From the NCBI RefSeq assembly GCF_004212215.1, contig NZ_QVFV01000001.1:1250814-1314813 (forward strand): a stretch of 64,000 nucleotides of DNA, given 5' to 3'. Origin of the DNA: Leptolyngbya iicbica LK (GTDB lineage: Bacteria > Cyanobacteriota > Cyanobacteriia > Phormidesmidales > Phormidesmidaceae). The notes beneath the pieces were generated by a model that worked only from the letters and a program-made list of their open reading frames with translations, ran no database searches and was not told where the DNA came from. Shown in pieces: positions 1-64,000 of the stretch. The stretch's first letter is position 1; every line of letters begins with the position of its first letter. The translations under genes and the position numbers were made by a program.

Positions 1-2
1 GG

Positions 3-167
3 GAATTCAACACTGCTGACGACTATATCCAGGCACTGATTCAACAAGACAAAGCTCGCCAAGAACATCTGGAACCGCTCCTGCTAGAAGGGCTTGACTC
101 CGGTGAGGCAACACCCATGACTGCCGCTAATTGGGACACTATTCGCGCCGCCGTTCGCCACAATTAA
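3..167 (+). CDS. ParD-like antitoxin, C-terminal part (5' end outside window)
   Basis: The first 55 codons read in frame from the window edge to a TAA and give the end of a ParD/CopG-type antitoxin. The helix IQALIQQDKARQ is followed by LLLEGLDSGEATPM and a closing WDTIRAAVR, which is the usual ParD C-terminal layout; this part of ParD binds the ParE toxin. The ribbon-helix-helix DNA-binding half must lie upstream of the window. ParE normally follows parD directly, but no ORF follows here for 186 bp, so the toxin is lost, elsewhere, or upstream. Family call by motif only. Confidence 0.72.
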   Translation, partial: EFNTADDYIQALIQQDKARQEHLEPLLLEGLDSGEATPMTAANWDTIRAAVRHN

Positions 168-250
168 GCTGACCATGCCCAGCATAGTAGAAGTTTTATA
201 AACTCTCTGGTCTTGGCGACCAGAATCTTTCCGCTGCTACATCTAAGCCA

Positions 251-285
251 TGATTGGGAATCGGCAGTTTGCCGATTCCCAATCA
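251..285. repeat. Perfect 16-bp inverted repeat with 3-nt loop
   Basis: Arms 251-266 and 270-285 are exact reverse complements around the loop GTT. It lies between the antitoxin fragment and the MerR-like gene. There is no T tract on either side, so it is either a T-less transcription-end hairpin or a dispersed palindromic repeat. Confidence 0.8.
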
Positions 286-353
286 CAAGGCAACAAATAT
301 TTCATGCAAGATTGTCATTGACATTGCTTGTTGTCACTGACTAGAATGGCGGC

Positions 354-1028
354 ATGGATACGTTGCAACAATTAGCGCAGCAGCAGCCAGAGTTCGCCTT
401 AGATCGCTTCGTTGAAGTGGTCAATCAGCTTCTGCCCCAGTTTTTGCCGGAAGCGGTGGGCAGTCGGGGTCAAGAATCGGTGAATCCCCGGCTGGTGCGG
501 CACTACACCACCCAAAGGTTGCTCGACAAACCGCTCAAACAAGGGCGGGAAGTGCGGTATACCTATCGGCATCTACTGCAGTTGCTGGTGCTGCGTCGCC
601 TGCTGGCGGAGGGGTATAGCGTGAGTTCGATGCATCAACTCATCGGCGGCCAGCCCAACGCTACCTTGGAGAATCTTCTGCAAGGGGGCGCACAGCTCAC
701 CGTCGAAACCGCCAACCCCGCCCTCGCCTTTTTGGCGCAGGTCCGCGATCGCTCAGCGCCACCAACGGCCCAACGTGCGGCCCCAGCTCCCGCCCCTGCG
801 GCTAATTCCCGTGCCGCGGCGAAAAGTCGCCCTCAATCGTTTGGGGCCGCATCACCCGCACCCCCCTCAACCTCCAACTGGACCCGTCTCGAACTTTTAG
901 ACGGACTGGAGTTACACGTCCGTGACACCTTTGCCTTGCCCGCTTCTGCCCACGAACGCGAACGTCTACTGCAACTGATTGCCCAATCTCTCACTCAACT
1001 CAACTCATCCCGGAGACACCCACCATGA
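354..1028 (+). CDS. MerR-like HTH transcriptional regulator
   Basis: A 224-aa protein with a MerR-type winged-helix region at about residues 40-95. The stretch VNPRLVRHYTTQRLLDKP resembles the MerR recognition helix followed by the Tyr/Thr turn, and the wing is followed by a leucine-rich helix (LLQLLVLRRLLAEGYS). The middle (about 130-180) is Ala/Pro-rich and disordered. A short C-terminal segment (LELLDGLELHVRDTF) probably binds a ligand or partner. There is no Cys cluster of a metal sensor. The stop overlaps the start of the vWA gene by 4 bp (ATGA), so the two are translationally coupled, and the regulator probably controls or partners the vWA protein. The target is unknown. Confidence 0.7.
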   Translation: MDTLQQLAQQQPEFALDRFVEVVNQLLPQFLPEAVGSRGQESVNPRLVRHYTTQRLLDKPLKQGREVRYTYRHLLQLLVLRRLLAEGYSVSSMHQLIGGQPNATLENLLQGGAQLTVETANPALAFLAQVRDRSAPPTAQRAAPAPAPAANSRAAAKSRPQSFGAASPAPPSTSNWTRLELLDGLELHVRDTFALPASAHERERLLQLIAQSLTQLNSSRRHPP

Positions 1029-2302
1029 CCCGACAAGCCTCTCTGCCCCAACCCACCTTGGAACTCATTCCCCTGCATGGAGCCGTCGTGGCCCAGCAGC
1101 CGATGACACTCGATGTCCTGATTCGCATCACCCCACCGACGTTACCCGCAACAACGGAGCGAGCCGCCCTCAATCTCAGTTTGGTGATCGATCACTCTGG
1201 CTCTATGAACGGCCCGAAAATTCAACAGGCTCGTGAAGCGGCTTGTTTTGCAGTGGAAAATCTGTTGCCGAGCGATCGCCTCAGTGTAGTGCTCTTCGAC
1301 GATCGCATTACGACCCTGGTTCCCAGCACCCTGGCAACGGATAAACAGGCGTTACTGGCCCAGATTCGCCAAATTCGTGCTAGAGGTTCCACCGCTTTGC
1401 ACGACGGCTGGGTGGAAGGCGGCACCCAAGTGAGTCAGTATCTGCACCCCCATCAGCTCAATCGCGTCATTTTGTTTTCGGATGGACAGGCCAATGTGGG
1501 CGAAACTCGCCCAGATGCGATCGCCAACGATGTTCACGGCCTCGCACAACGGGGCGTCAGCACCAGCACCTTAGGCATTGGTCAGGGCTACAACGAAGAT
1601 CTGCTGGCGGCGATGGCCGCGAGTGGCGATGGCAACTTCTTCCATATCGAATCCGCTGACCAACTGGCAGACATTTTTGAAACCGAACTGTCGGGTTTGG
1701 CCGCCACGGTGGGGCAGCGGGTCAGTTTGGGCATTGAACCCCAAAACGGCATCAAGGTGCTGGATGTGCTCAACGACTTTGAATTGACCAACACCCAGCG
1801 ATACAAGCTGCCGAACTTAGCAGTGGGCTCCCCGATTAACGTAGTGGTGCGGTTACAAATTCCGGCGTTGTCGCAAGCGACGGAACTGTTTACCATACGC
1901 TTGGCCTGGGACGATCGCCACCAAGCGGGACGACAGACCCTGCGGGCCGGACTCGAACTCCCCACGGTCAGCCCCGAACAGTTCAGCGACTTCCCCGCCG
2001 ATGCCACGGTACAGCAGCAGGTGGCGTTGCTCATGGCGGCTCGTGCCCGTGCCGAAGCGATCGCGTTTTCTGACCAAGGCGATCTGCGCAATGCTGAGGA
2101 AATCTTGAGTACTGCCCGGATTAGGTTCGGCGGCTTACCCGCATCTCCCGCACTGGCCGCTGAGCAAGCCGCACTGCAAGATCTGGAAAACGACTACGCC
2201 GCTGGCCGTTCTGCCAGTGCTCGCAAAAAAGCCGTATCGCAGCGATTCAGCCTCAACCGTAGCGGCCAATCCAATCCCCGTCGTGCCATGACAGACGATT
2301 AA
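1025..2302 (+). CDS. von Willebrand factor type A (vWA) domain protein
   Basis: A 425-aa protein with a vWA fold at about residues 48-215. The metal-ion-dependent adhesion site is intact: D56-H-S58-G-S60, a Thr in ARGSTALHDG and an Asp in LFSDGQANVG. The second half is a beta-rich domain (about 220-315) followed by a helical tail with a basic end. No signal peptide or membrane span is visible, so it is probably cytoplasmic. vWA proteins of this type mediate metal-dependent protein-protein contacts, often as subunits of larger assemblies. It overlaps the MerR-like gene by 4 bp. The partner cannot be told from sequence. Confidence 0.85.
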   Translation: MTRQASLPQPTLELIPLHGAVVAQQPMTLDVLIRITPPTLPATTERAALNLSLVIDHSGSMNGPKIQQAREAACFAVENLLPSDRLSVVLFDDRITTLVPSTLATDKQALLAQIRQIRARGSTALHDGWVEGGTQVSQYLHPHQLNRVILFSDGQANVGETRPDAIANDVHGLAQRGVSTSTLGIGQGYNEDLLAAMAASGDGNFFHIESADQLADIFETELSGLAATVGQRVSLGIEPQNGIKVLDVLNDFELTNTQRYKLPNLAVGSPINVVVRLQIPALSQATELFTIRLAWDDRHQAGRQTLRAGLELPTVSPEQFSDFPADATVQQQVALLMAARARAEAIAFSDQGDLRNAEEILSTARIRFGGLPASPALAAEQAALQDLENDYAAGRSASARKKAVSQRFSLNRSGQSNPRRAMTDD

Positions 2303-2388
2303 ACCCGATCGCGACTGGGGCGGTTCCACACTCGGTTTTGTAGAAAAATGCCACAATCGGGGCAACTCTATCTGCTGGCGATCGCCCT

Positions 2389-3381
2389 ATGAGCTTCATC
2401 CACCTTCCCAAATCCTGGCAACTCCCCGAGCGACTCGTGACGCCCGAAGCCGCCTACTGGAATCGTCGGAAAGTCCTCAAAGGGCTGGTCGGCATGGGGA
2501 TTGGGGCCTCCGCTGTCTCCTTTGCGTCTTGCCAGCGATCGGACACGACCGTCACTCCCGAGCTGCAAGCCACTTGGGGCCAACCGCTCAGCGACTACAC
2601 CGTCAATCCAGACTTTCGCGATGCGGGGCGAACCATCACCGAAAAAGCCGATGCCACCAGTTACAACAACTTCTATGAATTCGGCGGCACCAAAAATATT
2701 TGGGAAGCGGCGCAAGCGTTGCCGACCGATCCGTGGACCTTGGAAGTGGGCGGCTTAGTCAAAAATCCTCAAAAATTTGACCTGGATGATCTCACTCAGC
2801 GCTTCCCGTTGGAAGAGCGGGTCTATCGCTTTCGCTGTGTCGAAGCTTGGGCGATGGTCGTGCCCTGGCTGGGCTTTCCGATGCGATCGCTGATGGCAGC
2901 AGTGGAACCTACCAGCGACGCAAAATTTGTCAGCTTTACCTCGTTCTATGACCCGGAAGTCACCCCTGGCCCGTCATGGGGCTTAGGGCGTAATCTTCCC
3001 TGGCCCTATGTCGAAGCGTTAACCATTGAAGAAATGGCGAACGAACTCGCCTTCTTTGCCGTCGGTTTATATGGCCAAACTTTACCCAAACAAAATGGTG
3101 CGCCGATTCGCATGGTGCTGCCCTGGAAATATGGGTTCAAAGGCGGCAAATCCATTGTGAAAATCGAGTTCACGCGCGAACAACCTGCCACCTATTGGAA
3201 TACGATTTCGCCCAATGAATACGGGTTTGAGGCGAATGTGAATCCCGATGTGCCCCATCCCCGCTGGTCACAAAAGACGGAAAAAATCGTTGGCACCAAC
3301 ACCAATCCGTTTGATTGGGAAAAGCAGGACACGGTTATCTATAACGGCTACGGCGACTATGTGGCCGATTTATACGCCTAG
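2389..3381 (+). CDS. msrP: Protein-methionine-sulfoxide reductase catalytic subunit MsrP (YedY-like molybdoenzyme)
   Basis: A 330-aa member of the sulfite-oxidase fold. MsrP enzymes carry molybdopterin and repair oxidised methionines in periplasmic proteins. The N-terminus has a twin-arginine-type signal (RRKVLKG followed by a hydrophobic stretch, residues 26-46), as expected for Tat export of a folded molybdoprotein. Cys150 in RFRCVEAWAM is the predicted molybdenum ligand. The regions VSFTSFYDP and PWKYGFKGGKSIVKIEF are typical of MsrP. The usual heme-membrane partner MsrQ is not next to it, so electrons must come from a protein encoded elsewhere. A gene of unknown function starts 16 bp downstream. 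Confidence 0.93.
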   Translation: MSFIHLPKSWQLPERLVTPEAAYWNRRKVLKGLVGMGIGASAVSFASCQRSDTTVTPELQATWGQPLSDYTVNPDFRDAGRTITEKADATSYNNFYEFGGTKNIWEAAQALPTDPWTLEVGGLVKNPQKFDLDDLTQRFPLEERVYRFRCVEAWAMVVPWLGFPMRSLMAAVEPTSDAKFVSFTSFYDPEVTPGPSWGLGRNLPWPYVEALTIEEMANELAFFAVGLYGQTLPKQNGAPIRMVLPWKYGFKGGKSIVKIEFTREQPATYWNTISPNEYGFEANVNPDVPHPRWSQKTEKIVGTNTNPFDWEKQDTVIYNGYGDYVADLYA

Positions 3382-3397
3382 CGGAGTCCCTTAAGCT

Positions 3398-4048
3398 ATG
3401 GCATCGGAAGTAAAGGAACTGCTGGTGGCACTACGGGCGTGGCACAAAGCCGTCCAACAGTTGAAGCATTCAGGCATGACCGCCACTGAGCGGCAGGCCA
3501 TCTTAGATGCGGCCCAGCAGCAGGTGTTGACCCAACTCGCTAAGCCCACAGTGGTGACAGAAATTGATGCGTTGATTCAATCGACTGCAACGCGCCCGGG
3601 AACAACCGATGAATTGCGATCGCGCCTACGCCAAGATCCGGCCCCCTTTGTCTCAACGGAACTGGACTCGATTCATCCCATGGGGGTCAGCCAAACCACC
3701 TTCCAACAAGTGATTGCCGACTATCTGCGATCGCCCGATGCCGCTCAGCCCCTCAATGACAGCCAGCAATTGCTCCACATCTTCACCGCGCTGAACGACG
3801 CCGTTCTGGCTGAACACCAGGCGACCATTGCCCTGAGCCGCAAACCCAAAAAGCGACGACGGCGGGATCTCTCGTTAGGCATTCTGCAAACCGCGATCGG
3901 CATTGGCTTAGTGGCCGGCAACACGCAAATGGATTCCACAGTTGCCAATTCTTCTTACATTTTGGGCGGTAATGCTCTACTCACAGCCCTGCAAAACTTT
4001 GTGGGTCAAATTGAGGAGGGAGTCGATGGCAAACCCCTGAAAAAGTAG
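3398..4048 (+). CDS. Conserved-looking hypothetical protein
   Basis: A 216-aa protein I do not recognise. The N-terminal two thirds are helical and soluble. A basic run (KPKKRRRRD, about 148-156) precedes a weakly hydrophobic glycine-rich segment (LQTAIGIGLVAGN) and a short amphipathic tail, so it could associate with a membrane or nucleic acid. It starts 16 bp after msrP and is probably cotranscribed. No catalytic motif is visible. Codon use is ordinary and HIP1 sites occur inside the gene, which supports a native gene. Confidence 0.6.
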   Translation: MASEVKELLVALRAWHKAVQQLKHSGMTATERQAILDAAQQQVLTQLAKPTVVTEIDALIQSTATRPGTTDELRSRLRQDPAPFVSTELDSIHPMGVSQTTFQQVIADYLRSPDAAQPLNDSQQLLHIFTALNDAVLAEHQATIALSRKPKKRRRRDLSLGILQTAIGIGLVAGNTQMDSTVANSSYILGGNALLTALQNFVGQIEEGVDGKPLKK

Positions 4049-4290
4049 GCAAGTTTGAGCAAGCGCGATCGCCTGCTTAAACAGAGCTCGCTAAAGTCCA
4101 AAACCTTACCATACTTGGGAAGAAGAATTTTATAGCAGTCCGCAGTAAGGTACCAACAGGCCAGGGGCTTAAGCCCCTTGTTCCGCAGCATGGGGATGTC
4201 CGGAGCGATCTACGCGGCGCTATATCGCATCCAAGTTGCGTCGGGCAGACATCTTGTCTGCTCTAGCCCAGCCAAGACGGCTGTCCACAC
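4049..4290. other. Non-coding stretch with palindromic repeats
   Basis: No credible gene. It holds a perfect 16-bp palindrome at 4163-4178 (centre GGGGCTTAAGCCCC) and a hairpin at 4245-4261 (arms GCAGACA and TGTCTGC around TCT). Both look like short dispersed palindromes of cyanobacterial genomes. Together with the next element they fill the gap between the msrP pair and the nuclease-like operon. Confidence 0.65.
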
Positions 4291-4507
4291 TTAATTAACC
4301 TGAGTTCGGGTTAAGCTTCGCGGCCCATCCGCCAGGGAATAAATTTCCCTGGCTCATAGCAAACGTCCGTTAAAACGGACTCAATCGGGTCGCTATCCCC
4401 ACATCGGCAGTCCGTTTCAACGGACTTGTGACCATGAGCCATGGACTTTGAGTCCTCGGCAGGGTGCCAACGCCAGGAATTTCTTACCCCGAATTGACGT
4501 TAATTAA
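4291..4507. mobile_element. MITE-like element with 25-bp imperfect terminal inverted repeats
   Basis: The left end 4291-4315 and the reverse complement of the right end 4483-4507 agree at 21 of 25 positions, both beginning TTAATTAAC. The 217-bp interior has no ORF but is highly structured: hairpins at 4332-4352 (CCAGGGAA/TTCCCTGG), 4365-4380 (GTCCGTT/AACGGAC) and 4409-4426 (AGTCCGTT/AACGGACT), the last two enclosed by a long-range stem, 4351-4357 with 4434-4440. The terminal TTAA or TTAATTAA may be a target duplication, but being palindromic it cannot be separated from the repeat. The right end lies 11 bp beyond the stop of the AHJR-type gene. No transposase is present, so it would be non-autonomous. 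Confidence 0.6.
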
Positions 4508-4518
4508 ATTCCCATTCT

Positions 4519-4836
4519 TTAGTTCTCTTTTTTCGACTGGCGCGGATTAGTCACCACGAGTTCAAAAATCCAACCCGGAATTTCTTTAATCTTTTCCGCC
4601 ATGCGTCGCAGATCTTCTAAGCCGTTGAGGGTCAAACTCTCGCGGGTTCTGACTTCGATCGCAATCACCTTGTCAGCCCCTCGGGCAATCAAATCCAGAG
4701 GACATTTTGATAGGGGTTCTGGCAACTCTGCTGCCTGCGGATACACGGTCACGTCATACCCTTCGCTGCGATATTCGCGCGCCAGTTTCAGCACCCGGCG
4801 GTGCTCCAAACTCGATTGATGGGTGCGATAGCTCAT
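4519..4836 (-). CDS. Small restriction-endonuclease-like protein (AHJR-type)
   Basis: A small protein (105 aa from ATG 4836; a TTG at 4854 would add 6 residues) resembling the REase_AHJR-like group of PD-(D/E)XK-fold proteins. The core reads DVTVYPQ, then PLDLIARGADKVIAIEVRT, where an Asp is followed about ten residues later by Glu in a beta strand. The usual Lys of (D/E)XK is replaced by Arg (EVR). It lies 25 bp (7 bp with the TTG start) after the RusA-like gene, so the pair is one operon. The DNA substrate is unknown; the fold assignment is from memory of the family and is moderate. Confidence 0.6.
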   Translation of the reverse strand: MSYRTHQSSLEHRRVLKLAREYRSEGYDVTVYPQAAELPEPLSKCPLDLIARGADKVIAIEVRTRESLTLNGLEDLRRMAEKIKEIPGWIFELVVTNPRQSKKEN

Positions 4837-4861
4837 ATCAGTGACAACTCGCAAGAACGCA

Positions 4862-5281
4862 TTAGCTCAAATCGGCAGGATCCGGAGCGTATTCGATCCT
4901 AACATGCACAAATTCTACTCCCTGGATAAAGCCCGCCGCTAGTATCGGCGACATGCCCCGCACCCGAAAGGAGCCATTCAAATTTTTACGGCGGCTAATC
5001 ACATCTGACGCCAGATAATCGTGTTCAAAAATCACCCCCACCAACGCAGCACGCACCGGCTTAATAATGTTGTCGCTATCGGGCACGCTGTCTTCTTTGC
5101 CACTCGGCGCGTCGAAATAATAAGTCAGCTTCAGGCGCACATAATCATCGTAGGGGCGATCGCCCTCCCAGCTTTGAGTCGCAACCTTTTGCACCATCGC
5201 CATCCACGCGTGGAGCTTTGACTGATCTTTGGTTTGAAACGAAACAGGCCGACCCGGCAGGATGAATTCGCAAGGGAGCAC
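4862..5281 (-). CDS. RusA-like Holliday-junction resolvase family protein
   Basis: A 139-aa protein starting at GTG 5281. Signature: an N-terminal strand with GRPVSFQ, then PDSDNIIKPVRAALVGVIFEHDYLASDV. The D-x-DN-x-x-KP-x-x-x-AL core followed by a downstream Asp is the RusA metal-binding pattern, where the Asp residues hold Mg2+ and cleave four-way junctions. In phages and some bacteria RusA resolves recombination intermediates. Here it is the first gene of a two-gene operon with the AHJR-type nuclease-like gene, suggesting a joint DNA-processing job. No other phage genes surround it. Confidence 0.7.
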   Translation of the reverse strand: MLPCEFILPGRPVSFQTKDQSKLHAWMAMVQKVATQSWEGDRPYDDYVRLKLTYYFDAPSGKEDSVPDSDNIIKPVRAALVGVIFEHDYLASDVISRRKNLNGSFRVRGMSPILAAGFIQGVEFVHVRIEYAPDPADLS

Positions 5282-5517
5282 AAGCTTAGACCAAAGGAGA
5301 CACCAAAGCCGACGATAGGAACTGCAGGTGGCTCAGCCAGCCTGCACCAGTCCATAAATTTTTATAGTAAATCTGTCCTGGTTTTATGGTTGATGACGCT
5401 ATGTCGATCCCAAAGGTGTCATTGAGTCACAAAGTCGTGCACCTCCACGCAACTTGGCCAATTCAGGCACCTGGATCGATTAGTTAGGAACGTTACCATC
5501 ACCACCAGACCAGTCGT
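5282..5517. other. Intergenic region upstream of the RusA-like operon
   Basis: The promoter of the minus-strand nuclease operon must lie here. I see no convincing -35/-10 pair, no RNA gene and no ORF with coding character. Confidence 0.4.
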
Positions 5518-5641
5518 CTGCCCCCCTGCTCCTCTGCCCCCCTGCTCCTCTGCCCCCCCTGCTCCTCTCCCTCTTGTCCCCAGGCTCCTGCCCCTCCGGC
5601 TCCTCTCCCTCTACCCCCCTGCCCTCCTACCCCGCTGCCGC
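5518..5641. repeat. Polypyrimidine tandem repeat (16-17 bp unit)
   Basis: Three near-identical units run at 5518-5533, 5534-5549 and 5550-5566, each CTG, six or seven C, then TGCTCCT. They are followed by degenerate C/T-rich copies to about 5641. The minus strand is therefore a purine tract with G6-G7 runs. A 13-bp core of the same unit recurs at 52096-52108. The tract lies just past the stop codon of the HAD gene. Confidence 0.85.
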
Positions 5642-5658
5642 CTAATTAATCCTGAACA

Positions 5659-6450
5659 TCACCATTCTCCCCCTTTTGCCTGGGCGATCGCCGCTACCAA
5701 TTCCTGAAAGCCCGCCACTTCTGCACTTGGGGTGATCAGCGTGGGACGGTGTTGCAGGCGATCGACATAGTGCTGCACATTTGCCACACCGACCGATAAC
5801 GGGAAGAGATTGCCATCAAATAATCCTTCATCATTGGGACTATCGCCCACGGTCACCACATCCGTCAAAGCAATGTGGGGAAAATGCTGCTGCAAAACCC
5901 GTTGCAGCCCCACACCTTTGTCTTGCTGCTGGGGACGAATGTGGCACTGCACCGTACTGTAAGTGAAGCCCCATCCGGCTTGGCGACAGGTTGCGGCAAT
6001 GCAGTCCAGCGCTGCCGGAGACAAATCGCCCACCGCAAAGGTCCAGTCCGTCAGGCGAAAGGGATTATCGACCGCCGGGGTGAGGTCAGGAAACTCTCCT
6101 TGCAATTGAGCAAACATTGTGGCCAACTGTTGACGATGCTGAGCGATCGCGGGCACCTCCACCAATAGTTCGGTTGCGCCTGTCTGGGGAGCGATAAAGA
6201 CGCCGCCGTTTTCCGCGATCGCCCCCACCACGGGCAAATAGTGGGTCACCGCCTGCACCCAACCCGCCGAACGCCCCGTCACAATGAGCGTCGCAACCGA
6301 CAAATCTGCGAGGGTGGTCAGCGCTTGCAGTAAATCGGGCGTAAATTGACCCTGCCGTGTCAACGTACCGTCCATGTCGCTGGCGACCAGTTGCACCCTT
6401 TGTAGCTGTGACCACGAAGATTCTTGCCACAGCACCGGAGATTTTTTCAT
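5659..6450 (-). CDS. HAD-IIB family sugar-phosphatase-like hydrolase
   Basis: A 263-aa haloacid-dehalogenase hydrolase of the Cof / phosphoglycerate-phosphatase type. Motif I is DMDGTLT near residue 25 (first Asp nucleophile), motif II is the Thr in LIVTGRS, and motif IV is TVGDSPND near residue 215. The C2B cap lies between. The length fits the mannosyl-3-phosphoglycerate or sucrose-phosphate phosphatase-like branch, but the substrate cannot be assigned. The start codon is only 41 bp from the start of the divergent M15 peptidase gene, so their promoters must overlap each other or the coding regions. Confidence 0.85.
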   Translation of the reverse strand: MKKSPVLWQESSWSQLQRVQLVASDMDGTLTRQGQFTPDLLQALTTLADLSVATLIVTGRSAGWVQAVTHYLPVVGAIAENGGVFIAPQTGATELLVEVPAIAQHRQQLATMFAQLQGEFPDLTPAVDNPFRLTDWTFAVGDLSPAALDCIAATCRQAGWGFTYSTVQCHIRPQQQDKGVGLQRVLQQHFPHIALTDVVTVGDSPNDEGLFDGNLFPLSVGVANVQHYVDRLQHRPTLITPSAEVAGFQELVAAIAQAKGGEW

Positions 6451-6491
6451 AAACGTCCTAAACTTTGGGGATGTTGGAAGGATTCAGGGCT

Positions 6492-8153
6492 ATGGCACAA
6501 CGTTCGCCGGATCAACGCAATGATTACTATCTGATCGAAGCAGCTCGTGCAGGTATCCACAAGCCAATTTTGGCGGCTCTGTACGCGACTCAGCGTAAAC
6601 CACCGTTGGTCGATGGCGAAACGGGCCTCGGCATTGCTCCCGCCAATCGGATCCCCCCCGATCAGGTCAATACTTTTCCCGAGCAGGTGCAATACGCGGC
6701 CAACACGATTCGCAGTCTCACCAGTCACCTCACCGCCACGGGCTGGCAGGGTAAGGATCTCTGGGATATGGCCGCCGGTCGCTATACCGATCGCTTTTTG
6801 CAAGCGATCGCCGAAGGCTACAATCCTCCTCCCAACGACGCCGCAGCCGCCCATTTAGAACCTGTGGATGCGAGGGAATTGCGGCAAGCTTACCTCGCTG
6901 ATCTGAAAACTGACTTTAGTGCCGCCACCCTGCCCCAAAACCTCGCCAACCTCGATACGGTACTGATCGCCTTTGTAGAGCGAATCCCCAACAATTACAG
7001 TCGGCTGACCTTTCAACGAGAAGCTCTGTTAGAAACCGTGCGGATGTGGCGCAAGCTCGATACCCAAGCCGCCGCGATCGCCGCCCTTGGCTTTGATGAA
7101 TCGCCCGACCAAGTTGATGAAGCCAAACTCGATCAAGCGCTCCTGCAATTCATTGCCCAAGCCGATCGCTATTTTTCCGGCTATCCCAACCAGCGCGAGG
7201 CCCTGATTCGCTTAGTGCAGATTTGGCGAGAGCTGGACTCCCGAGAAGAAGCGATTCAAAGCCTGTCAGCAGAAGATCCGTTCGCCCACGAAAGCAATCC
7301 TGAAATTCTCGACCCGGCTTTGGTGGCCTTTGTCCAACGGCTGCCCGCTAACTATCGCGGTCAGGGAGATCAACGATTTGCCCTGACCGAAGGCTATCGC
7401 ATGTGGCACGGCTTAGACTCGCGCCCGACAGTGCTGCGCCAGTTAGGAATCGATCCCCAAACCTTAGTCAATCAAGCAGGCAATGCTACGGCGATCGCCC
7501 AGGTTGCCCAGCAACTCGATCGCGCCCTCCTCGATTTTTGGCTGACGGTGCCCACGATTTACACGGGTGCGGCCAATCAGCGGGAAGCCTTAATTCGCCT
7601 GGTCACTATTTGGCGGCGGTTAGATGGCCGCATCCCCGCGATTCAGTCCCTCTTCAATGATTTGCGGCGGATGGAACGCGCCCGCCGCGATGCCCTCGAA
7701 GCCATGCCCGCGCCGATGCCGGCCCCGCCGCCCCGCCGCCCGACTCGTTGGACTCCCGACAATCTGCAACTCGCCGCCGCCATTGTGCCGGGCGGTAGCT
7801 TTACCTGGGCCGAGGCAACCCGAGGCGGCGCGCGCATGCCCCCCGACCAAGCCACCGTTGACGCGATGATCCGCATTGCCCAGTTAGCTCAAGAAGCCCG
7901 CGATCGCATTGGTCGGCCCTTTATCATCACCAGTTGGTACCGGCCCCCAGCGATCAACGCCCAGGCCGGGGGGGCCTCCATGAGTCGGCATATCGTGGGA
8001 GATGCGATCGACTTTTATTGTGATGGCTTAACGGGCCGTCAACTTTACTGGGCGCTAGATCCCTGGTGGCCCGGTGGCTTAGGCCGCTATACGCGCTTTC
8101 CCTATCTCTGTCACCTAGACGCCCGAGGTTATCGAGCCCGCTGGCTTCACTAA
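6492..8153 (+). CDS. Peptidoglycan peptidase (M15A-like C-terminus) with four internal repeats
   Basis: Start chosen at ATG 6492, 9 nt after a GGAAGGA ribosome site; in-frame starts at 6465 and 6471 lack one. The protein has 553 aa. Residues about 10-115 look like a lysozyme-type helical domain (inference). Four tandem repeats follow at about 154-199, 213-258, 273-317 and 342-387, each LD-x-ALL-x-F...NQREAL-x-R-x-x-x-IWR-x-LD. After a Pro-rich linker (405-420) comes a peptidase M15_3 domain: FTWAEATRG, ITSWYRPPAIN, SRHIVGDAIDF and CHLDARG supply the zinc-binding His and Asp residues. M15 enzymes cleave D-Ala-containing cross-links. No signal peptide is seen, which is odd for a wall enzyme. 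Confidence 0.8.
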   Translation: MAQRSPDQRNDYYLIEAARAGIHKPILAALYATQRKPPLVDGETGLGIAPANRIPPDQVNTFPEQVQYAANTIRSLTSHLTATGWQGKDLWDMAAGRYTDRFLQAIAEGYNPPPNDAAAAHLEPVDARELRQAYLADLKTDFSAATLPQNLANLDTVLIAFVERIPNNYSRLTFQREALLETVRMWRKLDTQAAAIAALGFDESPDQVDEAKLDQALLQFIAQADRYFSGYPNQREALIRLVQIWRELDSREEAIQSLSAEDPFAHESNPEILDPALVAFVQRLPANYRGQGDQRFALTEGYRMWHGLDSRPTVLRQLGIDPQTLVNQAGNATAIAQVAQQLDRALLDFWLTVPTIYTGAANQREALIRLVTIWRRLDGRIPAIQSLFNDLRRMERARRDALEAMPAPMPAPPPRRPTRWTPDNLQLAAAIVPGGSFTWAEATRGGARMPPDQATVDAMIRIAQLAQEARDRIGRPFIITSWYRPPAINAQAGGASMSRHIVGDAIDFYCDGLTGRQLYWALDPWWPGGLGRYTRFPYLCHLDARGYRARWLH

Positions 8154-8230
8154 AGTACAAAGCACTTCATGATACGGATCAGAGCCTAAACGGGAATCTT
8201 AAAGATATGAGTTGAACAGGTTTTCCTGCC

Positions 8231-8989
8231 ATGTTATTTCCGTCTCCTCAGACCCAGCTGATCGTGGCTCAAGCACCAGCCCCAGAACCACCACCGGCCC
8301 CAGCCAAACCCATCAATCTCTGGATGATGACCTCTGGAGTGCTGTTTGTTTTGCTGATCGCTGCCGGTGTCATGAACTACTTGCAGGACAAACGCCTGCG
8401 CAAACAAATCAAGTTTGTGGAGTACAAAAATCAGGAACTGCAAAAGCGGGTCAAAATGGCCACCGCCACCATCACGAAGATGGAGAAAAACCCTGACTTG
8501 GTGCACTCACGCGAATTCAACCTTGACTATCTGCGAATGCGCATGGAAGAAGAGATGTTCCACTTCCAGATTGTGAACCAGCTAAAAGTCAAGGTGAAAC
8601 AGCAATTGGCGGCGGCATTGCGACCCCAACAGGCGGAAACTGGCATGGTAGGCATTGCCAGCAAAGCGCGGCAAATCGATCAAATTTTTGATGTGGCCTA
8701 TAAAACGAGCGAAGCACTGGGCTCTAAAACGCGGATTCTCTTCCGCATTGAAATCAAACTGGCGAAGCTGCCCACCCAGTCTACCTCGACCACCATTAAT
8801 CAAATTATTGAGTGTATTGAAACCTTCTTAAGTCCCGAGGCGGAAGGTGGAGCCTGGCAACCCACGATTCAAGGACGGCTAGCCAATATGCACTGGGATC
8901 AAAAAGCCAAGCCGACCCCCCTCCTGATTTTGGAACAATCGGCAGAAGGCGTTAACGTCACCATTCGCAGTACCTATAAGCCAGCTTAG
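8231..8989 (+). CDS. Single-span membrane protein of unknown function
   Basis: A 252-aa protein. A Pro/Ala-rich N-terminus (about 15-27) precedes one transmembrane helix (WMMTSGVLFVLLIAAGVMNYL, about 31-51). A coiled-coil region (about 53-80) follows, then a soluble alpha/beta domain that contains the strand TRILFRIEIKLAK and ends in LLILEQSAEGVNVTIRSTY. The arrangement suggests a membrane-anchored scaffold or sensor. I do not recognise the family and no catalytic motif is visible. It is alone on the plus strand, convergent with fabH. Confidence 0.65.
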   Translation: MLFPSPQTQLIVAQAPAPEPPPAPAKPINLWMMTSGVLFVLLIAAGVMNYLQDKRLRKQIKFVEYKNQELQKRVKMATATITKMEKNPDLVHSREFNLDYLRMRMEEEMFHFQIVNQLKVKVKQQLAAALRPQQAETGMVGIASKARQIDQIFDVAYKTSEALGSKTRILFRIEIKLAKLPTQSTSTTINQIIECIETFLSPEAEGGAWQPTIQGRLANMHWDQKAKPTPLLILEQSAEGVNVTIRSTYKPA

Positions 8990-9080
8990 GCGGCGATGAT
9001 GGTGGCCTCATCCTGGTTTGCTATCAGGCAAATAAGGACTTAGCACTTCAATCATTTTCCCAAAACCATAAGGGTGTTGT

Positions 9081-9132
9081 CAGGGTTGGGCAGTGCCAAA
9101 CCCCAACGATCCCGGAGGCCATTTGCAAACAC
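9081..9132. repeat. Dispersed repeat, copy 1
   Basis: These 52 bases match 62216-62267 at 43 of 52 positions without gaps. The centre forms a small hairpin (TTGGGCAGTGCCAAA). It sits between the stops of two convergent genes (8989 and 9150), so it may also end transcription. Confidence 0.75.
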
Positions 9133-9149
9133 CTCCTAAGCACCCCGAG

Positions 9150-10145
9150 CTAGCCCCATTCAAAGATCGCTGCGCCCCAACTCAAGCCAGCCCCAAACCC
9201 CGATGACGCCACCACATCACCCGGCTTGATTTGGCCCGCGCGGACAGCTTCATCCAACGCGATCGGAATCGAGGCCGCAGACGTATTGCCATGTCGGCTC
9301 ATATTGCTAATCACCCGCTCAGCAGGAATGTCTAAGCGACTAGCAACGGCATCCAAAATCCGCTGGTTGGCTTGGTGCAGCAGCAACCAATCAACATCCT
9401 GAGTTGTCAAGTTTGCACGGTACAAGGCTTTCTCAACAATTTCTGGCACTCGCTTCACCGCAAATCGATACACTTCCTTCCCATTCATATCGATGGGGGC
9501 AAACGTACCTGCTTGGGTCATTTTGTCATCAACCAGAACAGACGATTCGGCTTGATAGGGGAGGGTAAGACAGCCATTCATGCTGCCGTCACTGCGCATT
9601 TCAAATCCCAGTAATCGATCGCGATCGCTCGCCTGCAAGACTACCGCCCCAGCCCCGTCGCCAAACAAGACACACGTGCGGCGATCGCTCCAATCAGTCC
9701 AGCGCGACAGCACATCGGCCCCTACGACTAAGACCGTTTGATACACCCCCATCCGCAAATATTGAGCCGCCGTGACCAGCGCAAACACAAAGCCCGAGCA
9801 AGCCGCTGTGAGATCAAATGCTGCGGCCCGATTTGCACCTAGCTGAGCTTGCACTTGCGCCGCACTACCAAACAAATCATCCGGTGTAGAGGTTGCCAAA
9901 ATAATCAAATCAACCGCCTCAGCAGTTAGGCCACTCATCTCCAGCGCTGCCGACCCAGCCTGAGCGGCCAGGCTACTCAGGGAATCTTGAGCCGTGGCAA
10001 TGTGTCGCTGACGAATGCCGGTGCGGGTCGCAATCCATTCATCGGATGTATCGACCATTTGGCTGAGGTCTTCATTGCTGAGGGCCACAGACAATGGGGC
10101 CGAGCCACATCCGACCAAAGACACCCCTAGCGTTGTTTGTTGCAC
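9150..10145 (-). CDS. fabH: 3-oxoacyl-[ACP] synthase III (KASIII)
   Basis: A 331-aa FabH that starts fatty-acid synthesis by condensing acetyl-CoA with malonyl-ACP. The catalytic triad is present: Cys116 in DLTAACSGF, His257 in LLHQANQRI and Asn287 in SRHGNTSAAS. The N-terminal VDTSDEWIATRTGI and the C-terminal GFGAGLSWG are typical. It starts 3 bp after plsX stops, so the two are one transcript, as commonly seen in cyanobacteria. fabD, which follows fabH in several relatives, is absent here. Confidence 0.97.
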   Translation of the reverse strand: MQQTTLGVSLVGCGSAPLSVALSNEDLSQMVDTSDEWIATRTGIRQRHIATAQDSLSSLAAQAGSAALEMSGLTAEAVDLIILATSTPDDLFGSAAQVQAQLGANRAAAFDLTAACSGFVFALVTAAQYLRMGVYQTVLVVGADVLSRWTDWSDRRTCVLFGDGAGAVVLQASDRDRLLGFEMRSDGSMNGCLTLPYQAESSVLVDDKMTQAGTFAPIDMNGKEVYRFAVKRVPEIVEKALYRANLTTQDVDWLLLHQANQRILDAVASRLDIPAERVISNMSRHGNTSAASIPIALDEAVRAGQIKPGDVVASSGFGAGLSWGAAIFEWG

Positions 10146-10148
10146 AAT

Positions 10149-11183
10149 CTATTCTCCGTCTGCCGCAGGCATCGCCACCTTATGATATTGAGCCTGAATG
10201 CGGTCTAATACCTGGTTATCGACTGCCTCTTTTGCTAAACGAATCGCATTAAAGACAGAAGGAGCCTGAGAACTACCGTGGCTAATCACCGCAATTCCGG
10301 CTACCCCTAACAGTAACCCACCACCGTGTTCAGCATGGTCAACGCGCTGCTTAATGCGCTTCAAGTTATCTTTCAAAATCAGCGTCCCCGCCTTGCCACG
10401 CAAGCCCCTGGGCAACTCTTCTCGCAGAATTTGGAGCACCGATTCACCCACCGCTTCGGCAAACTTCAACAGGACATTGCCGACAAATCCATCGCAGACT
10501 ACGACATCAAACTGGCCTGATAACACATCCCGACCTTCGGCGTTGCCCACAAACGGCACTGCCGGGTGATCGGTCAAGAGTTGATGCACTTGTACCGCCA
10601 CGTCATTGCCTTTACTGGCTTCTTCACCAATATTCAGGAGTCCAACTTTAGGATGTTCAATGCCCAAAACATGTTTGGAGTACACCGTGCCCATGACCGC
10701 GAACTGCTCTAAAAATTTAGGTCGGCAATCGACATTAGCCCCCACGTCCAAAATCAGCACGGACTTATCAGCCAAGACTGTCGGAAATACCGCCCCGATC
10801 GCGGGTCGATCAATGCCCTTGAGACGCCCTAGACGCAACAGCGCCGCCGCCATCGCCGCACCAGAATGTCCCGCCGAGACGACCGCGTCAGCTTCCTGCT
10901 GCTTGACCAAATCCATCGACACATTGATGGATGCCTTACGCTTACGACGTAGGGCACTGAGAGGCTCCTCATGCATTTCGATTGTGCCCTCAGCTGGCAC
11001 AATTTTGAGGTCGCTCAGATTCTCTTCATTGGGAGTGGCGGCCCTAATTTGGTCGGGATCACCAACTAGCAGGATATCCACATCCAGCTCAGCCTTTGCC
11101 CGGATGGCACCAGCCACAATTTCGGCGGGTGCGTGGTCACCACCCATAGCATCTACGGCGATTCGAGCGCGAGTCGCTACCAT
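10149..11183 (-). CDS. plsX: Phosphate acyltransferase PlsX
   Basis: A 344-aa PlsX, which makes acyl-phosphate from acyl-ACP for phosphatidic acid synthesis. It shows the family start IAVDAMGGDHAPAEIVAGA and the conserved VSAGHSGA, VLDVGANVDCRP, LNIGEEASKGN and VVCDGFVGNVLLKF. The enzyme is a peripheral membrane protein. It is followed directly by fabH and lies 57 bp downstream of rpaB on the same strand. A weak promoter-like pair (minus-strand TTGGGC at 11233-11238 and TAGAAT at 11212-11217, spacing 15) could serve the pair separately from rpaB. Confidence 0.97.
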   Translation of the reverse strand: MVATRARIAVDAMGGDHAPAEIVAGAIRAKAELDVDILLVGDPDQIRAATPNEENLSDLKIVPAEGTIEMHEEPLSALRRKRKASINVSMDLVKQQEADAVVSAGHSGAAMAAALLRLGRLKGIDRPAIGAVFPTVLADKSVLILDVGANVDCRPKFLEQFAVMGTVYSKHVLGIEHPKVGLLNIGEEASKGNDVAVQVHQLLTDHPAVPFVGNAEGRDVLSGQFDVVVCDGFVGNVLLKFAEAVGESVLQILREELPRGLRGKAGTLILKDNLKRIKQRVDHAEHGGGLLLGVAGIAVISHGSSQAPSVFNAIRLAKEAVDNQVLDRIQAQYHKVAMPAADGE

Positions 11184-11240
11184 GGACTGAATTCTGTAAA
11201 AAACTTAGAAAATTCTAGCAGACTACCCCGTTGCCCAAAC

Positions 11241-11990
11241 CTACAATTCTTCGCCGGGTTCCACAATTCGTTGGAATAGGTAGCCAGTGCCCCGAGCCGT
11301 CAAGATGAGTTCAGGGTTACTCGGATCCTCCTCTAACTTTGCGCGCAATCGCGAAATGTGGACATCGACTACACGGGTATCGACGTGCCGCTCTGGCGTG
11401 TAACCCCAGACCTCTTGCAAAATTTCAGCCCGAGAGAACGGCTCCCCCGAACGGCTGACCAGCAGCTCTAACAGACTAAATTCCATCCCGGTCAACCGAA
11501 TCCGCTCGTCCCCTTTATAGACTTGGCGTTTATTCGTATCAATGCGAATGGCATTAATCGAGATCACGCCGGAACTCGGAATGCCGGTGGCTTGGCTTTT
11601 ATCGACACGCCGCAAAACTGAGCGGATCCGCGCTTCGAGTTCTTTCGGGGAAAAGGGCTTCACCACATAATCATCGGCCCCAAGCTCTAAGCCAGTGATG
11701 CGATCGGCCACGTCGCCCAGAGCCGTCAGCATGATGATGGGGATATCTGATTCTTTGCGAAGTTCCTGACAGACACCGTAGCCATCGAGCTTGGGCATCA
11801 TGACATCCAACACGACGAGATCGGGGCAGGATGCATGAAACGTTTCAATCGCCTCTTCGCCATCAGCAGCAGTCACGACGTCATATCCAATCATGGAGAG
11901 GCGGGTTTCTAAAATGCGGCGAATACTCGCTTCGTCGTCCACCACCAAAATTTTTTCTTTCGTACTTTCCAAGGCTATTGCTGCTCCCAA
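11241..11990 (-). CDS. rpaB: OmpR-family response regulator RpaB (Ycf27)
   Basis: A 249-aa regulator with a receiver domain (about 12-130; phospho-acceptor Asp62 in VLDVMMPKLDG, acidic pair VVDDE near the start, Lys in VVKPFSP) and a C-terminal OmpR winged helix (about 150-243). The sequence DVADRITGLELGADDYVVKP and the tail HVDTRVVDVHISRLRAKLEEDP match RpaB closely. RpaB binds HLR1 sites and represses or activates light- and redox-responsive genes according to phosphorylation by NblS/Hik33. It is the first gene of the rpaB-plsX-fabH cluster known from other cyanobacteria. An HLR1-like site occurs at 29087-29106. Confidence 0.95.
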   Translation of the reverse strand: MGAAIALESTKEKILVVDDEASIRRILETRLSMIGYDVVTAADGEEAIETFHASCPDLVVLDVMMPKLDGYGVCQELRKESDIPIIMLTALGDVADRITGLELGADDYVVKPFSPKELEARIRSVLRRVDKSQATGIPSSGVISINAIRIDTNKRQVYKGDERIRLTGMEFSLLELLVSRSGEPFSRAEILQEVWGYTPERHVDTRVVDVHISRLRAKLEEDPSNPELILTARGTGYLFQRIVEPGEEL

Positions 11991-12460
11991 CGAACACTGG
12001 ACTTAGCGATTGGCTCATGCACAATGAATGATGAGCGATACAAAGCTTTTGAAGCTAGTCAGGCACAGAACTCATCACGAGGTCGCGCACTCACAGTCAA
12101 GGCAACACCCTACTAGACAAGAAAATGCTGTACGTAAATTTAACTTCGTAAAGAACTTTTGTACATTGCCGTTAAGTCAACAATTATTCTATGACGTTTA
12201 CAAGCTCTCAGAGCCTTTGCTGTTCTCGTTTCTAGCATTTCTTAAGATTTAATTAGCTAGGTACGGAAAAATAGAACTTTTCAAAAGATGACACGGCGTA
12301 ATTGTGAGCAGGGTCTGTCAGCAAAGTTTTGTGCCGATGCGCAACAATTGATGAGCTCGTAATGGGCGCGGCTAACGACACTAGAGCACGAGCGCTGAGC
12401 AGTCAGAGACCGCTAAATCTTGCACAATGGAGTCAGGCGCAGAATTGAGACAGGAGGGGG
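11991..12460. other. Divergent intergenic region rpaB / caspase-like gene
   Basis: 470 bp without a credible gene; the only longer ORFs (up to 74 aa) lack coding character. It must contain both promoters. AT-rich DNA at 12120-12260 is the likely rpaB promoter area, and a minus-strand TTGACT at about 12174-12179 is a possible -35. I find no HLR1 with the correct 12-bp period here. Confidence 0.4.
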
Positions 12461-13720
12461 ATGTTGCGTCACATTGCAGGCTTAGGGGTGGCGATCGCCG
12501 CCATTACTGCCATGGCCGCCGTTGCTCGCCAAGCCGACTCATGGTCTGTGCCCGCTGCGGTCACCTCGCTTGAGAGCTGGCGCTCTGATGTCCCGCCACC
12601 GTCGCTCGAAACCACATTTCTTGTCGTGGCTGGCGGGGGTGCCCCTAGCTACAACGAAATTGCCCTAGAAAAGAACGTTCGCTACTTTCAGCGCACGCTG
12701 GCGCATTTGGGAGAATCCGTCACCGCCGCCAGTATTTTTTTCGCCAATGGTAATGATGGGCAAGCAACGATTCGCTATCTTGACCCACGGGGCACAGAAC
12801 GCTTCAAAGCACCCAATATTGAGGGGTTAACGGGCTCGGCGACCCAAGCCAATGTGCAAAGTTGGCTGGAGGCTTACCCCCAAACCCTCAAGGGTACAGA
12901 GCATTGTCCGGTGTTTATGTATTTCACCGGACATGGCGCGCTTAACTCCGCTAACGACGACAACAACGCCATGATTCTTTGGCAAGAGGCGCTGCTGTCA
13001 GTGCAAGACCTGGCAACGACGCTGGATCAATGGCCCACCGACACTCCCTTTGTCACGATGATGGCGCAGTGTTACTCGGGCTCGTTTGCCAACCTGATTT
13101 ATGAAGGGGGGGAGCCGAGTCAGCCGATCGCGCTCCGGAGTCGCTGTGGCTTTTTTGCCACGGTAAAAACTCGTCCCTCGGTTGGCTGCACACCCTTGGT
13201 CAATGAGGCTGATTATCGCGATTACAGCTCTAGCTTTTTTGCGGGCCTGAGCGGTCGCGATCGCTTAGGCGAGTCGGTGCCCAGCGCTGACTATAACGAG
13301 GACGGCCAGGTTTCCTATGCCGAAGCCCACGCCTTTGCCAAGGTGGATGGTGAAACCCCTGATTGGCCGATTTCCACATCAGAGGCTTGGCTGCAGCGGC
13401 AAGCTTCTGACGTGGATGAAGCGGCTATTTTGGCGGCACCGCTCCAGTCTTGGCTAGGGTCGGCCCGCCCCGAACAGGCGTTTGTCATCACCGCCCTGGC
13501 CCGAGAGTTGGGTTATCCCCTCACGGGCTCCTTTAGTGAATTCTCGGTTCCGCAGACCGATTTCACGAGTCCACCGCAGGAAATCCTGACGGCTTACCAC
13601 CAACGCCTGCGAATGGAACTGCTCAATGTGGGCATGGAGCAAGCTATTCGAGCCGAGGGCGATGCCGTCGCGATCGCTACTCTGGAGCAGTTATTGGCCT
13701 GCGAAGGGGGCCATTGGTGA
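12461..13720 (+). CDS. Secreted caspase-like (C13/C14-type) cysteine protease with EF-hand loop
   Basis: A 419-aa protein preceded by a strong ribosome site (GGAGGGGG). A signal peptide or N-terminal anchor covers residues 1-24. The caspase-fold dyad is present: His158 in MYFTGHGALN and Cys204 in MMAQCYSGSF. Downstream, residues 277-288 (DYNEDGQVSYAE) form a full EF-hand calcium loop with D1-N3-D5-G6-V8-E12. This suggests a calcium-dependent orthocaspase- or legumain-like protease acting outside the cytoplasm. Cleavage specificity cannot be predicted. It converges on the next gene with a 16-bp gap. Confidence 0.75.
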   Translation: MLRHIAGLGVAIAAITAMAAVARQADSWSVPAAVTSLESWRSDVPPPSLETTFLVVAGGGAPSYNEIALEKNVRYFQRTLAHLGESVTAASIFFANGNDGQATIRYLDPRGTERFKAPNIEGLTGSATQANVQSWLEAYPQTLKGTEHCPVFMYFTGHGALNSANDDNNAMILWQEALLSVQDLATTLDQWPTDTPFVTMMAQCYSGSFANLIYEGGEPSQPIALRSRCGFFATVKTRPSVGCTPLVNEADYRDYSSSFFAGLSGRDRLGESVPSADYNEDGQVSYAEAHAFAKVDGETPDWPISTSEAWLQRQASDVDEAAILAAPLQSWLGSARPEQAFVITALARELGYPLTGSFSEFSVPQTDFTSPPQEILTAYHQRLRMELLNVGMEQAIRAEGDAVAIATLEQLLACEGGHW

Positions 13721-13736
13721 TCCTGACGAGCAGAAG

Positions 13737-14522
13737 TTACATAAATGACGAGAGCGATCGCCGCTGTCGCACATCAGCCGTATTCACGAGACTATCGCTG
13801 GGCCAATCTAACCGATGTTGCGTGTCTTCGGAGACCACGGTCACCTCTGAAGCAGCAGTTGCCGTTGGGGCAGCGGCAGGCCGCGATGGCGTCGCATCGG
13901 CTGACTTGGCAACCAGGGGTTGGTCAGGATTATACGTCTCCAGTTTGGGCACCGTTGCGGGGGTCGCTGGGTCGTTTTGCTGAGCTGGCAATGCCGCCGA
14001 TACCGAGGGCCGCTGGCTCGCTGACAAACGATAACGTTTGCGCGATTGAGTCGCCTGAGCTCGCCGGGGACGGCGCTTTTTGGGGCGACGAGGCAGCTTG
14101 ATGACAATTGAGAGCAGGGCACATCCCGCCGCACAGCTCGCCACCAAAGCCGCGATCGTCCAAACCGATAAGCCATTCACCGTTTGGGTTTTAACAGCGG
14201 TGGCGGAGTCTGGGGCTGCCGCATCCGGCGACTGACTCGTTTCCGGCTGAGGAGTAGGCGCTTCATCCCCGCCTTGCAGTCGCTCATGGGGATAAACCGT
14301 CGACGGCTCAACCGCTGTGGGCTGATCAGGCGCGTTGTGGGTCAACTGCCCAAACGCCAGGAACGCGATCGCTAATAACCCCAGCCAAATGCCCCCCAGG
14401 ACCATCAGTGGCCGATAAGCCGTTACCTGCCGCCAAACCCGTTGCTGCCGGAAAAGGCGGCGCTGCAACGGGTTTGACGCGCGGCGCGGCGATGACATCG
14501 AAGGGGGGACAGGGGCTGGCAT
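13737..14522 (-). CDS. Two-span membrane protein, Pro/Ala-rich, unknown function
   Basis: A 261-aa protein. A basic N-terminus (residues 12-32) precedes a first transmembrane helix (PLMVLGGIWLGLLAIAFLAF, about 38-57). A Pro/Glu-rich loop of about 60 residues leads to a second helix (WTIAALVASCAAGCALLSIVI, about 120-140). A very basic stretch (KLPRRPKKRRPRR) and a low-complexity Ala/Pro tail follow. By the positive-inside rule both ends face the cytoplasm and the loop the periplasm or lumen. No known family is recognised. Confidence 0.6.
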   Translation of the reverse strand: MPAPVPPSMSSPRRASNPLQRRLFRQQRVWRQVTAYRPLMVLGGIWLGLLAIAFLAFGQLTHNAPDQPTAVEPSTVYPHERLQGGDEAPTPQPETSQSPDAAAPDSATAVKTQTVNGLSVWTIAALVASCAAGCALLSIVIKLPRRPKKRRPRRAQATQSRKRYRLSASQRPSVSAALPAQQNDPATPATVPKLETYNPDQPLVAKSADATPSRPAAAPTATAASEVTVVSEDTQHRLDWPSDSLVNTADVRQRRSLSSFM

Positions 14523-14771
14523 ATGGGCTGTCCAAAAAATCGTTACTCGTTATTGTATGGACTCGACCTGGAATCGACCAGTGAACACATGATTCTCTAT
14601 ATGCCCAGTCGGTCATGATCACGGTAGGCAAACACACACAGGAGGTCATCAAAACAGATCTTGAGTCGAGCGATCGCAATTATCCCGGTGGTCGCCTGAA
14701 GATGTCGCTAGCGGACACAGTGCTCACCCCCACCCATGCAAGGACACTGTTTGCGGAGGCGACTTCACTAC

Positions 14772-15797
14772 TTAATAGCGGATACGAGGGTCGACATAGG
14801 CATTTAAGATGTCGATCGCAATGCTGACCAACGCCACAATCATGGCAAAAAAGACCATCAGCCCCTGAACGACCGGATAATCTCGTTGAGAAATGGCTTC
14901 ATACAGACGATTGGCCAGACCGGGCCACGAAAAGGTCACCTCCGTCAGCACCGCGCCCCCCAACAACGAAGCAAAGGTCAGGCCCAACACCGTCACCACA
15001 GGAATCAGAGCATTTTTCAGCGCATGGGAGACAATGATTCGGACTTCGGGGATGCCCCGAGCTCGGGCGGCTTCCACATAATCAGCGCGGAGCGTCTGCT
15101 TGAGATTAACCCGCACGATCCGTTCGAATACGCCGCTGATCAAAATTCCCAACGTCAGACTGGGCAGGGCCAGATAATGCAGGGTGGTGAAAAACAAATC
15201 AGCGCGTCCAGTCAATAAACTATCGATTAAATACAAGCCAGTGGGGCCAGCCGGGGGCGTTGCCGAGAGGGGAAAGCGCGTCCCAATGGGAAACCAGCGG
15301 AGCTGCACGGCAAACAATAGTTGCAGCAACATGCCAAACCAATACATTGGCACCGCATAGGTCACAATGCCAAACAGGCGTCCCCCTGCATCTAACGGCG
15401 AATTGGGCCGAGAGGCCGCGATCGCCCCGACTGTCAGCCCAACGCCAGCCGCCACCACCATGCCGCAAAATGTGAGTTCTACCGTGGCGGGAAAATGGTC
15501 GCCGATGATTTCCCAAACGGTTTGTCCTTGACTGGCGATCGACGTGCCCAAATCGAAGGACAGCAACCGCCCGAGATAATTCAAATACTGCACAATCAGC
15601 GGCGCATCTAAGCCCAGTTGCGATCGCAGCGCATCTTTGGCCGCATCAGGCGCTCGCGGCCCCAATAACGCATCGACTGGGTCGCCCGGCGTCGCCCGCA
15701 GCAATAAAAACACCACCGTCGTGATCGTCCAAATCATCAACGGCGCTAACATCAGCCGCGTGATGATGTAGTACCGCAAAGCATTTGAACGAGCCAT
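14772..15797 (-). CDS. Oligopeptide/nickel-type ABC transporter permease (DppB/OppB family)
   Basis: A 341-aa inner-membrane permease starting at ATG 15797 (a GTG at 15812 adds 5 residues). It begins YYIITRLMLAPLMIWTITTVVFLLLRATPGDPVDALLG, split as the first helix and the conserved GDP loop of the DppB family. It has about six membrane helices. The coupling loop EAARARGIPEVRIIVSHALKNALIPVV carries the EAA motif that docks on the ATPase. No DppC, ATPase or binding protein is adjacent. A matching family-5 substrate-binding protein lies 34 kb away at 49753-51441 and may be its partner. Confidence 0.9.
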   Translation of the reverse strand: MARSNALRYYIITRLMLAPLMIWTITTVVFLLLRATPGDPVDALLGPRAPDAAKDALRSQLGLDAPLIVQYLNYLGRLLSFDLGTSIASQGQTVWEIIGDHFPATVELTFCGMVVAAGVGLTVGAIAASRPNSPLDAGGRLFGIVTYAVPMYWFGMLLQLLFAVQLRWFPIGTRFPLSATPPAGPTGLYLIDSLLTGRADLFFTTLHYLALPSLTLGILISGVFERIVRVNLKQTLRADYVEAARARGIPEVRIIVSHALKNALIPVVTVLGLTFASLLGGAVLTEVTFSWPGLANRLYEAISQRDYPVVQGLMVFFAMIVALVSIAIDILNAYVDPRIRY

Positions 15798-16103
15798 ACG
15801 ACCTGTTACCACAACGCCAAATCACGCTCATTACCATACAGCGAAAGCGACATTGACGTCCGGCTGGATGATGTGACCGACGGCTCAGACAAACGCACCC
15901 GAGCTGGGGTAAGCCATATCAGGGCTTAATATAAGGACCGCGAAAGGTCAAGTATCTGTAAATACCGTGTTCTGTTCTACACAGAATAGGAAGATTTAAG
16001 AGTAATTTAAGTAAATACCCGCTAGACGACCACAGATTTATCCAGGGTGACGTTGGTTGAGGGTCAGCGGATTTTTAGCTATCGCCATTAAACAAACGCA
16101 GCC
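15798..16103. other. Divergent intergenic region with short repeats upstream of the ComFB-like gene
   Basis: No gene seen. Possible regulatory marks are an inverted repeat TTCTGT-5nt-ACAGAA at 15970-15986 and a direct repeat TTTAAG at 15995-16000 and 16006-16011 (11-bp period). They lie 95-135 bp before the comFB-like start. Confidence 0.4.
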
Positions 16104-16709
16104 ATGAATGAAGTTAAGCGTCCTCCCGTCCAACGGTCTTACATCAACGTGATGGAAAAGATTGTCGTGGATGAAGTGAATCGGCAATTGCATCACGTAC
16201 CCGGTCGAGTGCGCCGCTACCTCAAAATCGAAGAGATTGTCACCTACGCCCTTAACCGTTTGCCCACGTTGTATGCCTCGAGTGAAAAGGGGTTGGAACA
16301 TCAACAACAACAGGCAACTCGTAACCTGGGTCGGCAAGTCGAAAGTGCTGTCAGACAAGCGATCGCGGCTGTCCAGGTTGATCCTTTGCGCCTTTCTCAA
16401 CCCTTATATTTGGGTCATCCGCCAGAGTCAGAAGCCGTTCTACAAGCCCTGCGAGCTCTATTCAACTTGCCAGAGCTCGATTGGCAACAAGCCTTGGTCA
16501 AGCTCAGTGATCTCAAAAACGACGCACACACAGCCATGCCACAGACCTATCCTGAGTCTTGGCAGCCCGGCCAATATACGAGCCAGGTCGCCTGGACTCA
16601 CCGGCGACGGCGGCCCAGGCATTTAGAAAACGAGCCGCTGCAGCCAGCCGCTGAACAAGCTGCTCACGAACCTCGCGGGGGCTGGGACGATCCGCGATAT
16701 CGCCTCTAG
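16104..16709 (+). CDS. ComFB-like (late competence family) protein, possible cyclic-dinucleotide receptor
   Basis: A 201-aa protein. Residues about 12-70 match the ComFB family: INVMEKIVVDEVNRQL, then KIEEIVTYALNRLPTLYASSEKG. Cyanobacterial ComFB-domain proteins have been reported to bind cyclic dinucleotides and to influence cell size, motility or competence. The typical Cys residues of the middle segment are absent here (it reads HHVPGRVRRYLK). The second half is helical and ends in an Arg/Pro/Glu-rich tail. It stands alone; a diguanylate cyclase gene lies at 55191 in the same window. Confidence 0.75.
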   Translation: MNEVKRPPVQRSYINVMEKIVVDEVNRQLHHVPGRVRRYLKIEEIVTYALNRLPTLYASSEKGLEHQQQQATRNLGRQVESAVRQAIAAVQVDPLRLSQPLYLGHPPESEAVLQALRALFNLPELDWQQALVKLSDLKNDAHTAMPQTYPESWQPGQYTSQVAWTHRRRRPRHLENEPLQPAAEQAAHEPRGGWDDPRYRL

Positions 16710-17085
16710 AGATCGGCCTGCAACGGCCCGATTTGGCAGATCGGGATGAACGGAATTTTAGACGCTTGTGCCATCTTGGGAGTTGCTTCCACTGCTGGCA
16801 AATATGTCTTTGTGCAGGCTGACCAGGGTATCCCCAGGCAGTGACAGGTTAGCCATCAAGCGTCTTTTTATGTTTCTTATGTTTCACCCTGCAACGATAG
16901 GTGGCGATCGCGGCGGCGAGTCACTATCGTTTTCCATCGACTGCATCGCTAGCTTGAGCTGATTCAAGCGTCCCTTTCATCAACTTTCATCAACGGGCTC
17001 TCAAGTATTAATAGACTCAGAAAAACTCAGGAAAACTCAGGACATAGGCAATAGACTCGAACTATCATCAGGGTACGCGCAATCA
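16710..17085. other. Intergenic region upstream of the STAND ATPase gene
   Basis: It holds a hairpin downstream of the comFB-like gene (CCCGAT/ATCGGG, about 16727-16745, no T run) and a 9-bp tandem repeat TTATGTTTC at 16868-16885. Three 10-bp units beginning ACTCAG lie at 17015-17044, ending 41 bp before the start codon at 17086. No ORF of merit. Confidence 0.5.
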
Positions 17086-20000
17086 ATGTCTGGGTTAATG
17101 GGGTTTGACGAGGCGTTTAGAGCAGCAGATTTAGCCGTTCGCTCCGTACGGTCAGAAGGGCTTCGGGATATTGAGCGTCTGGTGTTAGAAGGCTCATGGC
17201 ACCGAGATACGTACCAAACCATTGCCTCTAAGGCAGGCTACACCGAAGGGTATCTGAGTCGCGATGTCGGCCCGGCTTTGTGGGAGGTGTTGTCCCAGGC
17301 GCTGGGGGTGCAAGTTAAAAAAACTAATTTTAGAACGGCGATCGAGCGCTGGTCAGAGGCCACCCAACAACCCGCTGTTGCCACCGTGTCCCCACCCTCA
17401 ACAGCGGCGACTGCAGCAACCGTCGTAGATGTCCCGGTCGATCCACTTCCCTTTGACGTGACAGATTTTCGGGGGCGTGAGGCCGAACTGGCGACGCTGA
17501 CCCAGTGGATTGTCGAAGAGCGGGGTCGTCTACTCTGTCTGTCGGGCTTGCCAGGTGTGGGCAAGAGTTGGTTTGCCGTCAAACTCGCCGCACAGGTCAG
17601 GGGGCACTTTCGTCGCTTTATTTATGAAGACTTGCGCGATCGCCCGTCACCATCCGCCCTAGTCCACCGCCTTTTGTCGCGGTTGGCAGTATCATCTGCT
17701 GAGTCAGCCCCACTGGCAGATTTGCTGGACTTGCTGGTGCAAACCTTGGCTGGGCAGCCGAGTTTGATTGTGTTAGACCGCACCGAGACCTTGTGCTGTC
17801 CACAAAACCTCGCTGGCATGTATGCGTCCGAATTTGGCGCGTACCAAGAGGTGTTGAGCGCGCTGGCCAGTCGCGCGCATCACAGCTGTTTGCTATGGGT
17901 CGGACGTGAGGTATCGCGGGTGATTAGCGCGATCGCGGGTTCTAGTTGCCGCCGTTACGTATTGACCGGCTTGTCTGCAGATGACATTGCTAGCCTCGCG
18001 ATCTGGCCAGAAGATATCGAGGCATCGTCAGTCGCGTGGCAACAGCTAAGCCAGGACTATGGCGGCATACCCGCGCTGATTTTGCGGGAACTGGGGCGGC
18101 GGTTATCATCCTTTGGCGGGCGGTTAGATCGTTGCTTGGCAGCTTGTCAAAAGGAACCCAGCTTGGTCTATACCTACACCGAGGCTTGGCTCGCCCCGCT
18201 GTCGGCTTTAGAGTGGCAAGTGGCGACATGGCTCGCCCTCAGTCGACGCCCCCTCTCTTGGCAGCAATTGGGCGAGTATCTGGGCACGCCCCCGTCGCTG
18301 GCCGCCCTGGAATCCCTGTGCGATCGCGGCATTTGTCGCAGCCACGTACAGCAAGACCTGGTTTGGGAACTTGCATTACCAGCCCTGTTACAACCATATT
18401 TGTGCGATCGCTGGCTGACTGAGCTACTGGAGGCTAACGCCTCAGACCAACTCCAGTGGCTGAGCCAGTATGCCCTCTTGCAAACCGATGCCCCCGAAGT
18501 AGTGCGGCAGTGGCAACGCCAAACGCTATTAACGGCGGTGGCGGAGCACCTCGATACACAATATCCAACCGCGATCGCTAAGCAAGACTTTCTAGCACAG
18601 GCATTACAAACCTGCCAATTATCCGCCCCTTCGACTACGCCAGACTATCGGCCCGGCAATCTGATGAATCTCGCCCACCATTGGCAGGTACCGTTGCCTG
18701 AGGTCAGCCTGCATGGTTTGCAGCTCCGGGGCGCAGATTTGCAATCCGACTTATTTCAAGGGCTATCCATTGCCGGAGCGGATTTAACCCAGACGCTATT
18801 AGCCAAGCCAATGAGCCGCTATCCAGTGATTGCCATAAATCCCCATCGTGAGGAGGTCGCTGTTGGCGACCAAGATGGACGACTGCTGTTGTGGGATCTG
18901 CCCACTGGGCGCTTGCGGCGAGCCATGCTGGCGGTACCAGAGGCAATTGATGCGATCGCCTTTAGCCCCGATGGACAATTATTGGCCGAAGCTCGACAAG
19001 ATGGGACCGTCCGGTTTTGGGACTTAAGCTCCGACTTAGGGCCAGAGCAGTTTGCCTCCGAGTTGGCCTATCCGCTAACGACCTTAGCCTTTAGCCCCGA
19101 TCAAGAGTCGCTGGTAGGGGGTGATGCCGAGGGCAATCTCCATGTTTGGCGCATTGCCTCCGGCCAAGAGCGTCATTGTCTACCTGCTCATGCCGGTACC
19201 ATCACCGCGATCGCCTTCAGTCCCAATGGTCACCGTCTCCTCAGTTGCGGCCAAGATTGTGCAGCTGTGGAATGGGATATCGAGACTGGCACCTGCCTCA
19301 AGCGATTTCAAGGTCGACTCACCAATGTCTTGGGCACGGTCGCCTATCGCCCATCACTCGCGACCGAGTTAGTACAAGCAGTGGTGGTCGGCCGCGATGA
19401 CGGCCAACTCATCGTGTGGGATATGGCATCGGCCCGCCCACAGTTCATCATGAACGAGCCGTGTGAGGCATTTATGGCGTTAGCAATGAGTGCCGATGGG
19501 CGTTTTCTCGCGGCCAGCGACGTCGATAACACCATTTCAGTTTGGGATGTGGAAGCGCGATCGCGACTATGCCAAATCACAGAACCCTGCGCCCCCGTAG
19601 AGTCTTTAGTCTTTAACCCCAACCGTGCCGAACTCATGACCGGCTGTGACTATACCGTCCAGCGTTGGGAAATGCCCTCGGGTCAATGCTTAGGCGTCTG
19701 GCGCAGCAACCGTCATCCAGCCCGCCAACTAGCACTCTCGATCGCGCCACTACAGGTACTCAGCAGCCACGATGACCACACCCTAAGGTGCTGGCAGTTT
19801 TCGCGCAAGCGGCAGCGCTGGCTCCCCCATAGCCGCCTGCAGTTGCCGACGCTCGGTTCCACCCCAGATTCAGTGCAGACGATCGCCACCAGTTTGCCCC
19901 CCCACTACTGGGCGGTGGGCATGGTGAGCGGTCACATTCATCTGTGGGATCGGACGACCCAAGCCTGGGTCGTGTGGACGATGCGTTTGCCCAAAGCCGT

Positions 20001-20715
20001 CACAGCACTAGCGCTGAGTCCTGATGGCACCCACTTGGCCGCAGGCGACGCCATGGGCACCGTCGCCCTCTGGGACTTATCTAAACGGATTTTTCGTTGG
20101 CAAAAGAACCAGGTTCACCTGGATCAGGTGATGGCCCTCACCTTTTCTCCCGACAGTCAATATCTATACAGTGGTAGTCGCGATCGCACAATTCAAGCCT
20201 GGGACTTTAAAGGCAACGCTCAATTCACCGCGTCTGGCCATCGGCGGCGTGTCCACGCCCTGCAAGTGTCTGCGGATGGCGACTACCTATACAGTGGCAG
20301 CCAAGACGGCACAATCTGTCAGTGGCAAACAACAACGGGCCAATTAAGCCACCGTTGGGAGCCGCCAGATGCCGATTACATTCACAGCATCGTCCTCGAT
20401 GAGCATCATCACCCTATTGCCATCGTTAGCGATACTCAAACCCTATCGCTATGGGATATTGAACGTCAGACCTATGTGGCGACCTGCCCTCCGGACGACG
20501 AGCCATGGTGGCACGTTAGCACCAGCCCTGATGGCCGGTCACTCATCTGTGCTCGCCAAAACGGTGACATCAGCTTGTGGTCAGTGCCCCTGGGCCAACC
20601 CCAAGGACAATTGCGCATCGATCGCCCCTACGAGGGGATGCAAATTGGCGGTTGTCTGGGCCTCAGCGAATCGGAGCGCCAAATGCTTTATTCCCTCGGC
20701 GCAAGCGACTACTAG
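17086..20715 (+). CDS. STAND-type ATPase with N-terminal helical domain and C-terminal WD40 repeats
   Basis: A 1209-aa protein. Residues 1-90 are the helical/HTH-like N-terminus common to cyanobacterial NB-ARC proteins (TYQTIASKAGYTEGYL, DVGPALWEVLSQALG, TNFRTAIERW). After a Thr/Ala-rich linker, the ATPase begins with FRGREAELATL and a Walker A GLPGVGKS at 154-161; a Walker B-like strand is SLIVLDRTE. A short pentapeptide-like stretch (LQLRGADLQSDL) leads at about 575 into roughly a dozen WD40 repeats. STAND proteins are molecular switches that oligomerise on sensing a signal, here probably through the beta-propellers. No effector domain such as a nuclease or protease is visible. Confidence 0.85.
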   Translation: MSGLMGFDEAFRAADLAVRSVRSEGLRDIERLVLEGSWHRDTYQTIASKAGYTEGYLSRDVGPALWEVLSQALGVQVKKTNFRTAIERWSEATQQPAVATVSPPSTAATAATVVDVPVDPLPFDVTDFRGREAELATLTQWIVEERGRLLCLSGLPGVGKSWFAVKLAAQVRGHFRRFIYEDLRDRPSPSALVHRLLSRLAVSSAESAPLADLLDLLVQTLAGQPSLIVLDRTETLCCPQNLAGMYASEFGAYQEVLSALASRAHHSCLLWVGREVSRVISAIAGSSCRRYVLTGLSADDIASLAIWPEDIEASSVAWQQLSQDYGGIPALILRELGRRLSSFGGRLDRCLAACQKEPSLVYTYTEAWLAPLSALEWQVATWLALSRRPLSWQQLGEYLGTPPSLAALESLCDRGICRSHVQQDLVWELALPALLQPYLCDRWLTELLEANASDQLQWLSQYALLQTDAPEVVRQWQRQTLLTAVAEHLDTQYPTAIAKQDFLAQALQTCQLSAPSTTPDYRPGNLMNLAHHWQVPLPEVSLHGLQLRGADLQSDLFQGLSIAGADLTQTLLAKPMSRYPVIAINPHREEVAVGDQDGRLLLWDLPTGRLRRAMLAVPEAIDAIAFSPDGQLLAEARQDGTVRFWDLSSDLGPEQFASELAYPLTTLAFSPDQESLVGGDAEGNLHVWRIASGQERHCLPAHAGTITAIAFSPNGHRLLSCGQDCAAVEWDIETGTCLKRFQGRLTNVLGTVAYRPSLATELVQAVVVGRDDGQLIVWDMASARPQFIMNEPCEAFMALAMSADGRFLAASDVDNTISVWDVEARSRLCQITEPCAPVESLVFNPNRAELMTGCDYTVQRWEMPSGQCLGVWRSNRHPARQLALSIAPLQVLSSHDDHTLRCWQFSRKRQRWLPHSRLQLPTLGSTPDSVQTIATSLPPHYWAVGMVSGHIHLWDRTTQAWVVWTMRLPKAVTALALSPDGTHLAAGDAMGTVALWDLSKRIFRWQKNQVHLDQVMALTFSPDSQYLYSGSRDRTIQAWDFKGNAQFTASGHRRRVHALQVSADGDYLYSGSQDGTICQWQTTTGQLSHRWEPPDADYIHSIVLDEHHHPIAIVSDTQTLSLWDIERQTYVATCPPDDEPWWHVSTSPDGRSLICARQNGDISLWSVPLGQPQGQLRIDRPYEGMQIGGCLGLSESERQMLYSLGASDY

Positions 20716-20786
20716 GCTCAGAGTTTTCCTGAACCGTGGCCAGCAACGCCGACTCAGCAACCGCCTGGCAGCGGCAGCAAGCAACT

Positions 20787-21812
20787 TTAGTAGACGCGCG
20801 GGACAAAAAATTGCTCATTAATGGGTGGTCGCACGTAATCGTCAGGAGCGGGCTGGCGCGGGGGCAAGTCAAACGGTTCCGGCGTCATATCGATGTAGGG
20901 AATCTTAGACAAAATGTGACTAATACAGTTCAAGCGCGCCCGTTTTTTGTCGTCGGCATCCACCGTAAACCAGGGTGCCTCAGGAATATTGGTGTGGGCA
21001 AACATCTCGTCCTTCGCCTTGGAGTATTCGACCCAGCGATCGCGCGATTGTAAATCCATCGGGCTCAGCTTCCACCGCCGGGCCGGATCCGTCAGCCGCG
21101 ACTGAAAGCGCCGCTCTTGCTCATCATCACTGACCGAAAACCAATATTTCAGCAAAATAATGCCTGACCGCACCAGCATTTGCTCAAATTGGGGGCACGT
21201 CTGCATAAACTCACGATATTGCCGCTCGGTGCAAAAGCCCATCACATGTTCCACACCTGCCCGGTTATACCAACTCCGGTCAAAGCACACAATCTCCCCC
21301 GCTGAAGGCAAATGGGCCACATAGCGCTGAAAATACCATTCCGTTTTTTCGCGATCGCTGGGCGTCCCCAATGCCACCACCCGGCACCCGCGAGGATTCA
21401 GGGGGTCGGTGATGCGTTTAATGGTGCCGCCTTTACCCGCCGCGTCGCGACCTTCAAAAATAATGACAATCCGGGCTCCGGCATGCTTCACCCAATACTG
21501 CATTTTGACCAGCTCGACCTGCAACCGCGCCAGCTCTTTTTCATACAACTTCTTCGGCAGCTTAGAACTTCCCTCCGACTCTTGAGAGTAATGGAAGACT
21601 CGACGATCCGCCGATGCCTGATCAGGCTTATGAGCTTTCACCTGAGATTTATCTTTGGGCGCTTTCTTGCTCTTAGAGGCTTTCTTAACCGACTGCTTTT
21701 TCTTTTTCGTCTTTTTAGATTTCTCTTCGGCAGAGGGCTCAGCCTTCGCTAGCGTCTCAGTCAAAGCTTCGGCAGTGCCATTCGCATCCGCCTTGGGGCC
21801 GTTCTTAGTCAT
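20787..21812 (-). CDS. ppk2: Polyphosphate kinase 2 (PPK2)
   Basis: A 341-aa PPK2, which phosphorylates nucleotides with polyphosphate (or the reverse). The catalytic domain spans about residues 85-330 with Walker A EGRDAAGKGG (120-129), lid region VALGTPSDREKTEWYFQRY and Walker B VCFDRSWYNR (175-184). It ends in the typical FVPRVY. The first 70 residues are an unusual Lys/Ala/Glu-rich extension, with KSKKTKKKKQ at its core, likely disordered and able to bind acidic polymers such as polyphosphate. One-domain architecture fits PPK2 class I; class III (AMP) cannot be excluded. It converges on the STAND gene. Confidence 0.93.
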   Translation of the reverse strand: MTKNGPKADANGTAEALTETLAKAEPSAEEKSKKTKKKKQSVKKASKSKKAPKDKSQVKAHKPDQASADRRVFHYSQESEGSSKLPKKLYEKELARLQVELVKMQYWVKHAGARIVIIFEGRDAAGKGGTIKRITDPLNPRGCRVVALGTPSDREKTEWYFQRYVAHLPSAGEIVCFDRSWYNRAGVEHVMGFCTERQYREFMQTCPQFEQMLVRSGIILLKYWFSVSDDEQERRFQSRLTDPARRWKLSPMDLQSRDRWVEYSKAKDEMFAHTNIPEAPWFTVDADDKKRARLNCISHILSKIPYIDMTPEPFDLPPRQPAPDDYVRPPINEQFFVPRVY

Positions 21813-21950
21813 TGCATTCCTGACAACGAGCTTTTATTACTTGTAAATCATGCCTCTGCTCACTTCATCCATAATCTACAAAACGTAGGACAACATCTGC
21901 TCAGAGAAAACGGGCAGAGAACATATCCATGCGCGCAGGGAAAACAGGCA

Positions 21951-21990
21951 GCGGATCTCTGAGGAATAAGCCTGCTCCTCAGAGACCCGC
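21951..21990 (-). terminator. Long hairpin downstream of the 22016-22360 gene
   Basis: Arms 21951-21965 and 21976-21990 pair at 14 of 15 positions around a 10-nt loop. It lies 26 bp after the minus-strand stop codon at 22016. Only a short T4 follows on the minus strand, so termination is probable rather than sure. Confidence 0.55.
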
Positions 21991-22015
21991 TCTTCAGCAA
22001 TGGCTCGAGAAGAGT

Positions 22016-22360
22016 TTAGGACTCCCCCAAAAGCTGCTCAAATTCGTTACGCAGATTCGCAAAATTAGCGATCCGACCCACAATCAAACTGGTTTCTTCA
22101 GCATTTTTGAGTTCTTGTTGCCAGCGTGAGACGCGATCGCCATCCTGCATCCAGAAATTAATCATTTGCGCGACGACAGCATCCCAATCCCAATCGGGCC
22201 GACGCTCAATCGTTTCAGTCGCTTCAATAAAGCCATCGAGGGTACATTTGTAGCTCCCGAGATAAGCACAGCCACGATCAGGTGACTGCTCGACTTGTTG
22301 CTGGTGCCGAAAAAAATCCCAAACAGTCGTGACGCCGATGATATCAAAGTTGTATTTCAT
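22016..22360 (-). CDS. Small hypothetical protein
   Basis: A 114-aa soluble protein I do not recognise. It starts MKYNFDIIGVTTVWDFF and continues with a helical, acidic, tryptophan-rich body (RRPDWDWDAVVAQMINFWMQDG) and a C-terminal helix pair. No catalytic or membrane features. It is flanked by a hairpin terminator downstream and another terminator upstream, so it is its own transcription unit. The coding character and clean boundaries support a real gene. Confidence 0.65.
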   Translation of the reverse strand: MKYNFDIIGVTTVWDFFRHQQQVEQSPDRGCAYLGSYKCTLDGFIEATETIERRPDWDWDAVVAQMINFWMQDGDRVSRWQQELKNAEETSLIVGRIANFANLRNEFEQLLGES

Positions 22361-22419
22361 AAACTGAATTCAAAATCTAGACCGAGTAGTGCAATGTCCT
22401 AACAGGACTGCTCAGCCCC

Positions 22420-22447
22420 AAAAAAAGGCACGGAGAATCCCCGTGCC
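22420..22447 (-). terminator. Strong intrinsic terminator, minus strand
   Basis: On the minus strand the stem GGCACGG/CCGTGCC (22427-22447, loop 7 nt) is followed by seven T (22420-22426). It ends a transcript coming from the right, either the cyclase mRNA with a 277-nt 3' UTR or a separate small RNA. Confidence 0.85.
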
Positions 22448-22723
22448 TGAACAACGTGCTTAGAGTTTGAGTCTGAAAGCGCATACGAAACAGAAGCCTG
22501 CTGTTAAGTTGCAGAGTCAGAATATCCACCCTGAGAAGCTCGGCCACAACACCTGACGATATTGATACGCGAAGCACTCCTGAGTGGAGAGGGCTGATTA
22601 AAGTTAGTGATCATCTTAGCGACTTCCGCCGCTAAGACTGTTCACAATTAACCAGCGGCCATCAGGATTAGCGTTCTAACAGGCCTGACTTCGACCAGGC
22701 TCTGCTTTCCATCACCGCCGCCC
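22448..22723. other. Unassigned 276 bp between the cyclase stop and a strong terminator
   Basis: No ORF with coding character. Because it ends at a very good minus-strand terminator, it is either a long 3' UTR or holds a small RNA. I could not identify a promoter inside it. Confidence 0.4.
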
Positions 22724-25696
22724 CTACGCTCGGCGACCGCGCAGCCAATAGGTTTCCATTTCGCCCTTACCCTTAACCTCGATCGCACCGCGTTTATCAA
22801 ACACGTACTGGTCTTTGAGCTGTTCGTAAACCGTTGCCGTCACCTGCACACAATCCGCCTGCCCTTGCGATTCCATCCGGCTCGCCACGTTGACGGCGTC
22901 GCCCCACAGGTCATAGGAAAATTTCTTGAGGCCGATGACGCCTGCGACCACCGGGCCAGTGTCAATGCCAATGCGCAAGCTAAAGCTGGAATGGTCCTGC
23001 CGGCGGAACTGCGCGATCGCCGCCTGCATATCGAGGGCCATTTCTGCGATCGCCTGCGTATGGTTCGGCAAGGCGCTGGGCACACCGCCCACCACCATGT
23101 AAGCATCCCCAATCGTTTTGATTTTTTCTAGCCGATGGCGCTCGGCCAAATGGTCAAACGCCGAGAAAATTTCATTGAGCAAATCGACCAAATCGGTTGG
23201 CGGCAAGGCTCCCGAGAGTTCCGTAAAGTTCACAATATCGGCAAAGAGAATGGTGACCTCATCAAAGCGATAGGCGATAGAACGGCTGCTGCGTTTGAGC
23301 TGATCTGCGATCGACGCTGGCAAAATATTCAGCAGCAAGCGTTCTGAGCGTTCTTGCTCCACCCGCAACGCTTCCTCGATTTCTTTACGGTTGGTGATAT
23401 CCGTCAAAAATCCTTCCACTACGGCAGGCGTCGTATTCGGCCCCGACACAGGAATCCCTTTTTCCAGCACCCATTTTTCCTGTCCTCCTGCCGTGAGAAT
23501 GCGATAGGTCATTTGAAAAGGCGTGCCCTCTGGTAAGGCCCGTTCAACTTCCCCTTTCACATAGCTGCGATCGTCGGGATGAATTAACTGTTCAAAGGGT
23601 AGCGCCTCGCTCCCTAGCAGGTCGCTGGGGGCATAGCCCGTGAGGTCATAACAGCCATCGCTCACAAACGCCAGGCTCCAAGTCGCGTCACAGTGACGCC
23701 GATACGCCATACCCGCCAAGTTGCCCAGCAGCGTGGCCAGGGTGCGCTGGCTTTCGCGCAAGTCTTCCTGCGCTTGGCGGCGCTGGGTAATGTCGGCGAT
23801 CGTCCCCTCGTAATACCGAATGCTGCCGTGATCGTCCCGCACCGCCCGCACGTTTTCCGATACCCAAATGATCTGACCGTCGGCGCGATAAACCTGAGAT
23901 TCAAAGGCAAATACTGCCCCCTGCTGATGCAACCGCTGCAACATGATGCGGCGGCGCTCTTCACTGACATAAAGGCGATCGATATTGGTGACCTGTCCCA
24001 TCATTTCAAAGGGACTGTGGTAGCCATACATGCGTGCCAAGGCCGGGTTGACACTCAGATAGCACGCATCGGGACTCGCCTGGAAAATGCCCTCAGCACT
24101 GTTTTCAAAAATGCTGCGGTACTTTTCCTCCGCTTTTTGTAATGCCACATCAGAACGGCGTTTTTCCGTGATGTCACGCGCCACCCAGATCACTCGATTG
24201 TCTGGCATCGGAGAAATGATCGCACTGTACCAAGCCGTATTATCAAAATCGTCTGGGGCTGCTTGCCCACTAACGTCATCCCGGTGTTGCCAGTCACCGA
24301 CCGGCAGACTGTATTCCAGACGTACGGGCTTGCGTGTATTCAGCGCCTGCTGAATGTGACGCATAAAGAGACTTGCCTGGTACGGCGGCAATACGTCGTA
24401 AACCGTTTGGCCGATGCGCTCCTTGCCGGGGTTGTACAACAGTTGGGAGTTAGTTGCCACCATACTGAGGTAGCGACCATCATTATTGAATACGGTGATC
24501 ACGTCGGTCATCGCGGCAAAGAGGGCCCGTAGCTCTGCTTCAGACGCTCGCAACGCTTCCTCGACCCGGTGCCGTTCTCGAATTTCCGATAGCAACCGCT
24601 GATTCGACTCGGTTAAGGCAGCTGTCCGCCGCTCAACCCGGAGTTCCAGCTCTTCGTTAGCCCGCTGCAGCGCAGCTTCCACTTCCTTGCGCTGGGTAAT
24701 GTCTTCAACGGTGCCCTCGTAATACAGCAAGTTGCCTTGTGGATCGTGAACGGCACGAGCATTTTCGGAAATCCAAATGATATTGCCGTTGCGCTGATAA
24801 ATTTGCGACTCAAAGCCGGTGACAGCGCCGTCACGTTGCAAGGTTTGCACAAACTCTTGGCGGCGTTCGGGTTCGACATACAACTGCTGTTGAATGTTGG
24901 TCAGCTCAGCCATCATCGTGTCGGCTGAGTCATAACCGTAAATATTGGCCAGGGCCGGGTTAGCACTCAGATAATGGCCATCTGGTGTGGTTTGGAAAAT
25001 ACCCTCGACCGCATGCTCAAAGATATTGCGGTATTTGGCTTCGGCTTCTCGTAGGGCCGTTTCAGCGCGATCGCGCTCGGTAATATCAATGCCAACCGTA
25101 AACGCCGCTTTGCCCTGGTTATATTTTTGCGCCACGATAAGAAATCGCCGCTGTTCACCTGCCACCTGGGCCGAGACTTCGCGATAAGCGTCAAGCTGGT
25201 GACTTTGAAAGAAATCTTGAACGAATAAATTGAATTCGTTGCTGGTGTGTAGAAAGCCAATATCCTGACCGGTAAAGGCATCTACTGGCATATTGAACGT
25301 CTGGGCTAAATGATTGTTGACGCCCAAATACCGCAGGTCGTCACTAATCCACGAAACAATGCCGGGTACAGCGTCCAAAATGGCCTGTAGTTGGTCACGG
25401 GCAGTGCGCAAGCTATTTTCCGCCTGGCTCCGTTCCACCACTTCAGCGACCAAGGTGTCATTGGATTCCCTCAGCGCGGCTGTCTGGTCGGCAAAGCGTT
25501 GATTGAGATCGGCAATCTCAGCTTGAGCTACCCCCAATTCCTGTGAGCGATCGCGGAGTTCCGTCTTCAGATCGGTGACTTCGCGTTTCAACTTTAAAAT
25601 TTCTTGTCGTAGCGCTTCTTCGCCCGAGGGTTCAGCCGACTGCGCTTGAGAGATAGCGACTTTATTTGATTGAGACAACGGCGATCGCTCCGTCAT
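22724..25696 (-). CDS. Multi-PAS class III adenylate cyclase
   Basis: A 990-aa protein from ATG 25696 (a TTG at 25720 would add 8 residues). An N-terminal coiled coil (about 25-95) leads to several PAS/PAC modules; two are near duplicates (IFEHAVEGIFQ... and IFENSAEGIFQ..., each closing YYEGT-x-x-DITQR). The C-terminal catalytic domain (about 800-985) begins VTILFADIVNFTEL with two metal-binding Asp. Lys in KIKTIGDAYM and Asp in YDLWGDAVNVASRMES are the residues that select ATP rather than GTP, so cAMP is the expected product. No membrane helix or kinase domain is present, so it is a soluble sensor of light, redox or small ligands. It is monocistronic. Confidence 0.93.
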   Translation of the reverse strand: MTERSPLSQSNKVAISQAQSAEPSGEEALRQEILKLKREVTDLKTELRDRSQELGVAQAEIADLNQRFADQTAALRESNDTLVAEVVERSQAENSLRTARDQLQAILDAVPGIVSWISDDLRYLGVNNHLAQTFNMPVDAFTGQDIGFLHTSNEFNLFVQDFFQSHQLDAYREVSAQVAGEQRRFLIVAQKYNQGKAAFTVGIDITERDRAETALREAEAKYRNIFEHAVEGIFQTTPDGHYLSANPALANIYGYDSADTMMAELTNIQQQLYVEPERRQEFVQTLQRDGAVTGFESQIYQRNGNIIWISENARAVHDPQGNLLYYEGTVEDITQRKEVEAALQRANEELELRVERRTAALTESNQRLLSEIRERHRVEEALRASEAELRALFAAMTDVITVFNNDGRYLSMVATNSQLLYNPGKERIGQTVYDVLPPYQASLFMRHIQQALNTRKPVRLEYSLPVGDWQHRDDVSGQAAPDDFDNTAWYSAIISPMPDNRVIWVARDITEKRRSDVALQKAEEKYRSIFENSAEGIFQASPDACYLSVNPALARMYGYHSPFEMMGQVTNIDRLYVSEERRRIMLQRLHQQGAVFAFESQVYRADGQIIWVSENVRAVRDDHGSIRYYEGTIADITQRRQAQEDLRESQRTLATLLGNLAGMAYRRHCDATWSLAFVSDGCYDLTGYAPSDLLGSEALPFEQLIHPDDRSYVKGEVERALPEGTPFQMTYRILTAGGQEKWVLEKGIPVSGPNTTPAVVEGFLTDITNRKEIEEALRVEQERSERLLLNILPASIADQLKRSSRSIAYRFDEVTILFADIVNFTELSGALPPTDLVDLLNEIFSAFDHLAERHRLEKIKTIGDAYMVVGGVPSALPNHTQAIAEMALDMQAAIAQFRRQDHSSFSLRIGIDTGPVVAGVIGLKKFSYDLWGDAVNVASRMESQGQADCVQVTATVYEQLKDQYVFDKRGAIEVKGKGEMETYWLRGRRA

Positions 25697-26196
25697 AACA
25701 GGATTCCGATTCTTTTCCAACAGTCCAGTCAGTTTCTAAAGGAACTGACCACCACACCAGAGGAGGCAGACCCAACATCATGCGGGCCCGCCGAGGCCGC
25801 AACGGTCGCCAGCCACTCATCGTGGAGGGCAACTCAATACTTCATCCATGCTGATGCCCCAAGATTCCGGTTAATTTGCTAAATCAAATGGAGACGTCGC
25901 GCATTCAAAAAATGCAACAGGATTAGGAGAAGCAGAAATTTGCAAAAATTCTGTCGACATCGAGCAATGACATGGGAAGATGTCATCCTGAGTAGGGCCA
26001 ATATTGCTGTAGATGCGTGGCGATGGAGCTAGGTTTACAGGATCAGGGGCTCTTCTCTCTCATCATGGATGCTTTTGACTCGAATGACCACCTTTTTCGG
26101 TAGAAGTCCGGTCACGTCCGCCCCAGCCCTGGTCAATTCCTTGATGCAATTAGCCTCCTCATTTCAGTCCGCTGTTGAAAAAGGTATCCAAATCTC
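25697..26196. other. Divergent intergenic region cyclase / purD
   Basis: 500 bp without a credible gene or RNA. It must carry the cyclase promoter and the purD promoter, but I cannot place either with confidence. No palindrome of note. Confidence 0.4.
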
Positions 26197-27468
26197 GTGA
26201 AAGCGCTTGTACTTGGTAGTGGTGGCAGAGAACACGCTCTCGCCTGGAAATTATTAGCGTCACCGCAGATTCAAGAGGTGATGTGTGTTCCTGGAAATGG
26301 CGGCACGGCAACGTTGCCGGGGTGCCGTAACTTGGGGCTGTCGCTTAATGATTTTGAAGGCATTGCCCGAGTGGCGCTGGTGAATAACCTGAGCCTGGTA
26401 GTCGTGGGTCCAGAGCAACCTCTAGCCGACGGCATCACGGATTATTTACAGCAGCAAGGATTAAAGGTCTTTGGTCCCTCACAAGCTGGGGCACAGATTG
26501 AGGCCAGCAAAGCGTGGGCCAAAGAGCTCATGATGGAGGCAGGAATTCCCACCGCGACATCTGAGGTGTTTACTGAGTTAGCACCAGCGATCGCCTATCT
26601 TGAGCAGCAACCCTTACCCATCGTCATCAAAGCTGACGGGCTGGCTGCAGGCAAAGGCGTCACCGTCGCGCAGACCCGCGAGGAGGCGATCGCAGCAGTC
26701 CAAGAAGCGTTTCAAGGCAAATTTGGCACCGCTGGCGATCGTGTTGTCATCGAGGCTTACCTGACTGGACAAGAAGCCTCCGTGCTGGCCGTGACCGATG
26801 GCGAAACCATCATCCCCCTCATGCCCGCGCAGGATCATAAGCAAATCGGCGAAGGCGATACCGGCCCCAACACTGGCGGCATGGGAGCCTATGCCCCGAC
26901 CCCAGTCGTAACGCCAGAAATTTTAGACACGATTCAAACCCAAATTTTAGAGCCGGCGATCGCGGTACTCAAACAGCGAGGCATCGACTATCGAGGCGTG
27001 CTCTATGCGGGCTTAATGATTTCACCCAACGGCGATCCCCTCGTTATTGAATTCAACTGTCGATTTGGCGACCCTGAAACGCAGGTTGTGCTGCCCCTAC
27101 TAGAAACCCCTTTGGATGAGATCTTGCTCGCCTGCGCCGAAAAACGGCTGGCTGATTTACCCCCGCTACGATGGAAACCGGCATCTGCAGCTTGTGTTGT
27201 CGCCGCTGCTGAGGGCTACCCTGATCAGTATCTCAAAGGCATGGTGATTGAAGGTCTCGAAGCCGCTGCCGAACAAGGCGCAGTCGTCTTCCACGCTGGG
27301 ACTCAGCTGCATCAAGGTCAGGTCAAAGCCAGCGGTGGACGCGTGCTAACTGTGACCGCTCTTGGCGAAACCTTTGACCAGGCTCTAGAAACAGCCTATG
27401 CCGCGATCGCTAAAATCCAATTTGAATCGATGTACTATCGCCGCGACATCGGCTTTCGTATCCGTTAA
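26197..27468 (+). CDS. purD: Phosphoribosylamine-glycine ligase (GARS)
   Basis: A 423-aa ATP-grasp enzyme, second step of purine synthesis: 5-phosphoribosylamine plus glycine plus ATP give GAR. It starts at GTG 26197 with the invariant MKALVLGSGGREHAL. The ATP-grasp core shows VIKADGLAAGKGV, DHKQIGEGDTGPNTGGMGAY and IEFNCRFGDPETQ, the last holding Mg2+. Length is normal for bacterial PurD. It stands alone with no other pur gene beside it, as is common in cyanobacteria. Confidence 0.98.
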   Translation: MKALVLGSGGREHALAWKLLASPQIQEVMCVPGNGGTATLPGCRNLGLSLNDFEGIARVALVNNLSLVVVGPEQPLADGITDYLQQQGLKVFGPSQAGAQIEASKAWAKELMMEAGIPTATSEVFTELAPAIAYLEQQPLPIVIKADGLAAGKGVTVAQTREEAIAAVQEAFQGKFGTAGDRVVIEAYLTGQEASVLAVTDGETIIPLMPAQDHKQIGEGDTGPNTGGMGAYAPTPVVTPEILDTIQTQILEPAIAVLKQRGIDYRGVLYAGLMISPNGDPLVIEFNCRFGDPETQVVLPLLETPLDEILLACAEKRLADLPPLRWKPASAACVVAAAEGYPDQYLKGMVIEGLEAAAEQGAVVFHAGTQLHQGQVKASGGRVLTVTALGETFDQALETAYAAIAKIQFESMYYRRDIGFRIR

Positions 27469-28118
27469 GAAATCCCAGATCCGTCCCCCTTAGCAAACAG
27501 GAACGAATGAGCAAGCTGCAGATAAAGTAGTTGCTACGTTTTTGCGGTCCTGCCTTGCATGGCTCAGCATCGTTCCTGCGCACTAAACATGAGCCTCAGC
27601 CCATCCGTGTGTGTCTATCTTCTGAAGGACATGCTGACTACTGAGGCGAATACGGCACTGCTTAGCCTTGATTCCAAGAAGCATTCCATTCCTCCCAGAG
27701 GAGCCTGGTTAACATTGCCGACCTTCCAGGTAAAAATACCCGCCCAGTTGTGGCAGGCAGACGCGAGCTGCCGAGAGAGTGCGGCCCTCTGAGAGTGACT
27801 GGCGCAGCACAAAAGACGCTACCAGGGAACACTAACCGCTCATACCTTTGGATCCGACGAACTGGAGTGCAGTATTACGCCCACCCTGAAAAGTAATTCT
27901 TCCCTGACATTCCGTTTTTCTTAAGCAAGACTCTAGCGAGTAGTGACAATTGAGAGCAGAATATTGATGCAGATTCCATACAAATTAAAGAGCTTAATAA
28001 AACTGACAAAAAATATTAAATTCAAGTCACATACAACCAGATTTTTTACTCCAGAGAACCGCAAATCAAGATGATGGTCAAGTCAGCAACCAACATCAAT
28101 TTATCAGTGAGACCCAAT
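27469..28118. other. Gene-poor intergenic region after purD
   Basis: 650 bp in which short ORFs occur on both strands (up to 77 aa) but none has a ribosome site, a recognisable motif or coding-like composition. I see no tRNA-like sequence. The last 150 bp are AT-rich. Confidence 0.4.
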
Positions 28119-28143
28119 CAAAAAAGCCAGCTCTAGGCTGGCT
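28119..28143 (-). terminator. Intrinsic terminator of the small gene at 28161-28340
   Basis: Minus strand: stem AGCCAGC/GCTGGCT (28125-28143, loop 5 nt) followed by six T (28119-28124). It lies 17 bp after the stop codon of the 59-aa ORF. Confidence 0.85.
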
Positions 28144-28160
28144 CAGATTGACGATTTCAA

Positions 28161-28340
28161 TCAAGAATTGTAATGCTCTTCGGGCTTGTAGACCTTAGCC
28201 CAACAGCTTTCAAGATGTCTGAGACGCTGAGAATGCCAGAACCGACCAGGATTCAACCGAAGCTTGTAGTGAGGGCTAAAAACCGGCTGCTTGAGATAGG
28301 CCCAAAGAGGAAATTTATGGGGATTATATTGAGATTTCAT
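28161..28340 (-). CDS. Small basic protein of 59 aa, unknown function
   Basis: Start chosen at ATG 28340; an in-frame ATG at 28403 would add 21 residues of poor character. The 59-aa product is aromatic- and basic-rich, beginning MKSQYNPHKFPLWAYL and containing RLNPGRFWHSQRLRHLE. No membrane span. The support for a real gene is its position: an intrinsic terminator 17 bp downstream on the same strand and the tmRNA terminator about 100 bp upstream, which together isolate a single short transcript. It could also be a small RNA with a chance ORF. I do not recognise a family. Confidence 0.5.
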   Translation of the reverse strand: MKSQYNPHKFPLWAYLKQPVFSPHYKLRLNPGRFWHSQRLRHLESCWAKVYKPEEHYNS

Positions 28341-28437
28341 GATGAGTGAGGACAAAAGTTTACAGTGGAGAAGAAGCGCATTCGCTGACGCATCGACCAT
28401 CAATGTCAGTGCTGTATCTCACAGTATAAACATGCCC

Positions 28438-28469
28438 AAAAACTAGAGATTGCCTAACAAACTCTAGTT
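28438..28469 (-). terminator. Intrinsic terminator of tmRNA
   Basis: Minus strand: stem AACTAGAG/CTCTAGTT (28441-28469, loop 13 nt) running into a T tract (28438-28442). It lies 40 nt past the mature 3' end of ssrA. Confidence 0.75.
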
Positions 28470-28508
28470 AAAAAAATATTCAATAAAGAACAATAAAGTT
28501 CATAGAAA

Positions 28509-28894
28509 TGGAGCCGACGGGAGTCGAACCCGTGTCCGCTTCAAGTAGTAACACTCCATTCGTTCACAGACTTAGCCTCTCTGACCCTCAAGGCGGGAAC
28601 CGCTAATTATCCCTAGCGGTGGGATGCTCTGGCGTAGTCTTAGCCTTAGGTACCACCAGAGGAAAACCTAAGGAGCATCCGTTGGGGTTTGGTCCGCAAT
28701 CCTTAACGGAGTCAAATCGCAGACGCTCGCGAACTAGTTAGTTTCTAAGCAGCAACAGGTGCAGCTTTGCGAGCAAAAGGAACGATGTTGTTCGCAGTTA
28801 CGTTTGTTTTGAGCCTGGATTAACGAGAGTAGACTCCCTCTCGGTCTGAATCACAGAGTGACTTTCGTTAAAACGTCGAAACCGTTACGGCCCC
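28509..28894 (-). ncRNA. ssrA: Transfer-messenger RNA (tmRNA), one-piece
   Basis: The 386-nt RNA begins GGGGCCGUAACGGUUUCGAC and ends GGGUUCGACUCCCGUCGGCUCCA. The ends pair as the tRNA-like acceptor stem (GGGGCCG with CGGCUCC), and the T-arm GUUCGAC is present. CCA is not encoded. The tag reading frame at 28745-28795 gives ANNIVPFARKAAPVAA and a UAG stop; the hydrophobic Ala-rich end marks stalled proteins for degradation. It rescues ribosomes together with SmpB. The 5' and 3' parts are adjacent in the normal order, so this is the one-piece form, not the permuted one of some cyanobacteria. Confidence 0.97.
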
Positions 28895-29271
28895 TTGTTC
28901 TTATCTCTACTCTAGCGCATTCATTTCTGAATTTGGGGGTAATGTCCGATCCCACGACAACTCATTGATAACCGGTCTAGCTTTGAGAGGCACCCTGCTG
29001 GACATGAGATAGGCGAGCTCATTGAGCGATCGCGATCGTTGCCGTTATCAGACTCATAACCTTTCATAAACTTAATTGTGACCATTTTTACTATAATATT
29101 TACTTAACGATTGCTGATTATTTCTGGCCTTGCAGGTTCCCCCTACAGAGTTCAGAGGCATTGGCACGAGCAACGCCTAATCCAGAGCTGATCAGGGCAG
29201 GAGGTGAGTCTGTCTTAAGTTGGCTCTTGCCAGGGCAGACTATATTACGCCAAGCAGTAAGAGGTTGACGC
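28895..29271. other. Divergent promoter region ssrA / 29272 gene
   Basis: The part next to ssrA must hold the tmRNA promoter; a minus-strand TAGAGT about 16 nt before the RNA is a possible -10. The part next to the plus-strand gene holds the HLR1-like element described separately. The sequence between 29060 and 29125 is strongly AT-rich. No ORF of merit. Confidence 0.45.
29087..29106 (+). promoter_or_regulatory. HLR1-like RpaB site overlapping a TATAAT -10 box
   Basis: Two direct repeats, TTTACTAT at 29087-29094 and TTTACTTA at 29099-29106, are separated by 4 nt (12-bp period). HLR1 is two TTTACAWW repeats separated by 4 nt; here position 6 is T instead of A in both. A perfect TATAAT lies at 29092-29097 inside the site, so a bound regulator would block RNA polymerase. 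The next gene starts 165 bp downstream. Confidence 0.5.
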
Positions 29272-29715
29272 ATGACCAGCCAAAACGGAACCACCAACGA
29301 ACAAGAAGCGACTCCCAAAGCATCGAGTAGCACTAAATCAACAACAACGAAATCTTCATCTTCTCGTCGCCAGACCAAAAGCGGCTTAGTCAAGGCTGAC
29401 GCTAAGGATACCGGTGAAGTGGTATTTGTCCTTGATGACACGACGCGCATCACTCCGACTGAATATTTACCGAACCATCGCCCTATCGCATTGAGTGATT
29501 TTGAAGTAGTGGGCAGCCTCGACATGGCAGGCGAACGGCCAATTATGTCGACAGGATTTGAAGTTGCGACTACCGACTTGTTACCGGGGCATCGTCCAGT
29601 AGCAGTTAGCACATTACCTATCTCGGATTTGCATTTCTTGCCGGGTAATCGGCCGATTGCTCCCAACGATATCGTCGATCCGACGCCAGCCGTTCTCATG
29701 GGCTATTTGGACTAA
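29272..29715 (+). CDS. Low-complexity protein with repeated (L)PxxRPI motif, unknown function
   Basis: A 147-aa soluble protein. Residues 1-40 are Ser/Thr/Lys-rich and disordered. The rest is built from about four degenerate units of 20-23 residues, each centred on R-P-(I/V): YLPNHRPIALSDFEV, MAGERPIMSTGFEV, LLPGHRPVAVSTLPI and FLPGNRPIAPNDIV. The even spacing suggests a repeated strand-turn fold or a set of binding motifs. I recall no named family. It lies behind an AT-rich promoter with an HLR1-like site, which suggests light or redox control (inference). Confidence 0.65.
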   Translation: MTSQNGTTNEQEATPKASSSTKSTTTKSSSSRRQTKSGLVKADAKDTGEVVFVLDDTTRITPTEYLPNHRPIALSDFEVVGSLDMAGERPIMSTGFEVATTDLLPGHRPVAVSTLPISDLHFLPGNRPIAPNDIVDPTPAVLMGYLD

Positions 29716-29773
29716 CTCGCGCTGATTGCGCTGACGCACTTCACCTGATTTGTGTATTACCCAATCATTCTGT

Positions 29774-30886
29774 CTAGGACGTTGAAATCTCTTCAGCGTC
29801 CTTTTTGTTACCATAAAAGAAGTTCACGATCGCGTCCGCAATGTCTTCATTCCCGGTTTTGCTAACTCGCTGATCGGTTAATGGTGCTGCCGGATCGGTC
29901 AACAAAAAATCCCAATCGCCGGCCGCCAATGCTTGGGGAGACATGACCTGGTGATAACTGTGGCGTTTCATCGCTTCCACCAGTACTGGACCTTCGGCGA
30001 AGTTGTCACGGGTAACTGTGACAATTGGCAAATCTAACCGACAAGCTTCAGCAAAGGTGCTGAAACCAGGTTTGGAGACCACACGCCCACAGAAGGGCAT
30101 GAAATCAACGGGCCGTAGGGTGTGGTCCCGGACAATTCGCAGGTTCGGCAGATTTGGGGCAACTCGATCAAAGGTAATGAACTGCCAATCTGGGAAGCGG
30201 GCCAAGTTTTTATAAGGAATGCCGGCAATGCCTAAACCGCCAAAGGTCAGCAAAATGGTTCTCTCTTTCGGTGCTGTGAGTTGAAAGCGAGATCGCGCTT
30301 CCGTCTCACTCAGCCGGGGCTCTCCTCCGGTGAGTCCCACGTCAATAATGTGCGGAAAGGCACTCATGGGCTCATGAAAGGGCAGACGAAAGAGGCGATC
30401 GCACTGGGCAAAGCAATCGGCAATCCAGTCGGCCATCTGAATAAACTCGCCGCCCCACGGGCGATAAATAAAGTCCCAGCCAAAGTTACTCATCATCCAG
30501 CAGGGAATGTTGGCGGCTTTGGCAGCGATCGCCATCAGCGGCGGAATATCCCCCAACACCAAATCAACTCCAGCGGCTTGCAGAAAAGCAGCTTCATGGT
30601 CAACGAGTTCTGCCTGGCGATCGCGAATGTTTTTAAGGGCCGCAAGGGTACCTGGTTTATCCATCACGAGGCTATCTTGCTGGAGCACCCCGATATCCAC
30701 TGCAACCTCGCGTAACTGGTAAAGTCCCTCAAAATAGCTCGACAATAGCCAACGCGGCGCCTTGGTAGCCAGAATGATATTGACTTCAGGATAGTGCTGC
30801 TTGACCGTGGCCGCCACCGCCGTGGCGCGAGTTGCATGCCCAAAGCCATGATTGGTAATGGCGACATAAAGCGTTTTGGCGGACAT
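29774..30886 (-). CDS. GT-B fold glycosyltransferase-like protein
   Basis: A 370-aa protein starting at ATG 30886, directly behind a strong ribosome site (GGAGG, 5 nt before the ATG); longer in-frame starts lack one. The N-terminus, YVAITNHGFGHATRATAVA, has the Gly-rich loop of the GT28/MurG type, where GFGH holds the acceptor or nucleotide. The C-terminal half has LLTFGGLGI and FCGRVVSKPGFSTFAEACRLDLPIV, the donor-binding region of GT-B enzymes. Probable UDP- or NDP-sugar transferase; the sugar and acceptor are unknown. It follows ftsH on the same strand but a terminator lies between. Confidence 0.8.
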   Translation of the reverse strand: MSAKTLYVAITNHGFGHATRATAVAATVKQHYPEVNIILATKAPRWLLSSYFEGLYQLREVAVDIGVLQQDSLVMDKPGTLAALKNIRDRQAELVDHEAAFLQAAGVDLVLGDIPPLMAIAAKAANIPCWMMSNFGWDFIYRPWGGEFIQMADWIADCFAQCDRLFRLPFHEPMSAFPHIIDVGLTGGEPRLSETEARSRFQLTAPKERTILLTFGGLGIAGIPYKNLARFPDWQFITFDRVAPNLPNLRIVRDHTLRPVDFMPFCGRVVSKPGFSTFAEACRLDLPIVTVTRDNFAEGPVLVEAMKRHSYHQVMSPQALAAGDWDFLLTDPAAPLTDQRVSKTGNEDIADAIVNFFYGNKKDAEEISTS

Positions 30887-30963
30887 GCCACCTCCTTCCA
30901 AAGCAGTTGTGGACTGTTGTATTGAATCATGCCGACCCAGACGCTGGGGCAGCCAAATATGAC

Positions 30964-30994
30964 AAAAGGCCCACCTCTTAGGAGATGAGCCTTT
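30964..30994 (-). terminator. Intrinsic terminator downstream of ftsH
   Basis: Stem 30965-30977 with 30982-30994 and loop TTAG. Two positions mismatch on the plus strand but become G-U pairs in the minus-strand RNA, which fixes the direction. The minus strand runs on as TTTTGTC. It lies 32 bp after the ftsH stop. Confidence 0.65.
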
Positions 30995-31025
30995 CAACTA
31001 GCGCTAGAGGCCACAGAAAACGCGG

Positions 31026-32912
31026 CTAGATTTGAGTGACTAACTGCTCTTTATCAGGAACAGTCGTGTATTCAGAGACAATTCGACGGAATTCATCACC
31101 ATCAATGCTTTCTTTCTCAATCAGCAGATCGACGAGCCGATCAATGACAGCTCGGTTTTCTTGAATGAGTTGCTTGGTCTCGGCGTAGCAAGCATCCACA
31201 ATCTGGCGCACTTGGACATCAATGCGAGACGCGATGTTTTCCGAATACTCGGAGCGATTCATCCAATCACGACCGAGGAAAACTTCGCCCTGAGAACCTT
31301 CCAGAGAAAGCGGTCCTAGATCAGACATCCCAAAGCGAGTTACCATCTGACGGGCCATGCCAGTCACCTGCTGCAAGTCATTGCCAGCCCCAGTGGTCAC
31401 CTCGGCATCACCAAAGATGACATCCTCAGCAGCACGCCCCCCTAATGCACCTTTGATGCGGGCGAGAATTTGTGCCCGAGAAATCAACGTTTGGTCTTCG
31501 CTAGGCATAAACCAGGTCAAACCTTGCGCTTGACCGCGAGGGATCAATGTCACTTTTTGAACCGGATCATGAGCTTTGACCAGGGTACCGACGATCGCGT
31601 GACCAACTTCGTGATATGCGATCAAGCGCTTGCTCTTGCTATCGACCAGCGGGGTGCCTTCCATCCCGGCAACGACGCGATCAACGGCGTCATCAATTTC
31701 CGTCATGGTGATGGCTTCTTTGCGGCGACGAGCGGTGAGAATTGCCGCTTCGTTCAACAGGTTAGCCAGGTCCGCACCAGAGAAGCCCGGCGTCCGACGA
31801 GCGATCGCATCCAAAGAAACCTCATCTGAGAGCTTCTTGTTGCGAGCGTGAACATCCAGAATTTCCAAACGACCTTTGACATCGGGCGGATCAACCGTAA
31901 TCTGACGGTCAAAGCGGCCCGGACGCAATAGGGCCGAATCCAGCACATCAGCTCGGTTCGTGGCGGCAATGACAATAATTCCAGTATTGCCTTCAAAGCC
32001 GTCCATTTCGGTCAACAACTGGTTGAGAGTTTGCTCCCGCTCGTCGTTGCCGCCACCAATGCCAGCACCACGCTGTCGTCCCACGGCGTCGATCTCATCG
32101 ATAAAGATGATGCAAGGTGCGCTTTCCTTAGCTTTTTTGAAGAGGTCACGAACGCGAGATGCGCCAACCCCCACAAACATCTCTACAAACTCAGAACCAG
32201 AGATTGAGAAGAAGGGCACTCCGGCTTCACCCGCGATCGCCTTCGCTAAGAGAGTCTTACCCGTTCCAGGAGGACCCACTAGCAGCACCCCTTTGGGAAT
32301 ACGGGCACCGACTGCCGTGAATCGCTCCGGCTTCTTCAAGAAAGTCACGACTTCTTGCAGTTCTTCCTTGGCTTCTTCAATACCAGCGACATCGTCAAAC
32401 ACGACACCGGTTTTAGCTTCCATCATGAAGCGAGCCTTCGATTTGCCAAAGTTCATGGCTTGGCCAGGGCCACCCGGCGCATTGTTGGATCGGCGGAACA
32501 GGAAAAACAAACCGCCAATTAATAAGAAGGGGAATAGGAGATTACCTAAAACTCCCCAGATTGCCCCAGTGCTGCGAGGAGGATGGGAATCTAAGCTAAC
32601 GTTGGCGTCCTTAATCCGAGTGACTAACTCAGGGGTATTACCCGGCAGATCGACGCGCCAGCGCTGCACACGATTGTCGAGTTGCGTATCCATTGCCTCG
32701 ACGATCGCGGTTCTGCCGCCATCGTAAAGATCAACAGCAATCACTCGGCCCGCATCCAAATAATCTAGGAAGCGGCCATAAGTCATCCGCGTATTAGCGG
32801 CATTTTGACCAGAATCCATCATGTTGGTCGAAAATGCCCCCTGCCAGAAGAAAAATCCGACTACCAAGATGGGTAGCGCCCATAACAGGACAACTCTCCA
32901 AGAAAGTTTCAT
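31026..32912 (-). CDS. ftsH: ATP-dependent zinc metalloprotease FtsH (FtsH2/Slr0228 type)
   Basis: A 628-aa membrane protease. Two transmembrane helices (about 7-25 and 118-140) flank a lumenal loop. The AAA+ domain has Walker A GPPGTGKT (213-220), Walker B IIFIDEID (268-275) and the second region of homology [17 protein letters not shown]. The zinc site is HEVGH at 434-438. The start [28 protein letters not shown] resembles Synechocystis FtsH2, which with FtsH3 degrades photodamaged D1 in photosystem II repair. It is followed by its own terminator. Confidence 0.95.
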
Positions 32913-33235
32913 AACCAGGTGGCCTCTAATGCATCGTTAAACGACTAGGTCTTGTTGTGTGAACGGTGAAGTTCTCATCAACACGTTTTCTTAAATATGA
33001 CTCAATTGGACTGTTTATACCGATGGCAACCACTGAGTAGCTACTATCGCAGTCAAAAATATGAGTGTTAGTTAACTAAATTTAACGTAATTTCCACAGA
33101 GTGATCAAATGGGGCCTTGCCAGGGCCAGATTAGCGTTGGTAAGGGTACGACCTCAAACGAGACCATACTCAAATGTTGAGCAGTGACAGAACATTCGCG
33201 TGAATCAGCGGAGAGTGACGTTACACAATCGGCGA
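32913..33235. other. Region upstream of ftsH
   Basis: 323 bp between the start of ftsH and the stop of the next minus-strand gene. AT-rich around 33040-33095, where the ftsH promoter probably lies. I see no exact HLR1 and no gene. Confidence 0.4.
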
Positions 33236-34327
33236 TCAGGATGAGGTAGAAGGCACTGAACCCAATACCAGATGCCGGAGCACTTTGGGATCGTAGAAAT
33301 ATTCGCTATGGGACTCGCCGCTGAGTTGCTTCAGCAGGGAGACGCGAAAGGATGCTTGCCGTGATGTGAGTTTGGGGGCGATTTCTCCGGCAGGAATGGG
33401 GACGCGGGAGCAAAACCAATCCTGATGAGAATAGAAATCGGCCCAATCCTCGATGAGGGGGTTGTCGAGACACTTTTTGATCTCTGAGGTGACCCAGGTA
33501 CTCACCGAGGTGGAACTAGCCAGCGCACTACCCCAGGTGACTAAACGGACCGTGCGATCGCTCTGGGGGTGATAATCGGCCAAAAAGTCAGTCGCGATCA
33601 GGCAGCCAATGCTGTGAGCCACGACGGTAATGCGATCGTAGGTAGACTCGGCCATCACATTATCGACCGCTTGTTTGAGCCGCGATCGCAGTACCGCCCG
33701 ACGAGGGGGACGTCCCCGACTCGACTCGTTTTGGATGTAGCGAATGAAAAAATCAATCAGGTCCACAATCAAGCTGATGGATGTGGGCAGGATGGCCAGC
33801 AAGGCACTGATCAGCAGCCAGAGTTGCCACCCCCAGCCTTCGGTGGCCCAGGCGGTTAGCCAGTTGAGTCCGCTTTGCAAAAATTCAATCGATTGCAGTG
33901 CATTTTGCTCCGCCAAGGAGGCCAATACCAGGATCACAATGCCGTAATACCAGGCCGCCAATAGCACCAAAATCACGCAGGACTGGATGAAGAAAATCGG
34001 CGAGATGCGGATGATTTTCCAACCGCTGAGCAGCATGTAGACGAAAAGATTGAGCCCCCTAACCAGTTTTTGACGGGCGTCTTTGGCGCTGAGGTGATCG
34101 ACCAGATCATCCCAATAAACCTCGTAAATATCTAGAGTCTTTTCTAAATCCTCACTGCGACAGTGAAAGCGTTTACCTGCCTGTCCGGGAATTTTGACCG
34201 CTTCGGGATCGAGTTTGATCTCAACATCTTCGAGCAGGGTCAAGAGGCCAGGGGTCAAAAAGTGATCAAGGTAGAAGTCTTGGCACTCGCTGCCAAACCC
34301 CGGCACAAAGATGATGGCCTCTTTCAT
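33236..34327 (-). CDS. Membrane-anchored alpha/beta-hydrolase (lipase-like)
   Basis: A 363-aa protein. It opens with a hydrolase strand and oxyanion-type turn (AIIFVPGFGSECQDFY) and has the nucleophile elbow VVAHSIGCLIA with Ser239 and the preceding His, the AHSxG form of lipases and esterases. Between them, two long hydrophobic segments (about 108-137 and 168-196) break the fold and should anchor it in a membrane. The catalytic His and Asp are likely in the C-terminal 100 residues but cannot be fixed. Substrate unknown, perhaps a lipid. Monocistronic. Confidence 0.65.
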   Translation of the reverse strand: MKEAIIFVPGFGSECQDFYLDHFLTPGLLTLLEDVEIKLDPEAVKIPGQAGKRFHCRSEDLEKTLDIYEVYWDDLVDHLSAKDARQKLVRGLNLFVYMLLSGWKIIRISPIFFIQSCVILVLLAAWYYGIVILVLASLAEQNALQSIEFLQSGLNWLTAWATEGWGWQLWLLISALLAILPTSISLIVDLIDFFIRYIQNESSRGRPPRRAVLRSRLKQAVDNVMAESTYDRITVVAHSIGCLIATDFLADYHPQSDRTVRLVTWGSALASSTSVSTWVTSEIKKCLDNPLIEDWADFYSHQDWFCSRVPIPAGEIAPKLTSRQASFRVSLLKQLSGESHSEYFYDPKVLRHLVLGSVPSTSS

Positions 34328-34544
34328 AACTCAGAAAAGTTTTAGTGGATTCGTTTTAAGCATACTGACGTTGCTGAACGGTGGGAAATGGTCGCGGTTC
34401 GTAATCTTGTGAGCGTTGCACAGAAAATGGATAGCTATAACGAGAAAGCTCAATTCGGTGCGTGATTGGGAGTGAGCATATATAGTAAGAGGACTTTTTA
34501 GATCATCAGCACTAATGGTGTCGATGTCGCCTTGCTGACTGCCC

Positions 34545-35840
34545 ATGACTGCCTCTCCCATCAGCACCAACCCCGAAGACCTGAGCAATAACAAATTGCA
34601 GGCGAGCGATCGCGCCTTTCATGACTGGTATCGGTTTGTGTTGTCGTATCCGCCGCATTTGGTGCGCCACTATATCGATCGGTTCGGGCTGGGAACTGAT
34701 GCAACCGTCTTAGACCCGTTTTGTGGCACGGGGACGACCATTGTGGAGGCCAAGAAGCTGGGACTGGCATCGGTGGGGGTGGAAGCGGTGCCGATGTCGC
34801 AGTTTGCCTGTCGCACTAAGGTGCAGTGGCAAGTGGATTTAGCTACCGTCGAGTTGGCACGGCAACAGGTCACTCAGGCAGCGGTCTCACGGTTGGACGA
34901 GATGCCGTTACTCGGATTTACGCCGGAGCAGCAAGCCATTGTGGTGAAAAATTCCATTTGCGATCGCCCGCTCCATCAATGCCTGGTACTCAAGCAGGCG
35001 ATCGCCACTGTCCCCGATCCCACCATCAAAAATCTCTTCAATCTGGCGCTGGCATATGTCACCGTTCACGAAGCGAGTAATTTGAAATTTGGGCCAGAAG
35101 TCGGTATCCGGCGGCGCAAGCGGGAAGAGGTGCCCGTGCTGGACTGCTGGCAGGAAAAGGTCAACCAGATGGTGCAGGATTTGGCTGATTATCGGCATCT
35201 AGCAACCGTGTCTGCTCAGTGTCATCGGGGGGATGCGCGATCGCTGCGATCGCTCCTCGAACCGCAATCCATCGACGCCATCATCACGTCGCCGCCTTAT
35301 CCCAACGAAAAGGACTACACCCGCACGACCCGCTTGGAGTCCGTCCTGCTGGGCTTTTTGCACAACAAGCAAGACTTACGAGATTTCAAACAGTCGCTGA
35401 TTCGGTCGAACACGCGCAACGTCTACAAAGTTGACGACGACGATCGGGTGTTGACAGCAGAAAGTCCGGTCACGTATCTGGCGGATGCGATCGAAGCCCG
35501 TCGCCTGGAGCTGCAAAAGACTTCGGGCTTTGAGCGGCTATATCACCGCGTCACCAGTCTGTACTTTGGCGGCATGAAGCGGCACTTTCAAGCGTTGCAG
35601 CCTGCGTTAAAACCAGGGGCGCAACTGGCCTACGTCGTGGGGGATCAGGCGTCCTTTTTTCAAATCATGATTCGGACGGGGGAACTGTTGGAAGAAATTG
35701 CCGCTGAGGTGGGCTATCAAGTACAAGGCCGCGACTTATTTCGGACGCGCGTCGCCACCGCCACGGGAGCACAACTGCGCGAAGAAGTGGTGCTGCTGAC
35801 CTGGCCAGGTCATCCACAACAGCGGCAGTATTTTACGTGA
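34545..35840 (+). CDS. Orphan DNA methyltransferase (N4-C or N6-A type)
   Basis: A 431-aa amino-methyltransferase. The SAM-binding motif I is DPFCGTGTTIVEA (57-69) and the catalytic motif IV is ITSPPYPNEKDY (247-258), where TSPPY marks N4-cytosine or N6-adenine transfer. Motif I comes before motif IV, unlike the beta class, and about 180 residues between them probably recognise DNA. There is no restriction enzyme gene beside it, so it is an orphan that may mark the chromosome. The recognition site is unknown. The downstream neighbour is ispH (158-bp gap). Confidence 0.85.
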   Translation: MTASPISTNPEDLSNNKLQASDRAFHDWYRFVLSYPPHLVRHYIDRFGLGTDATVLDPFCGTGTTIVEAKKLGLASVGVEAVPMSQFACRTKVQWQVDLATVELARQQVTQAAVSRLDEMPLLGFTPEQQAIVVKNSICDRPLHQCLVLKQAIATVPDPTIKNLFNLALAYVTVHEASNLKFGPEVGIRRRKREEVPVLDCWQEKVNQMVQDLADYRHLATVSAQCHRGDARSLRSLLEPQSIDAIITSPPYPNEKDYTRTTRLESVLLGFLHNKQDLRDFKQSLIRSNTRNVYKVDDDDRVLTAESPVTYLADAIEARRLELQKTSGFERLYHRVTSLYFGGMKRHFQALQPALKPGAQLAYVVGDQASFFQIMIRTGELLEEIAAEVGYQVQGRDLFRTRVATATGAQLREEVVLLTWPGHPQQRQYFT

Positions 35841-35997
35841 AGTATCGCTGGGATGCTGGAGCTGGCGGGACGAGATGCAACCTGGCCTTCACACCGTCGG
35901 TTTGGCAAAGGATTGAGCTTTCCAATCCAACGGACGCTGGGGAAGGCGTCACGAACCGTTATCCTAGTCAACAGGCAGGCGACCCCCTAGGAGTGGC

Positions 35998-37215
35998 ATG
36001 GATACCAAAGCATTTAAGCGATCGCTGAATCAATCTGACAAATATTTCCGCAAGAGTTTGGGCCACGGTGAGCATGTCGCCGACCAGATGAAAACGGAAT
36101 ATCAGAGCAGCCTGATTCAGCGCATCCGTGACAACAACCATGTGCTGACCGAGGGGGACGTGACCATTCACCTGGCCAAATCCTTCGGCTTTTGCTGGGG
36201 CGTCGAGCGGGCAGTGGCCATGGCCTACGAAACCCGCCAGCACTTCCCCACTGAGCGGATTTGGATTACGAATGAAATCATCCACAACCCCGGGGTAAAT
36301 CAGCGCCTGAAGGACATGAACGTTCACTTTATTGAAATGGTGGACGGGCAGAAAGATTTCTCCGTCGTGGGCGATGGCGACGTGGTGATCTTGCCCGCCT
36401 TTGGCGCGAGCGTGCAGGAAATGCAGTTATTGAACGATCGCGGTTGCACCATTGTCGATACCACCTGCCCCTGGGTCTCAAAGGTGTGGAATACGGTGGA
36501 GAAGCACAAGAAAAAAGACCACACTTCCATCATCCACGGCAAATACAAACATGAGGAAACTGTTGCCACCAGCTCCTTTGCGAAGACGTACCTGGTTGTT
36601 TTGAATCTGGATGAGGCCCAGTACGTCGCGGACTATATTTTGCACGGCGGCAATCGCGATGAATTTCTCGCCAAATTCCAAAACGCATATTCTGAGGGGT
36701 TTGATCCCGATACGGATCTGGACCGCATTGGCGTAGCCAATCAAACCACCATGCTGAAGGGAGAAACGGAAGCAATCGGCAAGCTGTTCGAGAAAACCAT
36801 GCTGCAAAAGTATGGCCCCCTCGAACTCAACGATCATTTCCTCGCATTTAACACCATCTGCGATGCTACTCAAGAGCGGCAAGATGCGATGTTTGAGCTG
36901 GTGGATGAAACCGTTGACCTGATGCTCGTGATTGGCGGCTACAACTCATCCAACACGACGCATTTGCAAGAGATTGCGATCGAGCGCAACATTCCCTCGT
37001 ATCACATTGACGGCCCAGAACGGATTGGGGCCGATAATCGCATCGAGCATAAGTTGCTCCACGGTGACCTGACTGTGACAGAAAATTGGTTGCCCGAAGG
37101 CCCGATCGCCGTCGGGGTCACGTCCGGTGCTTCGACTCCGGATCGCGCTGTGGAAGCCGCGATCGAGCGGATCTTTCAGCTCAAAGGCAGTGTGCCGCTC
37201 GTGGCGGCTGAATAA
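35998..37215 (+). CDS. ispH: 4-hydroxy-3-methylbut-2-enyl diphosphate reductase (IspH/LytB)
   Basis: A 405-aa iron-sulfur enzyme, last step of the MEP isoprenoid pathway, yielding IPP and DMAPP. The three cluster-binding Cys are C66 ([10 protein letters not shown]), C157 ([12 protein letters not shown]) and C288 ([11 protein letters not shown]). The family signatures [22 protein letters not shown] and SGASTPD are present. The extra N-terminal 55 residues and long middle are typical of the cyanobacterial/plastid form, longer than the roughly 315-aa E. coli protein. Confidence 0.97.
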
Positions 37216-37302
37216 ATCAGTCTGTATCGCGCTGTTGGCTGAATACATCTGCTGAAAAGGTGTCTTGCACTCAGATGTGTCTGAAATGGCTTGGCTTGCA
37301 GA

Positions 37303-38916
37303 TCAAGGCTGCAAGGCTTCGGCGACGTTTTTATCTTCAGGTTCGTTGTTTTCTAACAGCGACTCCAACAATGGCTCGATTTCTTCTTTGAGATAACCGG
37401 CGCGGATAAATTGCGCGTAGGTATCGGCCTCGATCGCCACCAGGCTCTCATTTAAGCGATCGATCAAAATCTTCGATAATTCTGGATGCTCGCTCTGCAT
37501 CTCCTGCATCTCTTCTTGGATCTCTTCCAGCTGACCTTCGACCAACGCCATTTGATAGTCACAATATTCCGCATCAACGGAATTGCTCTGTTTCACATCT
37601 TTGAGTTCATCCATCACTCGGTTGAGAGCGACCCGTCGAGCAATTTTCTGAATGAACGCTTGTCGCAGCGGTTGGTCGCCCAGCAAATTGAGAAACTGTA
37701 ACAGCGGTTTAGTAGTCAACCCCTGCACCAGCAGGGTAAAGAGCATGACCCCAAAAATAATCGCGATGATGTCTTCTCGCTCGGCCAAAGACTCGGGCAC
37801 GCTCAAGGCCAAAGCCACCGAAACCGATCCTCGCAAACCGCCCCACCACAGCACGATTTGATTGGGCCAAGTGATATTCGACTTGCCCCACCAGTTGCTT
37901 AGAGCGCTGAGGCCAAAAATACTGACAGCTCGGGCGACACTCATGACCGCAATCGCGATGAGAATCGTATTCAAATTGTCAATCAGTCCGTCGAAGATAA
38001 CCTGATCGCCAATCAGCAGAAACACAATAGAGTTTACGAAAAAGGCGACAAAGTCCCAAAATTCTGACACCGATAGCCGCGTGCGCGGACTCATGCCAAT
38101 GCGAGAACCGAAGTTCCCCAAAATCAACCCGGTAGTCACTACTGCGATGACCCCAGACCCGCCCAGTTGCTCAGCCACCAGATACGTGCCATAGGCCGAA
38201 ACCAGGGTCAGCGACTGCTCTACCAGCGGCAGATCAAATCGCTGGGTCAGGTAGGAGATGCCAAAGCCGATCAGACCGCCGATACTCAGCCCAATGCCCA
38301 CAAACACGAGGAAGCGGGAAATCGTCACGGGAATATCAAACTGCTCCAGACCCAGCGCAATCCCTAACAGCAAGTTGTACGCAACCACTGCCACCCCGTC
38401 GTTAAAGAGGCTTTCCCCTTCCATCAGGGTGGTCAGCCGTTTATCGACCCCCAACTCTCGAAAGAGGGCCACGACCGAAACAGGATCAGTAGCCGAGAGA
38501 CCGGCCCCAACGAGCAAAGCAGTAGCTAGCGAGGCTCCGGCAAACTGTTGCAGTCCTAAAAACAGGCCACCGACGCAAATAATCACTCCGACGATCGCAA
38601 AGAGTCCAATCGGCAACCAGTCCCGCCGCAGGTTCGACCATTTGATATTCCACGCCGCTTCAAACAAGAGCGGGGGTAGAAAGATGAAGAGAATCAGCTC
38701 GGGGGAGAGGTTGATCAGCCGCACATCTAAGGTGGCTAAGCCTAGACCCACCAGCAGTAACAGCAGCGTGTAGGGAATGTTGCGCAGCCAGCTCAGCGCT
38801 CGGGATAGCGTGGCGACTCCGAGCGAGACTGATAACACGAGCAAAAACTGCCGCAATCCTTCCTCGATTAAAGGATCTTCGAGAGCGGCTTCGACCATCA
38901 GTACAGGAAATTGCAT
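37303..38916 (-). CDS. Na+/H+ antiporter, CPA1/NhaP type
   Basis: A 537-aa antiporter from ATG 38916 (an upstream TTG adds 11 residues). About 12 membrane helices fill residues 15-430. The ion site is in GAGLSATDPVSVVALF, the conserved ATDP of CPA1 exchangers, followed by MEGESLFNDGVAVV, with the Asp in FND. The cytoplasmic tail (about 430-537) is helical and acidic with a charged coiled segment (QMALVEGQLEEIQEEMQ...), likely regulatory. It exports Na+ in exchange for H+, supporting salt and pH balance. Monocistronic. Confidence 0.92.
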   Translation of the reverse strand: MQFPVLMVEAALEDPLIEEGLRQFLLVLSVSLGVATLSRALSWLRNIPYTLLLLLVGLGLATLDVRLINLSPELILFIFLPPLLFEAAWNIKWSNLRRDWLPIGLFAIVGVIICVGGLFLGLQQFAGASLATALLVGAGLSATDPVSVVALFRELGVDKRLTTLMEGESLFNDGVAVVAYNLLLGIALGLEQFDIPVTISRFLVFVGIGLSIGGLIGFGISYLTQRFDLPLVEQSLTLVSAYGTYLVAEQLGGSGVIAVVTTGLILGNFGSRIGMSPRTRLSVSEFWDFVAFFVNSIVFLLIGDQVIFDGLIDNLNTILIAIAVMSVARAVSIFGLSALSNWWGKSNITWPNQIVLWWGGLRGSVSVALALSVPESLAEREDIIAIIFGVMLFTLLVQGLTTKPLLQFLNLLGDQPLRQAFIQKIARRVALNRVMDELKDVKQSNSVDAEYCDYQMALVEGQLEEIQEEMQEMQSEHPELSKILIDRLNESLVAIEADTYAQFIRAGYLKEEIEPLLESLLENNEPEDKNVAEALQP

Positions 38917-39021
38917 AGCGCAGGCGGGGGGATAAAGACTGCCAATCAAGACCTTACCTTACTGCCAATTGCCGTGGCTGTGCCGATCAGTTTGCCAATC
39001 AGGTCGCGATCGCTCAAATCG

Positions 39022-40785
39022 CTAGCCGTTCCGTAATTTCTCTGCTTGCTTTAACAGGGAGTCGGCAAAGGACAGCGCTTCTTGGTGAGTTTGGCCACCT
39101 GCGAGTTGGGCCAGTTCATCGCGGCGCATGGTGTCGTCGAGGGGGGTAACCCTGACGACAGTACGGACTTGATCGTTCGTGTCATCGCTACTCTGACTGC
39201 GCGATTTACGCTTTTTGCCGCTCCCAGCCAGGGCGGGTTCGATCACTTCCTTACCGACGCGGAAATGGGCATCGGCCATAGCCGCAACCATGGGCTGGTG
39301 AGTAACGCAAAGGACTTGCTGCGATCGCCCCAGTTGATGCAGTTTTTCCGCGATCGCTTGGGCTACCCGTCCCGAGACCCCCACATCCACTTCGTCGAAT
39401 ACCAGAGTATTCACTACATCCAGCTGCGACAGACACGCTTTCAACGCCAGCAAAAAGCGACTCATTTCCCCGCCGGACGCCGTTTCGGCTAGCGGTTGCA
39501 AAGGCTCACCTGGATTGGGGCTAAACAGAAATTGAATCTTGTCAGCGCCTAAGGCCGTCGGCTCCGCTGGAGCAATCGCGACTTTGAACTGCACCCGCTC
39601 CATCGCTAGCGGCTTCAACTCCTCGACTAATTGCTTCTCTAAGGTTTTGGCGGCTTTTTGTCGCAATTTCGTGAGTTGGTCGCAACTTTTGGTCAGCGCA
39701 GTTTGGGCTTTTTCATAGGCCGCTTCTAGGGCTTCGATCGATTGCCCCTCACCGTTTAATAGCTCCAAAGAGGCTTGAATTTCCTGCACGTAGTCAATCA
39801 GTTCGGGCAGCGTTTTGCCATATTTGCGCGTCAGTTGTTTCAGCTGGCTGATGCGCGTCTGCACGTCTTGCAACCGTTGGGGATCGGTTTCGACATCTTC
39901 GCCATAGGCATTGATCTGTCGTCCCGCTTCTTCCACCTGAGCGAGGGCGTCGTTGACCAAATCGAGAATGGGCTCGACGGTGTTGTCGTATTGCAACATG
40001 TCTTCCAGGGTCTGCGTCGCCCGGCCCAGCAGGTCAGCGCAGGCGGCACTCTCTTGGTCGCTCTCGTACAACAGCTGGTAGACCTGATAGCTTTGCTGCT
40101 GCAATTCCACCGCATGGCTGAGGCGTTGCTGTTCTTGTTCGAGCTGGGTCAACTCTTCCGGATCTTCCAGACCTACAGCACTGAGTTCTTGCCACTGATA
40201 GTCAAACAGGTCGAGCTGTTCCTGACGTTGCTGTTCGGCCCGGCGGCGACGGTCCAGTAAGGTTCTGGCCTCAGTCATGGTGGCAAAGTCTGCGGCGACC
40301 ACCTGACGCTGCTGAGCGATCGCCTCACCGCCCACCCCATCGACCCACAACAACTGCATTTGCGGATCGCCCACTTGCAAGGTTTGCCCCTGAGCAGTGA
40401 TTTCCACCAGGTGCAGTCGCAGCGCCTCGACTTGGGGCTTGTTGACATTGACGCCGTTCAACCGCGAGCGACTGCGGACGGTATTTTTGCCGGCGGTCAG
40501 TTCCCGAACGCAAACGAGGCGATCACCCTCCACCGGCACATCATTTTCGGCTAACCAGGCCCGGGTGCGATCGGTGATCGTAAAAGTGGCTTCAATCACG
40601 CCGCGCTTTTCCCCCGAGCGAATCATCCGCTGACTGACCCGTCCCCCCAGCACCGCATCGAGCGCATCCAGCATAATGGATTTGCCCGCCCCGGTTTCCC
40701 CCGTCAGCACGTTGAGGCCCGCTTGCAAATCCAAAGCCAAGTGGTCAATCAGGGCAAAATTCTCGATTTTTAGGGCGACCAGCAT
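39022..40785 (-). CDS. recN: DNA repair protein RecN
   Basis: A 587-aa SMC-like ATPase from ATG 40785. It begins MLVALKIENFALIDHLALDL with Walker A GETGAGKS and the following LDALDAVLGGR. Two long coiled-coil arms surround a central linker. The C-terminal half carries the ABC signature ETASGGEMSRFLLALK, Walker B TLVFDEVDVGVSGR and the H-loop CVTHQP. RecN bridges broken DNA ends in recombinational repair of double-strand breaks. An acidic/basic insertion (GSGKKRKSRSQSSDD) near the end is unusual but lies in a loop. Confidence 0.97.
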   Translation of the reverse strand: MLVALKIENFALIDHLALDLQAGLNVLTGETGAGKSIMLDALDAVLGGRVSQRMIRSGEKRGVIEATFTITDRTRAWLAENDVPVEGDRLVCVRELTAGKNTVRSRSRLNGVNVNKPQVEALRLHLVEITAQGQTLQVGDPQMQLLWVDGVGGEAIAQQRQVVAADFATMTEARTLLDRRRRAEQQRQEQLDLFDYQWQELSAVGLEDPEELTQLEQEQQRLSHAVELQQQSYQVYQLLYESDQESAACADLLGRATQTLEDMLQYDNTVEPILDLVNDALAQVEEAGRQINAYGEDVETDPQRLQDVQTRISQLKQLTRKYGKTLPELIDYVQEIQASLELLNGEGQSIEALEAAYEKAQTALTKSCDQLTKLRQKAAKTLEKQLVEELKPLAMERVQFKVAIAPAEPTALGADKIQFLFSPNPGEPLQPLAETASGGEMSRFLLALKACLSQLDVVNTLVFDEVDVGVSGRVAQAIAEKLHQLGRSQQVLCVTHQPMVAAMADAHFRVGKEVIEPALAGSGKKRKSRSQSSDDTNDQVRTVVRVTPLDDTMRRDELAQLAGGQTHQEALSFADSLLKQAEKLRNG

Positions 40786-41151
40786 GGGCGATTTACACAA
40801 TTCCTAAGTAAGGTCAGGGGATAAAGGCTCGCAAATATTATCCGACGGGATTTGGAAGAACCGCAACGCACCCGGCGTAATTCCTCAGATGCTAACGCGC
40901 TGCCGCTGCCTTGCGGCCCCAACGCTTACGGTCATCGCCTTGGCCAGGGACATCTGTAGCGTTACTCAGACCCACCAGTCGAGCCGACAGCCTGGCTCAG
41001 CAGACAGCGACCACCGTCGTTCACGCCACTGTCGTTTCACTGATGGCGGCAGATTATGATCACCATCAATCTATCGCAGATGGGTACAAGCGAACCAATC
41101 TACCTGGCGGCGGGTTTTTCCCACTCATCGTTCGGGCCGCAACTCATTACA
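40786..41151. other. Divergent intergenic region recN / ABC1 kinase
   Basis: 366 bp holding both promoters. An out-of-frame 82-aa ORF overlaps the kinase start and is not credible. No repeat or RNA seen. Part of it (41056-41151) would be coding if the kinase began at the first in-frame ATG. Confidence 0.4.
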
Positions 41152-43185
41152 ATGATTAAGAAAGGTAAATTGACGCGAGGTAGGGCGGTGACTCAGTCCA
41201 TCCAATCACCCGATACAACAGCCATTGTCAAAACTGAGAGTGTGGTTGCTCAGCCGGTTGTTGGGTCATCTCCCCCAACGCCAAAGCGATCGCGTCACGA
41301 CTTCGATCCTTTTGAAGATTTTGCCTACGATCCAGCAGGCATCAACGCTTATTATCAGACGCGCTTTCCCAGTGTCGTGTCGCGCATCTTTACCGTGTTG
41401 TGGCCGATGCTGTCATTTGCCCTGGGGGTCTGGCTGACAAACCGGCAAGGCGATACTTCCGAAGCCACCCAACGCCGCCAAGCTCAGCGATTGCGAGAGT
41501 TGCTGACAGACCTCGGGCCAGCGTATATCAAGATCGGGCAGGCCCTGTCCACTCGTCCCGACTTGGTGCCCCCCATCTATTTGGATGAATTGACCCAGCT
41601 GCAAGATCAGTTGCCGCCCTTCCCCAATGAAGTGGCGTTTCGATACATCGAGGAAGAATTAGGCGCACCGCCGGATGAAATCTACGACGACCTCTCACCT
41701 CAGCCCGTGGCAGCAGCTTCGTTAGGCCAGGTGTACAAAGGTCGTTTGAAAACGGGTGAAACAGTCGCCGTCAAGGTACAACGTCCCGGCTTGGCGCAGC
41801 GCATTACGCTCGACCTCTACATCTTGCGGAAACTGGCGCAGTGGGCCACGAACAATGTTTCGCAGATTCGCAGCGACCTAGTCGCCATCATGGACGAGTT
41901 TGGGGCGCGGATTTTTGAAGAAATGGACTACACCCACGAGGGTGAAAATGCCATCCGCTTTGCCGAGCTGTATGGGCATTTACCTGACATTTACGTGCCC
42001 AAAATTTATACGGAATACACTGCCCGTCGCGTCTTAACGATGGAATGGATCGACGGCACCAAGCTGACCAAGCTAACCGAGTTGGCCGAGCAAGGTATCG
42101 ATGCCACTCACTTGATCGATGTGGGCGTCCAGTGCTCGCTCCGACAATTACTGGAGCATGGCTTTTTCCATGCTGATCCCCATCCGGGCAACCTTTTGGC
42201 CATGTCAGACGGCAAATTGGCCTATCTTGACTTTGGCATGATGAGCGAAGTCAAACCTTATCAGCGTTACGGTCTGATCGAGGCCGTGGTCCATATGGTC
42301 AATCGCGACTTTGAGGGGTTGGCAGGCGACTATATCAAGCTGGAGTTTTTAACGCCAGATACAGATCTCAGCCCCATTATCCCGGCGTTGGCAGAAGTGT
42401 TTAACAACGCTTTGGGTGCCAGTGTGGCAGAGCTGAACTTTAAGAGCATCACGGATGAGTTTTCGGCGCTGATGTATGAGTACCCCTTCCGGGTGCCCGC
42501 TTACTATGCTCTGATTATTCGATCGCTGGTCACCCTCGAAGGCATTGCTATCAATGTCGATCCCGAGTTCAAGGTGTTGAGCAAGGCTTATCCCTACGTG
42601 GCCAAACGGCTTTTGACCGATCCGTCACCAGAGTTACGAGCGTCCCTCTCCGACCTGCTGTTTAGAGACGGCGACTTCCGCTGGAATCGCCTGGAGAATC
42701 TGTTGCGTAATGCCAGCGATAGCGCTGACTACGACATGGAAAAGGTGCTGGATCAAACCCTCGAGTTTCTGTTTTCTGAGCGGGGAGATTTTATTCGCGA
42801 TCGCATCGCAGATGAGGTCGCCAAAGAGCTGGACTACCTGGGCAATAATTTAGTGCAGACGGTACAGCAAAATATTCGTCAGCGATTGGGGTGGCAGCAG
42901 TCCCCCGCGAGTCAGGTCACCGTTCCGACCCAGGCCAACAGCGATGACAGTAATTTAGATCGCATTCTGCGCATTGTTGATATTTTGCGCAAAAACGACG
43001 GGTTTGACGCGACGCTGCTAGCACGGCAATTGCCCCAGGTTTTAACCAAACGTGAAACTCGCGACATGGGGCAGCGCATTGTGGGTAATCTCACCCAGCG
43101 GGCTGCCGCTCGATTCATTCGTGACGTGCTCTTGGCCAATACCCCCGCAAAATCACCAGAGGTCGCCCCGGCTACCTATCGATAG
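41152..43185 (+). CDS. ABC1/UbiB (AarF) family protein kinase-like protein
   Basis: A 677-aa protein from ATG 41152; ATG 41056 (709 aa) and GTG 41188, the latter with a GAGG site, are alternatives. The ABC1 core shows the KxGQ motif in LGPAYIKIGQALSTRPDLVP, the Ala-rich loop PVAAASLGQVYKG, the Lys strand VAVKVQRPG, the catalytic FHADPHPGNLLAM and metal-binding YLDFGMM. UbiB-type kinases hydrolyse ATP to support quinone and prenyl-lipid metabolism, and cyanobacterial and plastid members affect plastoquinone and tocopherol. The Pro/Gly-rich N-terminus and hydrophobic RIFTVLWPMLSFALGVWL could associate with membrane. Confidence 0.92.
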   Translation: MIKKGKLTRGRAVTQSIQSPDTTAIVKTESVVAQPVVGSSPPTPKRSRHDFDPFEDFAYDPAGINAYYQTRFPSVVSRIFTVLWPMLSFALGVWLTNRQGDTSEATQRRQAQRLRELLTDLGPAYIKIGQALSTRPDLVPPIYLDELTQLQDQLPPFPNEVAFRYIEEELGAPPDEIYDDLSPQPVAAASLGQVYKGRLKTGETVAVKVQRPGLAQRITLDLYILRKLAQWATNNVSQIRSDLVAIMDEFGARIFEEMDYTHEGENAIRFAELYGHLPDIYVPKIYTEYTARRVLTMEWIDGTKLTKLTELAEQGIDATHLIDVGVQCSLRQLLEHGFFHADPHPGNLLAMSDGKLAYLDFGMMSEVKPYQRYGLIEAVVHMVNRDFEGLAGDYIKLEFLTPDTDLSPIIPALAEVFNNALGASVAELNFKSITDEFSALMYEYPFRVPAYYALIIRSLVTLEGIAINVDPEFKVLSKAYPYVAKRLLTDPSPELRASLSDLLFRDGDFRWNRLENLLRNASDSADYDMEKVLDQTLEFLFSERGDFIRDRIADEVAKELDYLGNNLVQTVQQNIRQRLGWQQSPASQVTVPTQANSDDSNLDRILRIVDILRKNDGFDATLLARQLPQVLTKRETRDMGQRIVGNLTQRAAARFIRDVLLANTPAKSPEVAPATYR

Positions 43186-43234
43186 TCCAGTCGTCAGAGT
43201 GTTCACGGCGGCAACTGACCTCATCAACTGCGTT

Positions 43235-43271
43235 CAGCCCTTGTTGTTAGCGACAACAAGGGCTGATTTTT
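43235..43271 (+). terminator. Strong intrinsic terminator after the ABC1 kinase gene
   Basis: Perfect 13-bp stem, arms 43235-43247 and 43253-43265, loop TAGCG, followed by GA and five T (43267-43271). It lies 50 bp past the stop codon, before a converging gene. Confidence 0.92.
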
Positions 43272-43314
43272 AGGAATGCGGCAAGCGGCAAGACTGTAGC
43301 TGAGTTCAGGGAAA

Positions 43315-45678
43315 TCACCCGACACGACTGTCTTGTTCGGTATCGGCAGCCCAATCGGTCGGCAAATAACCCGTAGGCTCATCCCAACAATCGTCATCAT
43401 CTTCCGTACCTTGTGGGCTCATTTCGATCGCAACCTGGTCGCGGATCAGGGCCGTATCCGGCAGGGTGACAGGGATCTCTCGCAGAGCGGCCAGAACAGC
43501 GGTGGCGGAGTCATAGCGCTGAGAAAAGTCATACCGCACCATTTTGCTAATCACCGCCGCCAGGGTGGGATGCAGATCAGGCACGCAGTATTGCCAAATC
43601 ACATCGCCGCGATCGTCGTATTGCAGTTTGTAGGGCGAAATCCCGGTCAGCGCTTCGATCGCCGTAATCCCAATCGCGTAAAGGTCACTGCTAAAGCGCG
43701 GCATCCCGGCCGACTGCTCACTCGGCATGTAACCTTTGGTCCCAATGCCGATGGTGGAAGTGATGTGGGGCTCAGTTTCGGCCAGTTGGTTGGGCAGTTC
43801 TTTCACCGAGCCAAAGTCAATCAGCACCAGACGCCCATCACCGGCCCGCCGAATCAGGTTAGAAGGTTTGATATCGCGGTGAATCACCCCTTGCTGATGC
43901 ACAAATTCCACCACGGGCAAAATATCCAGCAAAAAGTTCATCACCCAGGCGGCAGATTTAGGGTGCCGCGAGCTGAGTTCTTCCTTCAGCATGTTGCCCT
44001 CGATCAATTCTTCCACCAGATAAAAAGACACCCCCGTTTGGAAGTGCGCCAGCAGGCGAGGAATTTGATTGTGATGGCCGAGCCGCTCTAGGGTTTGGGC
44101 TTCGGCGACAAACAGGCGGTGAGCGAGTTGGTGGGATTTAGGATCATCACTCAGAATCCGCAGCCGTTTCACCACGCAAAGGGGATTGCCAGGGCGCTGG
44201 GTATCGGCAGCAGTATAGGTTTCACTAAAACCCCCCGCCCCGAGGACGGCCTGCACCTGATACCGAGCCGCCAAAATCGTGCCGACGACTTCGGCTTGGC
44301 GCGCTTCTAACAGATCTTGAAAGTCCTCTTCCTGGCTAATGATTTCTTGCACGATGGGCGAGGTGGCATATTGCGCCAGGGTTTGGCGGAACCGCTGCTT
44401 GCGCATTTGTTCACTAATAAGGCTCGCGACGCTGTAGCAGCCACCCGTGGTAAACAACGCGATGGTGACCCCCGCAATGGGTAAGAACACTCCAAAGGCA
44501 GTGAACCCAACAAAGCTAATTGCCAACCAACTAACACCCGCGACCGCCGTCCAGATCAACCGATAGAGGGTGCGATCGCGGCGCACCAGCAACAGTAAAA
44601 ATCCCGTTCCCACCGCTAGGGTAAAGACCGCTCGCCATCCCGAATGGGGGATCAGAGTCTGAATGGCCGCCCCCGCCTGCAAAGTAGCGATATCGTTGGC
44701 CAAAATTTCGACCCCAGGCATCTTCAGCGGATATCCAGCACTTTGGGCAAAGGGCACATTATGAAAGTCTTGGTGCACCTCCGAGGTAGAGCCGATCAGC
44801 ACAATTTTGTCCTGCAAGGCCGCCCCGGAGTCGAGATAATTTTCCCAGGGATCACTGTCTAAGACATACCAGAAAGGAATGTGCTCAAAGGTTTTGACCG
44901 GACCGTGAAACTGAATGCCATCCCCGCGAGCCTGGGGCATAGGCACCTGGGCCGCAGTCAAGGTGGCTTGGGCAAAACTCTGCTGAGCCGATAAGGGCGC
45001 CGCCGAGTCATCCCCAAAGTTAGTGACTAAAGGCGATCGCGCCAGCTCCTCAAAATATGTGTGACCCTGACGATGAATGCGACCATCTGCTTCGAGTGGG
45101 AAGTTGATGTTGCCCAGATGAATGCCCGTCTGCTGAAACTTGTCGAGGGGCAGCGTTGGCTGAAACATGGTGCCCTGACGGGTTTGACTTTCGTTATACA
45201 GCATGGCCAGGGTGACGCGATCGCCATATTTGTCCAGCACTTGGATTAAGCGATCGTCATCCGCTGGTCCATAGGCACTGTCCGTCGACAAAATAATATC
45301 GAGAGACACCGATTTGGCCCCGGCGGCCAGTAAGCGCTCAATGACGATCGCATAGGCTTCTCGTTGCCAGGGCCACTGTTGAATCGGCTCTAGGTCGGCG
45401 TATTGCACCGGGTCGCTGCGATAATGCTCGACCTGAGACAGTGACTCATCATCAATTGCCAAAATCACAATATCGTCAGGCGCCACCCGAGGCCCCCGCA
45501 GTTCAAAAAACAGCGTTTGCAGTTCTCGCTCCCACTGGGCCAAAAGGGGACTATTGATGGCCGTGAAGAGCGCGGCTAGTGACAAACATCCCCCGGCTAG
45601 CAGCGTTTGCCACCGGAGATAAAAAGGCCGAGGATGGGTCTGCGTTTTGGACTGAGTAACCGTTGCCGAATGAGTCAT
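43315..45678 (-). CDS. CHASE2-domain serine/threonine protein kinase
   Basis: A 787-aa transmembrane kinase. One N-terminal helix (about 25-45) leads to an extracytoplasmic CHASE2 sensor (about 60-340; VILAIDDESLS, WPWQREAYA, DIILS). Helices at about 345-420 return to the cytoplasm. The kinase domain (about 475-740) has a Gly loop LGAGGFSETY, Lys in VVKRLRIL, catalytic HRDIKPSNLI, metal-binding LIDFGSVKEL and GTKGYMPSEQ. The tail is acidic. CHASE2 senses unknown periplasmic signals. It is monocistronic and faces a strong terminator from the converging ABC1 gene. Confidence 0.93.
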   Translation of the reverse strand: MTHSATVTQSKTQTHPRPFYLRWQTLLAGGCLSLAALFTAINSPLLAQWERELQTLFFELRGPRVAPDDIVILAIDDESLSQVEHYRSDPVQYADLEPIQQWPWQREAYAIVIERLLAAGAKSVSLDIILSTDSAYGPADDDRLIQVLDKYGDRVTLAMLYNESQTRQGTMFQPTLPLDKFQQTGIHLGNINFPLEADGRIHRQGHTYFEELARSPLVTNFGDDSAAPLSAQQSFAQATLTAAQVPMPQARGDGIQFHGPVKTFEHIPFWYVLDSDPWENYLDSGAALQDKIVLIGSTSEVHQDFHNVPFAQSAGYPLKMPGVEILANDIATLQAGAAIQTLIPHSGWRAVFTLAVGTGFLLLLVRRDRTLYRLIWTAVAGVSWLAISFVGFTAFGVFLPIAGVTIALFTTGGCYSVASLISEQMRKQRFRQTLAQYATSPIVQEIISQEEDFQDLLEARQAEVVGTILAARYQVQAVLGAGGFSETYTAADTQRPGNPLCVVKRLRILSDDPKSHQLAHRLFVAEAQTLERLGHHNQIPRLLAHFQTGVSFYLVEELIEGNMLKEELSSRHPKSAAWVMNFLLDILPVVEFVHQQGVIHRDIKPSNLIRRAGDGRLVLIDFGSVKELPNQLAETEPHITSTIGIGTKGYMPSEQSAGMPRFSSDLYAIGITAIEALTGISPYKLQYDDRGDVIWQYCVPDLHPTLAAVISKMVRYDFSQRYDSATAVLAALREIPVTLPDTALIRDQVAIEMSPQGTEDDDDCWDEPTGYLPTDWAADTEQDSRVG

Positions 45679-46046
45679 AAAGAGTTGTTATCTGAGGGCG
45701 GCTGCGCTGACAGGTAGATGCTGATCGACACCCCTTGAGGCCATTTCTGCGGATATTGAGGTCTGCAAGCAGTGATTGACCGTGCATTGGCAGGCGGGCA
45801 ATTCAACCATTGGCGGCAATTGAGCCAGTCAATCGCAGAAACGCTGTTTCAAATTGTACGTGCTTACCCTGATCTGCATCAGGATGGGTTCGCTTGAATG
45901 ACCGGACGAATGGTGCCGGATAAAGCGCCCAACGCCTGACTACGGAAGGAGTGTATTCTGAGCAGGGGGAGGGCTGGTCAGGCCCCAATTGGGACAATAG
46001 TTAACCCCAGGAGCCCAACCGTCAGCGACCAACGAAGGAACCTTGC
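45679..46046. other. Divergent intergenic region kinase / amidohydrolase
   Basis: 368 bp with no credible gene or RNA. It must hold both promoters. A ribosome site GGAA lies 6 nt before ATG 46047. Confidence 0.4.
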
Positions 46047-47294
46047 ATGATGATGGATTATGTCATTGAGAATGCTACGCTCGTCGGACAGCCCGGACGA
46101 TGGGCGATCGCGTTGCAAGATGGCAAGATTGCCGCCGTCCAACCAACGCTGCAGGTGGCGGCACACCACACCCTCGACGCCCAAGGCCAACTGCTCATTC
46201 CCGGTTTAGTCGATGGCCATATCCATTTAGACAAAGCATTTTTGTTGAAACAAGCACCCGCCCAAGCGGGCGATTTTGCGGAGGCGTTAGCAACCACATT
46301 GCGACTCAAGCAGCAATACACGCTTGAAGATATTCAACAGCGATCGCGCACGGTGCTAGAGCAGGCGATCGCCTTTGGCATCACGGCCATGCGTAGTCAC
46401 GTCGAGGTGGACCCGATTTTAGGGCTGAAATCCATGGAAGCCCTGCTGCCGTTGAAAAACGAATATCAAGCGGGCATCACCCTGCAATTAGCCGTGTTTG
46501 CCCAAGAGGGCATCACCAACCAACCCGGCACGGCAGCGCTATTGCGAGAGGCAATGGCAATGGGCGGCGACGTGATTGGGTCAGCTCCCTACGTCGATCC
46601 CGATCCCCAGCGCAATATTGAGATTATCTTTGACATTGCCGAAGAGTTTGACTGCGACGTTGACTTTCACCTCGATTTTTTGGACAACGATGAACCGTTG
46701 CAGCTGCCCCTAGTGATTGCCGAAACCCGCAAGCGCCAGTGGCAAGGCCGCGTCTGTTTGGGGCATATGACCAAGCTCGCGGGGCTACCGCCAAAACGGT
46801 TGAGAGCGATCGCGGCGGAGCTACAAGCGGCGGGCATTGCGGTACTGGCTCTCCCCGCTTCGGATCTTTATATGATGTCGCGCCAAGACACTTACAACGT
46901 CCGTCGCGGCGTCGCACCCCTGCACCAGCTCGCCGAGTGGGGCGTGACCGTCGGCACCGCCACCAACAATATTCAAAACCTGTTTACGCCCTTTGGCGAT
47001 GGCGACGTGCTGAAAATCGCGACCTTGCTAGCCAACGTCTTGCAATTGGGCACCACGGCACAGCACGAGGTCTGTCTGGACTGGGTGACGCAGCAGGGAG
47101 CCCGCGCGATCGGGATTGACAACTATGGGGTAGAACCCGGCTGTGCCGCAGATTTAGTGTTGCTCGGCGCAACCTCAGCCTCGGAAGCGATCGCCACGGC
47201 CCCCCCCAGCCGCACCGTTTTCAAAGCGGGCACAATCGTCGCCCAAACCCAGCTCCAGTCTCAGACCTTTTGGGCAGCGGCAGCAGTCGGGTAA
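46047..47294 (+). CDS. Cytosine-deaminase-like amidohydrolase with Asn at a metal-ligand position
   Basis: A 415-aa TIM-barrel amidohydrolase of the CodA/AtzC group, normally deaminating cytosine or triazine/pyrimidine rings. Metal-site motifs are GHIHLDKAF (H58, H60), DFHLDFLDN (H208) and LGHMTKL (H240). The last ligand, Asp313 of E. coli CodA, falls at N307 in GTATNNIQNLFTPFGDGD, so Asn replaces Asp. The CodA-like C-terminus (YGVEPGCAADLVLL) is intact. Activity may be altered, or the enzyme may belong to a branch with a different metal site. No purine or pyrimidine gene is nearby. Confidence 0.8.
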   Translation: MMMDYVIENATLVGQPGRWAIALQDGKIAAVQPTLQVAAHHTLDAQGQLLIPGLVDGHIHLDKAFLLKQAPAQAGDFAEALATTLRLKQQYTLEDIQQRSRTVLEQAIAFGITAMRSHVEVDPILGLKSMEALLPLKNEYQAGITLQLAVFAQEGITNQPGTAALLREAMAMGGDVIGSAPYVDPDPQRNIEIIFDIAEEFDCDVDFHLDFLDNDEPLQLPLVIAETRKRQWQGRVCLGHMTKLAGLPPKRLRAIAAELQAAGIAVLALPASDLYMMSRQDTYNVRRGVAPLHQLAEWGVTVGTATNNIQNLFTPFGDGDVLKIATLLANVLQLGTTAQHEVCLDWVTQQGARAIGIDNYGVEPGCAADLVLLGATSASEAIATAPPSRTVFKAGTIVAQTQLQSQTFWAAAAVG

Positions 47295-47308
47295 CCAGGA
47301 CAGACAAT

Positions 47309-47980
47309 TTATAACAAGCCTAAATCTCGGAGAGCATTCCGGGCAGCGGCTTTCTCTGCGTCCTGTTTGCGCCGTCCTTGCCCCTGACCATAGACCGTAT
47401 CGCGAATGCTCACAACAGCGGTGAACTCTTTCGCGTGGTCTGGCCCCGACTCTTCCACAATCTCATAGATGGGAATATCGCCAGTTCGCCCCAGAGACCA
47501 TTCCTGCAGCGCGCTCTTCTCATTGATGTTGCGGGTGGGATCGGCCAAATCATCCACCACGGCCTCAAATAGCGGAAACACAAACGCGCGCACGGGCGCA
47601 ATCTGCGATCGCTGATCCAAAAAGTACGCCCCGACCAACGCCTCAAAGGCACTACTTAGCAAGCGGGCATTGGTGCGCCCGCCACTGCCTTCCACGCCTT
47701 TGCCTAGCCGTAGGTGGATTTGCAGCGAGAGGTGCTGGGCAAACTTGCCGAGTTGTGTGGCATCCACCAGCGAAGCCCGCAGGGGCGTCAGTTCTCCCTC
47801 AGACTTGTCGGGATAGCGGGCAAACAAAAATTCCCCACAGAGAAAGGTGAGAATGGCATCACCCAAAAACTCCAGCCGCTCGTTATCGCCCCCCGCATCG
47901 GGATTTTCTCGCGCGTAAGACTTGTGAGTCATCGCCTGGGTCAACAACATCGCATTCTGAAATGATGGCAGACTCGCCAT
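47309..47980 (-). CDS. rnc: Ribonuclease III
   Basis: A 223-aa RNase III from ATG 47980, which has AGGA 8 nt upstream; an ATG at 48004 would overlap the Uma2 gene by 14 bp. The catalytic signature NERLEFLGDAIL is intact with Glu/Asp metal ligands, and a second acidic Glu lies in AFEALVGAYFLD. The C-terminal double-strand RNA-binding domain runs from about 150 to the end (KSALQEW, GRRKQDAEKAAARNAL). It processes rRNA precursors and duplex RNA. Cyanobacteria often have more than one such enzyme. It follows the Uma2 gene within 10 bp. Confidence 0.94.
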   Translation of the reverse strand: MASLPSFQNAMLLTQAMTHKSYARENPDAGGDNERLEFLGDAILTFLCGEFLFARYPDKSEGELTPLRASLVDATQLGKFAQHLSLQIHLRLGKGVEGSGGRTNARLLSSAFEALVGAYFLDQRSQIAPVRAFVFPLFEAVVDDLADPTRNINEKSALQEWSLGRTGDIPIYEIVEESGPDHAKEFTAVVSIRDTVYGQGQGRRKQDAEKAAARNALRDLGLL

Positions 47981-47990
47981 TGCTTTTGTC

Positions 47991-48800
47991 CTAGTCAATG
48001 TCATCCGGGTCGATGCCCAGCGATCGCAATCGTTCCGCCAAGCGTTCGGCTCGTTGTTGAGCCGCCTCTGTATCCGTCAAAAACCAATTGCCGGCGCGAT
48101 CGCACCAGCGCAACCAAGCACTCGGCACGCCCTCAAAATTTCCCTGCCAGATCCCCAGGCCAATGTCTAAATCCGCTAACCAAATGCGCGGATTCTCCGC
48201 CTGCAAAGTCTGTTCTTGAAAACGGCCCGATACCAACTGAAAGTAGCGTAAACGCCGAGTGTAGCGGCTGTAGACAATGTAATGCTTGACGCCCAAGTAC
48301 TGCTCATACACCTCGACCTTACTCGGTGGCGTATTTACCGGAGCCAACGGCGGTGGAAATTGATCCGCGCGGGGATCAATCACGCGATCTTGAGCGCGAT
48401 AAAACCGCCCTAAATCCTCCCGTTCGGTCTTTGGCGACAAAAACTCGACGATGACGTGGGGCGGCTGTTGCTCTTGCCACACGACGTAACTCATCCGCAA
48501 GTCGTCACCGTTGTACAAGCGGGGGACATTGAGCGCTAAAAACCAGTCAGGGCGCTTATGCCAGAGCACATGGGTCGGGTCGTAGTACACATTCAGGTCA
48601 GTGCCCGTAAACCAATTCTCTTGACTGTAGGCAGTCAGTCTCAGGGTGCGGCTGAGTAACTGCGGCTGCAAATCATGAAACTCGTCTGGCAAGCCTGGCT
48701 CCTCAGGAAATTCGCTGGGCAAATCATACATGGTCGGTAGCGTCTCTCGAGGAGGGGCAGACGCTAACGCCGGAATGAAGGAACCTTTAACCGAATCCAT
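47991..48800 (-). CDS. Uma2-family (DUF820) endonuclease-like protein
   Basis: A 269-aa protein of a family expanded in cyanobacteria and related to PD-(D/E)XK nucleases. The core motif is KRPDWFLALN followed by PPHVIVEFLSPKTERED, with Asp, Glu and Lys in restriction-nuclease-like positions, then YEQYLGVKHYIVYSRYTRRLRYFQL. The C-terminal RAERLAERLRSLGIDPDDI is the usual helical tail. Most members have no known function. It lies directly upstream of rnc (10 bp), but shared function is doubtful. Confidence 0.85.
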   Translation of the reverse strand: MDSVKGSFIPALASAPPRETLPTMYDLPSEFPEEPGLPDEFHDLQPQLLSRTLRLTAYSQENWFTGTDLNVYYDPTHVLWHKRPDWFLALNVPRLYNGDDLRMSYVVWQEQQPPHVIVEFLSPKTEREDLGRFYRAQDRVIDPRADQFPPPLAPVNTPPSKVEVYEQYLGVKHYIVYSRYTRRLRYFQLVSGRFQEQTLQAENPRIWLADLDIGLGIWQGNFEGVPSAWLRWCDRAGNWFLTDTEAAQQRAERLAERLRSLGIDPDDID

Positions 48801-48863
48801 GGGCAGCTAGTGGGAGTGGTGATGTCTCCATTCTAAGAGGCATCGGTTAGGCACTCACTCTCA

Positions 48864-49481
48864 TCATGGGCGCTGGATGGCCTCAGAGAGCGCCGAGTTG
48901 AGCATCAGCCGGGTCATGGCCTCGATGTAATTTTCTTTGCTGAGGGGCATGATGTCGTGGCCATGCAAAATATATTGCGTCAGGCACATGTAAACCGCCG
49001 AGCCGAGAATGATTTGGGCGATCGCTTGCGAGTCCGCAAAGCCAAATTCGGGATGCTGCTCGAGATAATCTTGCATCTGTTGCAAACCCGGCCGCACCAG
49101 ATAGGTCACAAAGGTTCTCGACAGTTCAGGAAACCGCCCCGACTCGCCAATCACCAGTCGCACAAAGTCCTGATAATCATCGTCGTCGGAGATCGTATTG
49201 ACCATCGAAGCCAGCAGCCGAGGCAACGATTCTTCCAGGGGGCCACTGAGAATTTCGGCCTTGAATTTGATTTGAAACCGTTCTCGCGCAATTTTTTGCA
49301 CCAGTGCTCGAAACAAGCCTTCTTTATCTTGAAAGTGGTTATAGACCGTAGGCTTGGAAACGCCAGCAGTGGCCGCAACACGATCCATGCTCGTGCCCGC
49401 GTACCCATGCGCCAGAAATTCCTGCAACGCCCCGTTCAAAATTTGGGTCGCTTTATCCGTTTTAGTCAAAGCAAGGGTCAT
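48864..49481 (-). CDS. TetR/AcrR-family transcriptional regulator
   Basis: A 205-aa repressor. The N-terminal HTH (about 10-55) shows the TetR signature: ILNGALQEFLAHGYAGTSMDRVAATAGVSKPTVYNHFQDKEGLFRALV. The C-terminal ligand domain contains a helical core with a TetR_C-like region (YLVRPGLQQMQDYLEQHPEFGF). Its targets and ligand are unknown. The peptide-ABC binding protein gene lies in the same direction downstream of a 271-bp gap on the right, so it is not divergent from an obvious target. Confidence 0.92.
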   Translation of the reverse strand: MTLALTKTDKATQILNGALQEFLAHGYAGTSMDRVAATAGVSKPTVYNHFQDKEGLFRALVQKIARERFQIKFKAEILSGPLEESLPRLLASMVNTISDDDDYQDFVRLVIGESGRFPELSRTFVTYLVRPGLQQMQDYLEQHPEFGFADSQAIAQIILGSAVYMCLTQYILHGHDIMPLSKENYIEAMTRLMLNSALSEAIQRP

Positions 49482-49752
49482 GGCCTAGCAACCACCTATG
49501 GGTGTGCGTTGATCTTAGTCGCTGTCCAACCATATCAGACAGGTTTGCTCTCTCAGTTTACGAACATGCACCTTCGTGTCGTCGAGCATCCGTCATATTC
49601 ACATCACTCGACATTGGGCGATCGCGCTAGCAGTGAGTTTGCCAGAACGCTCTTGCAGTGACTGACTCTCCGCTTCAGCAGCCCCCATGCCGCCCTTGAA
49701 ACGGAGAGTCAATCAATCCACTGTTTAAACTAACAGGCACACAAGATTGCCG

Positions 49753-51441
49753 TTAGCTACCTCTGCTAATTTGCCACATCAAGAATTGTTGAGTCGGTTG
49801 AATCGCGACGCCCTCGATACCGTCATGGGCAAAGACGTAGTCTTTATTTTGCCAAAGCGGAATGTAAGGCACGTCTGCTTGTAACAGCGCTTGAATGTCT
49901 TTGATGATGGCCTTACGAGCCTCCGGATCTTGCTCCGACTGTTGGGCACTTACCAATTCATTCGCCCGCTCACTGTAGTAAAACGAGCCGTTGCCCTGGC
50001 TCGCCCCTTCTTCGCAGAGGGTGGCTGCCGAGCCTTTTTCACAGCTCAAAAAGGGCTGCACAAAGGTATCGACGTCATAGTAGTCGGGATACCAATTCGC
50101 TAAGACAGAGGGATACACACCTTTGTCAACGTTGCCCCAAAGAGTGGCGCTTTCCGCAGTTTGCACGGTCACCGTGACCAACCCTGGCAAGCCCGTCTCA
50201 AAGGATTCTTTCAGCGTGTTGGCGACGACGCTGCGAGTGGTGGAAGCGGAGGGATACCAAATTTCGAAGTTGAACGGGTTCTCTTCTGAAAAGCCGGCTT
50301 CCCGCAAAAGTTGTTCGGCAAGCTCAAAATCACCATCGCCATAGGCTTCTTGCAGCACGGGTTCGTAAACATCAAAACTGGTGGGAATCAGGCTATAGAG
50401 CGGTTCGGCTTGCCCTTGAAACACGCGCTCATTCACCAGATTGCGATCGATCATGGCGGCGATCGCCTGTCGCACCCGCACATCATCCAGCGGCGCAATT
50501 TTCTGGTTCAGGCTCATGTAGTTGACCACGGTGGTGCCCGCTTCAATCACCTGCCAATTGCCTTCATCCGCCGTGCGCTCCAGATCGGCAATCTGTTCCG
50601 GATCGAGGGTTTGGTAAGCGACATCAATGCCGCCAGTCTTAAAGGTGTTGTAGAGGTTCGCCGGACTACTGAAAATCTGAATGTCGATACCGCCGTTGGC
50701 GGGCTTTTCACCCCAATAGTCTTCGTTTACATCCAGCTTGATGGAGTCGCTATTAAAAGCCGCCAGTTTGTACGGACCCGTGCCGATAAAGCTGTCGGGA
50801 ATAAAGCTGCCCTCCGCGATTTCATAGGACTCCGAGGGCACAGGAGTCACTCCCCAGAAGGTGAGCAGGGCAGTAAAAGCCGCGAAGGGGGAGTTGAGGG
50901 TGATGGTGATTTCATAGTCGCCAGTGGCTTCGACTGACGCAATGCGATCGGCTAACAGAAAGGCGGGTCGTCCCCCGTTTTGCATGAAACGCTCTAGCGA
51001 AAAGACCATGGCCTCAGCGTCGAACGGGGTGCCATCGTGGAAGACCACATCTTCCCGCAGGGGAATGACGTAGGTCAGACCGTCTTCGCTGATGGTGGGC
51101 ATTTCGGCTGCTAGCTGGGGAATGAGTTCCGTGCTGCCGGGTTCGTAAGCGTAGAGCTGATCCCCCAGGTTGTGCAGCAAAATGCCGGGGAAAATCTCGT
51201 AGGAATCAGCGGGGTCCAGGGTGCGCACCGTCAGCGTGGTGCCAATGGAGATGCGATCGCTCCCCGCTCCGTCAGCCGACTCAGCCGGGGTCTCGGTCTC
51301 AGTCGTGGGACTGCTAGTGCAAGCCACCACAAAGGCAAAACAGACGCTCAGCAACAGGCTAAATCGGCCCAGCGATCGCCACTGTCGCCGCGACCAAGCG
51401 CGACCCAGTTGTCGCCAACGAGACTGAATCAAAGACACCAT
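49753..51441 (-). CDS. Family-5 ABC substrate-binding lipoprotein (peptide/nickel type)
   Basis: A 562-aa extracytoplasmic solute-binding protein. The signal (residues 1-40) ends in a lipobox-like FVVAC, with the Cys to be lipidated, followed by a Thr/Glu-rich linker. The mature part has the family-5 pattern ISIGTTLTVRTLDPADSYE, LREDVVFHDGTPFDAEAMVFSLERFM, IGTGPYKL and RQAIAAMIDRNLVN. It captures oligopeptides or related ligands for a DppBC-type permease. No transporter genes are adjacent; the DppB-like permease at 14772-15797 is a possible partner. Confidence 0.92.
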   Translation of the reverse strand: MVSLIQSRWRQLGRAWSRRQWRSLGRFSLLLSVCFAFVVACTSSPTTETETPAESADGAGSDRISIGTTLTVRTLDPADSYEIFPGILLHNLGDQLYAYEPGSTELIPQLAAEMPTISEDGLTYVIPLREDVVFHDGTPFDAEAMVFSLERFMQNGGRPAFLLADRIASVEATGDYEITITLNSPFAAFTALLTFWGVTPVPSESYEIAEGSFIPDSFIGTGPYKLAAFNSDSIKLDVNEDYWGEKPANGGIDIQIFSSPANLYNTFKTGGIDVAYQTLDPEQIADLERTADEGNWQVIEAGTTVVNYMSLNQKIAPLDDVRVRQAIAAMIDRNLVNERVFQGQAEPLYSLIPTSFDVYEPVLQEAYGDGDFELAEQLLREAGFSEENPFNFEIWYPSASTTRSVVANTLKESFETGLPGLVTVTVQTAESATLWGNVDKGVYPSVLANWYPDYYDVDTFVQPFLSCEKGSAATLCEEGASQGNGSFYYSERANELVSAQQSEQDPEARKAIIKDIQALLQADVPYIPLWQNKDYVFAHDGIEGVAIQPTQQFLMWQISRGS

Positions 51442-51516
51442 AGGTCAAACCCCAACCGCTAGAGAATCCAAATGAGCTTTATTAACCCTTGTCTTGCAAC
51501 CCCTGTCAATCAGACC

Positions 51517-51999
51517 TCATACCGCCGACGGTTCGGCGGATGTGCCGTCATCATCTGGGGTAAAAAAGCGCTGGGTAATCGCCGCCGTGAAAAAGTGAAT
51601 TAACAAACCAAATGGGCCAGCAAACAGGCAAAAAGCCAGGGAATGACGGGTGAAAATACCGTTTTCTTGCCCTTGCAGGTAAATCCACCGTCCCACAAAC
51701 AAATCCATCACCAAAAAATGCACCCACCCCAGGGCCATCACATGACTGTTGGCAAACATGCCCGCCAGACCAGTAAGTTCCAATTGGGGATCGGAAAACG
51801 CTTCGAGAATGCCACCGTCGAGCGTGACGAACAGATAGACGTAAAGACTCGCCAATGCCGCAAACGGAATGTAGGACTGCATCAGGCGGCGCGTTACCGA
51901 CCAGTTAGGCAGCAACACCATCAGCGCCCAAAATGGCAACACAAACAGATTGGCTACTTGAAAAATATTTTCGAGGTCAGTCGCAGAGGGAATCAGCAT
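51517..51999 (-). CDS. ABA4-like (DUF4281) membrane protein
   Basis: A 160-aa membrane protein with about four transmembrane helices. The motif NSHVMALGWVHFLVMDLFVGRWIY in the middle is the hallmark of the ABA4/DUF4281 family, in which the plant member is needed for neoxanthin synthesis; given here as two short parts, MALGWVHFLV and MDLFVGRWIY. The function of cyanobacterial members is unsettled. It lies between the ABC binding protein and era on the same strand, without a tight operon. Confidence 0.88.
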   Translation of the reverse strand: MLIPSATDLENIFQVANLFVLPFWALMVLLPNWSVTRRLMQSYIPFAALASLYVYLFVTLDGGILEAFSDPQLELTGLAGMFANSHVMALGWVHFLVMDLFVGRWIYLQGQENGIFTRHSLAFCLFAGPFGLLIHFFTAAITQRFFTPDDDGTSAEPSAV

Positions 52000-52128
52000 A
52001 GCGATCGCGCATCAATTACGTCTCCCACTGTAGAAAACTTCTCTGGCGATGGGGAGAAATCGTCTCACCTTGGGGTCTTGGGCACCCGCGCTGCAGCCCC
52101 CCTGCTCCCCAGCCCCTCTGGCCTGCAA

Positions 52129-53067
52129 CTACTCTTCTCGCTGATAGCCCAGCTCTGCCAGGCGCGATCGCGACTGTCGCCACTTGGGTTGCACCTTGAC
52201 GAAAATTTCCAGGTACACCTTGCCCATGATGACTTTCTGCATCTGCTCACGGGCTCCGGAGCCGATCGCTTTCATCATGCTGCCTTTTTTGCCGATGAGA
52301 ATGCCCTTTTGCGAATCCCGCTCAACGTGGACGGTGGCGAGAATGCGCGTGATTTTTTCGTCTTCCTCAACGCGATCGATGGCAACTGCGACGGAGTGGG
52401 GCACCTCTTCGCGGGTGTGATACAACACCTGTTCGCGAATCAGCTCACCCATAATGAACCGTTCCGGCTGGTCGGTGACTAAATCAGGAGGATAGTAGTA
52501 GGGGCCAGGCTCCAACGCTTGAATGAGTCGGGTCTGTAAGTCAGAGACCTGATCTCCAGTAACGGCAGAAAATTCCAGCAGCGGCCAGCCATGTTCATCG
52601 GCGATCGCTTGATAGCTGCTCACAATCGCCTCGGCATCATCGGTGGAGCGCAGGTCAATTTTGTTCATCCCCAAGTAAACGGGGGTCTCCTGCTGGGTGA
52701 GCAGTTCGGCAATGAAGCGATCGCCCCGCCCCGCTGGCACCGAACCATCCACCACAAAGAGGACCAGATCGACGGAAGCGATCGCCATCCGCGCATTATG
52801 CACCAGCACTTTGCCGAGTTCGTGGTGGGGTTTATGAATCCCCGGCGTGTCGACAAAGATGATTTGGGCCTGCTCCGTCGTCAAGATGCCCCGCAGGCGA
52901 TTGCGGGTCGTTTGGGCCACGGGCGACGTAATCGCCACCTTTTGACCGATCAAATAGTTCATCAAGGTCGATTTGCCCACATTGGGGCGACCGACGATGC
53001 CCACAAAGCCAGAGCGAAAATCCGCCGGAGCGGCAGGAATCGCCGAAAAAGCCAGACTATCCACCAT
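52129..53067 (-). CDS. era: GTPase Era
   Basis: A 312-aa GTPase that binds 16S rRNA and assists 30S maturation. G1 is VGRPNVGKST, G2 TTRNRLRG, G3 VDTPGIHKPHH and G4 NKIDL. The C-terminal KH domain contains VERDSQKGILIGKKGSMMKAIG and closes EIFVKVQPKWRQSRSRLAELGY; both are typical of Era. It follows yjbQ on the same strand with a 4-bp gap, so they are probably cotranscribed. A C/T-rich tract with the 13-bp unit shared with 5518-5641 lies just past the stop. Confidence 0.97.
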   Translation of the reverse strand: MVDSLAFSAIPAAPADFRSGFVGIVGRPNVGKSTLMNYLIGQKVAITSPVAQTTRNRLRGILTTEQAQIIFVDTPGIHKPHHELGKVLVHNARMAIASVDLVLFVVDGSVPAGRGDRFIAELLTQQETPVYLGMNKIDLRSTDDAEAIVSSYQAIADEHGWPLLEFSAVTGDQVSDLQTRLIQALEPGPYYYPPDLVTDQPERFIMGELIREQVLYHTREEVPHSVAVAIDRVEEDEKITRILATVHVERDSQKGILIGKKGSMMKAIGSGAREQMQKVIMGKVYLEIFVKVQPKWRQSRSRLAELGYQREE

Positions 53068-53071
53068 GGGC

Positions 53072-53506
53072 TTAGCTCCCCATCAGGTGAACGACGACTT
53101 CGCGATGATGGCCGCGATCGCGATGCTCCCACAAATAAATCCCTTGCCAGGTGCCCAGGGCCAAACGACCATTCACGATGGGAATCGTCTCCGACGTGCT
53201 GGTCAACACCGACCGAATGTGAGCGGGCATGTCATCCGGCCCCTCGGCGCTGTGAACATAGTGGTAGCCATCGGGTACAAGCTTGGCGAGAAAATTTTCC
53301 AGATCGACCAGCACATCCGGATCGGCATTTTCTTGAATGATGAGGCTGGCCGAGGTGTGGCGAATGAAGACCGTACAAAGACCGTACTGAATGCCTGACT
53401 CGCTAACGACGCCCTGCACTTGCTGAGTAAAGCGCTGTAACGATTTTCCCCGAGTCGAAAGATCGAGTACCTTTTGATAGTGGTGCGTGATCGCAGTGGC
53501 AGGCAT
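53072..53506 (-). CDS. YjbQ / UPF0047 family protein
   Basis: A 144-aa protein from ATG 53506 (ATG 53542 adds 12 residues with a Cys-rich start that does not fit the family). It has the YjbQ signatures HTSASLIIQENADPDVLVDL, MPAHIRSVLTSTSETIPI and LGTWQGIYLWEHRDRGHHREVVVH, with conserved His and Asp of a small cupin-like fold; some members have secondary thiamine-phosphate synthase activity in vivo. The physiological role is unclear. Operon with era (4-bp gap). Confidence 0.92.
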   Translation of the reverse strand: MPATAITHHYQKVLDLSTRGKSLQRFTQQVQGVVSESGIQYGLCTVFIRHTSASLIIQENADPDVLVDLENFLAKLVPDGYHYVHSAEGPDDMPAHIRSVLTSTSETIPIVNGRLALGTWQGIYLWEHRDRGHHREVVVHLMGS

Positions 53507-53747
53507 ATCGCTTGATAAATGTGAACAGCAGCAATGAGACATTCATGTTAACTGACAAGATGGAGCGATCGCGCGAGTCAGATCCCTAAAGCGATCGTCG
53601 CCGCCCAGCGGCAGTGGCTGGCTAGCAGCACCGTGCCTTTCCTCATCAGTTGATGAAAAACTTAATCTTGCTTGGGCAGACTAGAAATTATCGCCCCAGG
53701 CTGCCTTAACCAATGGCGAAAATCTTCTAATCAGCGGCAATATCCCT

Positions 53748-54845
53748 GTGCCTCAATCTCTATCAGTTCCTGATTTATCGTTGTTTCACGCTTCGACGCA
53801 AATGCCGCAACCCGCATCGGTGCGGCGGTTGGCTCACGGCGTGCAGGCTTGGAATGCGTGGCGATCGCACACGGCTCAGACAGCGATCGCCGACGCCACG
53901 CCAGAGCGGATCAATCTACGCGAAGCCTCCCTGAAAAAAGCCCAACTGCAAAACATTAACTTTTCCACAGTTGACTGCTGCATGGCGGATTTGCGTCAGG
54001 CGGATTTAAGTCACGCCGATCTGCGCGAAACGCTCTTTTACACTGCCAATCTGAGCTATGCCAATCTCAGCTATGCCAACCTCAGCGGCGCTGATCTGCG
54101 CGAAGCCTCGCTACACGATGCCACGCTCCGGGCCGCCACGCTCAATTCGGCCAACCTGACCCATGCCGACCTGACCCGCAGCATATTGCGCGAAGCTCAA
54201 TTGCGGCACGCCGACTTGCGCCACGCTTCCCTCAACCAAGCCGATGCCTGTATGGTGCAATTTTCAGAGGCGGATCTGTCCTGGGCTGACCTCAGCAGCG
54301 CCGCCCTTTACACCGCCGATCTCAGTCGCTGTAACTTATCCAGCGCCACCCTTAATCAGGCTGACTTGCGCGAGGCGAACTTTGCCATGGCCACGTTACA
54401 AGACGCCCTCATGCACGAAGTTGATCTAAGTGCAGCCATTTGCAGCGCTGCCAACATGATTGGGGTCGCTCTGCACGGGGCCAATCTCACCATCGCCAAC
54501 CTCAGCCTGACCAATCTCTGTATGGCGAATCTCAGTCGGGCTTGCTTAGAGGGCACGACTCTGATCGGGGCCAATCTGATTGGGGCCAATTTGCACCAGG
54601 CCAAGCTGACCCGAGCCAATTGCGAAAATGCCGATTTGCGTGAAGCCATCATGCGCAAGGCCGATCTACAGGGAGCCAACTTTCGGTTTGCGGACTTGAA
54701 GATGGCGAACTTATCGGAGACTAACTTGCAGGGGGCCAACCTGACCGGCGCTGACTTATCCCAAGCGAATGTCTGGAAAGCCAATCTGAAAGACGCTTGT
54801 TTAATTGATGCAGTGATGCCTGATGGCAATCTGTATGCGCCCTGA
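53748..54845 (+). CDS. Pentapeptide-repeat protein
   Basis: A 365-aa protein starting at GTG 53748 (ATG 53802 is the alternative). From about residue 55 it consists almost wholly of A(D/N)LxX pentapeptides ([36 protein letters not shown]), roughly 55-60 in number. Such runs fold as a right-handed quadrilateral beta-helix, which in some proteins mimics DNA or binds partners. No signal or membrane span and no other domain. The short N-terminal part is unique. Function unknown. Confidence 0.92.
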   Translation: MPQSLSVPDLSLFHASTQMPQPASVRRLAHGVQAWNAWRSHTAQTAIADATPERINLREASLKKAQLQNINFSTVDCCMADLRQADLSHADLRETLFYTANLSYANLSYANLSGADLREASLHDATLRAATLNSANLTHADLTRSILREAQLRHADLRHASLNQADACMVQFSEADLSWADLSSAALYTADLSRCNLSSATLNQADLREANFAMATLQDALMHEVDLSAAICSAANMIGVALHGANLTIANLSLTNLCMANLSRACLEGTTLIGANLIGANLHQAKLTRANCENADLREAIMRKADLQGANFRFADLKMANLSETNLQGANLTGADLSQANVWKANLKDACLIDAVMPDGNLYAP

Positions 54846-55190
54846 TCGACAGGTTTCGGACGCCCGGACTGACGCAAAAACCCGAAGCGAGGATGTTTGC
54901 GCTGGGTTCTGGGAACATTTCAGCCCAATTTTGTGTACATTCAATCCGACTGTGTGCATATTTAAGTTAGTGATCAAGCACTTGCGTGCTGCATCTGTTT
55001 AGCGTCATCACTTATGCACCGCTGTCAGAACAGAACTTAGGCCCCCATCCCTCGCGATTTTCCTCACTCTGAGGCATGGGAACCAGACTCTTTTCTACCA
55101 AGCTGGGGCAGGAGAATGAGTAAGCACCGAAGCTGGCGCTAAATGTAAACTGCGTGCTTGGTCGGCGAATTGTTTTCGGTAAAGCTGCCT
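54846..55190. other. Intergenic region between the pentapeptide and AAA_35-GGDEF genes
   Basis: 345 bp without a credible gene. The stretch about 55030-55135 has the look of a dispersed non-coding repeat seen in such genomes (impression only). The promoter of the downstream AAA_35 pair must lie here but I cannot place it. Confidence 0.4.
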
Positions 55191-56798
55191 GTGCATCCAC
55201 CCCCTGCTACTTTTCTAGAAACTGGACCCACGGGGCCATTAAGTCTTGATTCGGCCTTTTACATTGAGCGGCCCCCGGTCGAAACGTTTGCCTACGCCGC
55301 GATCGCTCGCCCTGGCAGCCTGCTGCGCATCAAAGCCCCTAAACAAATGGGCAAAAGCTCTTTATTGATGCGGGTGATTGAGCAGGCCCATCAGCAAGGC
55401 GCTAAAACCGGCAAGATTGACTTTTTGCAAGCTGAAAAAACCTGTTTCGCCAGCTTGGATACGTTGCTGCGCTGGTTTTGTCATTTAACCGCGCGGCAAT
55501 TGGGTATCGCACCAAACCTCGATGACTGGTGGGATGAAGAGATCGGCAGCAAAGTGAGCTGCACCCTCTATTTTGAAAACCATCTGCTGCGGCGACTAGA
55601 CACTCCGCTGGTGTTGGTAATTAATGAAATCAACCGGGTCTTTGAGCATGAAGAGGTCGCCGGTGACTTTCTTTCACTATTGCGGTTTTGGCATGAGCAA
55701 GGCCAGCGATCGCCCGTCTGGCAAAACTTGCGACTTGTCTTGGCCTACTGCACTGAAGTGTATGTGCCCCTCCAGTTAGAGCAATCGCCCTTTAACGTCG
55801 GGCAACAACTAAAGCTGCCCCCTTTTACCACCGCCCAAGTACAAGAGCTAGCGGCACGTTATCAAGTCCCACAGCAATTGGGGGAGGCGTACGTCCCCTT
55901 TATCGACGAGCTCATGTCACTGGTCGGTGGCCATCCGTATCTGACCCATGCGGTCCTGGCTCAAGTTCCCGACACAGCGGCTGATCCCCAGGATCTGCTC
56001 AATCAGGCCATGCAGCCCAGCGGCGTCTGGGGAGAGTATTTGCGTCGCGGTTATGCATCGGTGCGGCATCAACCCGATTTGATCGACACGCTACAGCAGT
56101 TAGTCAAAGCCCCCCATGGGCTCAAATTGCCGCTGCACCTGGCTTACCAGCTTGAGAATGTGGGCTTGGTCCATTACGACGGCGATCGCTATCGGTTGTC
56201 GTGTGAGCTGTTTAAGCGGTTTTTGGTCGCCGAGTTGGCAGGACCCGAGGCACCTGCGCCCATCCAATTACAACAAGAAAATCAACGGCTGAAACAACTG
56301 GCTCACACCGACGCCCTGACTCAAATTCCCAACCGGCTGGCGTTTGACATCCGGCTCCAGATTGCCTGGCAACGCATGAGCCAAACTCAGGAGCCCCTGA
56401 CCTTGATGATGTGCGACATTGATTATTTCAAAGCCTATAACGACAATTATGGGCATTTGGCCGGTGACCAATGTTTGCGACAGGTCGCCAGCATTTTGCA
56501 GGCTCAGATGGGCACTGCACCAGACTTTGTAGCCCGCTTTGGGGGCGAAGAGTTTGCCGTTATTTTGCCCCGCACTGATCTGCTCACTGCCGAAAAACGG
56601 GCTGAAACGCTGCGATCGCAAATCAGTCTGCAAACCGCCCAAGGCGAGATGCCACCCGTCACCATCAGTATTGGGGGCGCCGTGGCCTCCACCCCAACGA
56701 ATCAAAGCACTCGGCAGCTGATTGAAGCCGCCGATCGCGTCCTGTACGAGTCCAAACGCTTAGGGCGCGATCGCGTCACCATCATCTCGCTCCTGTAG
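55191..56798 (+). CDS. AAA_35-type ATPase fused to an active-looking GGDEF diguanylate cyclase
   Basis: 535 aa from GTG 55191 (a TTG at 55158 adds 11 residues). Residues about 15-355 form the AAA_35 (AAA-like) module: FYIERPPVE, Walker A APKQMGKSS near 50, and a Walker B LVINEINRVF near 140 in which the usual Asp is Asn. The linker is followed by a GGDEF domain (about 370-530): metal-binding MMCDIDYFKAYND, catalytic FGGEEFAVILP. There is no RxxD inhibitory site before GGEEF. It should make cyclic di-GMP under control of the AAA module. 12 bp before the next AAA_35 gene. Confidence 0.85.
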   Translation: MHPPPATFLETGPTGPLSLDSAFYIERPPVETFAYAAIARPGSLLRIKAPKQMGKSSLLMRVIEQAHQQGAKTGKIDFLQAEKTCFASLDTLLRWFCHLTARQLGIAPNLDDWWDEEIGSKVSCTLYFENHLLRRLDTPLVLVINEINRVFEHEEVAGDFLSLLRFWHEQGQRSPVWQNLRLVLAYCTEVYVPLQLEQSPFNVGQQLKLPPFTTAQVQELAARYQVPQQLGEAYVPFIDELMSLVGGHPYLTHAVLAQVPDTAADPQDLLNQAMQPSGVWGEYLRRGYASVRHQPDLIDTLQQLVKAPHGLKLPLHLAYQLENVGLVHYDGDRYRLSCELFKRFLVAELAGPEAPAPIQLQQENQRLKQLAHTDALTQIPNRLAFDIRLQIAWQRMSQTQEPLTLMMCDIDYFKAYNDNYGHLAGDQCLRQVASILQAQMGTAPDFVARFGGEEFAVILPRTDLLTAEKRAETLRSQISLQTAQGEMPPVTISIGGAVASTPTNQSTRQLIEAADRVLYESKRLGRDRVTIISLL

Positions 56799-56810
56799 TT
56801 TTCTGGGGGG

Positions 56811-59800
56811 ATGGCCATGGCCTCCTTTGTGACTCCGTTTACCGAATCACCGGAGATGCCCTATCAAGTGGGGGGCAGTTTGCGGCCCGCACTGCCAAGT
56901 TACGTCACCCGGCAGGCCGACACCCAGTTAACGACCGCCCTGCAGGCAGCGGAATTTTGTTATGTGCTCAACAGCCGCCAAATGGGCAAATCTTCGTTGC
57001 TGGTGCAAACCCTCCGCAAGTTAGAGCTCGCGGGCTGTCGGTGCGCCACGGTGGATATTACCAGCTTGGGCAGCCAACAGGTAACGGCCAGTCAGTGGTA
57101 TCGGGGCCTCGTGGCCGACCTGTGGCGGGGCCTTGGGCTCTTTAGTCAGGGACATTACAAAAAATGGTGGCAAGATCAGGGCGAACTGCCCCCGGTGCAA
57201 AAGCTCCAGCGATTTTTTGAGGAAGTGCTACTAGAGCAACATCCCGAAGACGAGTTTGTGATTTTGATCGACGAAATCGACAGCATTTTGGGACTGGAAT
57301 TTTCGCTGGATGATTTCTTTGCGCTGATTCGCTATTGTTACAACCAGCGGGCAGTCAATCCGGCCTACCGACGCCTCACATTTGGCATTTTTGGAGTGGC
57401 CACCCCCAGCGATTTGATTCGCGATCGCCAGCGCACCCCCTTCAACATTGGGCAGGCGATCGCGCTCAATGGTTTCCAACCGCATGAGTGTGAGCCCTTG
57501 CTGGTGGGCCTGCGCGACACGATCGCCCAAGCCCCCGTCGTATTGCAAGAGATTCTGTATTGGACGGGGGGACAACCATTTCTGACCCACAAGCTGTGCG
57601 CGCTGATTTGGCAACTCGCCCATGAGCAGGGCACCCCGATTTTGGTGTCAGCCGGTAAGGAAGCGGCCTGGGTTCAGCAGTTTGTCCGCGATCGCGTGTT
57701 GCATCAGTGGGAATCGCAGGACGAACCAGAGCATTTACGGACGATTCGCGATCGCTTGCTGCGACATCCTCACCGCACCGGTCGCCTATTGGGTCTGTAT
57801 CAGCAGATATTGCGACAGGGGCCAGTGCCGACCGACGACTCGGAGGAGGCGATCGAACTGCAACTGTCGGGTCTGGTGAAAAAAGCGGGCGATATCTTAC
57901 AGATCAAAAACCCGATTTATCAAGCGGTGTTTAACGAAAGTTGGACAGCGGATCACCTGGAACATTTGCGCCCTTATTCTCAGGCGTTGACGGCCTGGTT
58001 AGCGGCTGATCGCCAAGATGCCTCGCGACTGTTGCGGGGCCAAGCCTTGAGAGATGCCCAGCAGTGGGCCCATAGCAAACGTCTCAGCGATGAAGACTAC
58101 CAGTTTTTGGCCGAGTCGGCAGAGAGCGATCGCCGCGAAGTGCAAATGGCGTTAGAAGCTGACCGCAGTCAGGCGATCGCGGCCCAACTGCACCAGTCGC
58201 GGCGCAATATGCGGCTGCAACGGTGGCTATTGGGAGCCATTACAACGGGGTTCGTACTATCCACAGGGCTGGGGTTTGCGGCTTTTGTGGAGTCACAGCG
58301 GGCCAGCCAGAATGAACAAATTGCCCGCCAGAGCGAAATTAAAGCCTTGCTGGCGTCAGCCAGAGGCTGGTTTGACTCAAATCAGCGGCTGGATGCGCTG
58401 TTGCAGGCACTGCGGGCACAACGTCAACTTACTGCCCTTGCCCAGCCCAACGCCGAGTTAGCCCAGGACATTGAGGACACGCTGTACACCATCATCCTGG
58501 GCGTGAATGAACGCAATCGCCTGGCGGGACACACCGGCGAAGTGCGCGAGGTGGCTTACAGTCCCCAAGGCGATCGCATTGCATCGGCCAGTCTGGATGG
58601 CACGGTGAAGCTGTGGGCACCCGATGGCGCCTTGTTGCAAACCCTGGAGAGTGATGCCCAGGGCATCCGGGCGATCGCCTTTAGCCCCGATGGGCAATTA
58701 CTTGTAGCGGGCAGTGCCGGCACCCTTTACCTGTGGGATGTCGAAACTGGCGAGCAACGGGCAGCCATTATGGCCCACCAGGGGTTGATTACCAAGCTCG
58801 TCTTTAGTCCTGATGGCACCCAAGTCGCCTCAGGCAGCACGGACAAAACCATCAAACTGTGGAATCCAGACGATGGCACCCTCTTGCACACCCTGACCGG
58901 ACATCGGGCGATGGTACGCGGTCTTGCCTTTAGTCCTGATGGTCAGCGATTGGCCTCGGGCAGCGCTGATGCCACCATCAAACTGTGGAATCCAGACGAT
59001 GGCAGTCTCAGCCAAACGGTAACGGGCCATGCCGCGACCGTGACCGATGTGCAATTTTCGCCCGATGGTGGCCGCTTGGCCTCGGGTAGCACCGACAAAA
59101 CGCTCAAACTTTGGGATTTATCGGGGCAACTCCTCACCACCTTTGAAGGTCACCAAGCCCAAGTCACGAGTCTGGATTTTAGTCCCGACGGGCAGCAGCT
59201 CGCTTCCACTAGCGAAGATGATGAATTGCGGTTTTGGCCGCTCAATGGCGAGCCGGGGCGGGCTTATCCGGGCATGGTTGAGGTGGGGCGATCGCTGGAC
59301 TTTAGCCCAGATGGGCAGACCTTGGTGACGTCTGGCCGCATTGATGATCCGGCACCCATTGTGTGGCAGCTGGAATCGCCGCTCTACAGTGTTGTGAAAA
59401 CCCACGCAGCGGCCGTGATTGCGATCGCGGTCAGTCCAGACGGGCAAACGATCGCGTCGGCGGGCACTGATGGTCAGATTCAACTCTGGCAACCCGACGG
59501 CACATCGCTCAAGGTCTTTTCCGGGCATCGCGCCCCCATCATTTATCTCGCCTTCAGTCCCGATGGCAGCCAATTCGCTTCATCCAGCTTCGACGGCACC
59601 GTCCGCCTGTGGCAAGCCGACGGCACGCCCATTCGCACCATTACCGGCGACACCCGTCTCGGGGGGCTCATTGCCTTTCATCCCACCGCAGCAGAATTTG
59701 CCATCAGCGGCGACGACCAAGTTGTCCGCCGCTTTCAACTCGATGGCACTCAAATATCAGCAATTCCGACCCAAAGCCGACTCAACAGTAGTATCGCTTG

Positions 59801-60368
59801 GCAGCCTCAGGGCACCCAGTTAGCCATTGGCGATGGGGAACCCATTCGCTTAATTGCCATGGAGGAAGACAGCCCCATCCTTAACCTGTCAGGCCACATC
59901 GGCCCGTTAAATGACTTGGAGTTTCAAGCTGATGGACAAGTGCTAGCTTCTGCCAGTGACGATCGCACCGCACGCCTCTGGGATGCCACCACTGGCGAAA
60001 CGCTACAGGTCCTCACCGGCCACACCGATGTCGTTTGGGATGTCACTTTTGCCCCGGAGTCGTCCCTGACGGTGCTCAATGATTTGTATCTAGCCACTGG
60101 CAGCGCCGACAACACCATTAAATTGTGGGGCGCTGACGGCACGTTACACACCACCCTCGATCGCCATACGGCTAAAGTCCTGCGGCTTGCCTTTAGTCCC
60201 GACGGCCAGTACCTGTTTTCCGCCAGCAATGACAACACAGTCATCCGCTGGGATTTGCCCGCCATCATGACGCTTGACCCAGTCGATTATGCCTGTCGCT
60301 GGGTCGCCGATTACTTACAAACCAATGCTGGCCTAAGTGACGACGATCGGCAGCTCTGCGATCGCTAA
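56811..60368 (+). CDS. AAA_35-type ATPase with a membrane helix and C-terminal WD40 propellers
   Basis: 1185 aa from ATG 56811 behind a GGGGGG site, 12 bp after the AAA_35-GGDEF gene. Residues 15-380 are the AAA_35 module: YVTRQADTQL, Walker A LNSRQMGKSS (53-62) and an intact Walker B ILIDEID (151-157). A helical stretch leads to one transmembrane segment at about 469-490 (LLGAITTGFVLSTGLGFAAF). A helical linker follows, then about 14 WD40 repeats from 570 to 1165 (for example SPQGDRIASASLDGTVKLW). The topology puts the ATPase and the propellers on opposite sides of the membrane unless the hydrophobic segment does not span. Cytoplasmic sensing of its neighbour GGDEF protein is possible (inference). 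Confidence 0.88.
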   Translation: MAMASFVTPFTESPEMPYQVGGSLRPALPSYVTRQADTQLTTALQAAEFCYVLNSRQMGKSSLLVQTLRKLELAGCRCATVDITSLGSQQVTASQWYRGLVADLWRGLGLFSQGHYKKWWQDQGELPPVQKLQRFFEEVLLEQHPEDEFVILIDEIDSILGLEFSLDDFFALIRYCYNQRAVNPAYRRLTFGIFGVATPSDLIRDRQRTPFNIGQAIALNGFQPHECEPLLVGLRDTIAQAPVVLQEILYWTGGQPFLTHKLCALIWQLAHEQGTPILVSAGKEAAWVQQFVRDRVLHQWESQDEPEHLRTIRDRLLRHPHRTGRLLGLYQQILRQGPVPTDDSEEAIELQLSGLVKKAGDILQIKNPIYQAVFNESWTADHLEHLRPYSQALTAWLAADRQDASRLLRGQALRDAQQWAHSKRLSDEDYQFLAESAESDRREVQMALEADRSQAIAAQLHQSRRNMRLQRWLLGAITTGFVLSTGLGFAAFVESQRASQNEQIARQSEIKALLASARGWFDSNQRLDALLQALRAQRQLTALAQPNAELAQDIEDTLYTIILGVNERNRLAGHTGEVREVAYSPQGDRIASASLDGTVKLWAPDGALLQTLESDAQGIRAIAFSPDGQLLVAGSAGTLYLWDVETGEQRAAIMAHQGLITKLVFSPDGTQVASGSTDKTIKLWNPDDGTLLHTLTGHRAMVRGLAFSPDGQRLASGSADATIKLWNPDDGSLSQTVTGHAATVTDVQFSPDGGRLASGSTDKTLKLWDLSGQLLTTFEGHQAQVTSLDFSPDGQQLASTSEDDELRFWPLNGEPGRAYPGMVEVGRSLDFSPDGQTLVTSGRIDDPAPIVWQLESPLYSVVKTHAAAVIAIAVSPDGQTIASAGTDGQIQLWQPDGTSLKVFSGHRAPIIYLAFSPDGSQFASSSFDGTVRLWQADGTPIRTITGDTRLGGLIAFHPTAAEFAISGDDQVVRRFQLDGTQISAIPTQSRLNSSIAWQPQGTQLAIGDGEPIRLIAMEEDSPILNLSGHIGPLNDLEFQADGQVLASASDDRTARLWDATTGETLQVLTGHTDVVWDVTFAPESSLTVLNDLYLATGSADNTIKLWGADGTLHTTLDRHTAKVLRLAFSPDGQYLFSASNDNTVIRWDLPAIMTLDPVDYACRWVADYLQTNAGLSDDDRQLCDR

Positions 60369-60415
60369 CTTGATCGAGATGCGGCCACAAGTTGCTTGGC
60401 GATTACCCACGCCTG

Positions 60416-61021
60416 TCAAAAACACTCAAACCCAAAACGATTGGGCTCAGGCAGCTCTGCCCCTTTGGAAGCGCGACCCAGCAGATTGTTAATCAACACA
60501 CATTGCTTGGGGGCAATATCCGCCCGGTCCTCGATCGTGATGATGCTTTGAGTCTCGACATTGCCTTTGAAGTCAAAGGCAATAGAATGAACGCCACTCT
60601 CTCCCAGCGTCTGCGTATTCGCCTCATCCAGCCCAATTTTGGGAGACAAACGCTCCCAGGCAGCAATATTCTCAGCGGCGATCGCCGCTGAGTGAATCAC
60701 CCATTCCACCTGCCCATTCCGCTCGCGAATGCTGAATTGCCAGGGGCTGCGCTGGGCGATCGCTTGGGTCTGCGCTTGTTGAATGGCTTGATAAATCTCG
60801 TCTTGGGCAGCTTCTACTTCGCGCTTGGTCAAAAATTGGAGCCACGAGGGAGTCGCGATCGCCGCCAAAATTCCCACAATCACAACAATGACCAAGATTT
60901 CTAGCAGCGTAAAGCCAGCCTGACGATGACGAGCAGATCTCACCCCATTGAATTTCTGACTCTCCTTAACCAATTCGCTCTTAGGATGCCCAACCATTGG
61001 GACTAACGTTTGCGGGAACAT
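60416..61021 (-). CDS. Type IV pilin-like / GspH-type pseudopilin
   Basis: A 201-aa protein. After a 34-residue leader comes the prepilin cleavage motif QAGFTLLEI with Glu at +5, and a hydrophobic helix (LVIVVIVGILAAIATPSW). The C-terminal globular part resembles the GspH/FimT minor-pilin domain, with a Cys pair near the end (PKQCVLI and GFECF). The long leader is atypical but ATG 60997 would give a shorter one. It would be processed by PilD and added to pili or a pseudopilus. No other pil gene is near. Confidence 0.85.
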   Translation of the reverse strand: MFPQTLVPMVGHPKSELVKESQKFNGVRSARHRQAGFTLLEILVIVVIVGILAAIATPSWLQFLTKREVEAAQDEIYQAIQQAQTQAIAQRSPWQFSIRERNGQVEWVIHSAAIAAENIAAWERLSPKIGLDEANTQTLGESGVHSIAFDFKGNVETQSIITIEDRADIAPKQCVLINNLLGRASKGAELPEPNRFGFECF

Positions 61022-61264
61022 ACCATTTAATCGGGATCAGAGTTTTCACGGGGCACAAATCAGGCTAACTGTCGTCACATCAAAGGCAGTCACCAGCTGT
61101 CAGCAACCGTTGCACCGGAGATGGCATCGCCGTTGCCCTTGGAAGCAGTAAAGAGTCATGCACCGAGAGGAACGTTGCGACGAAGGTTGCCGCAAAACGA
61201 TAGGATAATGACGCTTAATCACAGTACATCAGCCTTCAATGTGGACGTGGAGTGTAGGGAAACA

Positions 61265-62029
61265 ATGCAACGACGACGGTTTGTACGGCAATTTGGCATG
61301 GGGTTCGCGACAGCACTCGGGTTAGGGCTGACTTCAACTTGGCGATCGGCCCAAGCACAAAGCTCTGGAGTGACGGTGCGCTCCCTCGGTCACACCAGCT
61401 TTTTGTTTGAGGGCAACGGTCGCCGCATTTTGACCAATCCCTTCCGTTCCATCGGCTGCACCGCAGGCTATCCCTCACCCGCCGTGGCATCTGACGTAGT
61501 TTTGATCAGCAGCCGCCTCTTTGATGAGGGGGGCTTGCTGGAAGGATTACCCGGCAACCCGCCGATTCTCTCCGAACAGGGCGAATATGAGTTACCGCCC
61601 ATCCGCATGAAGTCGGTAGAAGTAGACCACGATCGCGAAGGCGGACGGCGCTTCGGCTCTAACCTGATCTGGCGCTGGGAGCAAGGCGGTCTCACCTTTG
61701 TGCATATGGGCGGGGCGGCGGCTCCGGTTTCTGTCGAAGAGCAGATTCAGCTCGGTCGCCCGGATGTCATGCTCGTGCCCGTGGGCGGTGGCCCCAAAGC
61801 CTATGACGCCGAGGAAGCGGTGGCTGCGATTCGGGCCCTCAATCCCCGCATCGTCATTCCCACCCATTACCGCACCGCCGCCGCTGACGATGAAACCTGC
61901 GACATTGCTGGCCTCCAGCCATTTTTAGACCGGATGAGCGGCACGCCTACTCGTCAATCTGGTAGCACCGTCTCCCTCTCGACAGGCAGTTTGCCCAGCA
62001 GCGGCATGGTTATTCAAATCATGGGCTAA
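61265..62029 (+). CDS. Metallo-beta-lactamase-fold protein with lost HxHxDH motif and Tat signal
   Basis: 254 aa from ATG 61265, behind AGGGA; the in-frame start at 61121 would give 302 aa. It starts MQRRRFVRQFG with a hydrophobic stretch to about residue 29, a twin-arginine signal. The domain is UlaG-like (VRSLGHTSFLFEG near the start, VHMGGAA and IPTHYRTAA later). At the place of HxHxDH it reads ISSRLFDE (81-88), so the first three metal ligands are missing while two later His remain. A binding, non-hydrolytic role or a rewired site is likely. Confidence 0.75.
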   Translation: MQRRRFVRQFGMGFATALGLGLTSTWRSAQAQSSGVTVRSLGHTSFLFEGNGRRILTNPFRSIGCTAGYPSPAVASDVVLISSRLFDEGGLLEGLPGNPPILSEQGEYELPPIRMKSVEVDHDREGGRRFGSNLIWRWEQGGLTFVHMGGAAAPVSVEEQIQLGRPDVMLVPVGGGPKAYDAEEAVAAIRALNPRIVIPTHYRTAAADDETCDIAGLQPFLDRMSGTPTRQSGSTVSLSTGSLPSSGMVIQIMG

Positions 62030-62167
62030 GGCGTGAGCCATAGCGTCGGATCGTCGTGTGGGTGTGCTGAGCACAGACAAGGCGGATGGCAGACGCTATG
62101 GTGATTAATCAAAAGAGAATGATCTTGAGATTATCTTCCGGCGATCGCCGCCTGGTGTTGAGGGCAG

Positions 62168-62184
62168 TAAGGGCTTAGCCCTTA
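62168..62184. repeat. Perfect 17-bp hairpin repeat
   Basis: TAAGGGCT-T-AGCCCTTA at 62168-62184, 8-bp arms. It lies 32 bp before the second copy of the dispersed repeat. Confidence 0.7.
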
Positions 62185-62215
62185 AATCATCTCCCCAAGA
62201 CCACAAGTTTGGTAT

Positions 62216-62267
62216 CAGCGTTTGGCAGTGCCACACCCCAACCATCGAGGAGGCTATTTTCAAGCAC
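62216..62267. repeat. Dispersed repeat, copy 2
   Basis: Matches 9081-9132 at 43 of 52 positions. The centre TTTGGCAGTGCCACA forms a small hairpin. It lies 49 bp before the pepP start codon. Confidence 0.75.
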
Positions 62268-62315
62268 TGACCTAAATGGGCGATCGCGCCCTCTTGTAAA
62301 ACCTTGTCCACTCAG

Positions 62316-63632
62316 ATGTTCACTATGCAGTCGGTTTATCAGCAGCGTCGTCAAACCCTTATGTCGCGGATTGGTAGCGGCACCGCCATTTTTGCCAGTG
62401 CGCCGCTGGCAGTGATGCACAACGATGTTGAGCACAACTTTCGACAAGACAGCGATTTTTACTATCTCACGGGGTTTAATGAGCCCGGTGCCGTGGCCGT
62501 GTTTGCCCCACATCATGAAGAACATCGCTTTGTGCTGTTTGTGCGGCCCAAGGACAAAGACAAGGAAATTTGGTCAGGCCGCCGATTAGGTGTTGACGCC
62601 GCGAAGGAAGCGTTGGGGGCCGATGCGGTTTTTCCACTGAGCGAACTGGATGAGAAACTGCCCGAGTATTTGAAAGGGGGCGATCGCCTTTATTACCACT
62701 TCGGTCATGACGAAACCCTGAACACCAAAATTCTCCGGCATTGGCGGCGACTGCTGGCCAGCTACGTGAAGCGAGGCACCGGGCCAGTCGCCATTGAAGA
62801 CGCCAAACTCCTGCTGCAAAACCAGCGCCGGGTCAAAGGCCCAGAAGAAATTGAGTTGATGCGGCAGGCGATCGCCGTTTCCGTCAAAGCCCACAACTAT
62901 GCGCGCGAAATCGCCCAGCCCGGACGCTATGAATACGAAATTCAAGCGGAGATGGAGCACCTGTTCAAACTGGCGGGGGGCGATCCGGCCTATCCTTCCA
63001 TCGTGGCGTCGGGCGACAACGCCTGCATTTTGCACTATGTGGAAAACAACCGCCAGATGCAGGCGGGGGATCTGCTGCTGATTGATGCCGGGGGCTGCAT
63101 CGACTACTACAACGCCGACATTACGCGCACCTTTCCCGTCTCAGGCAAATTTAGCGACGAGCAGCGCATTCTCTATGAGTTGGTGCTGGAGGCTCAGTTA
63201 AAGGCGATCGCTGAAGTCAAACCCGGCAACCCATTCAACGCCTTCCACGATGCCGCCGTGCGCACCATTACCGAAGGCCTGGTGGAACTTGGCCTCCTCG
63301 TGGGCGACATCGACACCCTGATCGAAGAGAAAAAGCACAAAGCCTTTTTCATGCACGGCACGGGCCATTTCCTCGGGTTAGATGTCCACGATACGGGCGT
63401 TCTGCGGAATCCTGACAAAACCTGGAAACCCTTTGAAGTCGGCAATGTTGTCACGGTCGAACCCGGCATTTACGTCACCCCTGATTACGAGCCCGAGGAA
63501 GGGCAGCCCCAGGTAGACGATCGCTGGCGGGGCATCGGCATCCGCATCGAAGACGATGTGCTAGTGACGGACACGGGTTGCGAAGTCCTCACTGCCGGGG
63601 TGCCCAAATCTGTGGCCGACATGGAAAGCTGA
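62316..63632 (+). CDS. pepP: Xaa-Pro aminopeptidase (PepP/M24 family)
   Basis: A 438-aa M24 metallopeptidase from ATG 62316 (TTG 62304 and ATG 62325 are alternatives). An N-terminal aminopeptidase-P domain (about 1-180; MHNDVEHNFRQDSDFYYLTGF) is followed by the pita-bread domain. The metal ligands are Asp in LLIDAGG and YNADITRTFP, His in FMHGTGHFLGLDVHD, and Glu in VVTVEPGIY and GIGIRIEDDV. It removes the N-terminal residue from X-Pro peptides. Convergent with menD. Confidence 0.96.
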   Translation: MFTMQSVYQQRRQTLMSRIGSGTAIFASAPLAVMHNDVEHNFRQDSDFYYLTGFNEPGAVAVFAPHHEEHRFVLFVRPKDKDKEIWSGRRLGVDAAKEALGADAVFPLSELDEKLPEYLKGGDRLYYHFGHDETLNTKILRHWRRLLASYVKRGTGPVAIEDAKLLLQNQRRVKGPEEIELMRQAIAVSVKAHNYAREIAQPGRYEYEIQAEMEHLFKLAGGDPAYPSIVASGDNACILHYVENNRQMQAGDLLLIDAGGCIDYYNADITRTFPVSGKFSDEQRILYELVLEAQLKAIAEVKPGNPFNAFHDAAVRTITEGLVELGLLVGDIDTLIEEKKHKAFFMHGTGHFLGLDVHDTGVLRNPDKTWKPFEVGNVVTVEPGIYVTPDYEPEEGQPQVDDRWRGIGIRIEDDVLVTDTGCEVLTAGVPKSVADMES

Positions 63633-63667
63633 GATCAGAACATCACCGCTGGGCGACAGGCACAACT

Positions 63668-64000
63668 TCAATCCGGCAGGGTGAAATCGCCCACTGATCG
63701 CAGCAGCTCGGCGCGGAACGCAGCATCCAATTTGCGATCGCACTTCAACTCTAGTAGCCGAACCCTAGCGGTGGGTAACTCGTGAAGGCGATCGGCGAGC
63801 ACTGACCAATTAGCGACCAACTCATAATCGATCTGATGCGCAGCGGCCAGCGTGGCGAAATCCACCGCTTGCGGCGTCGCAAAAAACTTCTCGAACGGCG
63901 GCTCAAACTGAGCGATCGGTAAGCTCTCAAAAATGCCGCCGCCCTGATTATTCACTAACAAAATCGTCAAGTGTCCCGAGCGAGTGCTAGCGTTCAAAAA
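63668..64000 (-). CDS. menD: MenD C-terminal fragment (5' end outside window)
   Basis: 111 codons read to the window edge with no start; the TTG at 63997 is internal. The sequence ILLVNNQGGGIFESLPIAQFEPPFEKFFATPQ and VDFATLAAAH (shown in part) are the ThDP-binding C-terminal region of 2-succinyl-5-enolpyruvyl-6-hydroxy-3-cyclohexene-1-carboxylate synthase. The enzyme belongs to phylloquinone/menaquinone synthesis; the quinone serves photosystem I in cyanobacteria. The catalytic Gly-rich turn NNQGGG is intact, so nothing suggests a pseudogene. Confidence 0.92.
   Translation of the reverse strand, partial: FLNASTRSGHLTILLVNNQGGGIFESLPIAQFEPPFEKFFATPQAVDFATLAAAHQIDYELVANWSVLADRLHELPTARVRLLELKCDRKLDAAFRAELLRSVGDFTLPD

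Follow-up and report, generated by a model that had tools for sequence, protein, structure and literature searches.

STAND/NLR proteins such as CED-4, Apaf-1, NLRC4, the plant NLRs and the archaeal SSO1545 and PAB2304 combine a P-loop NTPase with helical and winged-helix parts and carry an effector on one side, and Apaf-1 has WD40 repeats on its receptor side. Most NLR relatives described from prokaryotes consist of a single protein in the cytoplasm. In WspR/PleD-type diguanylate cyclases, a helix runs into the GGEEF domain, and c-di-GMP is normally a lifestyle signal; CHAT domains are caspase-like. The nSTAND2 counter-invader systems, as given in section 15 of PMC8195603, consist of two neighbouring genes that both encode STAND modules, with one nucleotide site eroded and the variable effector (GT4 or HEPN) borne by the eroded protein; this section describes no WD40 receptor, and the paper names kinases among conflict-system parts. 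The VMAP/iSTAND ternary systems occur in cyanobacteria and employ TIR, caspase-like, trypsin-like, cNMP-cyclase and, rarely, GGDEF effectors, and the iSTAND type has an inactive STAND component. The source (PMC7159879) names the first four of these domains as conflict-system parts and does not name AAA_35.

The window analyzed here, a 64,000-nucleotide stretch of the Leptolyngbya iicbica LK genome, contains two adjacent genes (A and B) that share features with all of these systems. The predicted fold of the A module is like that of the STAND/NLR proteins (Z of 15-21 for the A module of a B-A fusion, L234), an effector likewise lies on one side, and B resembles Apaf-1 in its WD40 repeats. Unlike the STAND/NLR proteins, the pair is divided between two genes, each with an NTPase module of its own kind, a membrane helix precedes the propeller, and the effector half has its Walker B Asp replaced by Asn and a putative diguanylate cyclase as its effector. 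The pair shares with nSTAND2 the two neighbouring STAND genes and the coupling of an altered nucleotide site to a variable effector, but differs in the effectors and in the WD40 receptor; no nSTAND family is listed among the Pfam matches of A and of the first 563 residues of B, the profiles being without nSTAND2. The overlapping effector repertoire, the cyanobacterial occurrence and a probably impaired STAND component recall the VMAP/iSTAND ternary systems, whereas no MoxR or vWA gene is present among the eight neighbours scanned with Pfam (window 49753-63632), which belong to other families. Compared with the WspR/PleD type, A has a NOD-like NTPase input rather than a receiver, PAS or GAF domain, and no RxxD. 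No prior description of an A-B pair system was found in the open-access main texts searched.

Both genes lie on the forward strand, separated by a gap of 12 bp (56799-56810). Gene A (55158-56798) encodes an AAA_35-GGDEF protein of 546 residues from a TTG start; an alternative GTG start at 55191 was chosen in the sequence-only reading of this DNA. The AAA_35 module of A (Pfam PF14516, residues 24-356, 55227-56225) comprises STAND-like NTPase, helical and winged-helix parts. Its Walker A motif is APKQMGKSSL (55335-55364), and its Walker B region reads VLVINEINRVFE, in which Asn replaces the Asp (NEIN, 55623-55634). The AlphaFold model delineates the winged-helix part (residues 306-361, 56073-56240, by secondary structure) and the linker helix from there to the GGDEF domain (residues 368-382, 56259-56303). 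The GGDEF domain itself (residues 382-539, 56301-56774, 156.9 bits in Pfam) has a GGEEF active-site motif (56541-56555) with the catalytic Asp, together with MMCDIDYFK and YNDNYGHLAGD, and matches the GG[DE]EF signature of a probable diguanylate cyclase. A thus carries the catalytic Asp and the guanine-binding Asn/Asp of the GGDEF diguanylate cyclases. The upstream I-site position reads TAPD in place of RxxD.

Gene B (56811-60368) encodes an AAA_35-TM-WD40 protein of 1185 residues, as judged from sequence and Pfam. Its best AAA_35 stretch within the first 563 residues scanned covers residues 25-264 (56883-57602), with GKSS as Walker A (56985-56996) and an intact Walker B, DEID (57270-57281), in a region reading VILIDEIDSILG. 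The curated PF14516 cut-off of 27 bits is exceeded by both A (402.9) and B (101.9), and the domain scores of the two proteins are far above chance. The GKSSL P-loop, intact in STAND proteins, is kept in both. The acidic Mg-binding Walker B residue of STAND proteins is Asp in B and Asn in A, and A is therefore called STAND-like with a changed Walker B rather than a standard active STAND protein. Hydropathy indicates a single, probably membrane-crossing helix in B at about residues 473-493 (58227-58289), Arg-rich on its N side. The WD40 propeller region (Pfam, about residues 565-1150, 58503-60260) has 11 WD40 stretches and no Cys, and the only two Cys past the helix (1162 and 1183) are located in the C-terminal segment (60294-60359). 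These results agree with the sequence-only reading, which had described a tandem pair 12 bp apart with NEIN in the first protein and DEID in the second, and an intact GGDEF without an inhibitory site. A close relative (L100, 81%) likewise has the A-B pair, with P-loop and GGEEF motif retained. Promoter and terminator scans showed no excess over shuffles.

The AlphaFold model of the window A (mean pLDDT of 89.1) showed the STAND order of nucleotide-binding, helical and winged-helix elements. Since the best Foldseek matches of this model were taken up by the GGDEF domain (WspR, DgcB and PleD structures), the model of a natural B-A fusion (L234) was used to assess the NTPase part. Structural comparisons of the A module of this fusion gave a Z of 20.8 to 2qen, 17.6 to the NLR RPP1, 17.2 to CED-4 and 16.1 to Apaf-1. 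By these models, the predicted fold of A is STAND/NLR-like with a winged helix. A sequence search of the solved structures with the A alignment returned three RecA P-loop matches only. The A-B arrangement predicted in the fusion model was set aside as unreliable (pTM of 0.49).

The window's genome holds four A-B pairs. Across the 17 genomes surveyed, of which 16 were hand-picked from lists, six of these 16 being already known for an A-GGDEF copy, B lies no more than 1.2 kb downstream in 27 of the 53 intact A copies, taken only from matches of at least 200 bits; these counts exclude the fusion L187 and five A rows that are broken or incomplete (L080 twice, L196, L207 and L208). The distances between A proteins follow those between their partner Bs (r of 0.879 over 58 pairs vs. 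0.361 for the best of 5000 shuffles). When B was shuffled strictly within each genome, r had a mean of 0.351 and a maximum of 0.745 in 10000 shuffles, vs. the real value of 0.755 (26 pairs, 10 genomes). By these sequence distances, the coevolution of A with its own B exceeds what re-pairing inside a genome yields. At nine loci (L187 and L234-L241), B and A are encoded as a single polypeptide. Among the 72 listed non-redundant AAA_35-GGDEF fusions, B adjoins A in 24 and is absent in 44, with four unresolved. Many A proteins have an N-terminal domain of about 100 residues that gives weak matches only and presumably resembles the VMAP N-terminal HTH; B is adjacent in 19 of the 37 fusions without this domain, which is the window's type, and in 5 of the 35 with it, three more of which lie at a contig end. 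One genome (G172) holds A-GGDEF, yet no B above the AAA_35 cut-off.

The Asn of Walker B had been read as a feature of this pair, but it is clade-wide: it is present in 64 of the 72 AAA_35-GGDEF proteins listed, none of which keeps Asp. This set includes loci from a search that yielded at least 80 and combined two patterns, one requiring Asn or Gln before Glu; the family's Asp/Asn frequency was not drawn from these loci. A cleaner figure is given by the 32 fusions found by whole-protein similarity, none of which keeps Asp. Asn is also found in 35 of the 77 other A proteins listed, a set partly gathered with the Asn-favouring pattern, and in 11 of the 53 A copies of the survey. Among the 47 survey copies without GGDEF, 32 retain Asp, unlike the eroded partner of nSTAND2. 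The Walker B Asp is present in 42 of the 43 readable Bs, one of them (L190) being read from another ATPase domain. In most members of the broad clade, Asn is followed by Glu and accompanied by a kept P-loop, suggesting that the Asn is under constraint, and several nodes of the Asn clade are weakly supported in the FastTree tree. At the sequence level, the Asn is thus a clade trait and no accident of the window pair.

The 44 complete Bs with WD40 and a helix were compared for Cys and charge. At least two Cys lie within the last 75 residues in 41 of them, the median Cys count past the helix is 2, and Lys/Arg are more numerous before than after the helix in 38. The helix-free controls were three complete WD40 Bs with 10, 12 and 13 Cys, none with the C-terminal Cys pair; two further helix-free rows, cut by locus ends, were dropped, and one of them (L200), with 6 Cys, does show the C-terminal pair, counting against a WD40 outside. 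The Cys and charge patterns suggest that the WD40 of B sits outside the cytoplasm. However, not every B is a membrane WD40 protein: no WD40 match was found in 12 of the 67 Bs of at least 850 residues, and these 12 include a B from a sister pair of the L. iicbica LK genome (L009:4300-7875) that shows no helix either.

The modules borne by the 53 A copies are CHAT (7), GGDEF (6), TIR (5), kinase (2), LuxR-type HTH (2) and, in one copy each, trypsin-like, class III cyclase and alpha/beta-hydrolase models; the GGDEF share of 6/53 is no population estimate, because the survey genomes were hand-picked and six were known A-GGDEF holders. A class III cyclase occupies the C-terminal slot of the GGDEF in one locus (L189), with B 29 bp downstream. 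An HTH is matched in the three sister copies of the window's genome, with the GerE match of L010 alone above the curated cut-off and those of L009 and L011 below it. Of the 72 fusions, 25 have a degenerate GG[DE]EF signature, L090 and L094 among them beside an intact B, so that the cyclase output is dispensable. Searches against the anti-phage systems of PADLOC-DB 2.0.0 gave no match for A, and a sole match for B to HEAT-ARM_XIII (177 bits) in the WD40 region, without membership of that system. Judged by its sequences, the window pair belongs to a wider family of two-gene systems whose effectors are interchangeable. The claims of the sequence-only reading hold in part. That the two proteins belong together is borne out by the four genomic pairs, the coevolving partners and the B-A fusions. 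A general need of A for the second protein does not hold, given the lone A-GGDEF copies. A unit linking a WD40 sensor to c-di-GMP remains plausible on the sensor side, with the c-di-GMP link drawn from domain content, as a single case of the family. A strict A-B unit is weakened by the lone A-GGDEF copies, the degenerate GGDEF motifs and the Bs without WD40.

We propose, at about even chances, that these genes represent one of several copies of a two-gene family of cyanobacteria working as a split, membrane-anchored STAND/NLR-like receptor, the soluble half of which gates a diguanylate cyclase. The architectures, pairing, coevolution, fusions, fold class and clade-wide loss of Asp were computed. 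B would be the receptor, with the propeller outside the cytoplasm, one membrane helix, and, on the inside, an AAA_35 NTPase whose Walker B is intact. A would be the soluble effector half, in which the NOD-like AAA_35 module is joined by a helix to the GGEEF cyclase without RxxD; it would bind ATP and probably hydrolyze it poorly because the Walker B Asp is fixed as Asn. Upon sensing of a signal by the propeller, B would change, B and A would pack via their NTPase modules, and the GGDEF domains would be brought together as dimers to make c-di-GMP. The contact between A and B, the ATP state, the location of the propeller, the activation by oligomerization and the product are inferred. A bolder version, tentative and rather unlikely, holds that the A-B pairs form a hitherto undescribed class of apoptosome-like receptors of cyanobacteria, split and membrane-spanning, in which a C-terminal disulfide closes the extracytoplasmic propeller, the active NTPase assembles the Asn-locked, ATP-bound partner, and c-di-GMP serves as an alarm signal where the effectors of sister systems are of the TIR, CHAT, protease or cNMP-cyclase kind.

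The pair could instead be a housekeeping environmental sensor, in which a surface or osmotic cue acts through the propeller to set motility or biofilm, with the NOD-like module as a dimerization switch and no role in conflict or immunity. Such a role, possible though somewhat improbable, fits the lack of MoxR and vWA neighbours and the pilin-like GspH gene that follows the pair on the opposite strand (60416-61021), a GspH-like gene also following the pair in L100 by its sequence. It fits as well the 43 GGDEF matches in the window's genome, which make A one cyclase among many and GGDEF an often recruited, ordinary output; no PilZ match was found in this genome. However, the sister A copies bear CHAT, TIR, trypsin-like, kinase and cyclase modules, and the cyclase and TIR parts of L059 match the Pycsar-cyclase and TIR models of PADLOC-DB.

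The mostly solitary copies with the N-terminal domain, the many A-GGDEF fusions without an adjoining B and the genome without B would also be expected if A and B were linked by descent and co-transfer only, A-GGDEF being an autonomous ATP-sensing diguanylate cyclase. The partner-specific coevolution inside genomes, the natural B-A fusions and the B beside about half of the copies without the N-terminal domain, the window's included, make this improbable. Decay of A, with the Asn marking a pseudo-NTPase and the GGDEF being lost, would account for the degenerate motifs, the broken L080 and the unfused Asn copies without GGDEF, 6 of 35 of which still have GGDEF-like DNA downstream. The Asn-Glu and kept P-loop across the clade speak for constraint, however, and the window copy and L100 retain the motif, the P-loop and the pair, so that a relic is very improbable.

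If the split-receptor reading is true, a receptor in the membrane and an exchangeable effector half would relay a surface signal, via their NTPase modules, to immunity-type enzymes, and c-di-GMP would be tied to NLR-like, immunity-type machinery. With its conserved Asn and an enzyme activity that is easy to follow, such a natural pair would allow the part played by hydrolysis-impaired STAND partners to be tested.

Gene A (55158-56798, + strand; start TTG at 55158 or GTG at 55191) encodes a protein of 546 residues, in which an AAA_35 module (PF14516, residues 24-356, 402.9 bits) is followed by a GGDEF domain (residues 382-539, 156.9 bits). Gene B (56811-60368, + strand) begins 12 bp past A and encodes 1185 residues with an AAA_35 module (101.9 bits), a single hydrophobic helix near residues 473-493 and a WD40 propeller region C-terminal to the helix. 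The P-loop is intact in both proteins, and the Walker B motif reads NEIN in A versus DEID in B. The cyclase domain of A has a complete GGEEF motif and TAPD at the I-site position where RxxD would stand. The sequence-only reading was correct as to both the pair and the intact GGDEF without an inhibitory site. The neighbouring genes encode a solute-binding protein, an ABA4-like protein, an Era-like GTPase, a UPF0047 protein, a pentapeptide-repeat protein, a GspH-type pilin, a metallo-beta-lactamase-fold protein and aminopeptidase P; no MoxR or vWA gene is among these eight scanned neighbours. Across the genome, GGDEF is matched 43 times and PilZ not at all, so the organism seems to rely on other types of c-di-GMP receptor.

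The AlphaFold model of the window A (38-row alignment, mean pLDDT 89.1, pTM 0.62) shows, in order, a P-loop NTPase, a helical part, a winged helix, a linker helix and the GGDEF domain, and a Foldseek search with it placed the GGDEF structures of WspR, DgcB and PleD on top. The NTPase fold was assessed not on the window's own protein but on the model of a single-chain B-A protein (L234, pLDDT 77.4), in which the mutual placement of the two halves is unreliable (pTM 0.49). Its A half matches the archaeal ATPases 2qen (Z 20.8, r.m.s.d. 4.5, 304 residues) and 2fna (Z 19.5), both of the STAND class, followed by the plant NLR RPP1 (Z 17.6), CED-4 (17.2), Apaf-1 (16.1) and NLRC4 (15.4). The B half (residues 13-381) matches archaeal ORC2 (Z 17.3). 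The A module is thus predicted to be NLR-like in fold, and a fold match alone says nothing on function.

Nine AAA_35 matches of this genome lie above the cut-off, forming four A-B pairs and one extra B, and a tenth lies below it. The three sister A copies lack GGDEF and carry ~100-115 residues ahead of AAA_35; in one of them an HTH match passes its cut-off, and the HTH matches of the other two fall short of it. Their Walker B motifs read DEVD, DEAD and KEFD, and the gaps to the downstream B are -4, 109 and 736 bp. Between the A and B that are 736 bp apart lies an ORF resembling a transposase, apparently of the REP or IS200 type (L011:5379-6053, +). The B of another sister pair (L009:4300-7875, -) shows no WD40 match, no helix and eight Cys past its NTPase part, which suggests a soluble B with a different C-terminus.

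The wider sample took A-type AAA_35 matches scoring 200 bits or more from 16 further genomes, which were hand-picked and included six already known to carry A-GGDEF; 54 matches were found in 15 genomes and none in G400. Leaving out broken or partial rows and the B-A fusion L187, 53 intact A copies were counted, including the four of the window's genome. The Walker B Asp is present in 32 of them, the rest having N (11), K (3), S (3), E (3) or H (1). The same loci contain 46 B copies, 43 of them readable, with Asp in 42 (that of L190 read from another domain) and Glu in one. Pfam searches of the 53 A proteins (E <= 1e-4) detected CHAT in seven, GGDEF in six, TIR in five, and protein kinase and LuxR-type HTH in two each, with a trypsin-like peptidase, a class III nucleotide cyclase, HTH_26 and the alpha/beta-hydrolase model set once each. 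Further A proteins, a non-random sample of 9 + 10 picked from match lists, carry cyclase-TIR, CHAT-TIR, kinase-TIR or trypsin-TIR ahead of AAA_35. The nearest parallel to the window pair is L189:5919-8216 (-), a CHAT-AAA_35-class III cyclase protein with B 29 bp downstream, where a second kind of C-terminal cyclase occupies the GGDEF slot.

Comparison of A-module distances with those of the neighbouring B modules gave r 0.879 for 58 pairs, 38 of them with a gap within 100 bp, and the maximum of 5000 free shuffles was 0.361. Since common species history could produce such a correlation, B was also reshuffled solely within the same genome. For 26 pairs in 10 genomes the observed r of 0.755 was reached by none of 10000 such shuffles (mean 0.351, maximum 0.745). 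B and A form one polypeptide at nine loci (L187 and eight of 15 further loci fetched, L234-L241), with Asp kept in both halves; the B half of L240 reads DPVD, Pro replacing Glu. The modules stand head to tail without WD40 in these fusions, and a class III cyclase lies between the halves of L240 and seemingly, by eye, of L241. B also adjoins the closest relatives of the window A, namely L100 (81% identical), L101 and the partial L104 and L105. Coevolution, fusion and adjacency are three lines that argue for A and B working together. Copies of AAA_35-GGDEF without B count against a strict unit. Among 72 non-redundant AAA_35-GGDEF proteins, B lies at most 1.2 kb downstream in 24, four are too near a contig end and 44 have none; it adjoins 19 of the 37 without an N-terminal domain and 5 of the 35 with one. 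The ABC-transporter neighbour behind B in L079 directly succeeds A in L077 and L078, as if B had been lost there, and in G172 an A-GGDEF with a degenerate GGDEF motif (L098) is present with no B above the AAA_35 cut-off. Among the 53 intact A copies of the wider sample, B lies within 1.2 kb downstream of 27 and upstream of four (one a doubtful B, L190), and adjoins none of the other 22. In L077, L078, L079, L081, L082, L085 and L094 the A-GGDEF or A-B locus is followed, in the same orientation, by genes that look like ABC-type transporters; this recurrent neighbour is possibly the target.

None of the 32 AAA_35-GGDEF fusions found by whole-protein similarity keeps the Walker B Asp; the next residue is Glu in most, and the P-loop GK[ST] is present in 31 (GKGS in L102). 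In the set of 72, some of which were collected with a pattern biased towards Asn or Gln, the residue is N in 64, H in three and E, Q, S, K or T in one each. A FastTree phylogeny, with several weakly supported nodes, places the Asn form in both fused and unfused relatives, with eight changes of the Asp state versus 19 of the GGDEF state; GGDEF-like DNA is still found behind 6 of 35 unfused Asn copies. The Asp loss across fusions and the shared Asn indicate that Asn is an old trait of the GGDEF-bearing clade. It suggests altered hydrolysis clade-wide rather than a special status of the window pair, which weakens the idea that Asn marks a dead partner particular to this pair. The GG[DE]EF motif is complete in 47 of the 72 and degenerate in 25, and RxxD is present in 16. 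Degenerate motifs such as TGKKF, EQTKF and ESTKF occur in L090, L094, L092, L097 and others, some with an adjoining B; ligand binding without synthesis is possible for such proteins. A broken AAA_35-GGDEF lies in three pieces in G099 (L080:7544-9268, -).

The window B has six Cys ahead of the helix, none in residues 264-1161, and then Cys1162 and Cys1183. The complete, non-redundant WD40 B proteins that have a helix number 44; two or more Cys lie within the final 75 residues of 41, and in 29 the post-helix Cys are exactly the C-terminal two. In 38 of the 44, the 15-residue stretch preceding the helix holds more Lys and Arg than the 15-residue stretch that follows it. Three complete helix-free WD40 B proteins, used as controls, have 10, 12 and 13 Cys and no C-terminal pair; L177 and L200, also helix-free, were left out because locus ends cut them, and L200 has six Cys with the C-terminal pair retained. 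The Cys pattern and the Lys/Arg bias fit a disulfide-closed propeller outside the cytoplasm, with only three helix-free controls. No WD40 match was found in 12 of 67 long B proteins. Three B proteins without one (L092:13126-15888, L144:8044-10866 and L182:5328-8063) have in common a short C-terminal region ending like AIEYLKQAES.

The nearest described arrangement, in the passages available of PMC8195603, is the nSTAND2 two-gene system, with STAND modules in both genes and a variable effector on the eroded one. VMAP and iSTAND systems have much of their effector list in common with the A proteins; PMC7159879 names GGDEF as rare there, and AAA_35 is not mentioned in that paper. AAA_35 appears as an accessory domain of cyanobacterial sigma factors in an excerpt of PMC11119718, and a CHASE2-PAS-GGDEF cyclase of Leptolyngbya in one of PMC10581220. 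The A-B pair is absent from the relevant passages of PMC10907252 and PMC7517822, which cover STAND, TIR and WD40 proteins, and none of the terms looked for is present in PMC7063779. No description of AAA_35 pairs was found in searches of an open-access library.

The window pair is real and probably works as a two-gene receptor and effector of STAND/NLR type, with a diguanylate cyclase as effector, and A-B pairing within the family is frequent, not strict. Beyond what the sequence-only reading could show, the pair gains interest from its larger family, the NLR-like fold, the coevolution and a propeller that is probably extracytoplasmic.
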